Part shown: positions 1 to 47,451 of the stretch, piece by piece
Layout of the letters: each line of letters opens with the position of its first letter
Position numbering within the stretch: the stretch's first letter is position 1
Source of the DNA: Herbiconiux solani NBRC 106740
GTDB lineage: Bacteria > Actinomycetota > Actinomycetes > Actinomycetales > Microbacteriaceae
NCBI RefSeq assembly: GCF_001571005.1
Contig: NZ_BCST01000012.1
Span: 1 to 47,451 of the forward strand
Direction of reading: 5' to 3'
DNA: 47,451 nt
The notes under the pieces: generated by a model
Databases searched by the model: none
What the model was told of the DNA's origin: nothing
Seen by the model: the letters and a program-made list of their open reading frames with translations, nothing else
Translations under genes and position numbers: made by a program

Positions 1-1
1 C

Positions 2-2410
2 ACCCCGCCGACCACGCCCCCCACCACCCCGCCGACCACCCCCGCCGCCGTGCGCATCAACGAGGTCGAGTCCTCCGGCGGCACCCCCGGCGACTGGGTC
101 GAGCTCGTGAACCCGACCACCGCATCCGTCGACCTGACCGGCTACGTGCTGAAGGACAACGACGACTCCCACATCTTCACCCTGCCGTCCGGCAGCACGA
201 TCGCGGCCGGCGGATACCTCGTCGTCGGCGAGCCCGAGATGACCTTCGGCCTCGGCGGCGCCGACTCGGCCCGCCTCTTCGCGGCCGACGGAACCACCCT
301 CGTCGACTCGTACAGCTGGACCGCCCACGCCAGCACGACCTACGGTCGCTGCCCCGACGCATCCGGAGCCTTCCAGACCACCACCCGGCCCACGAAGGGC
401 ACGGCGAACGACTGCAGCTCGCCGGTGCGGATCAACGAGGTCGAGTCCTCCGGCGGCACGCCGGGCGACTGGGTCGAGCTGGTCAACCCGGCGAACGCGA
501 TCGCGGATGTGAGCGGGTTCATCCTCAAGGACAACGACGACTCGCACGCCGTCACCCTCGCATCCGGAACCACCATCGCCGCGGGCGGCTACCTCGCTGT
601 CGATGTCGACGTGACCGGCGGCTTCGGCCTCGGCGGCGCCGACAGTGCGCGCCTGTTCGCGGCCGACGGTACGACCCTCGTCGACTCCTACAGCTGGACC
701 GCCCATGCCTGGACCACCTACGGCCGCTGCCCCGACGGCACTGGCGACTTCGTCGCGACGCTCGCGGCGACCAAGGGCGCGGCCAACGACTGCGAGGGCG
801 GGAGCACCGGGCCCGTCGCATCCGTCTGGCCCGGCGGCGCTGCGGTGAGCACGGTGGATGTGGCCGGGTACTTCGGCACCAACATGAGTGGCCTGGTCTA
901 CGAGGGCAACGCCGCGGCGACCGGCACCGCAGCCGCTCCTGCTCCCGGAACCCTCTGGGCGGTCAAGAACGGCCCCGGCACCCTCTACGAGCTCGGCTTC
1001 GACGGCACGAACTGGGTGCCGTCCTCGGCGCCCGGCTGGTCGGCCGGCAAGATCCTGCACTACGCCGACGGCACGGGCAATGTGGATGCGGAGGGCGTGA
1101 CGCTCACCGACGCAGGCTCCGCGGGCGGCGTCTTCGTCTCGACCGAGCGTGACAACGACGTGAGCGGCACGAGCCGCCCGTCGATCATCCGTTACGACGC
1201 CGCCGGGACCGGGACCGGCACGGCCGCGGGCTCGAGCCTCGACGCCTCGATGGAGTGGAACCTCAAGAACGACCTCCCCGCGGTCGGCGCGAACTCGGGC
1301 CTCGAGGGCATCACCTGGGTACCCGACGCCGCGCTGGTCGCGAAGGGCTTCATCGACGAGAGCACCAAGGCGGCGTACGACCCGGCCGTCTACGCGAACC
1401 ACGGCGGCGGACTGTTCTTCGTCGGCCTCGAGGCGAACGGCACGATCTACGCCTACGCGCTCGACCAGGTCGGCGGTGGCTACCACCGCGTCGCCACGAT
1501 CCTCAGCGGGTTCGAGAGCGTGATGGAGCTGCAGTACGACCCCGCCACCACCCTCCTCTGGGCCGTCTGCGACGACACCTGCCAGGGTCGAAGCGCGCTG
1601 CTCGACGTGGCTCCGGCCGGCAGCACCACCGCCACCCCGGGCCACTTCGCCGTCACCGCGGTGCAGGAGCGCCCGGCCGGGATGCCGAACATCAACAACG
1701 AGGGCTTCGCGATCGCGCCGAACGAGTATTGCGTGAACGGTTCGAAGCCCGTCTTCTGGTCGGATGACAACGGCACCGACGGCCACGCCTTCCGCGCCGG
1801 CACGCTGGACTGCACCGCGACGCCGACCGACCCGGGCACCCCGCCGACGGATCCCGGAACGCCCCCGACCGACCCCGGTACCCCGACCGCGCCGGGTGGC
1901 CCGCCGCCCGCTCTGCCGTCCACGGGGTCGGGCTCGGTCGCGATCGACGAGTCGCTGCTGACGGATGCGACCCGCGGCTCGGTCGCCGCCCCCGGTTCCG
2001 CGGTCGTCGGCTCGGCGATCACGGTCACCGTTGGCGCCGGGCACGCGGGTGAGCAGGTCGACGTCTGGCTGCACTCGACGCCCGTGCACCTCGCCCGGAC
2101 CGTCGTGTCGGCGGCAGGCACGGTCTCGGTCACGATCCCGGCCGACACGGCGCCGGGCGCGCACCGCCTCGTGGTGCTCGCGGCCGACGGCACCCCGCTC
2201 GGCTGGACCGACCTCACCGTGACCGCGTCGGCGGCCGCGGGTGCAGCTGGGGCTGGCACGGGGTCTGGCGAGGCCACTGGCTCTGGCGCGGGTGCGGGGG
2301 CCGGCGCCCTGGCGTCCACCGGCGCCGAGACCATCGCGCCCCTCTCCCTGGCCCTGCTCCTCCTGGCGGCGGGCGCGACCTTCGTAGCCCTCCGCCGCCG
2401 TCGCGCCTGA
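2..2410 (+). CDS. Cell-wall-anchored lamin-tail-domain surface protein (5' partial)
   Basis: The reading frame is open to the left edge, where it encodes a Thr-Pro repeat linker, so the true start lies outside the window; the GTG at 50 is only an internal candidate. Counting from position 50, two lamin-tail domains follow each other (about residues 1-124 and 127-247), both opening with INEVESSGGTPGDWVELVNP and nearly identical in DNA, so they are a recent duplication. Residues about 255-590 form an uncharacterised segment with phytase-like/SdiA-regulated-like character (my guess from the LWAVKNGPGTLYELGFDG style). A TDPGTPP linker, an Ig-like segment and a C-terminal LASTG (about residue 754), hydrophobic stretch and RRRR tail follow. 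The tail is a sortase signal of the LAxTG type common in actinobacteria. The protein should be secreted and wall-bound. No sortase gene is in the window. Confidence 0.85.
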   Translation, partial: TPPTTPPTTPPTTPAAVRINEVESSGGTPGDWVELVNPTTASVDLTGYVLKDNDDSHIFTLPSGSTIAAGGYLVVGEPEMTFGLGGADSARLFAADGTTLVDSYSWTAHASTTYGRCPDASGAFQTTTRPTKGTANDCSSPVRINEVESSGGTPGDWVELVNPANAIADVSGFILKDNDDSHAVTLASGTTIAAGGYLAVDVDVTGGFGLGGADSARLFAADGTTLVDSYSWTAHAWTTYGRCPDGTGDFVATLAATKGAANDCEGGSTGPVASVWPGGAAVSTVDVAGYFGTNMSGLVYEGNAAATGTAAAPAPGTLWAVKNGPGTLYELGFDGTNWVPSSAPGWSAGKILHYADGTGNVDAEGVTLTDAGSAGGVFVSTERDNDVSGTSRPSIIRYDAAGTGTGTAAGSSLDASMEWNLKNDLPAVGANSGLEGITWVPDAALVAKGFIDESTKAAYDPAVYANHGGGLFFVGLEANGTIYAYALDQVGGGYHRVATILSGFESVMELQYDPATTLLWAVCDDTCQGRSALLDVAPAGSTTATPGHFAVTAVQERPAGMPNINNEGFAIAPNEYCVNGSKPVFWSDDNGTDGHAFRAGTLDCTATPTDPGTPPTDPGTPPTDPGTPTAPGGPPPALPSTGSGSVAIDESLLTDATRGSVAAPGSAVVGSAITVTVGAGHAGEQVDVWLHSTPVHLARTVVSAAGTVSVTIPADTAPGAHRLVVLAADGTPLGWTDLTVTASAAAGAAGAGTGSGEATGSGAGAGAGALASTGAETIAPLSLALLLLAAGATFVALRRRRA

Positions 2411-2452
2411 CCCCCGCGTAACCCTGGCCTGACCCCGAAACCCTCGCCCGCC

Positions 2453-2605
2453 TCGCGCGAGCCGTCACAAACCGCCCTATCCCGCCCCGGGTAGGGCGTT
2501 TTCTGACGTCTCGGCGGGGGTGCGGGTGGTGGCGCAAGGGCTCTCGCGTCCTTGGCGGCTCGCCGGGGCGGGGCGGGGTGGGGCGGTTTGTGACGGCTCG
2601 CGCGA
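2453..2605. repeat. Long inverted repeat between surface-protein gene and MarR gene
   Basis: A 25-base arm at 2453-2477 is perfectly reverse-complementary to 2581-2605, with about 103 bases between. Similarity continues imperfectly inward for about 12 more bases on each side. The left arm overlaps the terminator hairpin at 2473-2502. It sits between two convergent genes, so it could act as a two-way transcription end signal, but its length and spacing exceed a simple terminator. Confidence 0.7.
2473..2502 (+). terminator. Rho-independent terminator after the surface-protein gene
   Basis: The stem is CGCCCTA + CCC (2473-2483, one bulged T at 2480) against GGG + TAGGGCG (2489-2498), with loop GCCCC, followed by TTTT at 2499-2502. 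It lies about 60 bases after the stop at 2410. Confidence 0.7.
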
Positions 2606-2617
2606 AGGGGCGCGGGG

Positions 2618-3097
2618 TTACGGGAGGCGGCGGAGGGAGTTCTCGGGGTCGAGCTTCTGGATGAGGACCGCCATGATGTCGTCGAGTTGGCCGACCTGCT
2701 CGTCGGTCAGGAGGTCGATCACGTGCTCGCGCACGGTGCGCAGGTGGCCCGGAGCGCTCTCGACGACCTTCGCCCATCCCGATTCCGTCAGGTGGGCGTT
2801 GGTGGCGCGGCGATCGCTCGGGCACGGGACCCGTTCGACGTAGCCACGGGCCTCGAGGCGCGAGACCACGTGCGAGAGCCGGGGGAGGGTGGAGTTCGTC
2901 GTGGCAGCCAGGGCCGTCATCCGCAGCACGTGGTCGGGGCTCTCGGAGAGCTTCGCCATCACGAGGTACTCGAAGTGGGTGAGCTGTGCGTCGCGGTGCA
3001 ACTGGGAGTCGAGCACGGCGGGCAGGAGCTCGACCACCGACTCGAACCGGATCCACGCCCGCAGCTGCTCAGGCGTCAGCCACTCCACCCGATCCAT
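2618..3097 (-). CDS. MarR-family transcriptional regulator
   Basis: A 159-residue protein of the usual MarR length. The central winged helix (about residues 55-110) carries LTHFEYLVMAKL, LSHVVSRLEARGYVERVP and the wing signature CPSDRRATNAHLTESG. N- and C-terminal helices would form the dimer interface. ATG start at 3097. A perfect 5-2-5 palindrome lies 18 bases upstream and would suit autoregulation. No divergent target gene is adjacent: the next gene leftward is convergent and the next rightward runs the same way. The ligand cannot be told from sequence. Confidence 0.88.
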   Translation of the reverse strand: MDRVEWLTPEQLRAWIRFESVVELLPAVLDSQLHRDAQLTHFEYLVMAKLSESPDHVLRMTALAATTNSTLPRLSHVVSRLEARGYVERVPCPSDRRATNAHLTESGWAKVVESAPGHLRTVREHVIDLLTDEQVGQLDDIMAVLIQKLDPENSLRRLP

Positions 3098-3114
3098 GCC
3101 CCAATCCTAAGTCC

Positions 3115-3126
3115 TTGTCCCGACAA
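3115..3126 (-). promoter_or_regulatory. Candidate MarR operator
   Basis: TTGTC-CC-GACAA is a perfect palindrome just upstream of the MarR start codon, of the general TTGTC..GACAA style seen for MarR-type sites. Autoregulation is inferred from position. Confidence 0.4.
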
Positions 3127-3197
3127 CCATTCTGCGCGCCCCGCCCTCGGCTCGACCTCGATTCGCTCTCGGTTCGCACGATCTCGCGGCCGCGCCA

Positions 3198-3270
3198 AAG
3201 GTCCTCGACCCGTCAGTTGTTGCCGCCATCCCACCCGGATAGCGGCAACAACTGACGGATCGAGGACCTT
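3198..3270. repeat. Palindromic intergenic element, copy 1
   Basis: Arms 3198-3226 and 3242-3270 (29 bases each, a single mismatch) are inverted around a 15-base loop. The core reads CCGTCAGTTGTTGCCGC. It lies just 3' of the subtilase gene on the minus strand. A second copy lies at 8137-8203. There is no T-run, so it is not a standard intrinsic terminator. Confidence 0.8.
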
Positions 3271-3286
3271 GAGCGGGCGGGAAGGG

Positions 3287-6200
3287 TCAGCTCTGGCGAA
3301 TGCGAATGCGAATGCGAATGCGACGGCGGCGGAGGAGGGCGAACCCGAGCCCCAGCGCGATCAGCGCCGCCGCAGCGCCGACCCAGACGACCGCCTGCGA
3401 ACCGGTCGACGCGAGGTCGCCGTGCGAGCCGGAGCCGGCCGCATCCGAACCCGGAGCGCCCGGCTGCCCCGCCCCGGGGTCACCCGGCGTCCCGGTCCCC
3501 GGCTGGCCCGTCCCGGGCGTACCCGGTTCGCCCGTGCCCGGCTCGCCGGTGCCGGGCGTACCCGGCCCCGCGTCGGCCACCGGCTGCAGCATGTCGAGCG
3601 TGACCGGCAGCGCCTTCACCCAGCGGATGCCGAGGGCGATCGCGGTGCCGTCGAACGACTCGTAGGTGGCTCGGTTCCAGATCCGCTGCCCCTCAGGTAC
3701 CCGCAGCGGCACCTCCACGACCGGCCCGACCTCCGTCACGACCTCGTGGCCGAACTTGGCGGTGTAGAAGAACGGGCCCTCGATGTCCGAACCGAAGCCG
3801 GCGCGGAAGTCGAAGCCGCCGCTGTACGCCGGGTACCGGTTGCTGAACACGAGCGACAGAGCCTCGTCAGCACTGGGATCGGCGGCTGCGGTAGGACCGG
3901 CGGCTGCGGTAGGACCGGCAGCAGCAGAACCGGCCCCTCCCGAAGACGGATCGCTGAAGGTCATCCAGTAGTCCTGTGTGATCACCGGCGCACCCGCACA
4001 CCGCCCCGCCGCCGTGTTGACGTAGCTCGCCAGTACCTCCCCGTCGTCGCTCAGCAGCTCCACCGAGGTCTTGCCGTTCATGTCGAAGGTCTGCGAGAAG
4101 GTCTCGCCGTTGCGCTTCTCGATCGGCATCCCGGCGAACACCACCGGCCCCGAGCAGAGCTTGTAGCGCAGGTCGACGGCCAGGCCGTGCGGCCCCCGGT
4201 TGAGGTAGTGCAGGTCGGCCAGGTTCGGATCGGCCGCGTTCTGCGTGATCGAGACGTCGCTCGAGTCGGAGGTCGGCACCACGAAGGTGTACTCCAGGCG
4301 CTGCGCGACCGCACCGGCCGGAGGGGTGGCCAGGAGCACCGCCGTGTAGACGCCCGGGCTGAGTCGCACGCCCTCCGAGACAGTCGCTCCGGCGTTCAGC
4401 CCCGGATCCATCGCGACCTCGTACGAGCCGGTGTACTCGACTCCGGCCGATCCGCTGACGGTGAGTCCGATCCGGCCGTGTCCCGCGTAGGCCATCTCGA
4501 TCGCGGCGGTGGCCGCTCCCTCGCTGTCGAACTCGAGCTGCTCGAGTGCCGACAGCAGCACGAGGTCGGTGACGTGCAGGGTCGTGGTGACCGCCGCATC
4601 CGCTGTGCTGAGGGTCACGGGATGCTCGCCCACGGGCAGGTCGGCCGCGAGCTGGATGCCCCGCCGTGACGTGCCACCCGGGCCCGCGATGCCGGTGAGC
4701 ACGCTCGACCCGTCGAGGGTCACCCGGTAGGCCTGGCCCGCGTCGAGCCCCGAGACGTCGACCTCGACGATCGTGCCGGGACGCGCCCAGGCCCGGTCGA
4801 ACGAGATCGCCGGGTCGCCGGTCGGAGCCGGAGCCGTTCCCGGCACCGTGATCTCGAGGGCGGTGTGGTGGCCCGAGTCGCCGAAGCCGACCTGGCCGTA
4901 GTAGCTCGCACCGGCCTCGAGTCCCGACCACGAGACGCCGACGGATGCCGGTTGGCCCAGCGTGGTCTGCAGAGTGGTCGGCGTCACCGTGAGAGCGCCC
5001 GCGTTCGTGCTCGTCCCGAGCACGTAGCTCGTGAGGGTGTAGCCGAGGTCGCCTTCGCCCGAGAAGAAGTCGACGTCGAGCACGTAGCGCCCGGCCGGCA
5101 GCCCGGCGAAGTCGATCACCTCGTGCGAGCTCGACGTCGCGGCGTCGGCCCAGGGGATGAGCTGCTGCGTCGAGTCCAGCGACGAGAGGTGCAGGTCGAG
5201 GTCGGCCGAGGGGTCGGCGCCGTCGAGCACGAAGTGGGCGAGGGTGGTGCCGTCCGGGACGTCGACGACGTGCCGGTCGGATCGCACGGGCTCACCGATG
5301 GGAGCGGCGGTGCCGGAGCCGGACATCACCTCGCCCTTGACGAGGCCGGCGTGGCTGATGGCGAACGACTCGGTGGCGCCGACCGAGACCGGGATCTCGA
5401 GCGATCCCGAGGCGCCGTCGCCGGTCGCGACTTCGGGCACGTCCAGAGAGACCGGGCGCACCGCGACGGGCAGGGTGACGGTGGATGCGGCGTCGGCGAC
5501 GTCGTGCCAGATCAGCTGGCCGGTGACGAAACGATCGACCGGCGCATCCGTTCTGGTGAAGGTCACCGAGTACTGCTGCTGCTCGCCTGCGGCCGAGAAC
5601 GTCAGCGTGCTCGGGGTCACGACCGCGTCGATGCCGTCGAGCGCGGGCGCGGTGACGGCGTAGCTGCCGGGCCGCGTCGCGGTGACGGTGCGGGTGATCG
5701 TCTCGGAGCCGGCCAGTCCGCCGATGCTGATCGAGGGCAGGTTGAGCTCGGAGGGGTCGATCGTGTCGACGCCGAGGTCGACGTCGGCCACCGACTCGAT
5801 GTAGCCGTACCAGTCGGTGGGCCCGTTGAGGTAGAGCATCCCGGGGTCGAAGTAGCGGGTCGGGTCGATCTGCCCGGCTCCCTGCGCGAACGGATCGGTG
5901 TTCGGCGCCCCCGAGGCGTCGACGGTGTCGTGGGCGGTGGTCATCATGGCCGACTTGATCTCGCTCGGCGAGGCATCCGGATGCTCGCCCAGGTAGAGCG
6001 CGGCGAGCCCGGCCACGTGCGGAGAGGCCATCGACGTGCCCGAGAGCAGCGCGTAGTCGCCGTCGGCGCCCGGCTCGCTCGAGAAGGCGGCGAGGATCGC
6101 GACGCCGGGAGCGGCGATGTCCGGCTTCAGCACGTCGCTGCCGTCGGCCAGGATCGGGCCTCGGGAGGAGAATCCGGCGACCTGCGGGGTCACCGGCGAC

Positions 6201-7975
6201 GGCAGGCCGGCCGGGTTGCCGTCTTCGAGCGTGACGGTGGCGCCGGGGACGGCCGCGTAGGTGTGGAGGGTCTCGTAGGCGGCCGCATCCACGTGCACGG
6301 TGGGCAGCACGTGGGTGTCGAGGTCGATCGAGCTCGGGGTGGGGTTGACCATGACGACGCCGATGCCGCCCGCGCGGGCGACCTCCTCGGTCTTCGCGGT
6401 GCGGTCGACGACCCCGCGGTCGCAGAGCACGATGAGACCCTTGGCCTTGGCGGGGTCGAGGGTGCCCGGGCCGCAGAGGGCGGGGGAGTCGGCGCCGGCC
6501 GCCGCGACGGCGGTGGCGTCGACGAAGGAACCCGTGACGGGAGCGTCGGCGGGGACCGTGATGGAGCCGCCGAGGATGCTGCGGCCGTCGCCGAGCTTCA
6601 CCGTCGCCTCGTAGGAGGGGATGGTGCTGGCGGCGACGGTCGTGATCCAGGGGGCGGCGTTGTCGGCGGTGGAGGCCTTGTCGCCGTCGTTGCCCGCCGA
6701 GGCGGCGACGAAGACGCCGACCGCGGCCGCGTTGAGGAAGGCCTCGTCGGTCAGCGAGACGGTGGTCTGCGCGGCGCCGCCGCCGATGGAGTAGTTGATG
6801 ACGTCGACGCCGTCGGCCACCGCGGCGTCGATCGCCGCGAGCAGGTCACCCGTCTGGCAGCCGTCGTCGTCATGGGTCTCGCCTGACCAGCAGGCCTTGT
6901 ACATCGCGATCTTGGCCCCGGGGACGACTCCCGAGATGTGGCCGAAGTCGCGGCCGGCCACGGTCGCGTCGACGTCGGCGTCGCCCGCGGCGGTGCTGGA
7001 GGTGTGCGAGCCGTGCCCGCTGCCGTCGCGCGGGGAGAGGTAGTCGTGCGCGCCCACCGCGATCGGGTTGAAGCTGTCGACGAAGTAGCGGGCCGTGATC
7101 AGCTTGGTCGAGCAGTCGCCGGCGTCGAAGCCGGGGCCGGTCTCGCACTCGCCGCGGAAGGTCTGGCCGTCGGCCTTGTCGAACACGACGGTGTCCCCGT
7201 CGCGGTAGGGCTCGGCCCCGGGGGCGGTGCCGAGCGGGTCTCCGGCGAAGGAGGCGTTCTCGGGGCTGATCCCGCTGTCGATCACGCCGACGACGATGCC
7301 GTCGCCCGCGGAGGCGGCGCCGCCGGTCTGGGCCCAGACGCCGTCGGCGCCGGAGAGGCCCAGGAAGTCGGTGGACGAGGTGGCCTGCAGGTGCAGCAAC
7401 TCGTCGGGGACGACGGCGGCGACCCTCGGGTCGGCGGCCAGGGCTTTGGCCTGCGAGCTGCTGAGCACACTCGCGAAGCCGTTGGTGGTGAGGGTGTAGT
7501 TCGTGGTGATCGCGGCGTCGACCGAGTCGGCGACGGCCTGCTGCTGACCGGCGAGGTAGCCGGAGTAGTCGGTGACGCGGCGGGACGAGACGTCGAGGTC
7601 GTCGCCGTCGACGGGTTGCGTGGCGCCGAGGGTGGCGACTCCGCCGCGGTAGGTGGCGACGGCGGCGTCGCGGAGGGTGACGATGTAGCGGCCGTCGGCG
7701 AAGGTGCGGGCGGATGCGGGCGGCTCGGCCGGTGCGGGGGCGTCGGTGGATGCGGCTGTTGCCGGGGTTGCCGGGGTTGCCGAGGTTGCCGAGGTGGCCG
7801 GGGTGGTCGCGGCCGTCGCGATGCCGGCCGGGACGGTCGCGGCGAAGGCGGATGGCGCCGACAGGGCTCCGAGCCCGGCCGCGAGGACCAGCGCGGTCGC
7901 CGCTGCCCCCAGACGGACGCCGCGACGATCGGTGGAGCGGCGGGGAGGCCGCGGGGTGCCGGAGTGAATGTTCAC
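3287..7975 (-). CDS. Secreted subtilisin-like serine protease (S8) with LAxTG wall anchor
   Basis: I place the start at the GTG at 7975, which has AAGGA six bases upstream; an in-frame start further up (8083) lacks these features. The product is about 1562 residues. In order: a signal peptide with hydrophobic core ending SAFAA (about residue 46), an Ala/Thr/Pro-rich stretch, an I9-type inhibitor propeptide (about 95-195), and the S8 catalytic domain with Asp in VIDSG (about 233), His in GSGHGSHT (about 321), Asn in SAGNDGD and Ser in GTSMASPHVAG (about 648). A PA-type insertion lies at about 485-595. A long C-terminal region of beta-rich domains follows, then a Gly/Pro/Thr linker, LASTG (about 1521), a membrane segment and an Arg-rich tail. 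It is probably a broad-specificity protease displayed on the wall. The tail (RIRIRIR) is encoded by a hexamer repeat. Confidence 0.93.
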   Translation of the reverse strand: MNIHSGTPRPPRRSTDRRGVRLGAAATALVLAAGLGALSAPSAFAATVPAGIATAATTPATSATSATPATPATAASTDAPAPAEPPASARTFADGRYIVTLRDAAVATYRGGVATLGATQPVDGDDLDVSSRRVTDYSGYLAGQQQAVADSVDAAITTNYTLTTNGFASVLSSSQAKALAADPRVAAVVPDELLHLQATSSTDFLGLSGADGVWAQTGGAASAGDGIVVGVIDSGISPENASFAGDPLGTAPGAEPYRDGDTVVFDKADGQTFRGECETGPGFDAGDCSTKLITARYFVDSFNPIAVGAHDYLSPRDGSGHGSHTSSTAAGDADVDATVAGRDFGHISGVVPGAKIAMYKACWSGETHDDDGCQTGDLLAAIDAAVADGVDVINYSIGGGAAQTTVSLTDEAFLNAAAVGVFVAASAGNDGDKASTADNAAPWITTVAASTIPSYEATVKLGDGRSILGGSITVPADAPVTGSFVDATAVAAAGADSPALCGPGTLDPAKAKGLIVLCDRGVVDRTAKTEEVARAGGIGVVMVNPTPSSIDLDTHVLPTVHVDAAAYETLHTYAAVPGATVTLEDGNPAGLPSPVTPQVAGFSSRGPILADGSDVLKPDIAAPGVAILAAFSSEPGADGDYALLSGTSMASPHVAGLAALYLGEHPDASPSEIKSAMMTTAHDTVDASGAPNTDPFAQGAGQIDPTRYFDPGMLYLNGPTDWYGYIESVADVDLGVDTIDPSELNLPSISIGGLAGSETITRTVTATRPGSYAVTAPALDGIDAVVTPSTLTFSAAGEQQQYSVTFTRTDAPVDRFVTGQLIWHDVADAASTVTLPVAVRPVSLDVPEVATGDGASGSLEIPVSVGATESFAISHAGLVKGEVMSGSGTAAPIGEPVRSDRHVVDVPDGTTLAHFVLDGADPSADLDLHLSSLDSTQQLIPWADAATSSSHEVIDFAGLPAGRYVLDVDFFSGEGDLGYTLTSYVLGTSTNAGALTVTPTTLQTTLGQPASVGVSWSGLEAGASYYGQVGFGDSGHHTALEITVPGTAPAPTGDPAISFDRAWARPGTIVEVDVSGLDAGQAYRVTLDGSSVLTGIAGPGGTSRRGIQLAADLPVGEHPVTLSTADAAVTTTLHVTDLVLLSALEQLEFDSEGAATAAIEMAYAGHGRIGLTVSGSAGVEYTGSYEVAMDPGLNAGATVSEGVRLSPGVYTAVLLATPPAGAVAQRLEYTFVVPTSDSSDVSITQNAADPNLADLHYLNRGPHGLAVDLRYKLCSGPVVFAGMPIEKRNGETFSQTFDMNGKTSVELLSDDGEVLASYVNTAAGRCAGAPVITQDYWMTFSDPSSGGAGSAAAGPTAAAGPTAAADPSADEALSLVFSNRYPAYSGGFDFRAGFGSDIEGPFFYTAKFGHEVVTEVGPVVEVPLRVPEGQRIWNRATYESFDGTAIALGIRWVKALPVTLDMLQPVADAGPGTPGTGEPGTGEPGTPGTGQPGTGTPGDPGAGQPGAPGSDAAGSGSHGDLASTGSQAVVWVGAAAALIALGLGFALLRRRRIRIRIRIRQS
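3296..3319. repeat. Hexanucleotide repeat GCGAAT x4 in the subtilase 3' end
   Basis: Four perfect GCGAAT units encode alternating Ile-Arg pairs at the cytoplasmic tail of the subtilase. Change in copy number would keep the frame and alter only tail charge and length. Confidence 0.85.
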
Positions 7976-8136
7976 GGGATTCCTTGTTCGAAGACGTGAC
8001 GGAGTTCTCGCCTGATCGCGGGCCCCCGGAGTACCCCCATCTTCGGGGGCCACCGTGGCGCTGCCGTGGCCGGAAGCGGTCAACGTCCGCGAGAGGCCAC
8101 CCCCGGAAACATGATTGTTACGTGGCCCCGCCCCCA

Positions 8137-8203
8137 GTCCTCGACCCGTCAGTTGTTGTCGCCATCCCGCCCGAATAGCGGCAACAAGTGACGGATCGAG
8201 GAC
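8137..8203. repeat. Palindromic intergenic element, copy 2
   Basis: Arms 8137-8162 and 8178-8203 are inverted with three mismatches. The core GTCCTCGACCCGTCAGTTGTTG is shared with copy 1 at 3198-3270. It lies just 3' of the sucrase/ferredoxin-like gene, the same relation to a minus-strand stop codon as copy 1. Confidence 0.8.
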
Positions 8204-8221
8204 AGTCGGGTTGGGGACGGG

Positions 8222-9196
8222 CTAGCGGCGGCGGATGGAGGCCAGGGACCACTGGCGCACCTGGCCCGGGCGCGTGGTGGTGCAGGTGGAGAGGAGGGCA
8301 TCGGAGAGCTGCTCCTCGAGGTCGACCACGATCTCGCCGGCCGGCGCCGCCAGGCGCACGGTCCAGCGGGCGGTACCCCCGCCGTCGTGCCACTCCTCGC
8401 CGAGCGGGGCGTAGGCATCCAGACCGTCGTCGCCGTACTCGAGCCGCGCGTAGTGCTGCGCCGCCTGCACCGGATGCGTGAGCGAGCTCCGCCCCCGGTA
8501 GAACTCCTCGACGACCCGGCCGTCGAGGTAGGCGTCCGCGATCCCCGCGGCATCCCCGTCGTCGACCCGCCCGTAATAGAGGCCGTGCGGGAAGAGCACC
8601 ATCGTCCCGGCGAAGCGGTCGCCGCCGAGGTGCGAGCACTCCCAGGTCTCGTCGGGGTAGGCCTCCGCGAGCCGGGTCACGACCTGGCGCCCGCGCACCG
8701 CGCAGCACTGGTCGTGCCGGGCGTGTGCGCAAACTGCGAAGACGGGCCGATCGGATGCGGTGCCCGCCGAGCCGTCCAGCGGCACCTCGAGCAGGTCCTC
8801 CGGTGACGACACCTCGCCCCAGCGGACGGTCTCGTGGCCGGGACGCGAGTCGACGAAGGCCCACTTCCAGCTCGTCTGCTCGGGCCGGCGGCCGGTGCGG
8901 CGGATGGCGAGCGGCCGCATCCCCGCCGCTTCGATGCGCGTCACGAGCGCGCGCCCGAGCTCGGCGTCGAAGGGCGGGTCGAGGAACGCCCGCGTGCCCC
9001 AGGCCCCGGAGATCTCGACCAGGAACCACTGCAGCCCGCGCGACCCGGTGGCGGCGAGCGGATCCATCCGCTCCCGCGACCGGTCGCTGCACGGCGCCCA
9101 GCCGTCACCGACCGGATCGTTGCCGAACCCGCCGGAGGAACCGGGCGCAGGGCGCGACGACGGCGGCTGCCCGGTGGAGGGCAGCGCCCTCGTCAT
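8222..9196 (-). CDS. Sucrase/ferredoxin-like (Suc_Fer) thioredoxin-fold ferredoxin
   Basis: The 324-residue product shows the family's hallmarks in order: CSDRSRERMDPL near residue 35, WFLVEISGAWG, the cysteine cluster VCAHARHDQCCAVRG, and WECSHLGGDRFAGT followed by LFPHGLYYGR. The family is a thioredoxin-like fold thought to bind a [2Fe-2S] cluster through these Cys residues; despite the name there is no evidence of sucrase activity. The ATG at 9196 keeps the conserved CSDRS segment. It is 43 bases after the cupin oxygenase stop, and is the third gene of the peptide-oxygenase operon, where it might supply electrons or keep the oxygenase iron reduced (inference). The ribosome-binding site is weak. 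Its 3' end abuts palindromic element copy 2. Confidence 0.85.
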   Translation of the reverse strand: MTRALPSTGQPPSSRPAPGSSGGFGNDPVGDGWAPCSDRSRERMDPLAATGSRGLQWFLVEISGAWGTRAFLDPPFDAELGRALVTRIEAAGMRPLAIRRTGRRPEQTSWKWAFVDSRPGHETVRWGEVSSPEDLLEVPLDGSAGTASDRPVFAVCAHARHDQCCAVRGRQVVTRLAEAYPDETWECSHLGGDRFAGTMVLFPHGLYYGRVDDGDAAGIADAYLDGRVVEEFYRGRSSLTHPVQAAQHYARLEYGDDGLDAYAPLGEEWHDGGGTARWTVRLAAPAGEIVVDLEEQLSDALLSTCTTTRPGQVRQWSLASIRRR

Positions 9197-9239
9197 CGGA
9201 CGGACCGGCCGCGTCGCAGCTCCCGCATCCCGGAGACCA

Positions 9240-10544
9240 TCACGCGGGAACCAGGATCCCCTCGCGCAGCAGCCGTCGGGCGACCACGACCGCACTGGCC
9301 GGGTCGAGGCCGGCGAACTCGCTGAGCGCGATATCTCCGCCCTCGTGCAGCTGGCGTACGGCGGCTTCGGCCTCGGCGGGCAGCGAGACGGTCTTCGAGG
9401 CGGTCCGGATGCGCACGGTCTCGCCGTCGGGAGAGAGCGAGACGGCGGCGTGCAGCGAGCCGCGCCACCGCACGGTCGACACGGGGCCGAGGGCCGCGAT
9501 GAAGTCGATCGTGGCGAGCGGCGACACCGGCTCGGGGCGCGTGGCCGAGGCGAATCGCGAGGCGAGGCGCTTCGAGACCGTGACCGCCGCATCCGTCGCA
9601 GGCGCAGCATCCGTCGCACCCGCAAGTGCATCCGCACCGGCCCCACCCGAAGCCATCCCCGCGAACGCCTCCTGCAGCGCGGCGAGCGTCTCGTCGACGA
9701 CGCCCTGCATCGCGGCCGGATCCGAGAAGTCGAGCCCCGCGGGCAAGGACGAGCGTAGTGCGGCGATGTCGCCGAGCGAGCCGATCAGCGCCTGCACGAC
9801 GTCGGCGCGGGTGTAGGCGGCGACGCCGATCGTGAGGTGCACGCTGGTGCCGCCAAGGGCTTCGGCCGAGTGGATCCACCCGCGCGGAAGATAGAGGGCG
9901 TCACCGGGCCTGAAGACGGCGTCGATCACGGGCTCGTGGGTCGCCGCTTCGGCGACGGCGGCACGGTGGTCGCTCCACGGCTGGTCGCGCAGCGGGTCGG
10001 GATGCACGGGGGCATGGATGCGCCAGTGCTTCTCGCCCGCGATCTGCAGCACGAACACGTCGTGCACGTCGTAATGGGGGTCGAAACCGCGCGAGGAAGC
10101 CGGGGTGATGTACGCGTTCACCTGCACCGGATGCCCGAGGTCGTCGACCAGTCGCCGGGTGAAGTCGATCAGCGGCGGCCAGGTGCGGTGCAGGCCCTGC
10201 AGCACGATCGTGGCCCCGCCGGCGAACTCGGCGAGCACCTTCTCGGAGCTCACCTGGTCGCCCACCTCGGCACCGAAACCCCCGGGCGCCGTGTATGACG
10301 AGGGGGAGAGCACCGAGCCCTCGTGGGCCATGCGGATGAACGGGGTGCGCAGCCCGCGCTCGCTCACGAGCTCGTCGACCGCGGCCTCGGTCAGCAGGTC
10401 ACGGAAGCCCTCGGGGAGGGTCGATGCGCGCGACAGCAGGGGCTTCTGCGCCCAGAACTCACGGTCGAACTCGTCCGGATCGACCGAGATGCAACGGGAG
10501 AGCGCGGGCCGGGCGACCGACCCGCGCTCGAGTTCGATCGTCAC
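9240..10544 (-). CDS. Cupin-4 / JmjC-type 2-oxoglutarate Fe(II) oxygenase (ribosomal-oxygenase-like)
   Basis: The 434-residue protein starts at GTG 10544, overlapping the stop of the preceding peptide gene as GTGA, so translation is coupled. The double-stranded beta-helix carries the iron facial triad: H157-Y-D159 in DPHYDVHDVFVLQ and H225 in LPRGWIHSAEA. GEKHWRI follows the first metal motif as in the ribosomal-oxygenase group (bacterial YcfD, human NO66 and MINA53), which hydroxylate Arg or His side chains on proteins. The C-terminal part (about 300-434) would be the dimerisation and winged-helix region. In this operon the obvious candidate substrate is the repeat peptide encoded immediately upstream. 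A ribosomal protein is the alternative substrate and cannot be excluded. Confidence 0.88.
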   Translation of the reverse strand: MTIELERGSVARPALSRCISVDPDEFDREFWAQKPLLSRASTLPEGFRDLLTEAAVDELVSERGLRTPFIRMAHEGSVLSPSSYTAPGGFGAEVGDQVSSEKVLAEFAGGATIVLQGLHRTWPPLIDFTRRLVDDLGHPVQVNAYITPASSRGFDPHYDVHDVFVLQIAGEKHWRIHAPVHPDPLRDQPWSDHRAAVAEAATHEPVIDAVFRPGDALYLPRGWIHSAEALGGTSVHLTIGVAAYTRADVVQALIGSLGDIAALRSSLPAGLDFSDPAAMQGVVDETLAALQEAFAGMASGGAGADALAGATDAAPATDAAVTVSKRLASRFASATRPEPVSPLATIDFIAALGPVSTVRWRGSLHAAVSLSPDGETVRIRTASKTVSLPAEAEAAVRQLHEGGDIALSEFAGLDPASAVVVARRLLREGILVPA

Positions 10545-10798
10545 GCCGAGCCGTCAGCCCCGCCGTCGTGGCCACCGGGGTTGGCTCCGCCGTCAGCGGT
10601 GCCCTCTCCCTCGTCAGCCGAGCCGTCGGCTCCGCCGTCGTGGCCGTCGGGGTTCGCCCCGCCGTCGGCCGGACCCTCGCCGCCCGCAGCGGAGCCGTCG
10701 GCCCCGCCGTCGTGGCCGCCCGGGTTCGCTCCGCCGTCAGCGGTTCCCTCGCCGCCCGCAGCTGCGTCGGTCGTGATGTCGTCGTCGTCGATTGCCAT
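10541..10798 (-). CDS. Small acidic triple-repeat peptide, candidate oxygenase substrate
   Basis: An 85-residue protein of unrecognised family. A 14-residue leader (MAIDDDDITTDAAA) is followed by three units of about 24 residues built on GEGTADGGANPGGHDGGADG. The copies differ at few positions (T/P, G/D and the unit ends). Each unit has exactly one His, one Asn-Pro and several Asp; the whole protein has no Lys, Arg, Cys or aromatic residue. ATG 10798 has a strong GAGAGGAG site. The stop overlaps the oxygenase start as GTGA. A short leader plus repeated cores next to a modifying enzyme resembles a multi-core RiPP precursor; a metal-binding or intrinsically disordered acidic peptide is the alternative. 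Function is unproven. Confidence 0.8.
   Translation of the reverse strand: MAIDDDDITTDAAAGGEGTADGGANPGGHDGGADGSAAGGEGPADGGANPDGHDGGADGSADEGEGTADGGANPGGHDGGADGSA
10544..10756. repeat. Three tandem 72-base units encoding the peptide repeats
   Basis: Units lie at 10685-10756, 10613-10684 and 10544-10612 (the last shortened to 69 bases). They differ mainly at third codon positions, so the peptide sequence appears conserved under selection rather than freshly copied. Confidence 0.85.
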
Positions 10799-10985
10799 CT
10801 GATCTCCTCTCACCGGCGGCATGATGCCGTCGCTCGAAGCGTACGCCCGACCCCTGACACGGCGCATCCTCCCCTTGTCGCATTTCGACCCGGAGGTGGT
10901 TGGCGGGGCGCTGTCGGGCGGGTGGCGGGTGACTGGCGGGCTGCTGTCGTGGTCGGTCCCGAATGCGCGCCCTAGCGTTGCATCC

Positions 10986-11480
10986 ATGAACGAGACACGC
11001 ATCATCACCCTCCGCCGGGAGCGGGGCTGGACCCAGGAGAAGCTCGCGGCCGAGAGCGGCGTCGCCGTGCGCACCGTGCAGCGGCTGGAGAGCGGCCAGG
11101 ACGCCAGCCTCGAGACCCTCTCGATGGTCGCGAAGGCGCTCGGCGTCACGGTGGGGGAGCTGTTCTCCGCGGTGGAGAGCGACGACTTCCAGGCCGCGGT
11201 CGGGGCCCTCGACGACCGGTCGGCCACGCAGCAGCGTCAGCGCGACGGGGCCGTGGCCGGCTACCGCTACCTCTACACCGGGGTGGGGCTCGTCGTCTCC
11301 GTCGGCGTCATCGTGCTGATCGGTCTGCAGATCGTGCCCGGGATCGCCATCCTCCTCACCGGTCTCTACTGGGCCGGCGGGGCGCTGCTCGGGCGCTTCC
11401 TGCTGGCCTCGGTCATCAATCCGCGGCTCGACGCGAAGTACCCGCTCTCGATCCCCACCCCTTCGCGGCGCGACCGCTGA
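10986..11480 (+). CDS. XRE-family regulator with C-terminal membrane segments
   Basis: A 164-residue protein with an N-terminal helix-turn-helix (about residues 8-62: RRERGWTQEKLAAESGVAVRT, VQRLESG, LSMVAKALGVTVGELF) and two hydrophobic segments at about 97-140, ending with a short basic tail. It would be a DNA-binding protein tethered to the membrane. The ATG at 10986 follows CTAGCGTT by a few bases with no Shine-Dalgarno, suggesting a leaderless mRNA. It is divergent from the peptide/oxygenase operon with 187 bases between, so it is a candidate regulator of that operon. It could equally control only itself. Confidence 0.82.
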   Translation: MNETRIITLRRERGWTQEKLAAESGVAVRTVQRLESGQDASLETLSMVAKALGVTVGELFSAVESDDFQAAVGALDDRSATQQRQRDGAVAGYRYLYTGVGLVVSVGVIVLIGLQIVPGIAILLTGLYWAGGALLGRFLLASVINPRLDAKYPLSIPTPSRRDR

Positions 11481-11516
11481 CGGTGTCGGCCGGCCTGGCG
11501 CCCGGGATCGGGGAGC

Positions 11517-11540
11517 GCGATGGGGAGCGGTCCCCATCGC
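11517..11540. terminator. Strong hairpin after the XRE gene
   Basis: GCGATGGGGA and TCCCCATCGC form a perfect 10-base stem around GCGG, 37 bases after the XRE stop. There is no T-run, so termination is likely but not certain. Confidence 0.45.
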
Positions 11541-11605
11541 CCCAAGCGAGTAGGCCTGGATAGGGTCGGGCAACGGTTGCGATCGGTAAAGGGGAGTGGG
11601 TCGGT

Positions 11606-12604
11606 ATGCGGAAGGCACGCGGTTCGAGGGGCACAGGGCCGGCGACGGCGGCGCGGGGTACCGCCCTCGCGGCCCTCGCGCTGGCCGGCTCGATCCTCCT
11701 CAGCGCCTGCACGCCCGAACCGGAACCCGCGCCCGACCCGGTGGACACCTCCAGCGCGGCGCTCCGCGAGCAGCTCCTCCAGATCGAGGGCCTGTCCGAC
11801 CCGGTGCAGACCCGCGGCGGCCTCGACTACGAGCTGCGGTTCGCGATCGACGATCCGGAGCGCGCCGCGGACGCGACCCGTGAGGCGCTCGATGCGTTCC
11901 ATGCCTCGGGGGTCTCCGAAGCCCTCACCGAGGACAGTGCCGAGTTCTACGACACCCCGCCGAGATTCCAGCTCAGTATCGTCGAGGTCGGTTCGAAGGG
12001 CGCCGGCCCCCATCTCGACCTGCCGATCACCTCCGAGGGCGACACGCCGACCCTGGCCGCAGCCGTCGCCACCTGGAGCCGGATGGACCAGATCGAGGGT
12101 GTCGAGCTGCAGACGAGCACCTTCGACACCGCGGCCTTCGAGCTGGCCTACGCGGTCGACTTCGCAGGGCTGCTCGCGGGCGTGCGGCCGACCGCGGTGA
12201 CCGAGCAGCTGCGCCAGATCCTCACCGACGCCGGGTACGACGCGGCGGCCTCCACGATCAAGGCGGCCATCACGGCGCCCGAGGCGAGCAACACCGTCGG
12301 CGGCGAGGAGAAGTACGTGCAGGGCACCCGGTTCGCCCGCGCCTTCCTGCCGCTGAAGGAGGTGGCTGGGCCGAACTTCGCCACGGTGTCGTACCTCATC
12401 CCGCCGGGCGGCACGACCGTCGACATCTACGTGCTCCCCAAGCTCGACGCCGATGGCACGCTCCTTCCGCTCGACCTGACCGGCGAGACCGTGCGCACCG
12501 CCGGCGAGTCGATCCAGACCGGCGACTTCCACTCCTCCTGGGATCTGCGAGACGTCATCGTGTTCACCCAGGACGGCATGCAGACGTTCCCGACCGATGC
12601 CTGA
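11606..12604 (+). CDS. Secreted lipoprotein of unknown function
   Basis: The 332-residue product has a lipoprotein signal: an Arg-rich start, hydrophobic core and lipobox LLSAC (Cys about residue 35), followed by a Pro/Glu linker. I do not recognise the mature domain. It contains an Ala/Asp-rich alpha/beta pattern with phrases such as FELAYAVDFAGLLAGV and REQLLQIEGLSDPVQTRGG. A GGGGAG site lies about ten bases before ATG 11606. Its last bases overlap the start of the next membrane-protein gene by 8, so the two are probably expressed together and may work as a pair at the cell surface. Confidence 0.8.
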   Translation: MRKARGSRGTGPATAARGTALAALALAGSILLSACTPEPEPAPDPVDTSSAALREQLLQIEGLSDPVQTRGGLDYELRFAIDDPERAADATREALDAFHASGVSEALTEDSAEFYDTPPRFQLSIVEVGSKGAGPHLDLPITSEGDTPTLAAAVATWSRMDQIEGVELQTSTFDTAAFELAYAVDFAGLLAGVRPTAVTEQLRQILTDAGYDAAASTIKAAITAPEASNTVGGEEKYVQGTRFARAFLPLKEVAGPNFATVSYLIPPGGTTVDIYVLPKLDADGTLLPLDLTGETVRTAGESIQTGDFHSSWDLRDVIVFTQDGMQTFPTDA

Positions 12605-13313
12605 CCAGTGGATGGCGGGCCAGCCCGCGCCGCAGCAGCCCGCGCCGCAGCAGCCCTGGCCGCAGCAGCCGACGCCGCAGCAGCCGATGCCTGACCAGTG
12701 GATGCCGGCGAACCCGACCCCGCCCCCCTTCCCGCCCCGCGCATCCGCCCGCCTGCCGTTCCCCTCGTGGCCGGTCTGGCTCGTCTTCGCGCTGCTCCTC
12801 CTTCCGAGCCTGGCGATGCTCGGCGTCCTCGGCCTCACGAAGGACGGCGCCGCATCGCTGCTCGAGGAGCAACGCGACGCCGTCGACCGTAACCTCGTGC
12901 TCACCGGCACGCTGAGCGACGTCGACACCTCGTCGGGGATGCCGAACACCACGAGCTACTACGACGTCGAGGTGCCCGACCCGGCGACCGGCGTCACCGA
13001 GACGTTCACCTTCAGCGGCGAGACCCAGTGGGGCTTCCCGCCGTCGTCGGAGTACCCCGAGCACATCGACTTCCTCGTCGTCCTCGACGACCGGCCGCGC
13101 CCCGTGAAGCACGGGCCGGTCGGCACGGTCGACCCGGTCACCCACGAGACGCTCCAGGATGCGGAGAACGACTTCGCCACGTCGAGCGCCGTCTGGGTCA
13201 CCGGCATCGTCGTCTTCTGGGTGTTCACGCTGGGTCTGCCGGCCCTCGCGGTCGTGCTCGCCGTGCGCCGGCACCGCGCGAAGAAGCGCCGAGCGGCTCC
13301 CGTCAGGCTCTGA
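12597..13313 (+). CDS. Two-pass membrane protein with Pro/Gln-rich N-terminus
   Basis: The 238-residue product begins with a cytoplasmic-type Pro/Gln tract (APQQPAPQQPWPQQPTPQQP, flanked by two copies of MPDQWM), then a membrane segment (about 58-78), an external domain of about 120 residues with YYDVEVPDPATGVTETFTF, a second membrane segment (about 200-222) and a basic tail RRHRAKKRR. The domain resembles DUF3592-type external beta domains, but the match is not certain. It overlaps the upstream lipoprotein gene by 8 bases and runs 11 bases into the convergent methyltransferase gene at its 3' end. Confidence 0.8.
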   Translation: MPDQWMAGQPAPQQPAPQQPWPQQPTPQQPMPDQWMPANPTPPPFPPRASARLPFPSWPVWLVFALLLLPSLAMLGVLGLTKDGAASLLEEQRDAVDRNLVLTGTLSDVDTSSGMPNTTSYYDVEVPDPATGVTETFTFSGETQWGFPPSSEYPEHIDFLVVLDDRPRPVKHGPVGTVDPVTHETLQDAENDFATSSAVWVTGIVVFWVFTLGLPALAVVLAVRRHRAKKRRAAPVRL

Positions 13314-14154
13314 CCGGCGCGTTCGGCGTGATCCCGTACAGCACGTGGTCGTCGAGGTACCGCCACACGGTTCCGGTCTCGGTGAACCCGGCGCTCCGCA
13401 GGGCTTCGAGGTGGAAGCCCAGCGTCACCTTCGGGGGCGCCTGGTGCAAAGCCTCTCCCCAGACCGACTCGCGGCGGCGCAGCGCCTCGGCGTAGCGCGG
13501 GCTCTCGGCCACCGCCTGCCACCACTCGTCCCAGGTGTCGGTGTCGCCCGCGAACGTCGACTCCTGCATCTCGGCGTCGTCGTCGCGTGCGATGCGCGCG
13601 AGCGTCGCCTCCTGATGCGTGTCGTACGCGAGGTGATCGCCGTTCAGCAGGATGCCGCCGGGGCGCAGGATGCCGGGCAGCGCCCGGTAGACGTCGACGA
13701 GCTCGCCGGGCTGCAGCCAGTGCAGGGCGGTCGACGAGACCACGGCGTCGAAGGGCGCGTCGGCGATGAGCGGATGCTCGGCCCAGTCGGGCCGCGCCAG
13801 GTCGACCTCGGCGGTCGTGAGCCGCGGGTCGGCCGAGGCGAGGTCGGCCGCGATCGCCAGCAGCGCCGGATCCTTGTCGGCGACGACCGCCCGGCCCTCG
13901 GGCACGGCCGTCAGCACCCGGGCGGCGAGCGATCCGGTGCCTCCGGCGAGGTCGAGGATGCGCGGCTCGTCGACCCCCTCGCAGACGGCGGCGACGACGC
14001 GGGCGATGGTGTCGAAGCGCTCGGCGCGGTGGCGGATGTAGCCGGTCTGCTGCGCATCCCAGCGGGCGGCGAGCATCCGGGCGTCGCGGATACGGGTGTC
14101 GGCGAGGGTGGCGTCGGCGAGGGTGGTGTCGACGACGGTCGTGGTGTCGTTCAT
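13303..14154 (-). CDS. Class I SAM-dependent methyltransferase, coupled to the metal ABC importer
   Basis: A 283-residue protein with SAM motif I as RILDLAGGTGSLA (about residue 66), the acidic residue ending motif II (VVADKDP), and FDAVVSSTALHWL as motif IV, typical of small-molecule methyltransferases of the trans-aconitate or ubiquinone-methylase style. The ATG at 14154 overlaps the ATPase stop as ATGA, with AACCC rather than a clear ribosome site before it, so it depends on coupling. It is the last gene of the importer operon. A methyltransferase in a metal-uptake operon could modify an imported chelator, but the substrate is unknown. The 3' end overlaps the opposite gene by 11 bases. Confidence 0.85.
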   Translation of the reverse strand: MNDTTTVVDTTLADATLADTRIRDARMLAARWDAQQTGYIRHRAERFDTIARVVAAVCEGVDEPRILDLAGGTGSLAARVLTAVPEGRAVVADKDPALLAIAADLASADPRLTTAEVDLARPDWAEHPLIADAPFDAVVSSTALHWLQPGELVDVYRALPGILRPGGILLNGDHLAYDTHQEATLARIARDDDAEMQESTFAGDTDTWDEWWQAVAESPRYAEALRRRESVWGEALHQAPPKVTLGFHLEALRSAGFTETGTVWRYLDDHVLYGITPNAPVRA

Positions 14155-14975
14155 GGGTTCTCCTGAGTGATGGTCTGCGGGGTTCGAATAGAGGGAGTGC
14201 GGGCGACGGATGCGGGCCCGGGCAGCGCGAAGTCGAACCGCGACCGCCCGGCCCCATCCACCAGCCGGCGCGTGACCACGTCGTAGACGGGATCGAGCAG
14301 CTCGGGCCGCAGCAGGTCGCACTGCGCACCCGCCCCGGCGACCCGCCCGCCGTGCAGCACGATCACGTGGTCGCACACCTGTGCCGCGAGTTCGAGGTCG
14401 TGCAGGACGACCACGACGGTCGGGGCGATGCGGCCGAGCAGCGCGACGATCTCGAGCCGGTGCCGGATGTCGAGGTGGTTCGTCGGCTCGTCCAGCAGCA
14501 CGTGCGAGGCGTTCTGGGCGATCGCCCGGGCGAGGGCGACGCGCTGCAGCTCGCCGCCGGAGAGGGTCGCGAGCCGGTCGAGCGCCCGATGGGTGAGCCC
14601 GACGGCGTCGATCGCGCCGGCCACGCGGTCGTCCTGACCCGCGCCACCGGCCCGGAGCGGGCCGTGCTCGGCGAGGCCGCCGAGGGCCACCTCGTCGACG
14701 ACCCGGAGGGCGGGATCGGGCTCGGCGCGCTGGCCGACCTCGGCGACGCGGCGCGCGATCCACCGCCGAGATCGGGCGCGGATGTCGTGACCGTCGACGC
14801 TCACCCGGCCGGCTGCGAGCGGCACGGCGCGGACGAGGGCGCGCAGGAGGGTGGTCTTGCCGCTCCCGTTCGGGCCGACGATCCCGGTCACGGCGCCGGT
14901 GGGCGCGGTGATCGAGACGTCGTCCAGCAGAACGCGGCCGCCCAGCCGCACGGTCACGCCATCCGCCGTGATCAT
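14151..14975 (-). CDS. ABC transporter ATP-binding protein (FecE/HmuV/BtuD type)
   Basis: A 274-residue ATPase with Walker A GPNGSGKTT (about residues 34-42), signature LSGGELQRVALARA, Walker B HVLLDEPTNHLD and the switch His in VVVLHDLELA. Length and order fit importers of ferric chelates, haem or cobalamin. It overlaps the binding-protein gene and the methyltransferase gene by 4 bases each. It would sit on the inner membrane face and power the permease encoded upstream. Confidence 0.92.
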   Translation of the reverse strand: MITADGVTVRLGGRVLLDDVSITAPTGAVTGIVGPNGSGKTTLLRALVRAVPLAAGRVSVDGHDIRARSRRWIARRVAEVGQRAEPDPALRVVDEVALGGLAEHGPLRAGGAGQDDRVAGAIDAVGLTHRALDRLATLSGGELQRVALARAIAQNASHVLLDEPTNHLDIRHRLEIVALLGRIAPTVVVVLHDLELAAQVCDHVIVLHGGRVAGAGAQCDLLRPELLDPVYDVVTRRLVDGAGRSRFDFALPGPASVARTPSIRTPQTITQENP

Positions 14976-16009
14976 CCGAGCGCGCTCAGCAGGCCGCTCA
15001 GCTTCGCCGGCCCTTCGACCGACAGGAGGCTGGGCGGGTCGGTGTAGGCGAAGGGGAGGGCGATCACGCGCTGGTCGCGCACCGCCGAGAGGCCGGCCAC
15101 CCCGGGGGCGCCGAGGAACGAGTCGACCGTGCTCTGGGGGTCGCCGCTGGAATAGAGGAGCACGATCGTCGCCGGGTCGCGCGAGATGATGTCCTCGACG
15201 TTCGCGTCGAACACGCGCTCGCCGGAGTCGGCGTAGACGTTCGTGAGACCGGCCGCCGCGAAGACCGGCGTCACCATGCTCGGCCCGCCGTAGGGCGAGA
15301 GCACGCTGCCGCCGGACGAGACGTAGAGCGCGGCCGCCGTGCCCCCATCCGGAGCCACCGCGCCGACGGTCGACGTCGCATCGGCCACGACCTGCTCGGC
15401 CGTGCCGCTCTCGCCGAGGAGTGCGCCGAGGGTGCGCACCTCGCTCCAGACGCGGTCGAAGGTCGCCGTGCCGCTCAGTTCGGGGCCGGGGTCGGCGCAG
15501 TAGGCCGAGGGCGTGTACACCGCGATGCCGCTCGCGGTCAGGGCGGCGCGGTCGACCGCGTTCTCGGGGGCGATCACGAGGTCGGGCTCGGCGCCGAGGA
15601 TGCTCTCCTGCGAGACGACCGACCCTCCGGTCGCGTTCTTCTCGGTCGAGAGCACGCTCTGTGCCTCGAGCGCGCTGTAGGTCGCATCCGCGTAGAGCCC
15701 GGGCTGGAGGGGGGAGGTGACGGCGACGATCCGGTCGACCGCCCCGAGGGCTTCGAGGTTCGGCAGCTCGTCGTTGTTCACGAGCACGATGCGCTGGGCG
15801 GGGGAGTCGAGCGTGACCTCGGAGCCGCAGTTCTCGATCGTGACGGGGAAGCCGGCGGCGGCGTCGGCAGCGGCGGAGTCGGCGGCGGCGTCGGTCGGGG
15901 CCGAGGCGGGGGCGGTACCGCTGCCTGCCGCGCAGGCGCTGAGGGCGGCCAGCGCGAGGGCCGAGACGGCAAGCGCGGCCGCGGCCCGCCGGGTGGGGTG
16001 TCTTCTCAT
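14972..16009 (-). CDS. ABC transporter substrate-binding lipoprotein (Fe-chelate/B12-type)
   Basis: A 345-residue lipoprotein: basic start, hydrophobic core and lipobox LSAC (Cys about residue 26), then the cluster A-2/TroA-like fold with PAQRIVLVNNDELPNLEALG, the ESILGAEPDLVIAP segment and VEDIISRDPATIVLLYS. It binds the solute outside the membrane for delivery to the permease. Ferric siderophore, haem, cobalamin or another metal complex are all possible; residues do not settle which. ATG 16009 is preceded by GAGAGAAAG, the first of a series of 17-base repeats that each carry this purine tract. Confidence 0.9.
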   Translation of the reverse strand: MRRHPTRRAAAALAVSALALAALSACAAGSGTAPASAPTDAAADSAAADAAAGFPVTIENCGSEVTLDSPAQRIVLVNNDELPNLEALGAVDRIVAVTSPLQPGLYADATYSALEAQSVLSTEKNATGGSVVSQESILGAEPDLVIAPENAVDRAALTASGIAVYTPSAYCADPGPELSGTATFDRVWSEVRTLGALLGESGTAEQVVADATSTVGAVAPDGGTAAALYVSSGGSVLSPYGGPSMVTPVFAAAGLTNVYADSGERVFDANVEDIISRDPATIVLLYSSGDPQSTVDSFLGAPGVAGLSAVRDQRVIALPFAYTDPPSLLSVEGPAKLSGLLSALG

Positions 16010-16018
16010 GGTTTTTCT

Positions 16019-16085
16019 TTCTCTCGGGTGTCGTGTTCTCTGGGGTGTCGTGTTCTCGGGGTGTGGTGTTCTCTCGGGTGCCGTG
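16019..16085. repeat. Four 17-base tandem repeats upstream of the binding-lipoprotein gene
   Basis: Units at 16019-16035, 16036-16052, 16053-16068 (one base short) and 16069-16085 follow TTCTCTCGGGTGTCGTG with few changes. On the minus strand, the sense strand of the operon, each unit reads approximately CACGACACCCGAGAGAA, so the leader of the binding-protein gene carries four ribosome-site-like purine tracts in series. Confidence 0.85.
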
Positions 16086-16136
16086 GGGTTTCGAGGTCTC
16101 GTCGGATGGTGCCGGCGTCGGGGTGGGGTTCGAGCC

Positions 16137-17201
16137 CTACGCCCGCGAGTCCTGCCGCAGCAGCAGAAGAAGGAAGGGCGCGCCGATGACGCCCGTGATC
16201 ACGCCGACCGGGATCTCCTGCGGCGCGAACGCGGTGCGCGCCACCGTGTCGGCGGCGAGCAGCAGGATCGCGCCGAGCAGCGCGACCACCGGGATCACCG
16301 CGCGGTGCCGCCCGCCCACGAGGCGCCGGGCGAGATGGGGCACGACCAGGCCGATGAAGCCCACGCCGCCGACCGCCGCGACCGTCACTCCGACCATGGC
16401 CGACACCCCGACCATGAGGCCGATGCGGGTGCGCTCGGGGTCGATGCCCGCCGACCGGGCCGAGTCGTCGCCCGAGGCGAGCGCATCCGTCAGCGGAGCG
16501 ATGATGACGAGGGCGGCGATGCCGATCACCGCGGCGACGGATGCGGCGGCGAGCGCGAGCGGCTGCACCGTCGCGAGCGACCCCAGCAGCCAGAACAGCA
16601 CCGACCGGGCGGCCTCGGGGGAGTCGCTCGAGAACACGAGGAAGCTCGTCGCGGCGTTCAGCGCGTAGCCGACGGCGAGACCGGCGAGGACGAGCCGGAA
16701 CGGGCCCCGCCGGTGGGCGACCCCCGCGAACAGGAGCACGAGGAGCACTGCGCCGATCGCACCGGCCAGCGCCGCGCCCGAGAACAGCAGAGCGCTTCCG
16801 CCTCCCGCGACGAGCACGACGAGCGCGACCCCGGTGGAGGCGCCGGAGTTGAGGCCGAGCAGGTAGGGGTCTGCGAGCGAGTTGCGCACGAGCGCCTGCA
16901 GCATGACTCCGGCGACCGCGAGCACAGCACCCGCCACGAGCGCCATCGCCACGCGGGGAGCCCGGGTCGCCCAGACGATCTGCTCGGCCGAAGCGGGCCA
17001 GTCGCCCTGACCGGTGCCGAGCAGGTGGTCGCCCAGCACTCCGGCGACGGTCGCCGGGTCGATCGGCACCGGCCCGATCGCGAGGGCCGCGAGAGCTGCC
17101 AGCCCCGTCGCGGCCAGGAGTGCAGCGACGACGGTCGTGCTGCGGCGTCGGCTCCGGCGAACGGATGCGACGACCTCGGCGGGGGTGGAGCGGACGGTCA
17201 C
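16137..17201 (-). CDS. FecCD-family ABC transporter permease
   Basis: The 354-residue protein has about nine or ten membrane segments and FecCD hallmarks: WATRAPRVAMALVAGAVLAVAGVMLQALVRNSLADPYLLG, LGSLATVQPL, and near the C-terminus GGVGFIGLVVPHLARRLVGGRH and LAADTVARTAFAPQEIPVGVITGVIGAPFF-like residues. GTG start at 17201 with GGGAAGG five bases upstream. It is the first gene of the importer operon and lies directly behind a Fur-type palindrome. Only one permease gene is present, so it probably works as a homodimer. Confidence 0.92.
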   Translation of the reverse strand: MTVRSTPAEVVASVRRSRRRSTTVVAALLAATGLAALAALAIGPVPIDPATVAGVLGDHLLGTGQGDWPASAEQIVWATRAPRVAMALVAGAVLAVAGVMLQALVRNSLADPYLLGLNSGASTGVALVVLVAGGGSALLFSGAALAGAIGAVLLVLLFAGVAHRRGPFRLVLAGLAVGYALNAATSFLVFSSDSPEAARSVLFWLLGSLATVQPLALAAASVAAVIGIAALVIIAPLTDALASGDDSARSAGIDPERTRIGLMVGVSAMVGVTVAAVGGVGFIGLVVPHLARRLVGGRHRAVIPVVALLGAILLLAADTVARTAFAPQEIPVGVITGVIGAPFLLLLLRQDSRA

Positions 17202-17220
17202 GAGGGCCTTCCCGGGTTAT

Positions 17221-17235
17221 TGAGAACGATTCTCA
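17221..17235 (-). promoter_or_regulatory. Fur/Zur-type operator before the ABC importer
   Basis: TGAGAAC-G-ATTCTCA fits the 7-1-7 pattern of Fur-family sites with one mismatch between halves. It ends 20 bases upstream of the permease start codon, where a bound repressor would block the promoter. This makes the importer a likely iron-, zinc- or manganese-responsive operon. Which Fur-family member acts cannot be told here. Confidence 0.65.
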
Positions 17236-17236
17236 A

Positions 17237-17453
17237 GTACAGTAACCCATCGAGGTGGCCTCCTTCGACACAGCAGGTCGGAGGGTGTCCGAACTCGGAC
17301 TACTGAGATCCGGGTCGCCGGGCAAGCGCCCGAATGCCGGGCTCCGAAAACTTTTTGATCCGGGGCGTGACGAATCACCCGTTCGTTGCGTCTCACCTGT
17401 AGAAGCACGCACCACCCCGGTGAGAACCGGGCCCTACCCGAAGGAGAACCACC
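17237..17453. other. Divergent intergenic region between importer and Asp23 operon
   Basis: Contains two short hairpins: GTCCGA-AC-TCGGAC at 17287-17300 and CCCGGT-GAGA-ACCGGG at 17416-17431, the latter in the leader of the Asp23 operon, 22 bases before ATG 17454. An AAACTTTTTGAT patch lies near 17347. No convincing sigma-factor consensus or known riboswitch was identified. Confidence 0.4.
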
Positions 17454-17909
17454 ATGGCCACCACTCCCACCACCCCGGCTGTGAAGACCCCCACCCCCCT
17501 CACCGCCGCCCCCGGCACGACGACCCAGACCGACCTCGGCAAGACCGTGATCGACGACGGCGTCGTCGCGAAGGTCGCCGGCATCGCGGCCCGCGAGTCG
17601 CGAGGCGTGTACGCCCTCGGTGGCGGAGCGGCCCGCGCGTTCGGCGCCATCCGTGAGGCCGTCGCCGGCGCCGACAAGAGCCAGGGCATCAGTGTCGAGG
17701 TCGGCGAGACCCAGGTCGCGGTCGACGTGACGCTCGTCGCCGAGTACCCGGCGCCGCTGCAGGACATCGCCGACGGCGTGCGTTCGAACATCATCCGCGC
17801 GGTCGAGACGATCGTCGGGCTCGAGGTCACCGAGGTCAACGTGACCGTCAACGACGTGCACCTGCCCTCCGACGACGCCGACCAGGCCGCTGAGGCACGA
17901 GTCCAGTGA
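17454..17909 (+). CDS. Asp23/Gls24-family envelope stress protein
   Basis: A 151-residue protein with the Asp23 core at about 30-130: KTVIDDGVVAKVAGIAARES, GVYALGG, VAVDVTLVAEYP and the final VTEVNVTVNDVHLP. A Thr/Pro-rich N-terminal tail precedes it. The family forms a sheath-like layer at the cytoplasmic membrane in Gram-positive bacteria and responds to cell-wall or alkaline stress. ATG 17454 has an AAGGAG site. It opens a chain of overlapping genes that continues with DUF2273 and DUF6286 membrane proteins, which would be its anchors. Confidence 0.9.
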   Translation: MATTPTTPAVKTPTPLTAAPGTTTQTDLGKTVIDDGVVAKVAGIAARESRGVYALGGGAARAFGAIREAVAGADKSQGISVEVGETQVAVDVTLVAEYPAPLQDIADGVRSNIIRAVETIVGLEVTEVNVTVNDVHLPSDDADQAAEARVQ

Positions 17910-18103
17910 CCGCCTCAGCCACTCGCACCGGCATCCTGATCGGCGCCGTCCTGGCGCTGACCTGGATCGTCATCGGATTCTGGGCGTTCTTCTTCGTCGC
18001 GATCGCCATGGCGGTCGGCGCGCTGATCGGCCGAATCGTCGAGGGCAAGCTCGACGTCTCCGCGCTGGTCGGGGCGTTCCGCGGAAAGCGCTCGTCGTCA
18101 TGA
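17906..18103 (+). CDS. DUF2273-type small membrane protein
   Basis: A 65-residue protein starting at GTG 17906, overlapping the Asp23 stop as GTGA. Two closely spaced hydrophobic segments (about 9-43: ILIGAVLALTWIVIGFWAFF and FVAIAMAVGALIG) are followed by the conserved-type RIVEGKLDVSAL and a basic tail. DUF2273 proteins usually accompany Asp23 genes and are thought to help fix the layer to the membrane. Confidence 0.82.
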   Translation: MTASATRTGILIGAVLALTWIVIGFWAFFFVAIAMAVGALIGRIVEGKLDVSALVGAFRGKRSSS

Positions 18104-18531
18104 CGCCCGCCGCGACCACCGTCGCGGCCCGCCCCGGCACCGCCCGCCCTGCGACCGTCGACCCGGCTACCGGCGGCCCCGCCAGCGGCCGAGAGCGCGG
18201 TCGCAACCGCATCACCACGAAGGCCCTGAACCGGGTCGTCGCGGCGGTGACGGCCGATGCGCTCGGTGTGAAGGCATCCCGAGTGGGGGTGGAGCTGGCC
18301 GATGAGAACGGAATCCTCGTTCTCACGGTCACCACCCCCATCCGGGTCGTGTCGCTCGGCCGGGTGCGCGACGGAGCGGTGGCGCGCTCCGGCGGTTCCG
18401 TCGTCGAGCGGGCCGCCCGGGCGCAGGAGACGATCCGCGACCGCGTCAACGAGATCACGGGCTCGGCCGTCGGCCGGGTCACCGTCCGGCTCTCCGGAGC
18501 CGACATCCAGGAAGAGGAGCGGGTGCGATGA
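18100..18531 (+). CDS. Second Asp23-like protein (divergent)
   Basis: The 143-residue product has a disordered Ala/Pro/Thr start, then ITTKALNRVVAAVTADALGVKASRVGVELADENGILVLTV and GRVTVRLSGADIQEEE at the end, matching the alternation and closing strand of Asp23 domains but divergent from the first copy. It overlaps both neighbours as ATGA. It may mix with the first protein in the same layer. Confidence 0.75.
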   Translation: MTPAATTVAARPGTARPATVDPATGGPASGRERGRNRITTKALNRVVAAVTADALGVKASRVGVELADENGILVLTVTTPIRVVSLGRVRDGAVARSGGSVVERAARAQETIRDRVNEITGSAVGRVTVRLSGADIQEEERVR

Positions 18532-19205
18532 GCGAGACCCAGAGCATCGGCGCGAGCCGGAGCGACGGCGCGAGCCAGAGCGTCAGCGCGAGCCAGAGCG
18601 TCAGCGCGAGCCAGCCCCCGAGCCTCGACCAGAACCAGAGCATCTACCGCCACATCGGCCGTCGGGAGACCCACTCCCCGCGGTCGCTGCCGGCGATCGT
18701 GCTCGCCGTGCTGCTCATCCTCGTGCTGGCGTGGCTCGGCACCGAGATCGTGCTCGCCCTGCTCGGGGCGCCCGCCCTGCTGGTGGCGCCGTTCGACATG
18801 TTCACCTCCGCGGTGCACCTCGTCGACGCGCCGGCCGGGATCGTCGCGACCGCGGGCATCCTCGTCGCGGTCATCGGCCTCGCGCTGGTGATCACGGCGA
18901 TCGCCCCCGGTCGCCGGGCGCGGCACCTGCTGTCGGCCGAGCGCACGGTCGTGGTCGTCGACAACGAGGTGATCGCGTCGGCTCTCGCCCGGCACGCCTC
19001 GCTCGCCGGCGGCGTCGATCCGGACAACGCGACCGTCTCGGTCACCCATCGAGCCGCCGAGGTGCGCCTCGTCCCGACGTCGGGCATCCCCGTCGACCGG
19101 GCCGCGGTCGACGAGGCGGTCGACGGACAACTCGCCTCGTACGGGCTCCGGCCCGCCGTGCGCCCCCGGGTGCGCGTCACGGAGACAGGAAGGATCGGCG
19201 CATGA
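18528..19205 (+). CDS. DUF6286-type membrane protein of the Asp23 cluster
   Basis: A 225-residue protein: a Ser/Gln-rich repetitive start (QSVSASQSVSASQ, from an 18-base DNA repeat near 18580-18615), a membrane segment at about 55-78, a second at about 100-128, then a soluble alpha/beta domain (about 140-220) ending in RPRVRVTETG. The order fits the DUF6286 family, comparable to the AmaP anchor of firmicute Asp23. Overlaps the genes on both sides. Confidence 0.78.
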   Translation: MSETQSIGASRSDGASQSVSASQSVSASQPPSLDQNQSIYRHIGRRETHSPRSLPAIVLAVLLILVLAWLGTEIVLALLGAPALLVAPFDMFTSAVHLVDAPAGIVATAGILVAVIGLALVITAIAPGRRARHLLSAERTVVVVDNEVIASALARHASLAGGVDPDNATVSVTHRAAEVRLVPTSGIPVDRAAVDEAVDGQLASYGLRPAVRPRVRVTETGRIGA

Positions 19206-19807
19206 ACAGCACCAATCGAGCCGCCAACCGGCTGTTCGTGCTCGTGATCGGGCTCGTCCTGCTGGCCGTGGGGTCGGTGGCTGCGGCCGCCGTGCTCATC
19301 CCCGCCATGCGCGACGGCTGGAAGGACGCCACCGGGCCGGTCACCGACCAGGTCTCGGCCTGGCTGCAGCAGACGCCGCTCGGCGACACCGGGGTGAGCT
19401 GGGTCATGCCGGCGCTCCTCGTGCTCGCGGTGATCGCGATCATCCTGTCGATCGTGTTCATCGTGCGCCAGGGTCGTGGCCGCACTGGCGTCGTCGTGAC
19501 CGAGCCCACCAGCGAGCACGGCACCACCGTGATCGAGTCGGCGCTGGCCGAGCACGCGCTGCAGGATGCGATCGGCGGTCGTGCCGAATTCGTCGCGTCC
19601 CACGTGAGCACCTACCGCGTGAAGCGCACCCCGGTGCTGAAGATCTCGGTCACCTGCCGCCGGGGCGTCTCGCCGAAGGATGCCGCGACCATCGTCGAAG
19701 ACGCCGTGCGCGCCCTCGACGAGCTGCTCGGCCGCCGCATCCCGGCGCTCGTGCAGATCAGCGGCGGCTTCCGCTCCCGCGTCACCTCCACCACCCGCCT
19801 GCAGTAG
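19202..19807 (+). CDS. AmaP-like/DUF6286-related membrane protein
   Basis: A 201-residue protein whose ATG at 19202 overlaps the previous stop. Membrane segments are at about 10-33 and 66-90, followed by an Asp23-like soluble domain (KRTPVLKISVTCRRGVSPKD, VEDAVRALDELLGRRIPALVQI). A two-pass hairpin with a C-terminal Asp23-like domain is the design of AmaP, which anchors Asp23 at the membrane. Paralogue of the preceding gene. Confidence 0.78.
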   Translation: MNSTNRAANRLFVLVIGLVLLAVGSVAAAAVLIPAMRDGWKDATGPVTDQVSAWLQQTPLGDTGVSWVMPALLVLAVIAIILSIVFIVRQGRGRTGVVVTEPTSEHGTTVIESALAEHALQDAIGGRAEFVASHVSTYRVKRTPVLKISVTCRRGVSPKDAATIVEDAVRALDELLGRRIPALVQISGGFRSRVTSTTRLQ

Positions 19808-19839
19808 CCCCACCGCCCTCGGGCAGGAAGGAGAACCCC

Positions 19840-19959
19840 ATGCCCAAGCCCCTCGCCTGGATCGTCGTGATCGCGTTCGGCATCACCGCCTACGTGGTCG
19901 GCACCCGCACCCAGGCCGCGAAGGACACCGCCAAGCGGATCACCCGCAAGCGGCACTGA
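19840..19959 (+). CDS. 39-residue single-pass membrane peptide
   Basis: ATG 19840 has a strong AGGAAGGAG site. The product starts MPKPLAWIVVIAFGITAYVV (a membrane segment) and ends in a basic helix AAKDTAKRITRKRH. It sits between the AmaP-like gene and the CsbD gene and probably belongs to the same operon. Small size makes it easy to miss; the ribosome site and the Lys/Arg-rich helix after the segment argue that it is real. Confidence 0.7.
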   Translation: MPKPLAWIVVIAFGITAYVVGTRTQAAKDTAKRITRKRH

Positions 19960-20075
19960 GTGGCCCTGGCGCGCGAAACCGGCCCAGCCGGCCCGCCCCA
20001 GCCGCCCCCTCGACTCACCGGCATCCGCACCCGCGGACGCCTTCTCACCGCAGTACCCACGAAAGGAAACACATC

Positions 20076-20249
20076 ATGAGCGCAGCAGACAAGATCAAGA
20101 ACGCGGCCGAAGAGCTCGCCGGCAAGGCGAAGGAAGCGGTCGGAAACGTCACCGACAACGACAAGCTCGTCGCCGAGGGCAAGGCCGACCAGGCCAAGGC
20201 CGACGCGAAGAAGGCCGGCGAGAACGTCAAGGACGCCTTCAAGCACTGA
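20076..20249 (+). CDS. CsbD-family stress protein
   Basis: A 57-residue, charged, helix-forming protein: MSAADKIKNAAEELAGKAKE, then AVGNVTDNDKLVAEGKADQA, the usual CsbD core, and an amphipathic end. The ATG at 20076 has GAAAGGA. CsbD proteins are abundant in general stress responses, but their molecular action is unknown. Its place after the Asp23 genes supports a shared stress regulon. Confidence 0.88.
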   Translation: MSAADKIKNAAEELAGKAKEAVGNVTDNDKLVAEGKADQAKADAKKAGENVKDAFKH

Positions 20250-20365
20250 CGTCGCCTCGCTCGTCGGCGCCGCGCGCGCCGATGACCCGATGTGTGGTCG
20301 TCATCCCCACGGTGGCGGCCACACCCCTGTTCCACCCGATCTATCCCGGTCCGGGTGGAGCAGGG

Positions 20366-20408
20366 AGCCCGCCGCAGCTGCGTTGACCGCAGGCGCGGCG
20401 GGCTTTTT
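20366..20408 (+). terminator. Rho-independent terminator after the Asp23/CsbD cluster
   Basis: AGCCCGCCGC (20366-20375) pairs with GCGGCGGGCT (20395-20404), followed by TTTTT at 20404-20408. It ends the stress cluster and argues against starting the next gene upstream of it. Confidence 0.85.
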
Positions 20409-20529
20409 CGTTCTCAGGCGGTGCGGATGCGGTGGCCCGCTGCGGCGGGGGTGCTGGCTTCTGCGACCCGGACACGATGCAATGGGGGTGACGGATGACG
20501 CGGCGACGCGTCCGAGCGGGGGAGAACTC

Positions 20530-21570
20530 ATGGCGGCAGCGCCGGGCTGGTACGACGCGGGGGTGCCGGGGAGGCTCCGGTGGTGGGACGGAGTGCAGTG
20601 GACGGGGCATGAGGTGGATGCGGTCGCCGCGGTGCAGCCGGTGCAGTCGGTGCAGCCTCAGGCAGGTGCGACCCCGCGGGCGGCACAGCCGTACGTTGGC
20701 GCGCCAACGCAGCCGGTGCAGCCGTATGCCGTGGTGCCCTCGCAGCAGCAGCAGCAGTGGCAACCGGCGTACGCGGCGCCCGCCTCGCAGAGTCAGCCCA
20801 TCCACTACCAGGCGCCCCACTACCAGACGCCGACGGGACCGCCGATGGGGTGGTACCCCACGCCCGCCGGGCCGCTCCGGTGGTGGGACGGCTCGAAGTG
20901 GACGGGGCTCCGCGTCAAAGACGGCGTGCCCGGCACCGACTGGGCGACCTCCGAGCAGCCGGGCGCGGCCTGGGCGGTCGGCTCGATCTTCGCGGTGCTG
21001 GCGCTTCTGCAGTTCGCGCTCGGGCTTCTCACTCCCGGCCCGTTCTTCAGCGGGGGAGGGATGCTCGTGCTCGCGGTGCTGTGGTTCCTGATCGCGGCGC
21101 AGTCGAGTGCCGTGCGGCGCATCCCGGCCCCGGTCGGCGACGCCGTCGTGATCGACGCGGTGCTGCCGCTGCCCGGTGTGGCCGAAGGGCCGGGCGCCGG
21201 CTGGTACCCGGTGGCGCCGCGCACCTCGCGCTGGTGGACCGGGGTCCGCTGGTCGCAGTACCTCGGCACCGCCTTCGGCGTGCGCCCGACGTTCCACGGG
21301 GCGAGGTCCTGGCGCACCTTTAAGGTGATGCTCTGGTCGCTGCTCGGATTCGGCGTGCTGGTGGTGGTCGTCGGCATCGCCCTCATGGTCGCCGGCGGCT
21401 CCTCGCGCTCGCCCGACCCGGTGTCGCTGGTGGTCGTCATCGGGGTGTGCCTGGTGGTCGGTGGCGCGATCCTGGCGCTGGTGGCGGGGCTCATGTTCGC
21501 GGTCTCCGGCCGCACCCGCCGCCTCCTCCTCCCGCCCGACCACGCTCCCGCGGGTCCGCCCCTGGGCTGA
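20530..21570 (+). CDS. Membrane protein with three DUF2510 motifs
   Basis: A 346-residue product from ATG 20530, chosen for its GGGGGAG site and because an upstream terminator precludes an earlier start; ATG 20482 is a weaker alternative. Three DUF2510 units of the GWY...RWWDG..WT type occur: PGWYDAGVPGRLRWWDGVQW, GWYPTPAGPLRWWDGSKWTG and GWYPVAPRTSRWWTGVRW. Unusually, the third lies between membrane pairs rather than at the N-terminus. A Gln/Val-Pro linker separates the first two. About four membrane segments are visible (about 158-195 and 278-330). DUF2510 is an actinobacterial motif of unknown role. Confidence 0.82.
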   Translation: MAAAPGWYDAGVPGRLRWWDGVQWTGHEVDAVAAVQPVQSVQPQAGATPRAAQPYVGAPTQPVQPYAVVPSQQQQQWQPAYAAPASQSQPIHYQAPHYQTPTGPPMGWYPTPAGPLRWWDGSKWTGLRVKDGVPGTDWATSEQPGAAWAVGSIFAVLALLQFALGLLTPGPFFSGGGMLVLAVLWFLIAAQSSAVRRIPAPVGDAVVIDAVLPLPGVAEGPGAGWYPVAPRTSRWWTGVRWSQYLGTAFGVRPTFHGARSWRTFKVMLWSLLGFGVLVVVVGIALMVAGGSSRSPDPVSLVVVIGVCLVVGGAILALVAGLMFAVSGRTRRLLLPPDHAPAGPPLG

Positions 21571-21612
21571 CCGGCAGCTGACCGGGACCTGCCCGGCCCC
21601 GAGTCCCGATCC

Positions 21613-22350
21613 TCAGGCGCTCTCCGGGTCGGGCCCGAGTGCCGAGCGCCCGCCGTCGACCGGCAGGACCGCTCCGGAGATGAACCCCGATTCGGGCGAC
21701 AGCAGAAAGGCGACGGCCTGCGCGACATCGCGAGGCTGCCCCACATGGCCGAGCGGATGCACGGCGGCCATCTGCAGGTCGGCATCCGGATGCTCGCGGC
21801 GGTACTCCTCGTACCGTGCCGTCGTGATCGACCCAAGAGCGACGGCGTTCACGCGGATGCCCTGCGGGCCGTGATCGACCGCGGCCGCCCGGGTGAGTCC
21901 CTCGATCGCCGCCTTGGCGGTGGCGTAGGGAAGCGCGCCGCGAACGGGTCGCTGCGCCTGGTGCGACGAGACGTTGACGATAGACCCGGGTCGCGAGTGG
22001 GCGAGGAAGTGCCTCACCGCGGTCTGGCAGCCGACGAGGGCCAGGTTCAGGTTCTCGGCGATCAACGCGCCGACCTCACCAGGCGGTGCCGTGGCGAGGC
22101 TCGCGTCACGGAACACCGCCGCGTTGTTGACCCACCCGCTCAGCGGCGCGTGGGTCTCGGCCAGCTCCGCCGCGGCCAGCGCAGCGTCCCAGTCGCCGGC
22201 ATCCGCTCTGACGTGGTGCACCCCCGGGTGCGCGTCCTGTTGCGGGCCGGGGTCGAGGTTGACGACCGTGTTCCCGAGTGAGGCGAGGTGCGCGGCGATC
22301 GCGCTCCCGACGCCCCCGCTGGCCCCGGTGACGACGAACGACTTCGACAT
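21613..22350 (-). CDS. Short-chain dehydrogenase/reductase (classical SDR)
   Basis: A 245-residue classical SDR: cofactor motif TGASGGVGSA (residues 8-17), NNAA at about 90, catalytic Ser in VNVSSHQA and YATAK with the Tyr and Lys. The C-terminal SGAVLPVDGG is the usual SDR ending. NAD(P)-linked oxidoreductase, substrate unknown. It stands alone between convergent and divergent neighbours. Confidence 0.9.
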   Translation of the reverse strand: MSKSFVVTGASGGVGSAIAAHLASLGNTVVNLDPGPQQDAHPGVHHVRADAGDWDAALAAAELAETHAPLSGWVNNAAVFRDASLATAPPGEVGALIAENLNLALVGCQTAVRHFLAHSRPGSIVNVSSHQAQRPVRGALPYATAKAAIEGLTRAAAVDHGPQGIRVNAVALGSITTARYEEYRREHPDADLQMAAVHPLGHVGQPRDVAQAVAFLLSPESGFISGAVLPVDGGRSALGPDPESA

Positions 22351-22499
22351 CCTGCCATTCTCCGCTCACCCGCACCGGATGGCCACGGACGATCGTCGCG
22401 GCAACCAACCCCGCTATTCGCTGAACGGTCGCGCCCGGCCCCTAGGCGCATCCCGTGCCCCGGCGTAGCGTGAGGCCCCTCACCGACGAACGGAGCACC

Positions 22500-22985
22500 A
22501 TGACCGCCACCGAAGACATCGAGACCCTGGCCGACCTGCTGGACGACTTCCCCATCACGATGATCGTGACCCTCGACGACGACGGGAACCCGGTCTCACA
22601 GCCCTTCGCCATGCAGCAGCAGCACCACCGCTTCGACGGCGACCTCTGGTTCCTGCTGAGTGTGGAGTCGTCGACGGCGAAGCGGATCGCGACCCACCAG
22701 GTGGTCAACCTCGCCTTCAGCTCGAACGACTCCTGGGTCTCGGTCACCGGTCACGCCGAGCTCACCACCGAGCAGAGCTACATCGACGAGATGTGGGACG
22801 CGAGTGTCGAGGCATGGTTCCCCGACGGCCGTACCGACCCGAACATCCGGGCCCTCATCGTGCACACCGACTCGGCCGAGTACTGGGACACCCCCGGTTC
22901 GACCATCGCCACCGTCTTCAGCCTGGTGAAGTCGAAGGTCACCGGCACCCCGATCGAGATCGACAACGAGAAGATCGAGCTCTGA
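22500..22985 (+). CDS. Pyridoxamine-5'-phosphate-oxidase-like (general stress protein 26 type)
   Basis: A 161-residue split-barrel protein with the GSP26 pattern: MIVTLDDDGNPVSQPF, GDLWFLLSVESSTAKRI, VNLAFSSNDSWVSVTGHAEL, and AWFPDG followed by IRALIVHTDSAEYWD. It probably binds a flavin nucleotide. The family is linked to stress protection; no specific substrate is known. ATG 22500 is preceded by CGGAG and, further up, a TAGCGT -10-like box. Confidence 0.85.
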   Translation: MTATEDIETLADLLDDFPITMIVTLDDDGNPVSQPFAMQQQHHRFDGDLWFLLSVESSTAKRIATHQVVNLAFSSNDSWVSVTGHAELTTEQSYIDEMWDASVEAWFPDGRTDPNIRALIVHTDSAEYWDTPGSTIATVFSLVKSKVTGTPIEIDNEKIEL

Positions 22986-23032
22986 GTTCTGAGCTCTGAT
23001 CGCTAGGCGTCCGTCGCGGTGCCCTCGGGCGT

Positions 23033-23476
23033 CTAGCGTGCCGAGCCCTCGGCGGTGAGGCGGAGGTCGACCCGGCCCCGCGCCGTGGACGGGTCGACCC
23101 TCCTCCCGCCCTGCATCCACTCGACCAGCCCCTGGTCGGCGAGGCGTCGCGCCGCGCGCCGCACCTGCTCCCGCTGAGTGGATGCGTCGCCGCCACCGTC
23201 GGGCGCCCTGATCTCATCGAGATCGACGGATGCTCCACCCGGCCGCGCGCGCAAGGTCGCGACGATCGTCTCCTCCAGCTCGCGATCGGCCGAGGAGACG
23301 CCCCGGCTGCGGCAGGCCGTCGAGCAGTACCTCACGTCATCCCACGACTTCGCCCACTTGGCCCGCCACTCGATCCGCCGCCCGCACGACGCGCACACCT
23401 TCGTCGCTCCCGGCCCCGCCGCAGCGCCCGACGCCCCCGCAGCCGATGCCCGGCGGGACTTGCTCGAATGCGCCAT
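23033..23476 (-). CDS. DUF2256-DUF3253 fusion protein
   Basis: A 147-residue product. The N-terminal half has a treble-type Cys motif, VCASCGRRIEWRAKWAKSW then VRYCSTACRSRG, as in DUF2256. The C-terminal part (about 60-145) is a winged-helix-like DUF3253 domain (REQVRRAARRLADQGLVEWMQ). ATG 23476 is chosen since residues before it are poorly conserved-looking; ATG 23500 is possible. The role is unknown; zinc and nucleic-acid binding are plausible. Confidence 0.78.
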   Translation of the reverse strand: MAHSSKSRRASAAGASGAAAGPGATKVCASCGRRIEWRAKWAKSWDDVRYCSTACRSRGVSSADRELEETIVATLRARPGGASVDLDEIRAPDGGGDASTQREQVRRAARRLADQGLVEWMQGGRRVDPSTARGRVDLRLTAEGSAR

Positions 23477-23560
23477 CCTCTCAATCAAGCGCCGTTTCAT
23501 ACAGGCCGCAACCGCAGACCGCAACCGCAGACCGCCAGTGCCTGGCCGGATGCTCCTCGC

Positions 23561-23944
23561 TCAGGCCGCGCGAGCCGCGGCCGCGAGGTGTTGCATCGCC
23601 CGCACCGACCGAGCCACATTCGTCGCCGATATGGAATCGTGCCCATAGCCGGCGCGCGTCTTGAGTGACAGGAGCGTCGTGAGATGGCCCGCCGACCCCG
23701 AGTCGGCCCGCCGCACATGCTCGATCGCCTCGTGATGGTTGCCGCTCTGCCAGTAGTAGCCGAGGCGGCGGGGGCAGATCACATCCGAGGCCGCGATCCC
23801 CGCGTGCACGGCGAGCGTCACGACGGCGTCGCGCAGCTCGTCGTCGTCGGCGAGGGCCAGGATGATCTCGGTCGCCTCGACGAACTGCGCCATCTTCGCG
23901 GTGCGCCCGCCGAGCACTCCCGGGTCGCGGTCAATGCGCGGCAT
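23561..23944 (-). CDS. HEPN-domain protein, probable toxin of MNT/HEPN pair
   Basis: A 127-residue all-helical protein starting at ATG 23944, 14 bases inside the end of the nucleotidyltransferase gene. Features typical of small HEPN partners are AVHAGIAASDVICPRRLGYY, GNHHEAIEHVRR, and a final LLSLKTRAGYGHDSISATNV. The only Arg-x4-His spacing, as in HEPN RNase sites, is RAGYGH near residue 97, and it may be coincidental. In such pairs the HEPN protein is the RNase toxin and the nucleotidyltransferase neutralises it, in some cases by adenylylation. Confidence 0.72.
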   Translation of the reverse strand: MPRIDRDPGVLGGRTAKMAQFVEATEIILALADDDELRDAVVTLAVHAGIAASDVICPRRLGYYWQSGNHHEAIEHVRRADSGSAGHLTTLLSLKTRAGYGHDSISATNVARSVRAMQHLAAAARAA

Positions 23945-24578
23945 GAGCGGACTTCGCCCGCGCGCCGCGGCGCAGTCGGCTCCGGAACGCCGCAGCATCA
24001 CCGGCCACACCCACCCCGTCGCGAGCGATGTCGGCGAGCACGCGCTGGTCGGCCATCGCCCCCGACACCTCTTCTTCGCCGTACACGAGCGGCCGGACCT
24101 CGTTGCCCGTGAGTCGCGAGACCTGCCACGCCAGCGACGCGGCGTCGACCTCGAAACGGTCGTGATCGGCGCGCTTCGGCCGCTCGAGATAGATGTCGAT
24201 GTCGCTGTCGTCGCGCATGGTGCCGGTCGCCGCCGATCCGAAGACGGCTGCATAGACCGGGGTATCCGCGAAGGTCTCGGTGATGATCGTCGAGATCCGG
24301 GCCCACAGTCGGCTCTTCGCATTCACGATTTCGCGGATCGCCGGGGCGAGGATGTGCTCGCCGTTGAAGGAGAAGAGCGTGAGCTTGCCCGCGGGGCTGC
24401 CGATCACCGTGCCCTGCGCGGTCAACCGCAGCACGCAGCTGCGCACGCCGGCGTAGGAACTCTCGGTCGACCGCGCGATCTCGGCGATGCTCATCGGTGC
24501 ATGGGCGCGCACGAGCGAGTCGAGCACGGCGCCGTCGAGCGATCGCGTGATGCCGAGGAACGGTGACTGGACTTGCAT
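23931..24578 (-). CDS. MNT-type nucleotidyltransferase with N-terminal winged helix, probable antitoxin
   Basis: The 215-residue product has an N-terminal winged helix (about 1-75: MSIAEIARSTESSYAGVRSC) and a minimal nucleotidyltransferase domain with FGSAATGTMRDDSDIDIYL, which fits the GSx10DxD signature exactly. The HTH suggests it binds the AT-rich palindrome just upstream and controls its own operon. The HEPN gene overlaps its 3' end. Fusion of HTH to MNT means one protein could act as both antitoxin and repressor. Confidence 0.82.
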   Translation of the reverse strand: MQVQSPFLGITRSLDGAVLDSLVRAHAPMSIAEIARSTESSYAGVRSCVLRLTAQGTVIGSPAGKLTLFSFNGEHILAPAIREIVNAKSRLWARISTIITETFADTPVYAAVFGSAATGTMRDDSDIDIYLERPKRADHDRFEVDAASLAWQVSRLTGNEVRPLVYGEEEVSGAMADQRVLADIARDGVGVAGDAAAFRSRLRRGARAKSAHAAH

Positions 24579-24598
24579 TGCGACCTCACACTATTTCA

Positions 24599-24628
24599 AT
24601 AGATGTAATGATTTTCCGATACATCTAT
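24599..24628 (-). promoter_or_regulatory. AT-rich operator/promoter of the MNT/HEPN operon
   Basis: ATAGATGTA (24599-24607) and TACATCTAT (24620-24628) form a perfect 9-base inverted repeat 20 bases before the nucleotidyltransferase start, in an AT-rich island (about 24590-24655) unlike the flanking GC-rich DNA. TCAATAG occurs twice (24596 and 24636). Confidence 0.6.
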
Positions 24629-24665
24629 CGAATTATCAATAGTCGACCTTCGGTAAAGTGGGGGA

Positions 24666-25097
24666 ATGGTGAATGAAGCGCCCCTGCCGTATCAGCCGCC
24701 GCCCGCCCCGCCGCTGCCCGTCCGGCCGCCGTCGGGCGCGTTGGCTTGGGGGCTCGGGCTGCTGGGGCTCGTTTTCCTCCCCTTCGTGAACCTGCTCGTG
24801 AGCGGGATCGTGATGGTCGCGGTCGGACTGAGCCAGAGCCGGGCCGGAGGGCTCGCTCGAGTGAACGGCCGTCGCGCGGCGAACTGGGGGCTGACCGTGC
24901 TCGTCATCCTCGTGCCGTGCATGGCGTTGTGGATCACCGCCCTCACCATCCGCGCCCAGGGGTTCTTCCCGTGGGGGATCTCGGTGATCGTGTGGATCGC
25001 GCTCGGGATCGTCAACCTCGTCGCCGCCATCATCGGGATGGTGCAGGCGAACGGCGGTCGCGAGGTGCGCTTCCCGGCCATCCCATTCTTTCGCTGA
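24666..25097 (+). CDS. DUF4870-like small membrane protein
   Basis: A 143-residue protein with a Pro-rich start and three or four membrane segments. The segment ARVNGRRAANWGLTVLVILV between helices resembles the DUF4870 signature. ATG 24666 follows GGTAAAGTGGGGGA, so it may be leaderless with TAAAGT as the -10. Function unknown. Confidence 0.75.
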   Translation: MVNEAPLPYQPPPAPPLPVRPPSGALAWGLGLLGLVFLPFVNLLVSGIVMVAVGLSQSRAGGLARVNGRRAANWGLTVLVILVPCMALWITALTIRAQGFFPWGISVIVWIALGIVNLVAAIIGMVQANGGREVRFPAIPFFR

Positions 25098-25178
25098 CGC
25101 GCAGGCCCAGGCCAGGCGCAGGCGGGGCCGCAGACGCGGCCCGCCCGCCTGATCTGTCGGCCTGGCCCGCCCTTGGGA

Positions 25179-25943
25179 TCAGCGGCCCGGGAGGGTCGCG
25201 AGGGACTGGGCGCGAGCGGCGAGGAGGTCGGCGTAGGTGCCGTCGCGCTCGGCCCAGCGGAGGCGCTCGGCCGCCTGGACGACGATCTCGTTCGGCGTCG
25301 GGGTCTGGGTGAGCAGGCCGATGACCTCGTCGAGGTAGGCGTCGAGGGGCAGAGCGGCCGGGTTGACCTTCTCCTGCCCGGCGGTGGCGACGGCCGGCGG
25401 GACGAGCTCGGTCACCGTGACCCCGGTGCCCGCGAGCTGCGGACGGAGCGCCTCGGTGTACGCGTGCACCCCCGCCTTCGACGCGCCGTAGGACGGCATC
25501 AGCGGGAAGGGGAGGAAGCCGATGCCGGAGGAGACGGTGATGATGTCGGCGCCGCCGGAAGCGCCGCCGGAAGCACCGCCCCGCGCGATGAGGTGCGGCG
25601 TGAACGCGTCGATCGCCCGGATCGTCCCGACGAGGTTGACGGCGATCGTCGTCTCGGCGGTGGCGAAATGGGCCGGGTCGCGCAGATCCTCCATCAGCAG
25701 CACCCCCGACATCGTGACGAGCACGTCGAGGTCGGGGTGCACCTGCAGCACCTCATCCCGGGCGCGATTGACGGATTCGGCGTCGGTGACGTCGATCCGC
25801 ACGGTCTCGAGGTCGTCGACCTTCGAGGTGTCGCGACCGCCGACGATGACGGTGCTGCCGGCGGCGGCGAAACGGCGCGCGAGGCCCAGGCCGATGCCCG
25901 AGGTGCCTCCGATGATGAGAACGGTGCGGTTGCGGATGTCCAT
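25179..25943 (-). CDS. Short-chain dehydrogenase (DltE-like)
   Basis: A 254-residue SDR with GGTSGIGLGLARRFAAAG (cofactor site), VTMSGV in place of the usual NNAG, Ser in ITVSSGIGF and YGASKAGVHAY. The late EKVNPAALPLDAYLDEV segment fits the DltE-like subgroup. ATG 25943 has AGAAAGG; upstream in-frame codons are not needed. A GGASGGASGGA slip-like repeat lies mid-protein. It is divergent from an MmyB-type regulator, which likely controls it. Confidence 0.87.
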   Translation of the reverse strand: MDIRNRTVLIIGGTSGIGLGLARRFAAAGSTVIVGGRDTSKVDDLETVRIDVTDAESVNRARDEVLQVHPDLDVLVTMSGVLLMEDLRDPAHFATAETTIAVNLVGTIRAIDAFTPHLIARGGASGGASGGADIITVSSGIGFLPFPLMPSYGASKAGVHAYTEALRPQLAGTGVTVTELVPPAVATAGQEKVNPAALPLDAYLDEVIGLLTQTPTPNEIVVQAAERLRWAERDGTYADLLAARAQSLATLPGR

Positions 25944-26128
25944 GGTTGCCTTTCTGATGGTGGCCGCCGGTCGAGGGCGGCCGGTTCGTGACCGCCGCGG
26001 GGTGACCGCCGGTCGTTCGCGGGTTCGAGGCAATGCTCGCGCCGCGCATCCGGTCGGGGGAGTTCCCCCGTGATCCGGGGAGTGGCAGGGCCCCCTCTCG
26101 ACCCGCGGATGCTCGCTATCGTCGGATC

Positions 26129-27022
26129 ATGGATGCTGCGCCCCCGACGAACACGCTCGGCGAGTACCTGCGCGCCCGGCGTGGGCTGGTCGCGCCCGAG
26201 CGAGTGGGGCTGCCGGCCGGGCCGCACCGGCGCGTGGCGGGCCTGCGCCGCGAGGAGGTGGCGCTGCTCGCCGGCATCAGCGCCGACTACTACCTGCGCC
26301 TCGAGCGCGGACGCGACAGCAACCCGTCGGTTCAGGTGCTCGAGGCGCTCGCCCGCGTGCTGCAACTGGATGACGTCGAGACCGCCTACCTCGTGAGCCT
26401 CACCGCCCCGCGCCCTCGGCCGCGCACCAGCCGGCCCCGCCCCACCGAGCGCGTGCCGGCGCGGCTGCATCACCTGCTCGCCGCCCTCGACGTTCCGGCG
26501 TTCATCGAGGGCCGCTACTTCGACGTGCTCGCGTCGAACCCGGCCGCCGTCGCGCTCTCGCCGCGGCTCGTGCCCGGGCAGAACCGCCTGCGGTCGTTGC
26601 TGCTCGATCCGGAGGAGCGGGAGTTTCAGGCCGCCTGGGAGGATGCGGTGGTCTCGTTCGTCGCGGCCGCGCGCCAGACCCTCGGTGATGACGTGGGCGA
26701 TCCGCGGGCCGTCGAACTGATCGGCGAGCTGTCGATCGCGAGCACGCGGTTCCGCACGTTGTGGGCGCGGCACGACATCCGAAAGCTCGAGGGCGGCACG
26801 GCGTCGATCAACCATCCCCTGGTCGGCGCGCTGACCCTGCACCGCGAGAAGCTGCCTGTCGGCGACGTCATCCTCGTCGTCTACTACCCCGACGCCGCTA
26901 GCGACGCGGCCGAGAAGCTCCGCCTCCTCGGCTCGCTGGGTGCGGGAGCGAGCGCGGGCGCGGATGCGGCTGCGGGTGCAGGTGCCGATGCCCGCGTCGG
27001 CGGCGATGGATCGAGGGGATGA
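26129..27022 (+). CDS. XRE-family regulator with MmyB-like ligand domain
   Basis: A 297-residue protein: N-terminal HTH (GEYLRARRGLV, PHRRVAGLRREEVALLAGIS, YYLRLERGRDSNPSVQVLEA) and a C-terminal MmyB-like PAS domain (VPAFIEGRYFDVLASNPAAVALSP, HDIRKLEGGTASINHPLVG, HREKLPV). ATG 26129 follows TATCGT by six bases, suggesting a leaderless mRNA. The Ala/Gly-rich end is low complexity. Divergent from the SDR, an arrangement very common for this regulator type. Confidence 0.9.
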   Translation: MDAAPPTNTLGEYLRARRGLVAPERVGLPAGPHRRVAGLRREEVALLAGISADYYLRLERGRDSNPSVQVLEALARVLQLDDVETAYLVSLTAPRPRPRTSRPRPTERVPARLHHLLAALDVPAFIEGRYFDVLASNPAAVALSPRLVPGQNRLRSLLLDPEEREFQAAWEDAVVSFVAAARQTLGDDVGDPRAVELIGELSIASTRFRTLWARHDIRKLEGGTASINHPLVGALTLHREKLPVGDVILVVYYPDAASDAAEKLRLLGSLGAGASAGADAAAGAGADARVGGDGSRG

Positions 27023-27058
27023 CGGGCGTCACTAGGATCGACACGTGATGAAAGGATC

Positions 27059-27322
27059 ATGAGCCCTCAGCCGAACTCGCCGCTGCACAACATCGGGCCC
27101 AAGGGTCCGATCGGGTCCGTGTTCAACGTCGTCGTCTGCGGCGCCATGGCCGTCTTCGCCGTGGTGGCGGGCGTGCTGCAGCAGCCGGGCTTCTTCCTCC
27201 TGGCCATCGTCGCGGCTGGGATGGAATTCCAGTTCGTCCCGACCATGCTCCGCGCCTTCCGCCGTAGGAAAGATGCGCAGTCGACCGAAACCTCCTCCGA
27301 AACCAAGGCAGGTCATCCGTGA
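27059..27322 (+). CDS. Small two-pass membrane protein
   Basis: An 87-residue product with two membrane segments (about 22-55), a basic turn RAFRRRKD and a polar end. ATG 27059 has AAAGGA. Its stop overlaps the next gene as GTGA, so the two are a pair. Family not recognised. Confidence 0.75.
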   Translation: MSPQPNSPLHNIGPKGPIGSVFNVVVCGAMAVFAVVAGVLQQPGFFLLAIVAAGMEFQFVPTMLRAFRRRKDAQSTETSSETKAGHP

Positions 27323-27573
27323 CGCAGTTCATGGACGAGTTCGGCCCCGGCATCGCGTGCGTCTTCGGGCTCGTCGTCGGAATCCTGATGATCGTCTTCC
27401 GCCGCAAGTTCTCGCGGCTGTCCTGGGAAATGAACAGCGAAGAGAAGATCGAGCCCGACGCGGTCCCGCCGTTCATCTACTCTCCGGCGTGGGCTGCCTT
27501 CATCGGAGGCGGCTTCATCACCTTCGGGCTCATCACCGGCGTGCTGGGCCTGGTCGGCGTGATCGGCCGGTAG
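27319..27573 (+). CDS. Small membrane protein, partner of the preceding gene
   Basis: An 84-residue protein beginning at GTG 27319. Membrane segments are at about 9-28 and 60-83, with FRRKFSRLSWEMN and EEKIEPDAVPPF between them. No family recognised. Translational coupling to the previous membrane protein suggests a complex. Confidence 0.75.
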   Translation: MTQFMDEFGPGIACVFGLVVGILMIVFRRKFSRLSWEMNSEEKIEPDAVPPFIYSPAWAAFIGGGFITFGLITGVLGLVGVIGR

Positions 27574-27597
27574 CCCCGGGATCTCCGGTCGCCACGG

Positions 27598-27891
27598 TCA
27601 GGTCTGCGGCTTCGTCGCCGCGCCGTCGAGCCAGAGGGTCTCCGACTCGTCGCGGTGGGTGCCGGTGGTTCCGACGTGCTTCTGCGGCGCGGCCGGACCG
27701 TTCTTGATCACGTGCACGAGGGCCATCGCGTGGCCGCGCCCGAGCCCGTAGTCATCCGCGAGCCAGGCGACGACCTCGCCGGCCTTGACGCCGGGCCCGT
27801 CGAAACCGCGATCCTTCGCCAAGGCGAGCAGCTCGCGCGGCGTGAGCCCGGTCTTCTTCTCGATCGTGTCGAGGTAGGCCTGGAAGGACAT
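27598..27891 (-). CDS. DUF4287-family protein
   Basis: A 97-residue protein with the DUF4287 core: FQAYLDTIEKKTGLTPRELL, GVKAGEVVAWLADDYGLGRG and HAMALVHVIKNG. The role of the family is unknown. It ends 24 bases after the convergent membrane-protein gene. The next 140 bases (27892-28031) hold no gene I can support. Confidence 0.85.
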   Translation of the reverse strand: MSFQAYLDTIEKKTGLTPRELLALAKDRGFDGPGVKAGEVVAWLADDYGLGRGHAMALVHVIKNGPAAPQKHVGTTGTHRDESETLWLDGAATKPQT

Positions 27892-28031
27892 CGGCGGTTC
27901 TCCTTGCGGGTGAGTGGATGCGCGGTGCTGGTGACCGGATGCGCGTTGCAGGTCAGCGCGCGCGCCTCAGCGATTCAGGTCGCCAGTAAAGTGCACGCCG
28001 CCGTTCCGGTCAAGAACCGACGCGGGCCGCG

Positions 28032-28433
28032 CTACCGCAGATCTTCGAACGAGTCCTCACCGGGCCGCCAGACCATCCACGCCCGATCCGTGAACCCGCT
28101 CAACATCGCGATCTCGACGAACACCTCGTCGAGCGTCGGATGCATCCGGATCGCACCCCGCTCGAACCTGAGCACCAGGCCGAGCCCGGTCGCCTCCTGC
28201 GTCTCGACGACGGTGCCGGGGATGAGCCCTCGCAACGCATCGGCGTAACCCAGGTCGGGTTCGCGGAAGGTCACGCCATCCAGTGTCACCTCGGGCCACA
28301 CGTCGCAGCTCAGCACGGGAGCGTCATCCGAGTCGCTGTCGAACCGCAGCTGAACGTAATCCATCACGAACTGCACCGAGAACATCCGGAATCCCACCAG
28401 CCGCGACAGCAACTCGTTGGGCACGTAACTCAT
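28032..28433 (-). CDS. Hypothetical protein coupled to a TetR regulator
   Basis: A 133-residue soluble protein I do not recognise. It opens MSYVPNELLSRLVGFRMFSV and has an alternating beta pattern with DYVQLRFDSD and LVLRFERGAIRMHP. Style resembles small immunity-type or DUF proteins. Its ATG overlaps the TetR stop as ATGA, so it is made with the regulator. Confidence 0.65.
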   Translation of the reverse strand: MSYVPNELLSRLVGFRMFSVQFVMDYVQLRFDSDSDDAPVLSCDVWPEVTLDGVTFREPDLGYADALRGLIPGTVVETQEATGLGLVLRFERGAIRMHPTLDEVFVEIAMLSGFTDRAWMVWRPGEDSFEDLR

Positions 28434-29008
28434 CGGTCGCCCGTCGATGCGGATGGGGACCTGGATGCCCGCAGGCCCGCGAGCAGCAGCTCGACCGCGC
28501 CCCGCGACTCGGACGCCCAGTCGGGCCGGTCGGTCGCCGACCCGATGCCGTGCAGCACGATCATGATCGCCCCCACGTCGATCCCCGGCCGAACGGCGCC
28601 GTCGGCGGTCGCCTGCCGGAGGAGCTCGCCGATCGTGCCCTCGAGCTCGACGCCGCCGTCGGCCTGCACCGCCGGATCAACGACGGCCGCGAGCGTGCGC
28701 GCCAGCCCGGCATGGCCGACCAGGTACTCGACGAACCCGCGCAGCACCGCGTCGAGGTTCTCGATCGCGGAGTGCTCGGGGTCGCGCGCGTGCTCGACGA
28801 GCGTGGCCACCTCGCCCTCGTAGACCGCGGCGGCGAGGGCCTCGCGGGTGGGGAAGTGGCGGTAGAGCGTCCCGACCCCCACGCCGGCGCGGGCCGCGAA
28901 GTCGTCGAAGCGCAGCTGCTCGTCCCGGTCGAAGACGTCACGCGCGGCGGCGACGATCGCGTCGCGGTTGCGTCGTGCATCCGCTCGCATCGCTCGGGAC
29001 TCAGACAC
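28430..29008 (-). CDS. TetR-family transcriptional regulator
   Basis: A 192-residue protein with an N-terminal HTH (RRNRDAIVAAARDVFDRDEQ, then ARAGVGVGTLYRHFPTREAL) and a ligand-binding helical domain. I start it at GTG 29008, which has GAGAGGAG nine bases upstream; a TTG at 29032 is possible but poorly placed. The two 8-1-8 palindromes upstream lie in the divergent promoter with the reductase-like gene, the likely target. Confidence 0.88.
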   Translation of the reverse strand: MSESRAMRADARRNRDAIVAAARDVFDRDEQLRFDDFAARAGVGVGTLYRHFPTREALAAAVYEGEVATLVEHARDPEHSAIENLDAVLRGFVEYLVGHAGLARTLAAVVDPAVQADGGVELEGTIGELLRQATADGAVRPGIDVGAIMIVLHGIGSATDRPDWASESRGAVELLLAGLRASRSPSASTGDR

Positions 29009-29032
29009 GACCGGCGCTCCTCTCGTTGACAA

Positions 29033-29075
29033 ATGGAGACAGTCTCCATATTCTCATAAACGGAGACGGACTCCA
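29033..29075. promoter_or_regulatory. Two TetR-type operators in a divergent promoter
   Basis: ATGGAGAC-A-GTCTCCAT (29033-29049) is a perfect 8-1-8 palindrome; ACGGAGAC-G-GACTCCAT (29059-29075) matches the pattern with two mismatches. Both sit between the divergent TetR and reductase-like genes, 26 bases apart. Confidence 0.75.
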
Positions 29076-29095
29076 TCTTAGAGAGGCAGCGCCTG

Positions 29096-30088
29096 ATGCG
29101 CATTCTGATGTTCGGCCGCGGAGTCGTCGCGACCATCTACGGCCGTGCGCTGAGCGTGGCGGGGCACGACGTCGAGTTCTACGTGCGCCCCGGTCGCGCG
29201 GCCGAGTACGGCGACGAGGTGCAGCTCGACTGGACCGACGGGCGCCGCAAGCCGTTCGGCCGACGCGTTCGCGAGACGTTCGGCACGCGCCTACGCGAAT
29301 CGCTCGAGCCCACCGACGGCTTCGACCTGGTCGTGCTCAGTGTCGGGCATCACCGGCTCGCCGAGGCGGCCGCGTTCCTGGCGCCGCGGATCGGCGACGC
29401 GACGGTGCTCGTCTTCGGCAACATCTGGGAGGAGCCGCTCACCGCCGTGGCGCCGCTTCCGGCCTCGCAGGTGGTGTTCGGCTTCCCGCAGGCCGGCGGC
29501 GGCTTCGGGGCCGATGGCGTGCTGCGGGGTGCGATGCTCTCGTCGGTCATCATCGGGGCGACGGATGTTGCGGGCACGACGGGCGCGGCTGGCGCGACAG
29601 GCGCCATCCAGACGAGGGATGCCGCCCCGACCCCGCGCGAGCAGGCCGTGCACGCGGCCTTCCGCCAGGCGGGCATCGCGATCCGGCAGGAGAAGGACAT
29701 GCGCGGCTGGCTGTGGCTGCACTTCATCTCCGACGCCGGCATGTTCAGCCAGGCGCTGCGGAGCGGGTCGATGGCCGCCATGGTCGGAGACCGCCGGGCG
29801 TTCCGCGAGGCGTTCCTGACCTCCCGCGAGCTGTTGCCCCTGCTCGAGGCGCGGGGCGTCGACCTGAGCCTCCACCGCAGTGCGGCACTGCCCGTCCGGC
29901 GGCCAGGCCTGTTCGCAGCGATGTCCGGTCTGGCGACCGCCCTCGTCCCGATGGCCCGCCGCAGCCTCGAGGCGCACACCGACCCGAACGCGCCCGAGGC
30001 GCGAGCCGTGCTCGACGACACCCTGCGCGAGGCCCGCCGCCTCGGCATCCGGGTACCTCGCCTGGAAGCAGCAATGACCATCGTTTGA
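29096..30088 (+). CDS. Ketopantoate-reductase-like (ApbA/PanE) oxidoreductase
   Basis: A 330-residue protein with an N-terminal Rossmann fold (MRILMFGRGVVATIYGRALS, then DVEFYVRPGR) and GFDLVVLSVGHHRLAEAAAFL, LVFGNIWEEPL in the nucleotide-binding half, and a helical C-terminal half with WLWLHFISDAG. It resembles 2-dehydropantoate 2-reductase but lacks the strict PanE Lys/Asn context I would expect, and TetR control suggests a specialised oxidoreductase, perhaps xenobiotic. A low-complexity GTTGAAGATGA insertion is present. Confidence 0.78.
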   Translation: MRILMFGRGVVATIYGRALSVAGHDVEFYVRPGRAAEYGDEVQLDWTDGRRKPFGRRVRETFGTRLRESLEPTDGFDLVVLSVGHHRLAEAAAFLAPRIGDATVLVFGNIWEEPLTAVAPLPASQVVFGFPQAGGGFGADGVLRGAMLSSVIIGATDVAGTTGAAGATGAIQTRDAAPTPREQAVHAAFRQAGIAIRQEKDMRGWLWLHFISDAGMFSQALRSGSMAAMVGDRRAFREAFLTSRELLPLLEARGVDLSLHRSAALPVRRPGLFAAMSGLATALVPMARRSLEAHTDPNAPEARAVLDDTLREARRLGIRVPRLEAAMTIV

Positions 30089-30124
30089 GCGTCACCTCCA
30101 CCACCGCCGGGATCCGGGCCTGGG

Positions 30125-30337
30125 TCAGGGGCGATTCCGTCTCCGTCTCACCATGACGGTCCCGAAGATGAAGCCCACCAGCCCGAGCGTCGCGACGATC
30201 CCACCGATGATGAAGCGGTCCAGTCCCGCGTGCCCGGTGATCAGACCGAGCACCACCCACCCCGCGCCCAGGAACAGCCAGGCCGCCCCTGTGCCTCGGA
30301 GGCGCTGCCCGGTGATCGTCGTCGGAAATCTCGCCAT
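30125..30337 (-). CDS. Small two-pass membrane protein
   Basis: A 70-residue protein, segments about 16-36 and 43-62, with a basic cytoplasmic end VRRRRNRP. Family not recognised. Its 3' end faces the reductase-like gene; a repeat of GCGGCTCCG occurs in the 5' intergenic space. Confidence 0.7.
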   Translation of the reverse strand: MARFPTTITGQRLRGTGAAWLFLGAGWVVLGLITGHAGLDRFIIGGIVATLGLVGFIFGTVMVRRRRNRP

Positions 30338-30423
30338 GCGCGAGACCCTATCCGGAAACCGTCGTCGCGGAGTTGCGGCTCCGCAGCTCTGCGGCTCCGT
30401 CGTCGCCGTGGAAGCATGGAGCC

Positions 30424-30906
30424 ATGAGCGATTCCCGGGCCACTGACTTCCGGCCCGCGAGGCCGGCCGACGCCGAGGACATGGCCGAGGTGCAGAACGC
30501 GATCTTCCGCGCCGGGCTCCGCGCGAGTCCGGTCGACGTGGAGCTGGTTCGCGAGCGCTACCTCGACCCCTCGTACTCGATCGCGTGCACCGTCGCCGAG
30601 CAGGAGGGCCGCGTCGTCGGCTTCCAGTCGCTCAAGCGCGCGTGGCCGGGCAACCCCTACGAGGTGCCGGAGGGCTGGGGCATCATCGGCACGCACATCC
30701 GCCCCGACGCCGGCCGCAGCGGCATCGGCCGCCGCCTCTTCGCGATCTCGCTGGCGGCGGCGACGGATGCGGGCCTGCAGCACATCGACGCCAGCATCGG
30801 TGCCGACAATGCGCCCGCGCTGGCCTATTACGCGGCGATGGGTTTCATCCCGTACGGCCGTCGGGATGGCGTCATCCCGCACCGCCTCGACCTGCAGCAC
30901 CCCTGA
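30424..30906 (+). CDS. GNAT-family acetyltransferase
   Basis: A 160-residue N-acetyltransferase: FRPARPADAEDMAEVQNAIF at the start, the acetyl-CoA loop as THIRPDAGRSGIGRRLFAIS (R/Q-x-x-G-x-G/A type), and the closing ADNAPALAYYAAMGFIPYGR. Substrate unknown. ATG 30424. Confidence 0.87.
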   Translation: MSDSRATDFRPARPADAEDMAEVQNAIFRAGLRASPVDVELVRERYLDPSYSIACTVAEQEGRVVGFQSLKRAWPGNPYEVPEGWGIIGTHIRPDAGRSGIGRRLFAISLAAATDAGLQHIDASIGADNAPALAYYAAMGFIPYGRRDGVIPHRLDLQHP

Positions 30907-30925
30907 CGCGGTCGTGCGTGATCGG

Positions 30926-31411
30926 TCAGTGCCGGATGGGGCGGCGGCCGATGGATGACTGGAAACGGATGAGGTAGCCGTCCGGATCCTGCGCGAGGAA
31001 CTGATGCACCCCCGCCTCCTCGTCCCCGACGGCGTACCACTTGGTCTCGGGCTGCATGAACAGCTCGACACCCGCCGTGCCGAACGCCGCCGCGAGCGCG
31101 GCGCTGTCGGGCACGGTGATCTGGAAGTTCACGCCCCGACCCAGCGGCCGCTCGAGCGGGCCGGTGACCCAGTTGCGGCCGACGCCGCCCTGCTCGAGCA
31201 TGAGGTGGGCCGAGCCGAGCGCGATGTAGGCGAAGCGCTCCTCGGGTCGGGAGTAGCTGACCGCGAAGCCGCAGAGGCCGCGCCAGAACGCGAGGCTGCG
31301 ATCGAGATCGGCGACGAGGAGTTCCGGCACGAGCGCGGGTTCGGGCACCCGCGTGGGTTCGGGTGCCGGCGTCGGTTCGCGCGAGATCGCGGGTTCGCGG
31401 CTGTCAGGCAT
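30926..31411 (-). CDS. VOC-family (glyoxalase/bleomycin-resistance-like) protein
   Basis: The 161-residue product has a Pro/Glu repeat start (EPTPAPEPTRVPEPALVPE) and one VOC module: LLVADLDRSLAFWRGLCGFAV, AHLMLEQ, NFQITVPD and QFLAQDPDGYLIRFQ, with the terminal Glu of usual metal sites replaced by Arg-Phe context. It resembles bleomycin-resistance-type binding proteins. ATG 31411 overlaps the upstream GNAT stop by 8 bases, so the two are cotranscribed. Confidence 0.82.
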   Translation of the reverse strand: MPDSREPAISREPTPAPEPTRVPEPALVPELLVADLDRSLAFWRGLCGFAVSYSRPEERFAYIALGSAHLMLEQGGVGRNWVTGPLERPLGRGVNFQITVPDSAALAAAFGTAGVELFMQPETKWYAVGDEEAGVHQFLAQDPDGYLIRFQSSIGRRPIRH

Positions 31412-31961
31412 CCGGCCATGCTTCCACACGCTCCGCCGCAGGGTCGCGGAGTTCCATGCAGACCAGCCCCGGTCGCTCCTCCCACGAGGGCACGATCGCG
31501 AACCCGCGTGTCCGGTAGAGCTGGATGGCGCTGCCCCGCCATTTCCACACGGTCAGGCGCACAGGTCGGTCGCCCTCACGCAGCGCCGCATCGAGAAGCG
31601 CCGAGCCGACGTGCCGGCCGCGTGCGCTCGGGTTGACCCAGACCCGCTTGATCTCGTGGGCATCCGCGCCGTGCTGAACGACCATCACCCCCGCGGGCGA
31701 CCCGTTCAGCTCGGCGAGGAGCACCGTCGCGCCCGCGTAGGCCCGCTCGGGATCTTCGACTTCGGCGCGATATCGAGTAGGCAACTCCGTCCGGACGCCC
31801 CCATCGCCGTCACCGCAACCACCCTCGTAGTCGCTCAGATTCACGGCCTTCTCGGCCTCCGTCTGCACCAGATACGCACGAACCAACCGGCTGACGATCG
31901 CGCTGTCGGGTCCCGGCAGGTCCGCCCGGCGGACAGCGACCAGGCTCGCATCGGTCTTCAC
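31404..31961 (-). CDS. GNAT-family acetyltransferase
   Basis: A 185-residue N-acetyltransferase with VLLAELNGSPAGVMVVQ, HEIKRVWVNPSARGRHVGSALLDAAL (acetyl-CoA loop) and the final LYRTRGFAIVPSWEERPG. It overlaps the downstream VOC gene. Substrate unknown. Confidence 0.85.
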   Translation of the reverse strand: MKTDASLVAVRRADLPGPDSAIVSRLVRAYLVQTEAEKAVNLSDYEGGCGDGDGGVRTELPTRYRAEVEDPERAYAGATVLLAELNGSPAGVMVVQHGADAHEIKRVWVNPSARGRHVGSALLDAALREGDRPVRLTVWKWRGSAIQLYRTRGFAIVPSWEERPGLVCMELRDPAAERVEAWPDA

Positions 31962-31996
31962 GGTTTCATTCTCGCAAGGAGTCCGGAGGTGAAGTC

Positions 31997-32020
31997 GAGG
32001 CTGAGGCTGAGGCTGAGGCT
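31997..32020. repeat. Hexanucleotide repeat GAGGCT x4, intergenic
   Basis: Four perfect GAGGCT units, partly extended by GAGGTG, lie between the GNAT start (31961) and the next VOC stop (32028). Copy number could vary and would alter the spacing upstream of the GNAT gene. Confidence 0.8.
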
Positions 32021-32027
32021 GAGGTGC

Positions 32028-32384
32028 TCAGCCCGCCGGCTGCCACAGCTCGATCCGGTTGCCCTCCGGATCGGTCACCCACCCGAACGACCCGACGCCC
32101 TCCATCACCTGCGTCGCCTCATCCACGTCTCCGCCGGCCCGGCGCACCTGCGCAAGCATCGCCCCGAGATCCCGCACGCGGAAGTTCAGCATCACCTGCT
32201 GATCCGGCCGCCCGAAGTAGTCGCTGCCCTCCTCGAAGGCGGCGAACACGGTCGGCCCGGCCTCCTGCTCCCACCCGCCGAACTCATCCGTCGCGAGCCC
32301 GAGCACATCTCGATACCAGGCCTGCAACGCCGCAGGATCTGCCGCACGCAAGAAGTGCCCACCGATGCCGAGAATCCGTTCCAC
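32028..32384 (-). CDS. VOC-family protein (glyoxalase-like)
   Basis: A 118-residue single VOC module: RILGIGGHFLRAADPAALQA, WYRDVLGLATDEFGGWEQ, VMLNFRVRDLGAMLAQVRRAG and the closing TDPEGNRIELWQP with the metal-type Glu. His near the start and Glu near the end are consistent with a metal site. Function unknown. Confidence 0.88.
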   Translation of the reverse strand: MERILGIGGHFLRAADPAALQAWYRDVLGLATDEFGGWEQEAGPTVFAAFEEGSDYFGRPDQQVMLNFRVRDLGAMLAQVRRAGGDVDEATQVMEGVGSFGWVTDPEGNRIELWQPAG

Positions 32385-32444
32385 GCGGCCATTATGTCCC
32401 GTCGCGCCTGCCGGGGCACATGCCTTCGTGCAGACCGAACCGGC

Positions 32445-33656
32445 TCAGCTGCGCTCGCGACGCCCCGCGCGTTCTGCGAATCGATCGATAGCCGCCAGAA
32501 CCTCGTCGCTCCGCCAGAACGGCCCCGACCGATGCTCGCTCTTCGACTTCAGGATGCCCGCCTCGGTCAGCGTCTGCAGCGCCGGGTAGACGTTCGGCTG
32601 TTTCACACCGAGCGCAGCGGCCGCGGTCGCCGAATCGATTACCGGGCGTTGCGCGATCACGTCGAGCAGCGCCCAGGCGTTGCTCGACCGTCGTACGGTG
32701 AGGCGTCCACGCCATCCTTCTTTGATCGCATCGATCTCGGTGATCAGCTCGCGCGAATTCGCCACGGCACGGAGCGACGCCTCGGCGAACGCCAGGACGA
32801 TGGGGGAGACGTCGCCTTCTCGATAGGCGGTGAGCGCCCGGTGGTACCCCTCGACGTCGGCGAGCAACCCGGCCGACACGGGTACTGCGACGTTGCGCGT
32901 CACACCCCGGTGTCGGAGGAGAGCCTGCGCGAACGCGCGCCCGGTTCGACCGTTGCCGTCGGTGAAGGGGTGGATCGTCTCGAACTGCGCGTGAGCGACG
33001 GCGGTCGAGGTGAGGGCCGGGACGTCGCGCCGTGCCGAGAACGCGACGACGTCGTCGATGAGCGCTGGGACGCGTTCGAACTGCGGAGCCACGAACTCTG
33101 CCCCGATCGGGCTGTTCGACTTCGTCCCGATCCACACAGCTTCGCGGCGCCACTCACCCGGGGTGTGCCGCACCTGGTCGCCCATGAGGACGCGGTGCAT
33201 TTCGGCGATGGCGGTCGGCGACAGGGCGTCCGAGAGATCGATGGCGGCCTGCATCGCGCGGGTGTTCGCGGCGATCAGCTCGGCGTTGCGACTCGATTTC
33301 GATCCGAGCTCGGCGCTGAAGATCGCGCGTGCGCTCGCGGTCAGGTTCTCGATCTGCGACGAGGATGCGGCCTCGGACCGGAGGAGCACGGGAGCGAACC
33401 CGGCCACCCGGGTGCCTAGTTCGGCGTCGAACCGGCTCAACTCCTGCACTGCCGCCTCGGCCGCTTCGCCGGCCTCGGTGTCGGGTTCGGGGGTCAGTGA
33501 AGCGATCGGCGCAGGAACCGAGGACTTGTACGGTCGGCCGCCGCTTCCGAACTCGGAGTTCACACCCCATCCGGATGCCGGAAGCCACACCTGCGGCTCC
33601 CATTCGAGGCGCGGCCAGGCGTCTTGCGTCGCTCCGTGCGGCCCCGAGTTACTCAT
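32445..33656 (-). CDS. Fic-family protein with C-terminal winged helix (class II inhibition)
   Basis: A 403-residue Fic protein. The core motif HPFTDGNGRTGRAFAQA (about residue 231) has all catalytic residues (HxFxDGNGRxxR). The N-terminal helix carries SSQIEN, matching the [ST]xxxE[GN] inhibitory motif, so activity is self-repressed. A helical Fic-N region with IENLTASARAIFSAELG precedes it. A winged helix at the C-terminus (IAQRPVIDSATAAAALGVKQPNVYPALQ) probably binds the repeated operator that overlaps the start codon. GTG 33665 is an alternative start. Fic proteins usually AMPylate targets; here the target is unknown and there is no adjacent antitoxin gene. Confidence 0.9.
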   Translation of the reverse strand: MSNSGPHGATQDAWPRLEWEPQVWLPASGWGVNSEFGSGGRPYKSSVPAPIASLTPEPDTEAGEAAEAAVQELSRFDAELGTRVAGFAPVLLRSEAASSSQIENLTASARAIFSAELGSKSSRNAELIAANTRAMQAAIDLSDALSPTAIAEMHRVLMGDQVRHTPGEWRREAVWIGTKSNSPIGAEFVAPQFERVPALIDDVVAFSARRDVPALTSTAVAHAQFETIHPFTDGNGRTGRAFAQALLRHRGVTRNVAVPVSAGLLADVEGYHRALTAYREGDVSPIVLAFAEASLRAVANSRELITEIDAIKEGWRGRLTVRRSSNAWALLDVIAQRPVIDSATAAAALGVKQPNVYPALQTLTEAGILKSKSEHRSGPFWRSDEVLAAIDRFAERAGRRERS

Positions 33657-33725
33657 AATGCCCACCAGCCTACTTTATGACTAACTCAGTTACTCATAAT
33701 TTTGGCCGCTCAAATTACGAGTAAC
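33648..33725. promoter_or_regulatory. Three operator-like repeats over the fic promoter and start codon
   Basis: GTTACTCATAATG at 33648-33660 and GTTACTCATAATT at 33689-33701 are direct repeats 41 bases apart, about four helical turns. AATTACGAGTAAC at 33713-33725 is an inverted near-copy. The first covers the ATG of the fic gene. The likely binder is the Fic winged helix. Confidence 0.65.
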
Positions 33726-33728
33726 CGG

Positions 33729-34262
33729 TCAATCCGACGCCTCCGATTCCGGCGGCGAAGCGGTGCGGGTGGCTTGATGCAGATACCGGTCCATCGTCCG
33801 GCGTGCATGCTCCTCGAACCGCGGTGTCAGACCGTTCACGTAGTCGCCGATCACCAAGCCAGTCAGATCGCCCACGATTGTCCCGATGATCGGGCCCGTC
33901 TCGATCGATGTGTCGACTCGTCGGAGGGATGCGAAGCCGCCCACTCCTGCTCCCGCGAGTGAATCAAGGAGCCCGGCAGCAACTGCGTTCGTCACCTCCG
34001 GATCTTGGACGCCGGAGAACGACAGGGAGATCCGACCGCGGAAGGCCGAGTCCCGATCAACCGCGACATTCTCGACGATCGCCCCCGAGCCGGCTGTCTC
34101 GCGATACTCGACCTCGACGTGCAGTCGGGGCCAGCTACCTCCGAAGTTCCTGTCCAGTTCGACACCGAAGAAGGTCGCGTCGACCGACCTTGCGCCCGGC
34201 TCGATCTCAAGCAGCCCAGAGATCGATTCCGACTCGAACTCGATTCGCACAGGCCCCCGCAT
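33729..34262 (-). CDS. Hypothetical protein
   Basis: A 177-residue protein of unrecognised family, beginning MRGPVRIEFESESISGLLEI. Predicted mostly beta in the first half, with IETGPIIGTIVGDLTGLVIG as a Gly-rich hydrophobic stretch near residue 125. It ends just upstream of the fic operator. Codon choice is less extreme than in the first 30 kb, suggesting acquisition. Confidence 0.65.
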   Translation of the reverse strand: MRGPVRIEFESESISGLLEIEPGARSVDATFFGVELDRNFGGSWPRLHVEVEYRETAGSGAIVENVAVDRDSAFRGRISLSFSGVQDPEVTNAVAAGLLDSLAGAGVGGFASLRRVDTSIETGPIIGTIVGDLTGLVIGDYVNGLTPRFEEHARRTMDRYLHQATRTASPPESEASD

Positions 34263-34304
34263 CTGGTCAGACTACTTCTGCGAAGACTCCGACAGGCCCG
34301 ACGT

Positions 34305-34682
34305 TCACGCCGGGCCGGTGAGTTCGACGGTCACCGTCGCCGCAGTGAGGCACATCGCGCCGAAATCGCCCTCGAGCGTGAAACTCGTTTCGTCCCACTC
34401 GAGCGAGTCGATGTGTCCCCAGTCCTTCGCTCCGGACGCATCCGTCGCCGCTGGTCGGCCCATGTTCCGCCACGTCACGGCTGTGACGCCGGCGAAGCGG
34501 ATCACGCCTCGCCGAAAGTACGTCCACTCGCCGTCGCGTAGTGGGCGCAGTTCAGGATGCGTGGCAGCGAAACAAAGGTCGACGATGAGTTCGACGACCC
34601 CGGGTTTCACCTCTATGCCGAGAACCCAGCTCTCCTCCAGCGCGTAGTCCTTCAGCGTCGGCAGCGTCAGGTAGGTCTCCAT
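34305..34682 (-). CDS. Hypothetical protein, immunity-like
   Basis: A 125-residue soluble protein with a mixed beta pattern (YALEESWVLGIEVKPGVVEL, WTYFRRGVIRFAGVTAVTW). No family recognised. Size and style are typical of the small immunity-type proteins of this region. Confidence 0.65.
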   Translation of the reverse strand: METYLTLPTLKDYALEESWVLGIEVKPGVVELIVDLCFAATHPELRPLRDGEWTYFRRGVIRFAGVTAVTWRNMGRPAATDASGAKDWGHIDSLEWDETSFTLEGDFGAMCLTAATVTVELTGPA

Positions 34683-34804
34683 GAAGCGAGCCTAGGTCCG
34701 TCGAGGCCCGGCGGTCGTGCGGCAGACGACAGGTGTAGGCAGCTCGCGGATAGGATGCAGACGCCCCGTCGCGACCGCACCGACGGGAATGGGGAGGCTT
34801 CACC

Positions 34805-36013
34805 ATGAGAGCCAGGTTCCGCGCAGAGACGTTCGAAGCGCGGGTGCTGATGCTGACGTGCGCGTGGAGCGTGGTCTTCGGGCTGGTCAGTTACCTTGCC
34901 GCCACGTCGGCTGTCTACGGGGCGGGTTTTCTGATCATCCTCTGGCCGGTGCCCATCCTGATGTCGCTACTGGCCGGGGTCTTGACGGCCTTCGCTGCCG
35001 TGGCAGGCCGTGCGGTAGCTCTGCGCGCCCACGCCCGCCAAGGGGTGGCGCACCTGATCTCCGCGGCGGTGGCCGCGCTGGTATCGGCAGCGGCCTTCGG
35101 TGGGCAGTGGGCGACCTTATTTCAGGCGAGTCCGCCGATGTGGTCCATCGTCGTCGCCGGGGTGGTCGGCGGGATAGCGATGTTCATCACGGTCCGAAGT
35201 CAGGATCGCGTCGGTCCTGGGCCGAGCACGCGCACGGCACCGACACAGGTGCCTGATGCCAGTCAGCGGGAGGCAGGAGCGGGGCGGGAAGACGCATCTG
35301 CGCTCGCCGAGTGGGACGGCGAGACGCCCACCCCGAAGGAAGTGGAGCGCGACTCGGGCCGGGGGTCGCACACGGTGCAGTACACGTACTGGTCCAGCAC
35401 CATCAGCTCGCCGTCAGGGCAGCTCGTGCACCGGAGGTTGAGTTTGATGGCTTCCACCCTGCGGAACATACCCGGCACCCGCGAGAAGAGGAGAAAGTCA
35501 GACGAACTCCCGGGTTTCGTGCCCCATGCGCTCACCCGACCCGCCTTCCCGGTCGCATGGCCACCGGGTTGTCAGGATCGGTTCGGCCGGACAGGCTGGG
35601 TGAATGACTCGACGACCAGGCCTGACCAGCCATGCCGCGACCGGCCGCACCATCGCCAGGGCGGCGTGCATCCTGAGCGTGGTCGTGGCGATGAGCGGAT
35701 GTTCGACCACCGGCGGGGCGGGGCCCGATTCCACCGCCGACGACGCGGCGAGCGCCGGCCCGACTCCGAGCGCGACGGCGGGCCCGGCCTCCGGCCAGAC
35801 CAGCGGCGCGCCCGAGTCCCGCCTCCTCACGGTCGACGACCTGCCGCCGGACGGCTGGGTGGCCGTCCCTGCGCCGACCGCCGCCGATCCCGGTTCCGGC
35901 ACCCCGGCGTCCGGGGATGGGGCCGTGGATGCGGCGGCCGTCTGCCAGGGCGACTTCCGCAGCGTGCTCAACCTCCCGCCCCAGCCGGCGACGGCCAGCT
36001 TCCAGCGTGGTGA
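34805..36013 (+). CDS. Membrane protein with an improbable long 3' extension (possible frameshift)
   Basis: From ATG 34805, the first about 140 residues hold four membrane segments (WSVVFGLVSYLAATSAVYGA, LIILWPVPILMSLLAGVLTA, HLISAAVAALVSAAAFGG, IVVAGVVGGIAMFITV). After about 35225 the frame loses such character: it is antisense to the zinc-ribbon gene and then runs 410 bases into the lipoprotein gene in another frame, with Arg/Pro/His-rich text typical of out-of-frame reading. A single-base slip near 35200-35250 would give a stop at 35254-35256 and a protein of about 150 residues. I trust only the first third. Confidence 0.45.
   Translation: MRARFRAETFEARVLMLTCAWSVVFGLVSYLAATSAVYGAGFLIILWPVPILMSLLAGVLTAFAAVAGRAVALRAHARQGVAHLISAAVAALVSAAAFGGQWATLFQASPPMWSIVVAGVVGGIAMFITVRSQDRVGPGPSTRTAPTQVPDASQREAGAGREDASALAEWDGETPTPKEVERDSGRGSHTVQYTYWSSTISSPSGQLVHRRLSLMASTLRNIPGTREKRRKSDELPGFVPHALTRPAFPVAWPPGCQDRFGRTGWVNDSTTRPDQPCRDRPHHRQGGVHPERGRGDERMFDHRRGGARFHRRRRGERRPDSERDGGPGLRPDQRRARVPPPHGRRPAAGRLGGRPCADRRRSRFRHPGVRGWGRGCGGRLPGRLPQRAQPPAPAGDGQLPAW
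35263..35469 (-). CDS. Small zinc-ribbon protein
   Basis: A 68-residue product from ATG 35469. CTSC (14-17) and CTVC (31-34) flank DGELMVLDQYVY, a zinc-ribbon knuckle pair. Over this stretch nearly every codon ends in G or C on the minus strand, the expected signature of real coding in this genome. It has no clear Shine-Dalgarno and its last 25 residues are Ser/Ala-rich. It is antisense to the doubtful end of the membrane ORF at 34805-36013. Confidence 0.6.
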   Translation of the reverse strand: MFRRVEAIKLNLRCTSCPDGELMVLDQYVYCTVCDPRPESRSTSFGVGVSPSHSASADASSRPAPASR

Positions 36014-36356
36014 GGTCAGTTTCACCGAGCAGATCATCCCCGATGACGACCCCCGGGGCACGATCGACGCCCTCCGGAGCGCTGTCACGAACTGCATCGG
36101 AGTCGAGACACCCCTTCCGGGGCAGGACTCCACCGTCTCGTTCGAGCCCCTGCCGAACTTGCCGATCGACGCCAGTGCCTTCGGTGCGGTGACGAAGATC
36201 ACCGCCGCATCCGGAGTGATCACCCTCGGCTTCGTCGTCTCCGACCTCGGTGACGCCGTCGCCTTCACGCAGCTGACGGCCCCGCAGGGCCAGCCGGTCT
36301 CGACCGACGACCTGGTCAGCCTCAGCGATGCGGCCGTCGAGGCGGCGACCTCCTGA
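35604..36356 (+). CDS. Secreted lipoprotein, unknown function
   Basis: A 250-residue lipoprotein: signal with hydrophobic ACILSVVVAMSGC (lipobox MSGC, Cys about 33), a Ser/Thr/Ala/Pro linker, then a folded part with LLTVDDLPPDGWVAVP, CQGDFRSVLNLPP and FGAVTKITAASGVITLGFVV. Resembles actinobacterial surface lipoproteins of unknown role. ATG 35604 lacks a clear ribosome site. Confidence 0.8.
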   Translation: MTRRPGLTSHAATGRTIARAACILSVVVAMSGCSTTGGAGPDSTADDAASAGPTPSATAGPASGQTSGAPESRLLTVDDLPPDGWVAVPAPTAADPGSGTPASGDGAVDAAAVCQGDFRSVLNLPPQPATASFQRGEVSFTEQIIPDDDPRGTIDALRSAVTNCIGVETPLPGQDSTVSFEPLPNLPIDASAFGAVTKITAASGVITLGFVVSDLGDAVAFTQLTAPQGQPVSTDDLVSLSDAAVEAATS

Positions 36357-36381
36357 GCGAACCCTCCTTCTGAGCCGCGAC

Positions 36382-36645
36382 ATGGATGAACGTGAAGACT
36401 GGCGCTTCGACCTGGTCGACCCCGGCCGGCCACCTCGTGCGCAGATCCCCGGCGACGAGGTCGAGCGGCTGCGCCTGCTGAGCGACGCACGAGCAACCCA
36501 GCCCGAGTCGAACTCCTCGGCCGCCGAGGTGCTCGCGGTGATGGCTGACTGGATGCGCCGCGGTTTCACCTTCGACCAGATCGCGGTGGCGGCCCGGCTC
36601 TCCCTCGCGCGCACCCGTGAGCTGCTGGGGCCCCACGGCCCCTGA
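36382..36645 (+). CDS. Small hypothetical helical protein
   Basis: An 87-residue protein, ATG 36382. The first half is acidic (MDEREDWRFDLVDPG), the second is helical with MADWMRRGFTFDQIAVAARL and SLARTRELLG, possibly a helix-turn-helix-like unit. No recognised family. It follows the lipoprotein gene by 25 bases and may be in its operon. Confidence 0.6.
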   Translation: MDEREDWRFDLVDPGRPPRAQIPGDEVERLRLLSDARATQPESNSSAAEVLAVMADWMRRGFTFDQIAVAARLSLARTRELLGPHGP

Positions 36646-36740
36646 CCGGTCCTTCGGGATCTGCGGCCTCCTCTGCGGGCCGGCGACTGATTCGACCCCG
36701 GCACGTATCGGAACGGGACTCGCTTTGGTACCGTCACCGC

Positions 36741-38042
36741 ATGAGGGACATGGCAGTCCGGAGCGGCCGACGCGCAGTCGGTGCGAGCATCCTGCTCACC
36801 GCTGCCCTCGTCGTGACGGCATGCACGTCCGCCGGTTCGGCGCTCCCACCGGCCTCCGGGACCCCCGCATCCGCCCCGCCCGCCGCGGCCGCACCCTCTG
36901 CCACCCAGCCCGCCGCATCCATCGACCAGGCGCTCGCCGCAGACATCCGCCAGACGATCACCGACCGGATGGCCGAGTGGGGCCTGCGGGCTGTGATCGT
37001 GCAGGCGACGAAGGGTGATCAACCGATCATCACAGAGGCATTCGGCGAGTCGATGAGCGGAGTCCCCGCCACCACGGAGATGCACTTCCGCAACGGTGCG
37101 GTCGCGATCTCGTACGTCGCGACCGCCCTGCTCACGCTCGTCGACGACGGCACGGTCGCGCTCGACGACCCGCTCGGCACCTGGCTGCCCGACGTGCCGA
37201 ACGCCGAGAGGGTGACGCTGGGGCAGCTCGCGCAGATGACCGCGGGCTACGCCGACTACGTGCAGGATGCCGGTTTCCTCGCGCAGCTCGAGGCCGATCC
37301 GTTCCGTCAGTGGACGCCCGAGCAGCTCGCCGCCTACGGAACCGCCCAGCCCCTGATCTACGAGCCCGGCACGAACTGGAACTACTCGCACACCGACTAC
37401 GTGCTCCTCGGCCTGGCGCTCGAGAAGATCACGGGCCAGCCGATGGAGGAGCTCCTGCAGCAGCGGGTGCTCGATCCGCTCGGCCTCGAGAACACGCGAG
37501 CCGCGAGCACGCCCGAGATCGCCGAGCCGGTGCTGCACGCGTTCACCGCCGAACGCCGCCAGTCGCTCGGCATCCCCGCGGGCACCCCTTTCCTCGAGGA
37601 TTCGACCTTCTGGAACCCGTCGTGGACCATCACGCGCGGCGCCGTCCAGTACACCGACATCGCCGACCTGACCCGCACCGCCCGCGGCATCGGCACCGGC
37701 GAACTCCTCTCGCCAGCCCTGCACGCGCAGCAGCTGAATCTCGACACCCGTGGCCGCTCGTCGACGATCGACGGATGCACGACCTGCTTCCCGCACTCCG
37801 AGATCTACACCTACGGCATCGGTGTGGTGATGATGGGCGACTGGATCCTGCAGAACCCGATGTTCAGCGGTACCGCGGCGGTGGAGGCGTACCTGCCTGC
37901 CGAGGACGTGACGCTGGCGGTCGTGGTCACCTTCACCGAGGCCGCCTTCGACGACACCGGCTCCGCCCCGAACCGCGCCACCGACCTCTTCCGTGCCCTC
38001 GCGGCCGTCGTGTCCCCCGCCCACGCCCCGCCCACCCGCTGA
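36741..38042 (+). CDS. Beta-lactamase-family lipoprotein lacking the catalytic Ser and Lys
   Basis: A 433-residue lipoprotein (lipobox VTAC, Cys about 28) with the class-C beta-lactamase/DD-peptidase fold: LLTLVDDGTVALDDPLGTWL, VTLGQLAQMTAGYADY, EPGTNWNYSHTDYVLLGLAL and YGIGVVMM. Where active enzymes have FRxGSxxK, this protein has FRNGAVAI, that is A120 and I123 in place of the nucleophile Ser and the Lys; the YxN motif is Y216-S-H218. The DNA is clear (GGT GCG GTC GCG ATC), with no frame problem. It is thus probably a non-hydrolytic binding protein. ATG 36741 follows TACCGT; a leaderless start is likely. Confidence 0.88.
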   Translation: MRDMAVRSGRRAVGASILLTAALVVTACTSAGSALPPASGTPASAPPAAAAPSATQPAASIDQALAADIRQTITDRMAEWGLRAVIVQATKGDQPIITEAFGESMSGVPATTEMHFRNGAVAISYVATALLTLVDDGTVALDDPLGTWLPDVPNAERVTLGQLAQMTAGYADYVQDAGFLAQLEADPFRQWTPEQLAAYGTAQPLIYEPGTNWNYSHTDYVLLGLALEKITGQPMEELLQQRVLDPLGLENTRAASTPEIAEPVLHAFTAERRQSLGIPAGTPFLEDSTFWNPSWTITRGAVQYTDIADLTRTARGIGTGELLSPALHAQQLNLDTRGRSSTIDGCTTCFPHSEIYTYGIGVVMMGDWILQNPMFSGTAAVEAYLPAEDVTLAVVVTFTEAAFDDTGSAPNRATDLFRALAAVVSPAHAPPTR

Positions 38043-38099
38043 CCTGCGCCGTCTGCCCTCATGGGTCCGGTGAATCGTCACGGCCATGTCCCCACTACG

Positions 38100-38127
38100 C
38101 GGCTTGTGGGAATATCCCCACAAGCCG
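38100..38127. terminator. Hairpin between convergent genes
   Basis: CGGCTTGTGGG (38100-38110) pairs perfectly with CCCACAAGCCG (38117-38127). No T-run. The motif ATATNCCCAC recurs next to it (38112 and 38138). It may end transcription from one or both sides. Confidence 0.45.
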
Positions 38128-38162
38128 ACAAGTGGTCATATGCCCACACCGACGTGCGTCTA

Positions 38163-38702
38163 CTACTCGGATGGGCGGGGGAAGATGAACCACTTGTTCA
38201 AGGAGGTGGTGCCGATTTGGGCGAGCCGGCGCTGCTCCGCGATGAAGGGCTCGTCGGCGCCGAGCGGTGGCTGTGAACCAGCGAAAGGCCGCAAGACCTC
38301 GAGGGCGTGCTCCACGGTCAGCTCGCCGATCGAGATGAGCTGCACATTCGAGTCATTGCTGGGGCCGTTCCAGCGGATGACGTCACCGAGCAGGTCCAGC
38401 GCGTCGGCGGTGTCCAGAACCAGCCAATCCCGGTCCTTCATCGCTCGCCCAGCCCACGTCGGCGGCGCATCGAGTTGCGACGCCCAGGTGTCACGAGTCG
38501 AGCATTCCGCCAGTCCCGACCTGATGAGGTGACCGTACACCCAGGATGCGAACCGCCAGCCCGAAACCTGGTCGGTCTCGACTGTGTGGTTGTCCGCGCT
38601 CCGGAATGCGCCCGTGACGCTCCACAACGGCGTCTCCTCGACGACCTCGATGACGAGCGCGGAGATCGCTGCGAGCTCGTCTCGCGAAAAGGGTTCGGTC
38701 AT
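38163..38702 (-). CDS. Hypothetical protein, immunity-like
   Basis: A 179-residue soluble protein beginning MTEPFSRDELAAISALVIEV with FRSADNHTVETDQVSGWRF and RDWLVLDTADALDLLGDVIR. No known family recognised. A TTG at 38720 is an alternative start, but ATG 38702 is simpler. The setting suggests an immunity-type or accessory protein. Confidence 0.65.
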   Translation of the reverse strand: MTEPFSRDELAAISALVIEVVEETPLWSVTGAFRSADNHTVETDQVSGWRFASWVYGHLIRSGLAECSTRDTWASQLDAPPTWAGRAMKDRDWLVLDTADALDLLGDVIRWNGPSNDSNVQLISIGELTVEHALEVLRPFAGSQPPLGADEPFIAEQRRLAQIGTTSLNKWFIFPRPSE

Positions 38703-38751
38703 GGGGATAACCGTAAGCAATGGTCACCCTCCGCAGACGAGACAGCGGCAA

Positions 38752-39954
38752 TCACTCGTCGACCTGCCATCCCTCGTACCGGCCACCATCGACGGTCGCA
38801 GCGAGAGTCTCGAGAGACAAGCGTGCTTCGCCCACGTCCGAGCTCTCGAGCGACGTCACATCGCGTTCCGCAATCAATCCCCAGCCGGGCCCCGACGGTC
38901 GCGGGCCGGCCCAGCGGAGTTCCCAGCCGTCTCGCACCACTGCGGTCGCGATCGTCTCGGCTCCGAGCTGGTCGTCGCAGGAGAAGAAGACGACCCAGCT
39001 GAAGGCCTTGCCGCTGGCCCGGAGCCGTCGAAGTCGGCGGAGCATCCGCTCATCTGCCTCGACGGCACGGGGAGAGGGTGTGCCGGGACGCGACGGCTCG
39101 GCGGCTGCGCTCCTCCCGGCCAGATGAGCCCGTGACCCTCGGCTGAGAGGGGTGGCGAGCATCCCCGTCTTCTCGCTGTAGAGGCCGACGACCTTCGAGC
39201 GACGACGCTCGGTCACGCCGACCATGACGGCCGCCGCGGGCATGAGAACGGCAGCGATGACGACCAGGACCGACCAGACATCGAGGCGGAGTCCCGCGAC
39301 CCCGGCGCCGACGACGAGCGCCGGCAGCGCGGCCAGCGTGATCCACCAGCCGATGCATGCCGCCCTGAGTGACCGATACTCTTCGACGCTCACCGGACTG
39401 GCCGAACGCCAGACCCGGACGAACGGCCGGAGACGGTTCTTCCTGTCGTACTCGAGCACCGACCACGTCGATCGAAGGAACCGTCCCGCGTCGTCGAGCA
39501 TGAGCGTGCCCCGCGGGTAGTCTCCGGCGAAGATGACGCGTGCGTGCTCCGGTGCCGGTTCGCGTTCGACGCGCTCGCCGTAGGTGGCCGGCCCGAGATC
39601 GGTCTGCGTCTGCGGCTGCGTTTGCGGCGTCTGCTCTGCCGCTTGCGCTGCAACCTGTGACCGAAGTCGCTCGCGGAGGTCATCGAGCCGGGCGTTCAAC
39701 GCTCGATCACCGAACCCGACTCTCACCTCGGAGAGGCCACGCCGGGCACTCAGCCGAGAGCGGAGCACCCCGTACACCGCCTCGTCGCCGGCCAGCACAC
39801 GCAGCCGGTCGGCTTCGAGCGCGCGTGCCCACTGCGGCAGCTCGTACTCGCGGAACAGCTCGACGAGTTCACTCAGAATCGTGGCGACGGAGGCGGCGCG
39901 CTCGTCTGCTGTGTCAGCCCGCTCCGCAGCGCGCGATTCTTCCCGGGGATGCAC
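38752..39954 (-). CDS. Membrane protein with DUF6966-like and RraB-like ends
   Basis: A 400-residue mosaic. The N-terminal part (about 20-95: LSELVELFREYELPQWARAL, then RLRVLAG) resembles DUF6966. A Gln/Thr linker, a segment with LMLDDAGRFLRSTWSVLEY and two adjacent membrane segments (about 195-245) follow. The end (about 330-400: AFSWVVFFSCDD, DGWELRWAG, TVDGGRYEGWQVD) resembles the RraB family, regulators of ribonuclease activity. Starts at GTG 39954. Such a mix is unusual; function unknown, and a stress or immunity role is inferred from its neighbours only. Confidence 0.65.
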   Translation of the reverse strand: MHPREESRAAERADTADERAASVATILSELVELFREYELPQWARALEADRLRVLAGDEAVYGVLRSRLSARRGLSEVRVGFGDRALNARLDDLRERLRSQVAAQAAEQTPQTQPQTQTDLGPATYGERVEREPAPEHARVIFAGDYPRGTLMLDDAGRFLRSTWSVLEYDRKNRLRPFVRVWRSASPVSVEEYRSLRAACIGWWITLAALPALVVGAGVAGLRLDVWSVLVVIAAVLMPAAAVMVGVTERRRSKVVGLYSEKTGMLATPLSRGSRAHLAGRSAAAEPSRPGTPSPRAVEADERMLRRLRRLRASGKAFSWVVFFSCDDQLGAETIATAVVRDGWELRWAGPRPSGPGWGLIAERDVTSLESSDVGEARLSLETLAATVDGGRYEGWQVDE

Positions 39955-39993
39955 GTCAGCGGTCCGTTCGAATCGCCTCGGCGCATGCGCGGG

Positions 39994-40326
39994 TCACGTG
40001 ATGTTCCGGGACGGGTAGCCGGCGTTGCTCGTGTAGCCGCCGGCGTGCTTCACCGGCTGGGCCGGCGCGGAAGCCGAAACGACAGCCGCCGTCGACGGCT
40101 CGCTCTGGTCGACGGCGGGCGGGTCCAGAACGACCTCGTCCCGGCGCAGGTACTCTCGCCGGGCCTTGAACGCCGAGCGAACGCAGAGGAAGACGGCGAG
40201 CGGTGAGACCACGAGCATCATCCAGTTCGACTGACTGACCAGCGGTCCGACGATGAATCCGATCGCCAGGCATCCCTGAGCGATCGCGACCGACATCGAG
40301 CGCGTCCAACGCACCGTATTCGACAT
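39994..40326 (-). CDS. Small two-pass membrane protein
   Basis: A 110-residue product. Segments are at about 12-32 and 35-52, then ARREYLRRDEVVLDPPAVDQ and a polar, Ser/Ala-rich end. ATG 40326. It lies 39 bases upstream of the RraB-like gene and may be in its operon. Family unknown. Confidence 0.7.
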   Translation of the reverse strand: MSNTVRWTRSMSVAIAQGCLAIGFIVGPLVSQSNWMMLVVSPLAVFLCVRSAFKARREYLRRDEVVLDPPAVDQSEPSTAAVVSASAPAQPVKHAGGYTSNAGYPSRNIT

Positions 40327-40398
40327 AAGTAGCCCCCTCTCGCGAGATTAGCGCACGCCGCGACTAGGAGTGTCCCGCCCGCCGATAGGGTCGACCGC

Positions 40399-40788
40399 AT
40401 GAGCATGACCTCGGAGCGGGACCTCACAGACCACGAGCGCGCGCTCCTGCTGATGGCGATCGACACGATGTCGACCGGTGCCGAGCAGGCTCGAGCGCAA
40501 CTCGCGGTGGCGAGCTACGGCGGCCCCGCCCACGAGGGAACGCATCCTTGCCTCGTCCTCGCGTTGCCGGAAGGCGTCGAGCCGATTCCGCGAGGGGCCG
40601 AATATCCGCTGACTCTCTACGTGGCGCCGGACGCCTTCACGGTCGGAACCATCGACGTCTTCATCGAGAACGGACTGCTCACCTCCCTCGAATGGTCGGC
40701 GACGTCGCTGGTCCATGACGCGCCGGAAGTGACGGAGTTCCCGTCCCTGGACCGCATCTCAGTCAATCCGAACTTCGGCGGCGTCTGA
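40399..40788 (+). CDS. Hypothetical protein
   Basis: A 129-residue soluble protein: MSMTSERDLTDHERALLLMA, GAEQARAQLAVASYGGPAHE, LTLYVAPDAFTVGTIDVFIE and the closing FPSLDRISVNPNFGG. Beta-rich second half. I do not recognise the family, though small proteins of this style are often immunity proteins. Confidence 0.68.
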   Translation: MSMTSERDLTDHERALLLMAIDTMSTGAEQARAQLAVASYGGPAHEGTHPCLVLALPEGVEPIPRGAEYPLTLYVAPDAFTVGTIDVFIENGLLTSLEWSATSLVHDAPEVTEFPSLDRISVNPNFGGV

Positions 40789-40824
40789 ATTGAAGAGAGC
40801 GGAGTCTGGCGCTCACCGTGCCGG

Positions 40825-41310
40825 TCAGTCTCCGGTCTCGTGTACTGGCTCGTCGCCGAAGGTCTGCATGCCGAACCAGACGTACCCGGTTCGCGTCGGC
40901 ACTCGATAGACGCCGACCATCCCGGTGAGCATGGCTGCGACTGCCGCGAAATCGTCACCGGCGCTTTCGTCTACGGGCAGCTTGCGGTGTGCAAAGACTG
41001 GAATGTTCTTCGACCGACCGATCTCGACAGCGTCGGCCGATACGATCACGACTCTTTCCGGAAGTGATCCGTTCGCGCATCCCCACAGCCAGGTGCTGGT
41101 CTCTGAGGAGTAGGTGCCGAGCACGTGCGCCGGCCCGGTGATCGCTCGATCACCGAAATGGAAGCTGAGAGTGCCTTCCGCCAGGTCTGCCGACCATCGA
41201 TCGCTGCGACCGATGTCCCAACGCTCTTGAGCCAGCCGATTCCCATTCGCCACGTACTGGCGGGCCTCGGCGACGAGCTTTCGGGGCAGGAGATCTTTTT
41301 CAAGACCCAT
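40825..41310 (-). CDS. DUF6882-like protein
   Basis: A 161-residue protein with the pattern WSADLAEGTLSFHFGDRAIT, AHVLGTYSSETSTWLWGCAN and GSLPERVV, matching DUF6882 as I know it; the YVWFGMQTFGD end also fits. Role unknown; the family often appears next to toxin or immunity genes. ATG 41310 is preferred over GTG 41328. Confidence 0.7.
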   Translation of the reverse strand: MGLEKDLLPRKLVAEARQYVANGNRLAQERWDIGRSDRWSADLAEGTLSFHFGDRAITGPAHVLGTYSSETSTWLWGCANGSLPERVVIVSADAVEIGRSKNIPVFAHRKLPVDESAGDDFAAVAAMLTGMVGVYRVPTRTGYVWFGMQTFGDEPVHETGD

Positions 41311-41390
41311 TCGCCGTTTCCAGAACACGCCTGGACTCTATCCCAGCGTCTCGCCCGCGAATGTCGATGCTCTGCTAGGAGGGCCTGACC

Positions 41391-41714
41391 TCAGACCTTC
41401 CGAAACGTCCCGATCAGGACGGGTACGCCGACGTTGGGGTTCTCGCCGAGGAGGCGTATCAGCGCGCTGGTTCGCGGCACTTCGAAGGCTTCGACCGGTT
41501 CAGCGTGGACCTCGGCGAAGAGTTCGAATCGGCGGCCTTCGGCGTGTTCGTGAGCCCAGGCGATTGCTTCAGCCGCGCTGGCCACTTCGGTGAGCACGAA
41601 GGCATCGAGACTCCATGCGCGGCCGGACGACGACTGGACCCAGAAGTTCACCCGGTAATTCGGCGCATCGACGGCGAACGCCGGCTCTGCATGGACGGTT
41701 CCAGATGCGCGCAT
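41391..41714 (-). CDS. Hypothetical protein
   Basis: A 107-residue soluble protein: MRASGTVHAEPAFAVDAPNY, SGRAWSLDAFVLTEVASAAE, AIAWAHEHAEGRRFELFAEV and LIRLLGENPNVGVPVLIGTF. Family unknown. In an accessory gene cluster. Confidence 0.65.
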   Translation of the reverse strand: MRASGTVHAEPAFAVDAPNYRVNFWVQSSSGRAWSLDAFVLTEVASAAEAIAWAHEHAEGRRFELFAEVHAEPVEAFEVPRTSALIRLLGENPNVGVPVLIGTFRKV

Positions 41715-41766
41715 GCCGTGAGGCTACAGAGCAAAGCCGACGACACCTATGTTCTCAACCGCTCCG

Positions 41767-42093
41767 TCAGAACGTGGACATGCGGAAGATGAGGAGGATG
41801 ACGTACCCGACAGCCCCGAGGCCGGCCAGGATGATGCCGGCGAGCGAGATGCCGAATCCGGGCTTCCGGCCGTCTTCCGTGCGGTGCGACAGCGCGTGCC
41901 GGATGCCGATGATTCCGAAGACCACGCCGACAATCGACGGGATGAGGAACAGGTTCAAGAAGAGTGAGACGACGCCCGCGACCAGAGCGACGATCGCAAA
42001 CGGATACGAGACGTTCGGCCCCGTGTTCCGGAGGGGCTCTGAGCCCGGCCGGTTGATGATCTTCTCGGACTTCGGTTGTTCCCCCATTGTCAT
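41767..42093 (-). CDS. DUF4190-like membrane protein
   Basis: A 108-residue protein with two or three membrane segments: YPFAIVALVAGVVSLFLNLF, IPSIVGVVFGIIGI, and GFGISLAGIILAGLGAVGYV. The IRHALSHR turn between the segments fits DUF4190. Starts at ATG 42093; a second ATG lies two codons on. Confidence 0.78.
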   Translation of the reverse strand: MTMGEQPKSEKIINRPGSEPLRNTGPNVSYPFAIVALVAGVVSLFLNLFLIPSIVGVVFGIIGIRHALSHRTEDGRKPGFGISLAGIILAGLGAVGYVILLIFRMSTF

Positions 42094-42187
42094 GAGGCGA
42101 CTCTAGGGGACAGGCGGTTCGTATGATTCCCCGGCAGGCGGGTGGACGAGGTCGGACAGGTCAGTGCCCGTATTGCCGGATCCAGCG

Positions 42188-42469
42188 CTACGGCTTCTTT
42201 CCGAGCACATCCCTGACGGTGCTTCGGCTGTCGATGTGCTCCCGCAGCGGCTCAGATAGGTGCCGTGCGACGAACACGATGCTGCGCCGGAGATTTTCGG
42301 GATTGCGGTCGTAGATCGACTCGTTGTGGGCGAGGCGGTTGCGGACTTCACGCAGATCCCGGAGCGCATGATGCAGCTTTCCGCGGTCGGCGCCCGGCGC
42401 GTACGCCTTGTGCAGCGCGGGCACCCAGAGCGTCTTCTCATGGAGGCCGTCGGTCAGATAGGTCCAGCC
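42188..42469 (-). pseudogene. 3' remnant of an Abi-family (HEPN) gene
   Basis: The 93-residue readable end contains TDGLHEKTLWVPALHKAYAP and REVRNRLAHNESIYDRNPEN, the RNRxxHxE-type motif near the C-terminus of Abi-like HEPN proteins. An in-frame TAG stands at 42470-42472 and no start or N-terminal half is found upstream. Intact Abi family members are several times longer, so this is a truncated relic. Confidence 0.7.
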
Positions 42470-42604
42470 CTACTGTCAGCCACTCGATGACCCAAGGCTC
42501 GGGAGTGGATGACAATGCGGTTCCGTTCGCCGAGAATTGTGGGAGCGAGAGCCCTTGAGGACCGATGCTGCAGACGCAGTATGTTGCTTGGGCCTGGACT
42601 TGGG

Positions 42605-42640
42605 AGCCCCGGTATCAGTCACCTGACCCGGGGCTTCTTG
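42605..42640 (+). terminator. Possible terminator hairpin
   Basis: AGCCCCGG (42605-42612) and CCGGGGCT (42628-42635) form a perfect 8-base stem, then TCTTG. It lies in the gene-poor stretch 42482-42731, where no gene is supported. What it terminates is unclear, as no plus-strand gene precedes it. Confidence 0.5.
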
Positions 42641-42731
42641 CTTCAACCGCAGCGCGCACCCAACCCGAAGGCTCTAGCCCCCGATTATAACGAGCATTGC
42701 TCAATTCATGATGGCGTCGCTCGGCGTCACG

Positions 42732-43169
42732 CTACGAGCCCGGAGTTGCGCCAACCTGCGCGAGCGCGAAATCGGGACCGTCGGTGTGAACGAGGCAGGT
42801 GAGCCGTCCGCCGTCCGAGAGCGCTTCACGTGATGCGCGCGCGAGTGCGTCGAGGAAGGCCTGCGCCAGGTCTGGGTCGGCGGATGCGAAGAAGTCGTAG
42901 TGGCGGAGCACGACCACGAGCCCCGTCGAGGCAGGGTCCCAGCCGTAGTCGTGCGCAACGACATCGCGGAGGCAATCGACAAGCGCGTTCACGTTGCGAC
43001 CGTAGTAGTCCGGGAAGTCGAACCCGGCCGAGACATCGTCATGGAACGCCCCGCTCTCATTCCAGGCCGACGCGTCGAGTTCGATGACCTGGTAGCCCTC
43101 GGCGGAAAGACCGTCGATGGCAGCCGTGAGAGCTTCAGGTCGGTGGAAGAGCGAAACCGGCGAATCCAT
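42732..43169 (-). CDS. Barstar-family (ribonuclease inhibitor) protein
   Basis: A 145-residue protein with a barstar domain: GYQVIELDASAWNESGAFHD, then AGFDFPDYYGRNVNALVDCL, matching the DFPDYYGxNxxALxDxL signature, and RHYDFFASADPDLAQAFLDA. Barstars inhibit barnase-type RNases. ATG 43169 overlaps the preceding SseB-like stop by 1 base (TGATG), so they are coupled. No barnase gene is in the window. Confidence 0.88.
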   Translation of the reverse strand: MDSPVSLFHRPEALTAAIDGLSAEGYQVIELDASAWNESGAFHDDVSAGFDFPDYYGRNVNALVDCLRDVVAHDYGWDPASTGLVVVLRHYDFFASADPDLAQAFLDALARASREALSDGGRLTCLVHTDGPDFALAQVGATPGS

Positions 43170-43627
43170 CAGGCGGCCGGCGGGTTCGACGCCATGTAGT
43201 CGCGCATGGGGACGAGGTTCTCGAGGGGCGCGAAGTAGCCCGCCTCGGGGAGGTCGAACGCGATGCCCTTCACGCCGACCGCCGCGAACGTCGCCGCCCA
43301 CTCGATCGCCGAGGGCAGCGGGATGGCGAGCAGCGTCGACGCCTCCTCGTCCGAGAGGCCGGCACCGAGGGCCGCGGACTTCGCGCGCTCGGCGGTCGTG
43401 AAGGCGAAAAGCATCGGGCCTTGAGGGAGTTGCCCGGCGTACGGAGCCGGCTGCTCGAGGGTGCCGCGGGCGATGAAGATCCAGTGTTCGAGCCCGTAGA
43501 CGGCGCGCCATAGGTTGTCCATCGCCGCGAAGCTCTCGGGCTCCGCCCGAAGCAGGGCAGCCCGCCGGTCGATCTCCGCGACTTCCTCGGCGGAAGGGTC
43601 CAGGCGGGGCGTCTCGGGGTTCTCCAT
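43169..43627 (-). CDS. SseB-like protein paired with barstar
   Basis: A 152-residue protein, ATG 43627 with GGAAGGG eight bases upstream. The segment LPQGPMLFAFTTAERAKSAA resembles SseB-type N-terminal domains, and IARGTLEQPAPY and FDLPEAGYFAPLENLVPMRD are consistent with it. SseB-related proteins are seen with barstar and in immunity gene strings. It is first in a two-gene operon with barstar. Confidence 0.65.
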   Translation of the reverse strand: MENPETPRLDPSAEEVAEIDRRAALLRAEPESFAAMDNLWRAVYGLEHWIFIARGTLEQPAPYAGQLPQGPMLFAFTTAERAKSAALGAGLSDEEASTLLAIPLPSAIEWAATFAAVGVKGIAFDLPEAGYFAPLENLVPMRDYMASNPPAA

Positions 43628-43819
43628 ACCGTCAACCCTTCCATAGCGACACGAGCGGCAGCATGCGAACGTGGTCGCCGGCGTCGGGATCGCCCTTTGC
43701 CCGCGCTGCACCATCGATTATTCTTGATCCAGCGTCGCGTGCCGGTGGCAGACCGTGTCAGGCATGGAGGCGCCGAACCGAAGGAATGTCGATGCTCGCA
43801 TTGTCACCTTCGTCGTCGC

Positions 43820-44290
43820 GTGACTGAACGCGACACGAACAGGCTCATCGCCTGGAGCCATGAACTGCGCGGCGTTCACCGACGCATCCGCGAAGCCCTT
43901 CGCCTCACTCGCGATGCCGTGCGTCAGGGCGAGCCCGCCGAGGATGCGAGCCGGGATCTGCTCGTCTACTGCCATGGCTTCTGCGCGGCACTCGACGGCC
44001 ACCATCGCGGAGAGGACCGCTCACTGTTCCCCGCGATCGAGCACGCCCACCCCGACCTCGCACCCGTGTTACGCGCACTCGAACGGGACCATTCGATGAT
44101 CGGTCACCTTCTCGGGAATCTCCGCGACGCGATCGACCGTGGCGCGACGGCGTCGGAGTTGGGTCGTCATCTGGATGGCGTGGCGGCCATCATGGAGAAC
44201 CATTTCCGCTATGAAGAGCGACAGCTCCTCGCTGTTCTCGAAAGACTCGAGCTCCACGCGGAGGTTTGCGACGTCCTCGGGCCCCTTTAG
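43820..44290 (+). CDS. Hemerythrin (HHE) domain protein
   Basis: A 156-residue four-helix protein with iron-ligand motifs: HELRGVHRRI, DGHHRGEDRSLFPAIEHAHP, RDHSMIGHL and MENHFRYEERQLL. The pattern fits bacterial hemerythrin-like proteins that bind a di-iron centre; ligand could be O2, NO or another small molecule. I take GTG 43820 as start; the frame stays open to 43697, so a longer form is possible. Confidence 0.82.
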   Translation: MTERDTNRLIAWSHELRGVHRRIREALRLTRDAVRQGEPAEDASRDLLVYCHGFCAALDGHHRGEDRSLFPAIEHAHPDLAPVLRALERDHSMIGHLLGNLRDAIDRGATASELGRHLDGVAAIMENHFRYEERQLLAVLERLELHAEVCDVLGPL

Positions 44291-44335
44291 CGGAAGCCTG
44301 GCCCGGCCCACGGCAGCGCCCAGGCCCCCACAGCC

Positions 44336-44695
44336 TCACTCCGCCAAGAGCACCGTGTAGACCTTCGCGATGCGGCCGTCGCTGATGAAGCAGGTGTCGA
44401 ATCCACGCACGACGGGATCCTGGCCCTCGGGCCCGAAGTTCCACGCGAGGTACCCCATGTCGTGATTGACGTAGACGGGACCGGCCGGAGCGAACACGAA
44501 GCCGGGCGCCCCCTCGAGGAGCTTGCCCGCCTTCGCGTCGAGCGCGTCATAGCCCTCGACGACCTCGTCGGGATCGAGGAAGACGACGTCCTCGGTGTAG
44601 GTGTGCTCGATGGCCGCCCGCCGCAGCGCGGGGTCGCGCTGGCCGAACACCTCGAGCAGGTTGGCGTTCATCAGGTCTTCGGTGCTGTTCGTCAT
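44336..44695 (-). CDS. SnoaL/NTF2-like protein
   Basis: A 119-residue cone-fold protein: LLEVFGQRDPALRRAAIEHT, YTEDVVFLDPDEVVEGYDAL, GYLAWNFGPEGQDPVV and GRIAKVYTVLL. The family includes isomerases, cyclases and binding proteins, so the reaction is unknown. Follows the second SnoaL-like gene by 75 bases on the same strand. Confidence 0.82.
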   Translation of the reverse strand: MTNSTEDLMNANLLEVFGQRDPALRRAAIEHTYTEDVVFLDPDEVVEGYDALDAKAGKLLEGAPGFVFAPAGPVYVNHDMGYLAWNFGPEGQDPVVRGFDTCFISDGRIAKVYTVLLAE

Positions 44696-44770
44696 GGAGG
44701 TCTCCTTGAGGTGGATGCGAGGATGCGCGGGGCGGGCGGGCGGGGGGTGAAGGCGAGACCAGCGCGAGCG

Positions 44771-45229
44771 CTACGGCTGCGAAGGCCGCCGGTCGGTCCA
44801 GTCGAAGATCAGCTTGCGCTCGGCGATGAGCCAGCTGCCGTCGATCTTGGCGAAGCTGTCGAGGTAGCGGATGGACATGGTCAGCAGCATCCGCTGGTCG
44901 TTCTCGCGAAGAAGATGGAACGCCATGCAGTAGCTCTCGGCCGTCGCCGAGACGGGCCCGGTCCGCTCGATGGTCGACTGACCGTTGAGGTACGTCGTGG
45001 CGTCGTACTGCGCGATCAGGCCTGCGAAGGTCGTGGCGAGCTCGTCCCGGCCCGACACCGTCTGCACGGGCGCCGTGGCGTTCGGGTCGCCCTCGTAGAG
45101 CAGCACCGTTCCGTCGAGGGTGAAGACCGCGGCCTGCTCCTTCGGCTGCCGCCGGTCGGCGAAGTGGGCGTACCGGTCGATGACATCGCGGATGCTCTGG
45201 CGCTCGTCGATCCAGTCGTCGGAGCTCAT
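44771..45229 (-). CDS. SnoaL-like (SnoaL_4) protein
   Basis: A 152-residue product from ATG 45229: DDWIDERQSIRDVIDRYAHF, ADRRQPKEQAAVFTLDGTVL, ESYCMAFHLL, and WLIAERKLIFDWTD. The RDVIxRYaxxxDxRxxxxxxxxFxxDxxxxx pattern fits SnoaL_4 proteins. Probably transcribed with the downstream NTF2-like gene, and possibly with ArsR upstream (103-base gap). Confidence 0.85.
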   Translation of the reverse strand: MSSDDWIDERQSIRDVIDRYAHFADRRQPKEQAAVFTLDGTVLLYEGDPNATAPVQTVSGRDELATTFAGLIAQYDATTYLNGQSTIERTGPVSATAESYCMAFHLLRENDQRMLLTMSIRYLDSFAKIDGSWLIAERKLIFDWTDRRPSQP

Positions 45230-45332
45230 GCGACCCGCCTCTCGGTGAAGGTTCTGTTCACCCGAGAAACTTCCCGCAGATCGCCCCCAACGGGCAACCG
45301 TCAATTGACGTACGGCCTCTGCACCGACCCGG

Positions 45333-45674
45333 CTACGGCATCCGCACCGACCGCGCCGCCACCAGAGTCGCCGCCAGGAACCCCGGGAACCGCTTCTCGA
45401 GATCATCGGCCCGCAGCTTCACGGCGTGCTCGCGACCGGTGACGCGGGTCGACGTGATCCCCGCCTCGCGCAGCGTCTTGAAGTGGTACGACAGCGTCGA
45501 CTTGTGGATGCCCAGGCCGTACTCCTCCGTGCTGCACGGGTGGTACTCCCCGTCGGCCAGACGCTCCACGACGGCGAGTCGGGCGGGGTCGGCCAAAGCC
45601 TTGAGCACGGTGACGAACTCGATGGATTCGACGGGCGGGACCGGGAACGCATCCTTCTCGGCGGTGTTTGACAT
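45333..45674 (-). CDS. ArsR-family transcriptional regulator
   Basis: A 113-residue winged-helix protein: FVTVLKALADPARLAVVERL, the turn IHKSTLSYHFKTLREAGITS and the wing TGREHAVKLRADDLEKRFPG. Metal Cys motifs of classic ArsR are absent, so a redox or metabolite signal is more likely. Operator pair 45666-45683 and 45704-45721 lies in the divergent promoter, the first over its own start codon. Confidence 0.88.
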   Translation of the reverse strand: MSNTAEKDAFPVPPVESIEFVTVLKALADPARLAVVERLADGEYHPCSTEEYGLGIHKSTLSYHFKTLREAGITSTRVTGREHAVKLRADDLEKRFPGFLAATLVAARSVRMP

Positions 45675-45721
45675 ATCTCAAACTATAGCGGATGCTCGGG
45701 AATGTTTGATGGATATCGAAC
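45666..45721. promoter_or_regulatory. Two matching operators in the ArsR/PfpI divergent promoter
   Basis: GTTTGA-CATATC-TCAAAC (45666-45683) and GTTTGA-TGGATA-TCGAAC (45704-45721) share a 6-6-6 layout, 38 bases apart. The first covers the ArsR start codon; the second lies 50 bases before the PfpI start. Confidence 0.75.
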
Positions 45722-45770
45722 GTTTCAAACAGCAATGGGGGACATGTCCCCGAAAGGATGGATCGACACA

Positions 45771-46415
45771 ATGACCACCACCACCGACTTCGCCGTCGCC
45801 GACAACCGCGCTGCGATCAGGAAGAGCGGCCTGCCGACAGGCAGGATCGCCATCCTCACCGCCGACCGCGTCGAAGACGTCGAGTTCTTCTACCCGTACT
45901 ACCGCTTCACCGAGGCCGGCTACGACGTCGACGTGCTGGCGCCCGGCGGCGCCGAGGTCACCGGCTACAAGGGGCTGGCGCTCCGCACCGGCGTGCAGCC
46001 GATCGACGGTGCGCGCGCTGCCGACTACGACGCCCTGTTCATCCCGGGCGGGCTCGCGCCGTCCGAGCTCCGCGAGCTTCCCGCCGCGATCGACTTCGTC
46101 TCCGACTTCGCCGCGACCGGCCGCCTGATCGGTGCCGTGTGCCACGGACCCCAGGTGCTCATCTCGGCGGGACTCGTCGACGGACGCCGGATGACGTCGT
46201 GGAAGGATGTCGCCCCCGAGGTGCGCGCGGCGGGCGCCGAGTACGTCGACGAGCCCGTGGTCGAGGACGGCCAGTTCATCACCGCCCGGAAGCCGGGGGA
46301 CATGCCGCTCGAGCTGGCGCGGTTCCTCGAGCGGCTCGCCGCAGAGAAGGAACAAAGCACGCAGAAGGCAGACGAGAACGAGAAGACCGAGACCGAAGGA
46401 GCCTCGCATGAGTGA
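45771..46415 (+). CDS. DJ-1/PfpI-family protein
   Basis: A 214-residue protein with the flavodoxin-like DJ-1/PfpI fold: GRIAILTADRVEDVEFFYPY (with the acidic partner Glu), ALFIPGGLAPSELRELP and the nucleophile elbow IGAVCHGPQVLISAG (Cys about 122). Members act as proteases, glyoxalases or chaperones. ATG 45771 is taken; ATG 45744 is possible. It is first in an ArsR-controlled operon, overlapping the SDR gene by 8 bases. Confidence 0.88.
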   Translation: MTTTTDFAVADNRAAIRKSGLPTGRIAILTADRVEDVEFFYPYYRFTEAGYDVDVLAPGGAEVTGYKGLALRTGVQPIDGARAADYDALFIPGGLAPSELRELPAAIDFVSDFAATGRLIGAVCHGPQVLISAGLVDGRRMTSWKDVAPEVRAAGAEYVDEPVVEDGQFITARKPGDMPLELARFLERLAAEKEQSTQKADENEKTETEGASHE

Positions 46416-47358
46416 CCGAGTGACCACCCCGTTCGATGCGAAGGCGACGGCCGACGACGTGCTCGCCGGCGTCGAGCTCACCGGAAAGACCTTCATGGTG
46501 ACCGGCGGCGCGTCGGGCATCGGGCGGGAGACGACATCCGCCCTCGCCCGCCGCGGTGCCCGCCTCGTCGTCGGAGTACGGAACCCGGATGCCGCGGCCG
46601 CGGCCTTCACGTCGCCCACCGAGCGCGGCGCCGGCAGCATCGTCATCCGCCCCCTCGACTTGAGCGACCCGTCGAGCATCGACCGCTTCGTCGCCGACTG
46701 GACGGGCGGGCTCGACGGCCTGGTGGCCAACGCGGGGATCATGGCGCTGCCGGGCCGGCAGCTCGACCCGCACGGCTGGGAGCTGCAGCTCGCCACCAAC
46801 TACCTCGGCCACTTCGCCCTCGCCCGGGGCCTGCGCCCGGCGCTCGCCGAGTCCGGCGGCAGGGTCGTCGCCCTGAGTTCGACCGCCCACCTCCGGGCCG
46901 AGGTCGACTTCGACGACCCGCATTACGTCGATCGCCCGTACGACAGGTGGAACGCCTATTCGCAGTCGAAGACCGCCGACGTGCTGCTGGCGGCCGGGAT
47001 CGCCGACCGCTGGTCGACGGACGGCATCACGGCCAACGCCCTGATGCCCGGCTGGATCACCACCAACCTCCAGCGCCACCTCGACGACGACACCCTCCGC
47101 GCGATGGGGGCGATGGATGAGGCCGGCAACCGCATCGAGCAGTCGTTTTTCAAGACCCCGGCGCAGGGTGCGGCCACCTCCGTGCTGCTCGCCGCGTCGC
47201 CGCTCGTGGCCGGCGTCACCGGCACGTACTTCGAGGACAACCAGGAGGCCGAGGTCGTCGAGACCGGCGAGGGCCACTCGACCGGTGTCGCCCGCTACGC
47301 CCTCGACCCCGAAAACGCCGACCGACTGTGGCGGATGGCCGACCGGGCGCTCGCCTAG
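46408..47358 (+). CDS. Short-chain dehydrogenase (retinol-dehydrogenase-like)
   Basis: A 316-residue SDR: TFMVTGGASGIGRETTSALA (cofactor site), VANAGIMALP (NAG), Ser in VVALSSTAHLR and YSQSK as the YxxxK pair. The ending with EDNQEAEVVE and long C-terminus fit the oxidoreductase subgroup often annotated as retinol-dehydrogenase-like. It overlaps the PfpI gene, suggesting a joint role, perhaps in reactive-carbonyl detoxification (inference). The remaining 93 bases of the window are GC-rich with a CGCCAG hexamer repeat at 47405-47422. Confidence 0.88.
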   Translation: MSDRVTTPFDAKATADDVLAGVELTGKTFMVTGGASGIGRETTSALARRGARLVVGVRNPDAAAAAFTSPTERGAGSIVIRPLDLSDPSSIDRFVADWTGGLDGLVANAGIMALPGRQLDPHGWELQLATNYLGHFALARGLRPALAESGGRVVALSSTAHLRAEVDFDDPHYVDRPYDRWNAYSQSKTADVLLAAGIADRWSTDGITANALMPGWITTNLQRHLDDDTLRAMGAMDEAGNRIEQSFFKTPAQGAATSVLLAASPLVAGVTGTYFEDNQEAEVVETGEGHSTGVARYALDPENADRLWRMADRALA

Positions 47359-47451
47359 CACCCAGCCGGCCCGCCGGCCTGCACGTGGCCGGCAGCGGCG
47401 GGCGCGCCAGCGCCAGCGCCAGTGCCAGCCGCCCGGCCGGCCCGCCCGCCC

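Follow-up and report, generated by a model that had tools for sequence, protein, structure and literature searches.

The ribosomal oxygenases (ROX), among them NO66/MINA53 and YcfD/RoxA, belong to Pfam family PF08007 and carry a C-terminal winged helix for which, to our knowledge, no clear peptide role has been described so far. Iyer et al. (NAR, 2010) reportedly dealt with jumonji-related dioxygenases that modify peptides in bacteria, within peptide systems, and may have noted operons related to the one presented here. RRE-like folds fused to PF08007 occur in fish and algae (PMC12710340). In the biphenomycin family of RiPPs, PbsQ, BpmG and BipG are reported to carry out a JmjC-type hydroxylation of Orn, a late tailoring step that follows the action of an MNIO and an arginase (PMC12257519, PMC12707348). 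Among graspetides, corallotide (CorA/CorC) is presented as a five-repeat precursor combined with a 2OG oxygenase, and Asp hydroxylation is cited there for SmaO of the SmaO/SmaX system (PMC13097080).

The locus analysed here lies in a stretch of 47,451 nt from Herbiconiux solani NBRC 106740 (hereafter, the window), which is an entire contig of a 3.85-Mb genome. It shares with the biphenomycin family a JmjC-type oxygenase beside a ribosomal precursor, and with the graspetides a repeat-bearing precursor accompanied by a 2OG oxygenase. It differs from ROX in that genes for an acidic repeat peptide and for a ferredoxin accompany that of the oxygenase, from the biphenomycin family in that the oxygenase is the sole modifying enzyme and the peptide bears Asp-rich repeats, and from the graspetides in that ATP-grasp ligases are absent among the conserved neighbours (blastp clusters of 21 neighbourhoods). 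No literature on this three-gene set was found in searches that lacked most subscription journals. Judging from its sequence, the set may work like a RiPP system or a dedicated hydroxylase-substrate pair, and could stand for a class of modified ribosomal peptides that has not been described before. If so, it would represent a minimal three-gene peptide-modification unit common to actinobacteria of several families and classes, it would link ribosomal oxygenases to RiPP leader recognition, and it would provide a ready substrate for probing JmjC action on Asp.

Organization of the Locus

The three genes are transcribed from the minus strand in the order peptide, oxygenase, ferredoxin (Table 1), the latter two being separated by 43 nt. 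The acidic 85-residue peptide with three repeats, the cupin-4 oxygenase and the ferredoxin-like gene described in the initial annotation are real, with the two larger proteins assigned by Pfam to JmjC_2 and PF06999, and the GTGA overlap claimed between the peptide TGA stop and the oxygenase GTG start is correct. Herbiconiux, Microbacteriaceae, provides the closest named relatives of the oxygenase.

Table 1. Features of the three-gene locus, in window coordinates.
Feature	Position	Strand	Remarks
Acidic repeat peptide (candidate precursor/substrate)	10541..10798	-	85 aa; no Pfam/NCBIfam match
Putative Shine-Dalgarno AGAGGAG (AGGAG-like RBS), 5' of the peptide ATG	10804..10811	-	Read from sequence
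Short leader MAIDDDDITTDAAAGG, motif I-x-D-D-D-I-T-T	10751..10798	-	Family regular expression
Repeat 1, residues 17-37	10688..10750	-	
Repeat 2, residues 41-61	10616..10678	-	
Repeat 3, residues 65-85	10544..10606	-	
JmjC_2 (cupin-4, ribosomal-oxygenase-like) Fe(II)/2OG oxygenase, 434 aa, GTG start	9240..10544	-	
JmjC domain, H157-x-D159...H225 + K172	9804..10130	-	
C-terminal winged-helix domain, ~residues 348-434, with middling likeness to RiPP recognition elements	9243..9503	-	Predicted fold
Sucrase/ferredoxin-like (thioredoxin-like ferredoxin) protein, 324 aa	8222..9196	-	PF06999

Other features of the window were also recorded. An S8 subtilase of 1598 aa that contains I9 and PA domains (3287-8083, minus strand) adjoins the operon on the same strand and is no conserved neighbour. 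At ~190 bp from the peptide start, a divergent HTH_3 (XRE-type) regulator gene is found (10989-11480, plus strand), its conservation as a neighbour staying below the threshold of at least 5 of 21 stretches. The contig starts with a tandem duplication (46-793; 375-bp unit, 2.0 copies, 79% matches).

The Peptide Gene

Among the 85 residues of the window peptide are 28 G, 17 A, 16 D, 4 E and 3 H, and K, R, C, F, W and Y do not occur. It begins with MAIDDDDITTDAAAGG, followed by three units EG[TP]ADGGANP[GD]GHDGGADGSA of 21 residues, spaced every 24, reflected in the DNA as a 72-bp repeat of 3.1 copies with 84% matches. Searches of Pfam and NCBIfam at E up to 1 returned no match, the peptide being nameless in both. 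Lacking Lys, Arg, Cys and aromatics, peptides of this composition would for the most part be missed by proteomics based on trypsin, a possible reason why they have been overlooked.

Pairs of units within the peptide show 6-7 synonymous and 0-2 non-synonymous codon differences, and comparison with 14 orthologues, all of 85 aa, gives dN values of 0-0.107 against dS values of 0.19-1.83. The repeats are under purifying selection in the genus and its relatives. The composition filter used for detecting such peptides fires at 87 of 109 loci upstream of oxygenases (86 after hand-mending). Run as a control on 1244 strand-windows of 700 nt each, taken from 20 stretches and the window, it fires in 37 of them, the 39 hits comprising 21 operon peptides and 18 others. 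The peptide is, thus, a real gene. DNA coding for DGGADG occurs at ten places in the genome, three inside the operon and seven single; L155, the only single place that was read, had been considered as a second peptide copy and turned out to be an off-frame match.

Distribution and Conservation of the Three-Gene Set

PF08007 is present in 62 of the 396 genomes of the phylum sample, the window's own included. The 109 JmjC_2 loci compared comprise the window, 34 loci of named relatives, 7 further loci and 67 from the phylum-wide search, from which seven weak places (G142:C49, two in G227, G307, G218:C23, G163:C28 and G390) were left out. Loci L003-L015, L019 and L024, mostly from the same genomes as named loci, also stay outside the 109; two of them without a named twin, L006 and L011, carry the peptide as well.

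Before hand-mending, peptides were called at 87 loci, ferredoxins at 82 and both at 77. In the mending, a spurious peptide at L126 and a fragment at a contig edge, that of L112, were discarded, and L109, missed by the filter, was added. Both genes are then found at 78 loci, only the peptide at 8, only the ferredoxin at 4 and neither at 19, that is, an acidic repeat peptide lies upstream at 86 of 109 and a ferredoxin downstream at 82 of 109. The ferredoxin-only loci (L049, L093, L094 and L111) are situated at or near the edges of contigs or fetched stretches, and L093 does hold an Asp-rich frame that the filter missed. Counted per genome, in 59 of the 62 genomes (the three with only weak matches being left out), 49 have the peptide and 42 the peptide and the ferredoxin. 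The set therefore extends well past the genus of the window, into many actinobacteria, and the absence of the peptide beside orthologous oxygenases, which the initial annotation had regarded as fatal to its proposal, is not what these loci display.

In a rapid maximum-likelihood phylogeny of 105 oxygenases, with SH-aLRT as its sole support measure and the four weak loci L119 and L124-L126 left out, two state changes suffice to explain the presence of the peptide. The node holding the peptide rows has a support of 90, and below it a 40-row branch with mostly DxD-type peptides (support 97) and a 51-row branch with mostly DGGAD-type peptides (support 95) are found. L090, the only peptide-less member with intact flanks, appears as a long branch inside the DxD branch. 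Peptide-less oxygenases, mostly of code group f21, fall outside the peptide node and also lack this ferredoxin.

Neighbourhoods were compared in 21 stretches of ~16-21 kb by blastp (E 1e-8) of ORFs of at least 90 aa, a procedure that misses shorter ORFs and distant homologues, with the peptides, most of which are shorter than 90 aa, being detected by the composition filter. The oxygenase and the peptide are present in all 21, and the ferredoxin is found in 20, L139 being the exception. The remaining conserved clusters are antisense frames of the set genes and one cluster of ABC-type ATPases, the only further sense-strand cluster in at least 5 stretches, which appears in 5 of 21 and does not adjoin the operon. 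Neither a linked protease or exporter nor an uptake or export gene is conserved across these 21 neighbourhoods. The three genes form one unit.

Anatomy of the Peptide Family

The 86 hand-mended peptides have approximate lengths of 38-155 residues, a few starts being uncertain, and contain 6-37 Asp each, with a median Asp fraction of 0.19. Asp occurs in all 86, His in 60, Arg in 33, Lys in 14, aromatic residues (F/W/Y) in 13 and Cys in none, so that the absence of Lys, Arg, Cys and aromatics initially pointed out holds for the window peptide and, within the family, for Cys only. Their common N-terminal motif is roughly L/I-x-D-D/E-D-I/M-T/E-T, typical leaders being MAINDDDITTE and LSDEDIETV. 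The leader expression [DE][DEN][DE][IMV], with one variant allowed, matches 74 of 88 peptide frames. In this count L023 is misplaced, and variants of the motif can be recognised by eye in part of the 14 misses. Cores are of several kinds, namely ADGGANP.GHDGGADGSA, EGPADGGAAGTPGVHDGGADGG, DADADSTDADADST, DGDATDADGTDADG and GSDPAGSDPAG, together with two odd ones, ADGTDQGVAGGTYGPRDAG (L088) and TEDDENLDAPGEHSQDTGDE (L115). At the sequence level, core types vary between tree branches and the leader is conserved.

The Oxygenase and Its C-Terminal Domain

The oxygenase matches Pfam JmjC_2 (PF08007) with E = 1.9e-29 and 102 bits, the cut-off being 22. NO66 and MINA53, already proposed as relatives, are the closest solved structures, with ~20% identity to NO66. 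The HxD...H iron site, described from the beginning as intact, is kept in all 91 aligned members, in which H157, D159, H225 and K172 are identical; K172 would be the 2OG-binding Lys, by analogy with FIH. Gly240, a Gly in 90 of 91, aligns with NO66 Ser421, the residue in contact with the substrate His.

Structure prediction for the oxygenase and its C-terminal domain yields the ROX architecture with a C-terminal winged helix. The fold predicted for this domain is most like the winged helix found in MINA53/NO66. A fainter resemblance links it to the PqqD-like winged helix of RiPP recognition elements, this second similarity being middling and the same domain being found in ROX enzymes.

The Ferredoxin-Like Protein

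The third gene of the set, with its likely start at the ATG at 9196, matches PF06999 (Suc_Fer-like) with E = 8.8e-19. All 81 ferredoxin sequences have C36, C156, C164, C165, H189 and C305, and D193 is kept in 98%, defining the motifs C156-x8-C165 (C-x8-C in 81/81) and H189-x3-D193. The Apd1/Aim32 thioredoxin-like ferredoxins share with it PF06999 and the C-x8-C pair. The motif of Aim32 is C-x8-C...H-x3-H (PMC8482512). On the contrary, the H-x3-H ligands are not found here, with the first His conserved in the 81 sequences and Asp replacing the second His ligand in 98% of them, and an extra invariant Cys is present. Eight peptide loci show no detected ferredoxin (some of them, L102, L065, L071 and L074, only because sequence is missing there), and, therefore, the protein may not be needed everywhere.

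Proposed Function and Alternatives

The RiPP-like arrangement or dedicated enzyme-substrate pair proposed in the initial annotation is supported as regards the leader, the repeated cores, the coupled modifying enzyme and the idea of a dedicated substrate. A short candidate precursor gene lies beside the putative modifying enzyme at 86 of 109 loci, and a conserved leader (74/88) precedes a variable or repeated core; a linked protease and exporter, common though not universal in RiPP systems, are not seen in the 21 neighbourhoods. We slightly favour, as a whole, a reading in which the peptide would be a dedicated oxygenase substrate, docked by its leader, hydroxylated at core Asp residues and served by the ferredoxin. 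The acidic/hydrophobic leader would dock on the C-terminal winged helix of the oxygenase, acting like a RiPP recognition element, which we consider probable. The repeated cores would then pass the JmjC iron site and be hydroxylated several times per peptide, most likely at the Asp beta-carbon, although we give this position only even chances. The thioredoxin-like ferredoxin might donate the electrons needed to hold the iron in the Fe(II) state or restore it to that state, a role suggested tentatively. Since no conserved transporter or protease accompanies the set, the modified peptide is likely either to work within the cell or to be exported by general machinery, intracellular action in itself being an evenly balanced matter.

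Regarding the modified residue, the part of the initial proposal that is not supported is the His target. It envisaged an oxygenase-substrate pair in which one His per repeat, within PGGHDGG, would be hydroxylated as in NO66/MINA53. In fact, His is missing altogether from 26 of the 86 peptides, 25 of which fall in the group of 38 outside the DGGAD type, beside enzymes with identical iron residues, and the His of each repeat is not conserved across the family. Moreover, L038 has Arg in place of the HDGG His in two repeats out of three, and the NO66 Ser that contacts the substrate His corresponds to Gly240, a Gly in 90 of 91 oxygenases. In its favour, the closest solved relatives of the enzyme do hydroxylate His, and HDGG is kept in 43 of the 48 DGGAD-type peptides (among the other five, L054 has no His, and L053, L055, L056 and L067 have it elsewhere only). 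His directly precedes DGGAD at 122 of 201 sites, and a His target may consequently be confined to that branch; for the family, we regard it as unlikely. Asp, being the only candidate residue common to 86 of 86 peptides, is somewhat favoured as the target on the basis of its occurrence.

It might also be considered that the peptide is no substrate and binds the oxygenase or the ferredoxin as a chaperone, an inhibitor or a regulator of disordered, acidic nature, the real substrate being another protein. Its strongly acidic, low-complexity and repeat-rich character, as well as the persistence of the N-terminal motif while the cores diverge, would fit such a role. Nonetheless, considering that (i) the core repeats are under purifying selection in the genus and its relatives, (ii) every peptide is repetitive or Asp-rich, as a multi-site substrate would be, and (iii) PF08007 occurs in only 62 of 396 phylum-sample genomes, so that a house-keeping substrate of an essential kind, for instance a ribosomal protein, is unlikely, this role appears improbable.

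Beta-hydroxy-Asp serves as an iron ligand in siderophores, and the product might be a metal-binding peptide whose Asp residues, once converted to beta-hydroxy-Asp, chelate Fe(III) or Ca(II). The ferredoxin would then act on the metal held by the peptide and not on the enzyme. The 6-37 Asp per peptide, the DGGAD and DADG-like spacing and the adjoining Apd1/Aim32-type iron-sulfur protein agree with this possibility. However, no conserved uptake or export gene is present in the 21 neighbourhoods, and the 85 upstream regions evaluated are no closer to an IdeR/DtxR-like consensus than their own shuffles; iron regulation was accordingly dropped as support, and we find this alternative very unlikely. 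Extending instead the favoured reading, of a leader-docked and Asp-hydroxylated substrate, the set would be an undescribed phylum-wide RiPP-like class in which a single RRE-bearing JmjC oxygenase produces a poly-(beta-hydroxyaspartyl) intracellular polymer binding iron or calcium, with a dedicated ferredoxin of unusual C/C/H/D or Cys-rich site, which is speculative and rather doubtful. Finally, a mere coincidence, in which a spurious and unrelated ORF happens to lie upstream of a ribosomal-protein oxygenase, conceivable in GC-rich DNA with its many open frames, is refuted by dN values far below dS, by the same peptide type at 86 of 109 loci and by the control, in which 18 hits outside the operons were counted over 1244 windows.

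Related Peptide-Oxygenase Loci

Some loci show other short ORFs beside JmjC_2 genes. Directly 5' of the JmjC_2 gene of a Streptomyces clavuligerus plasmid (NZ_CP065235.1; L127:5772-5918), a hypothetical 48-aa ORF, MDDKKTSLEPDEIEV..., starts with SLEPDEIEV, like the leader motif, and continues with core units ADNDPSDP/ADPDPFDP. Three further Streptomyces plasmids (L128, L157 and L158) have a short ORF with an LLxxxRRIxxAR motif that ends in GRSDGND or KSDMNDT, and in the copy on a Nocardia plasmid (L159) the ORF is unannotated and ends in DGLNLAES. In these four plasmid sets, the short ORF is followed by JmjC_2, an aldo/keto reductase and one further gene, an arrangement that, from the sequences, has the look of a second family of peptide-oxygenase pairs. 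On chromosomes, L059 and L064, both of code f21, have relatives of the RSDGND peptides 5' of their peptide-less JmjC_2 genes.
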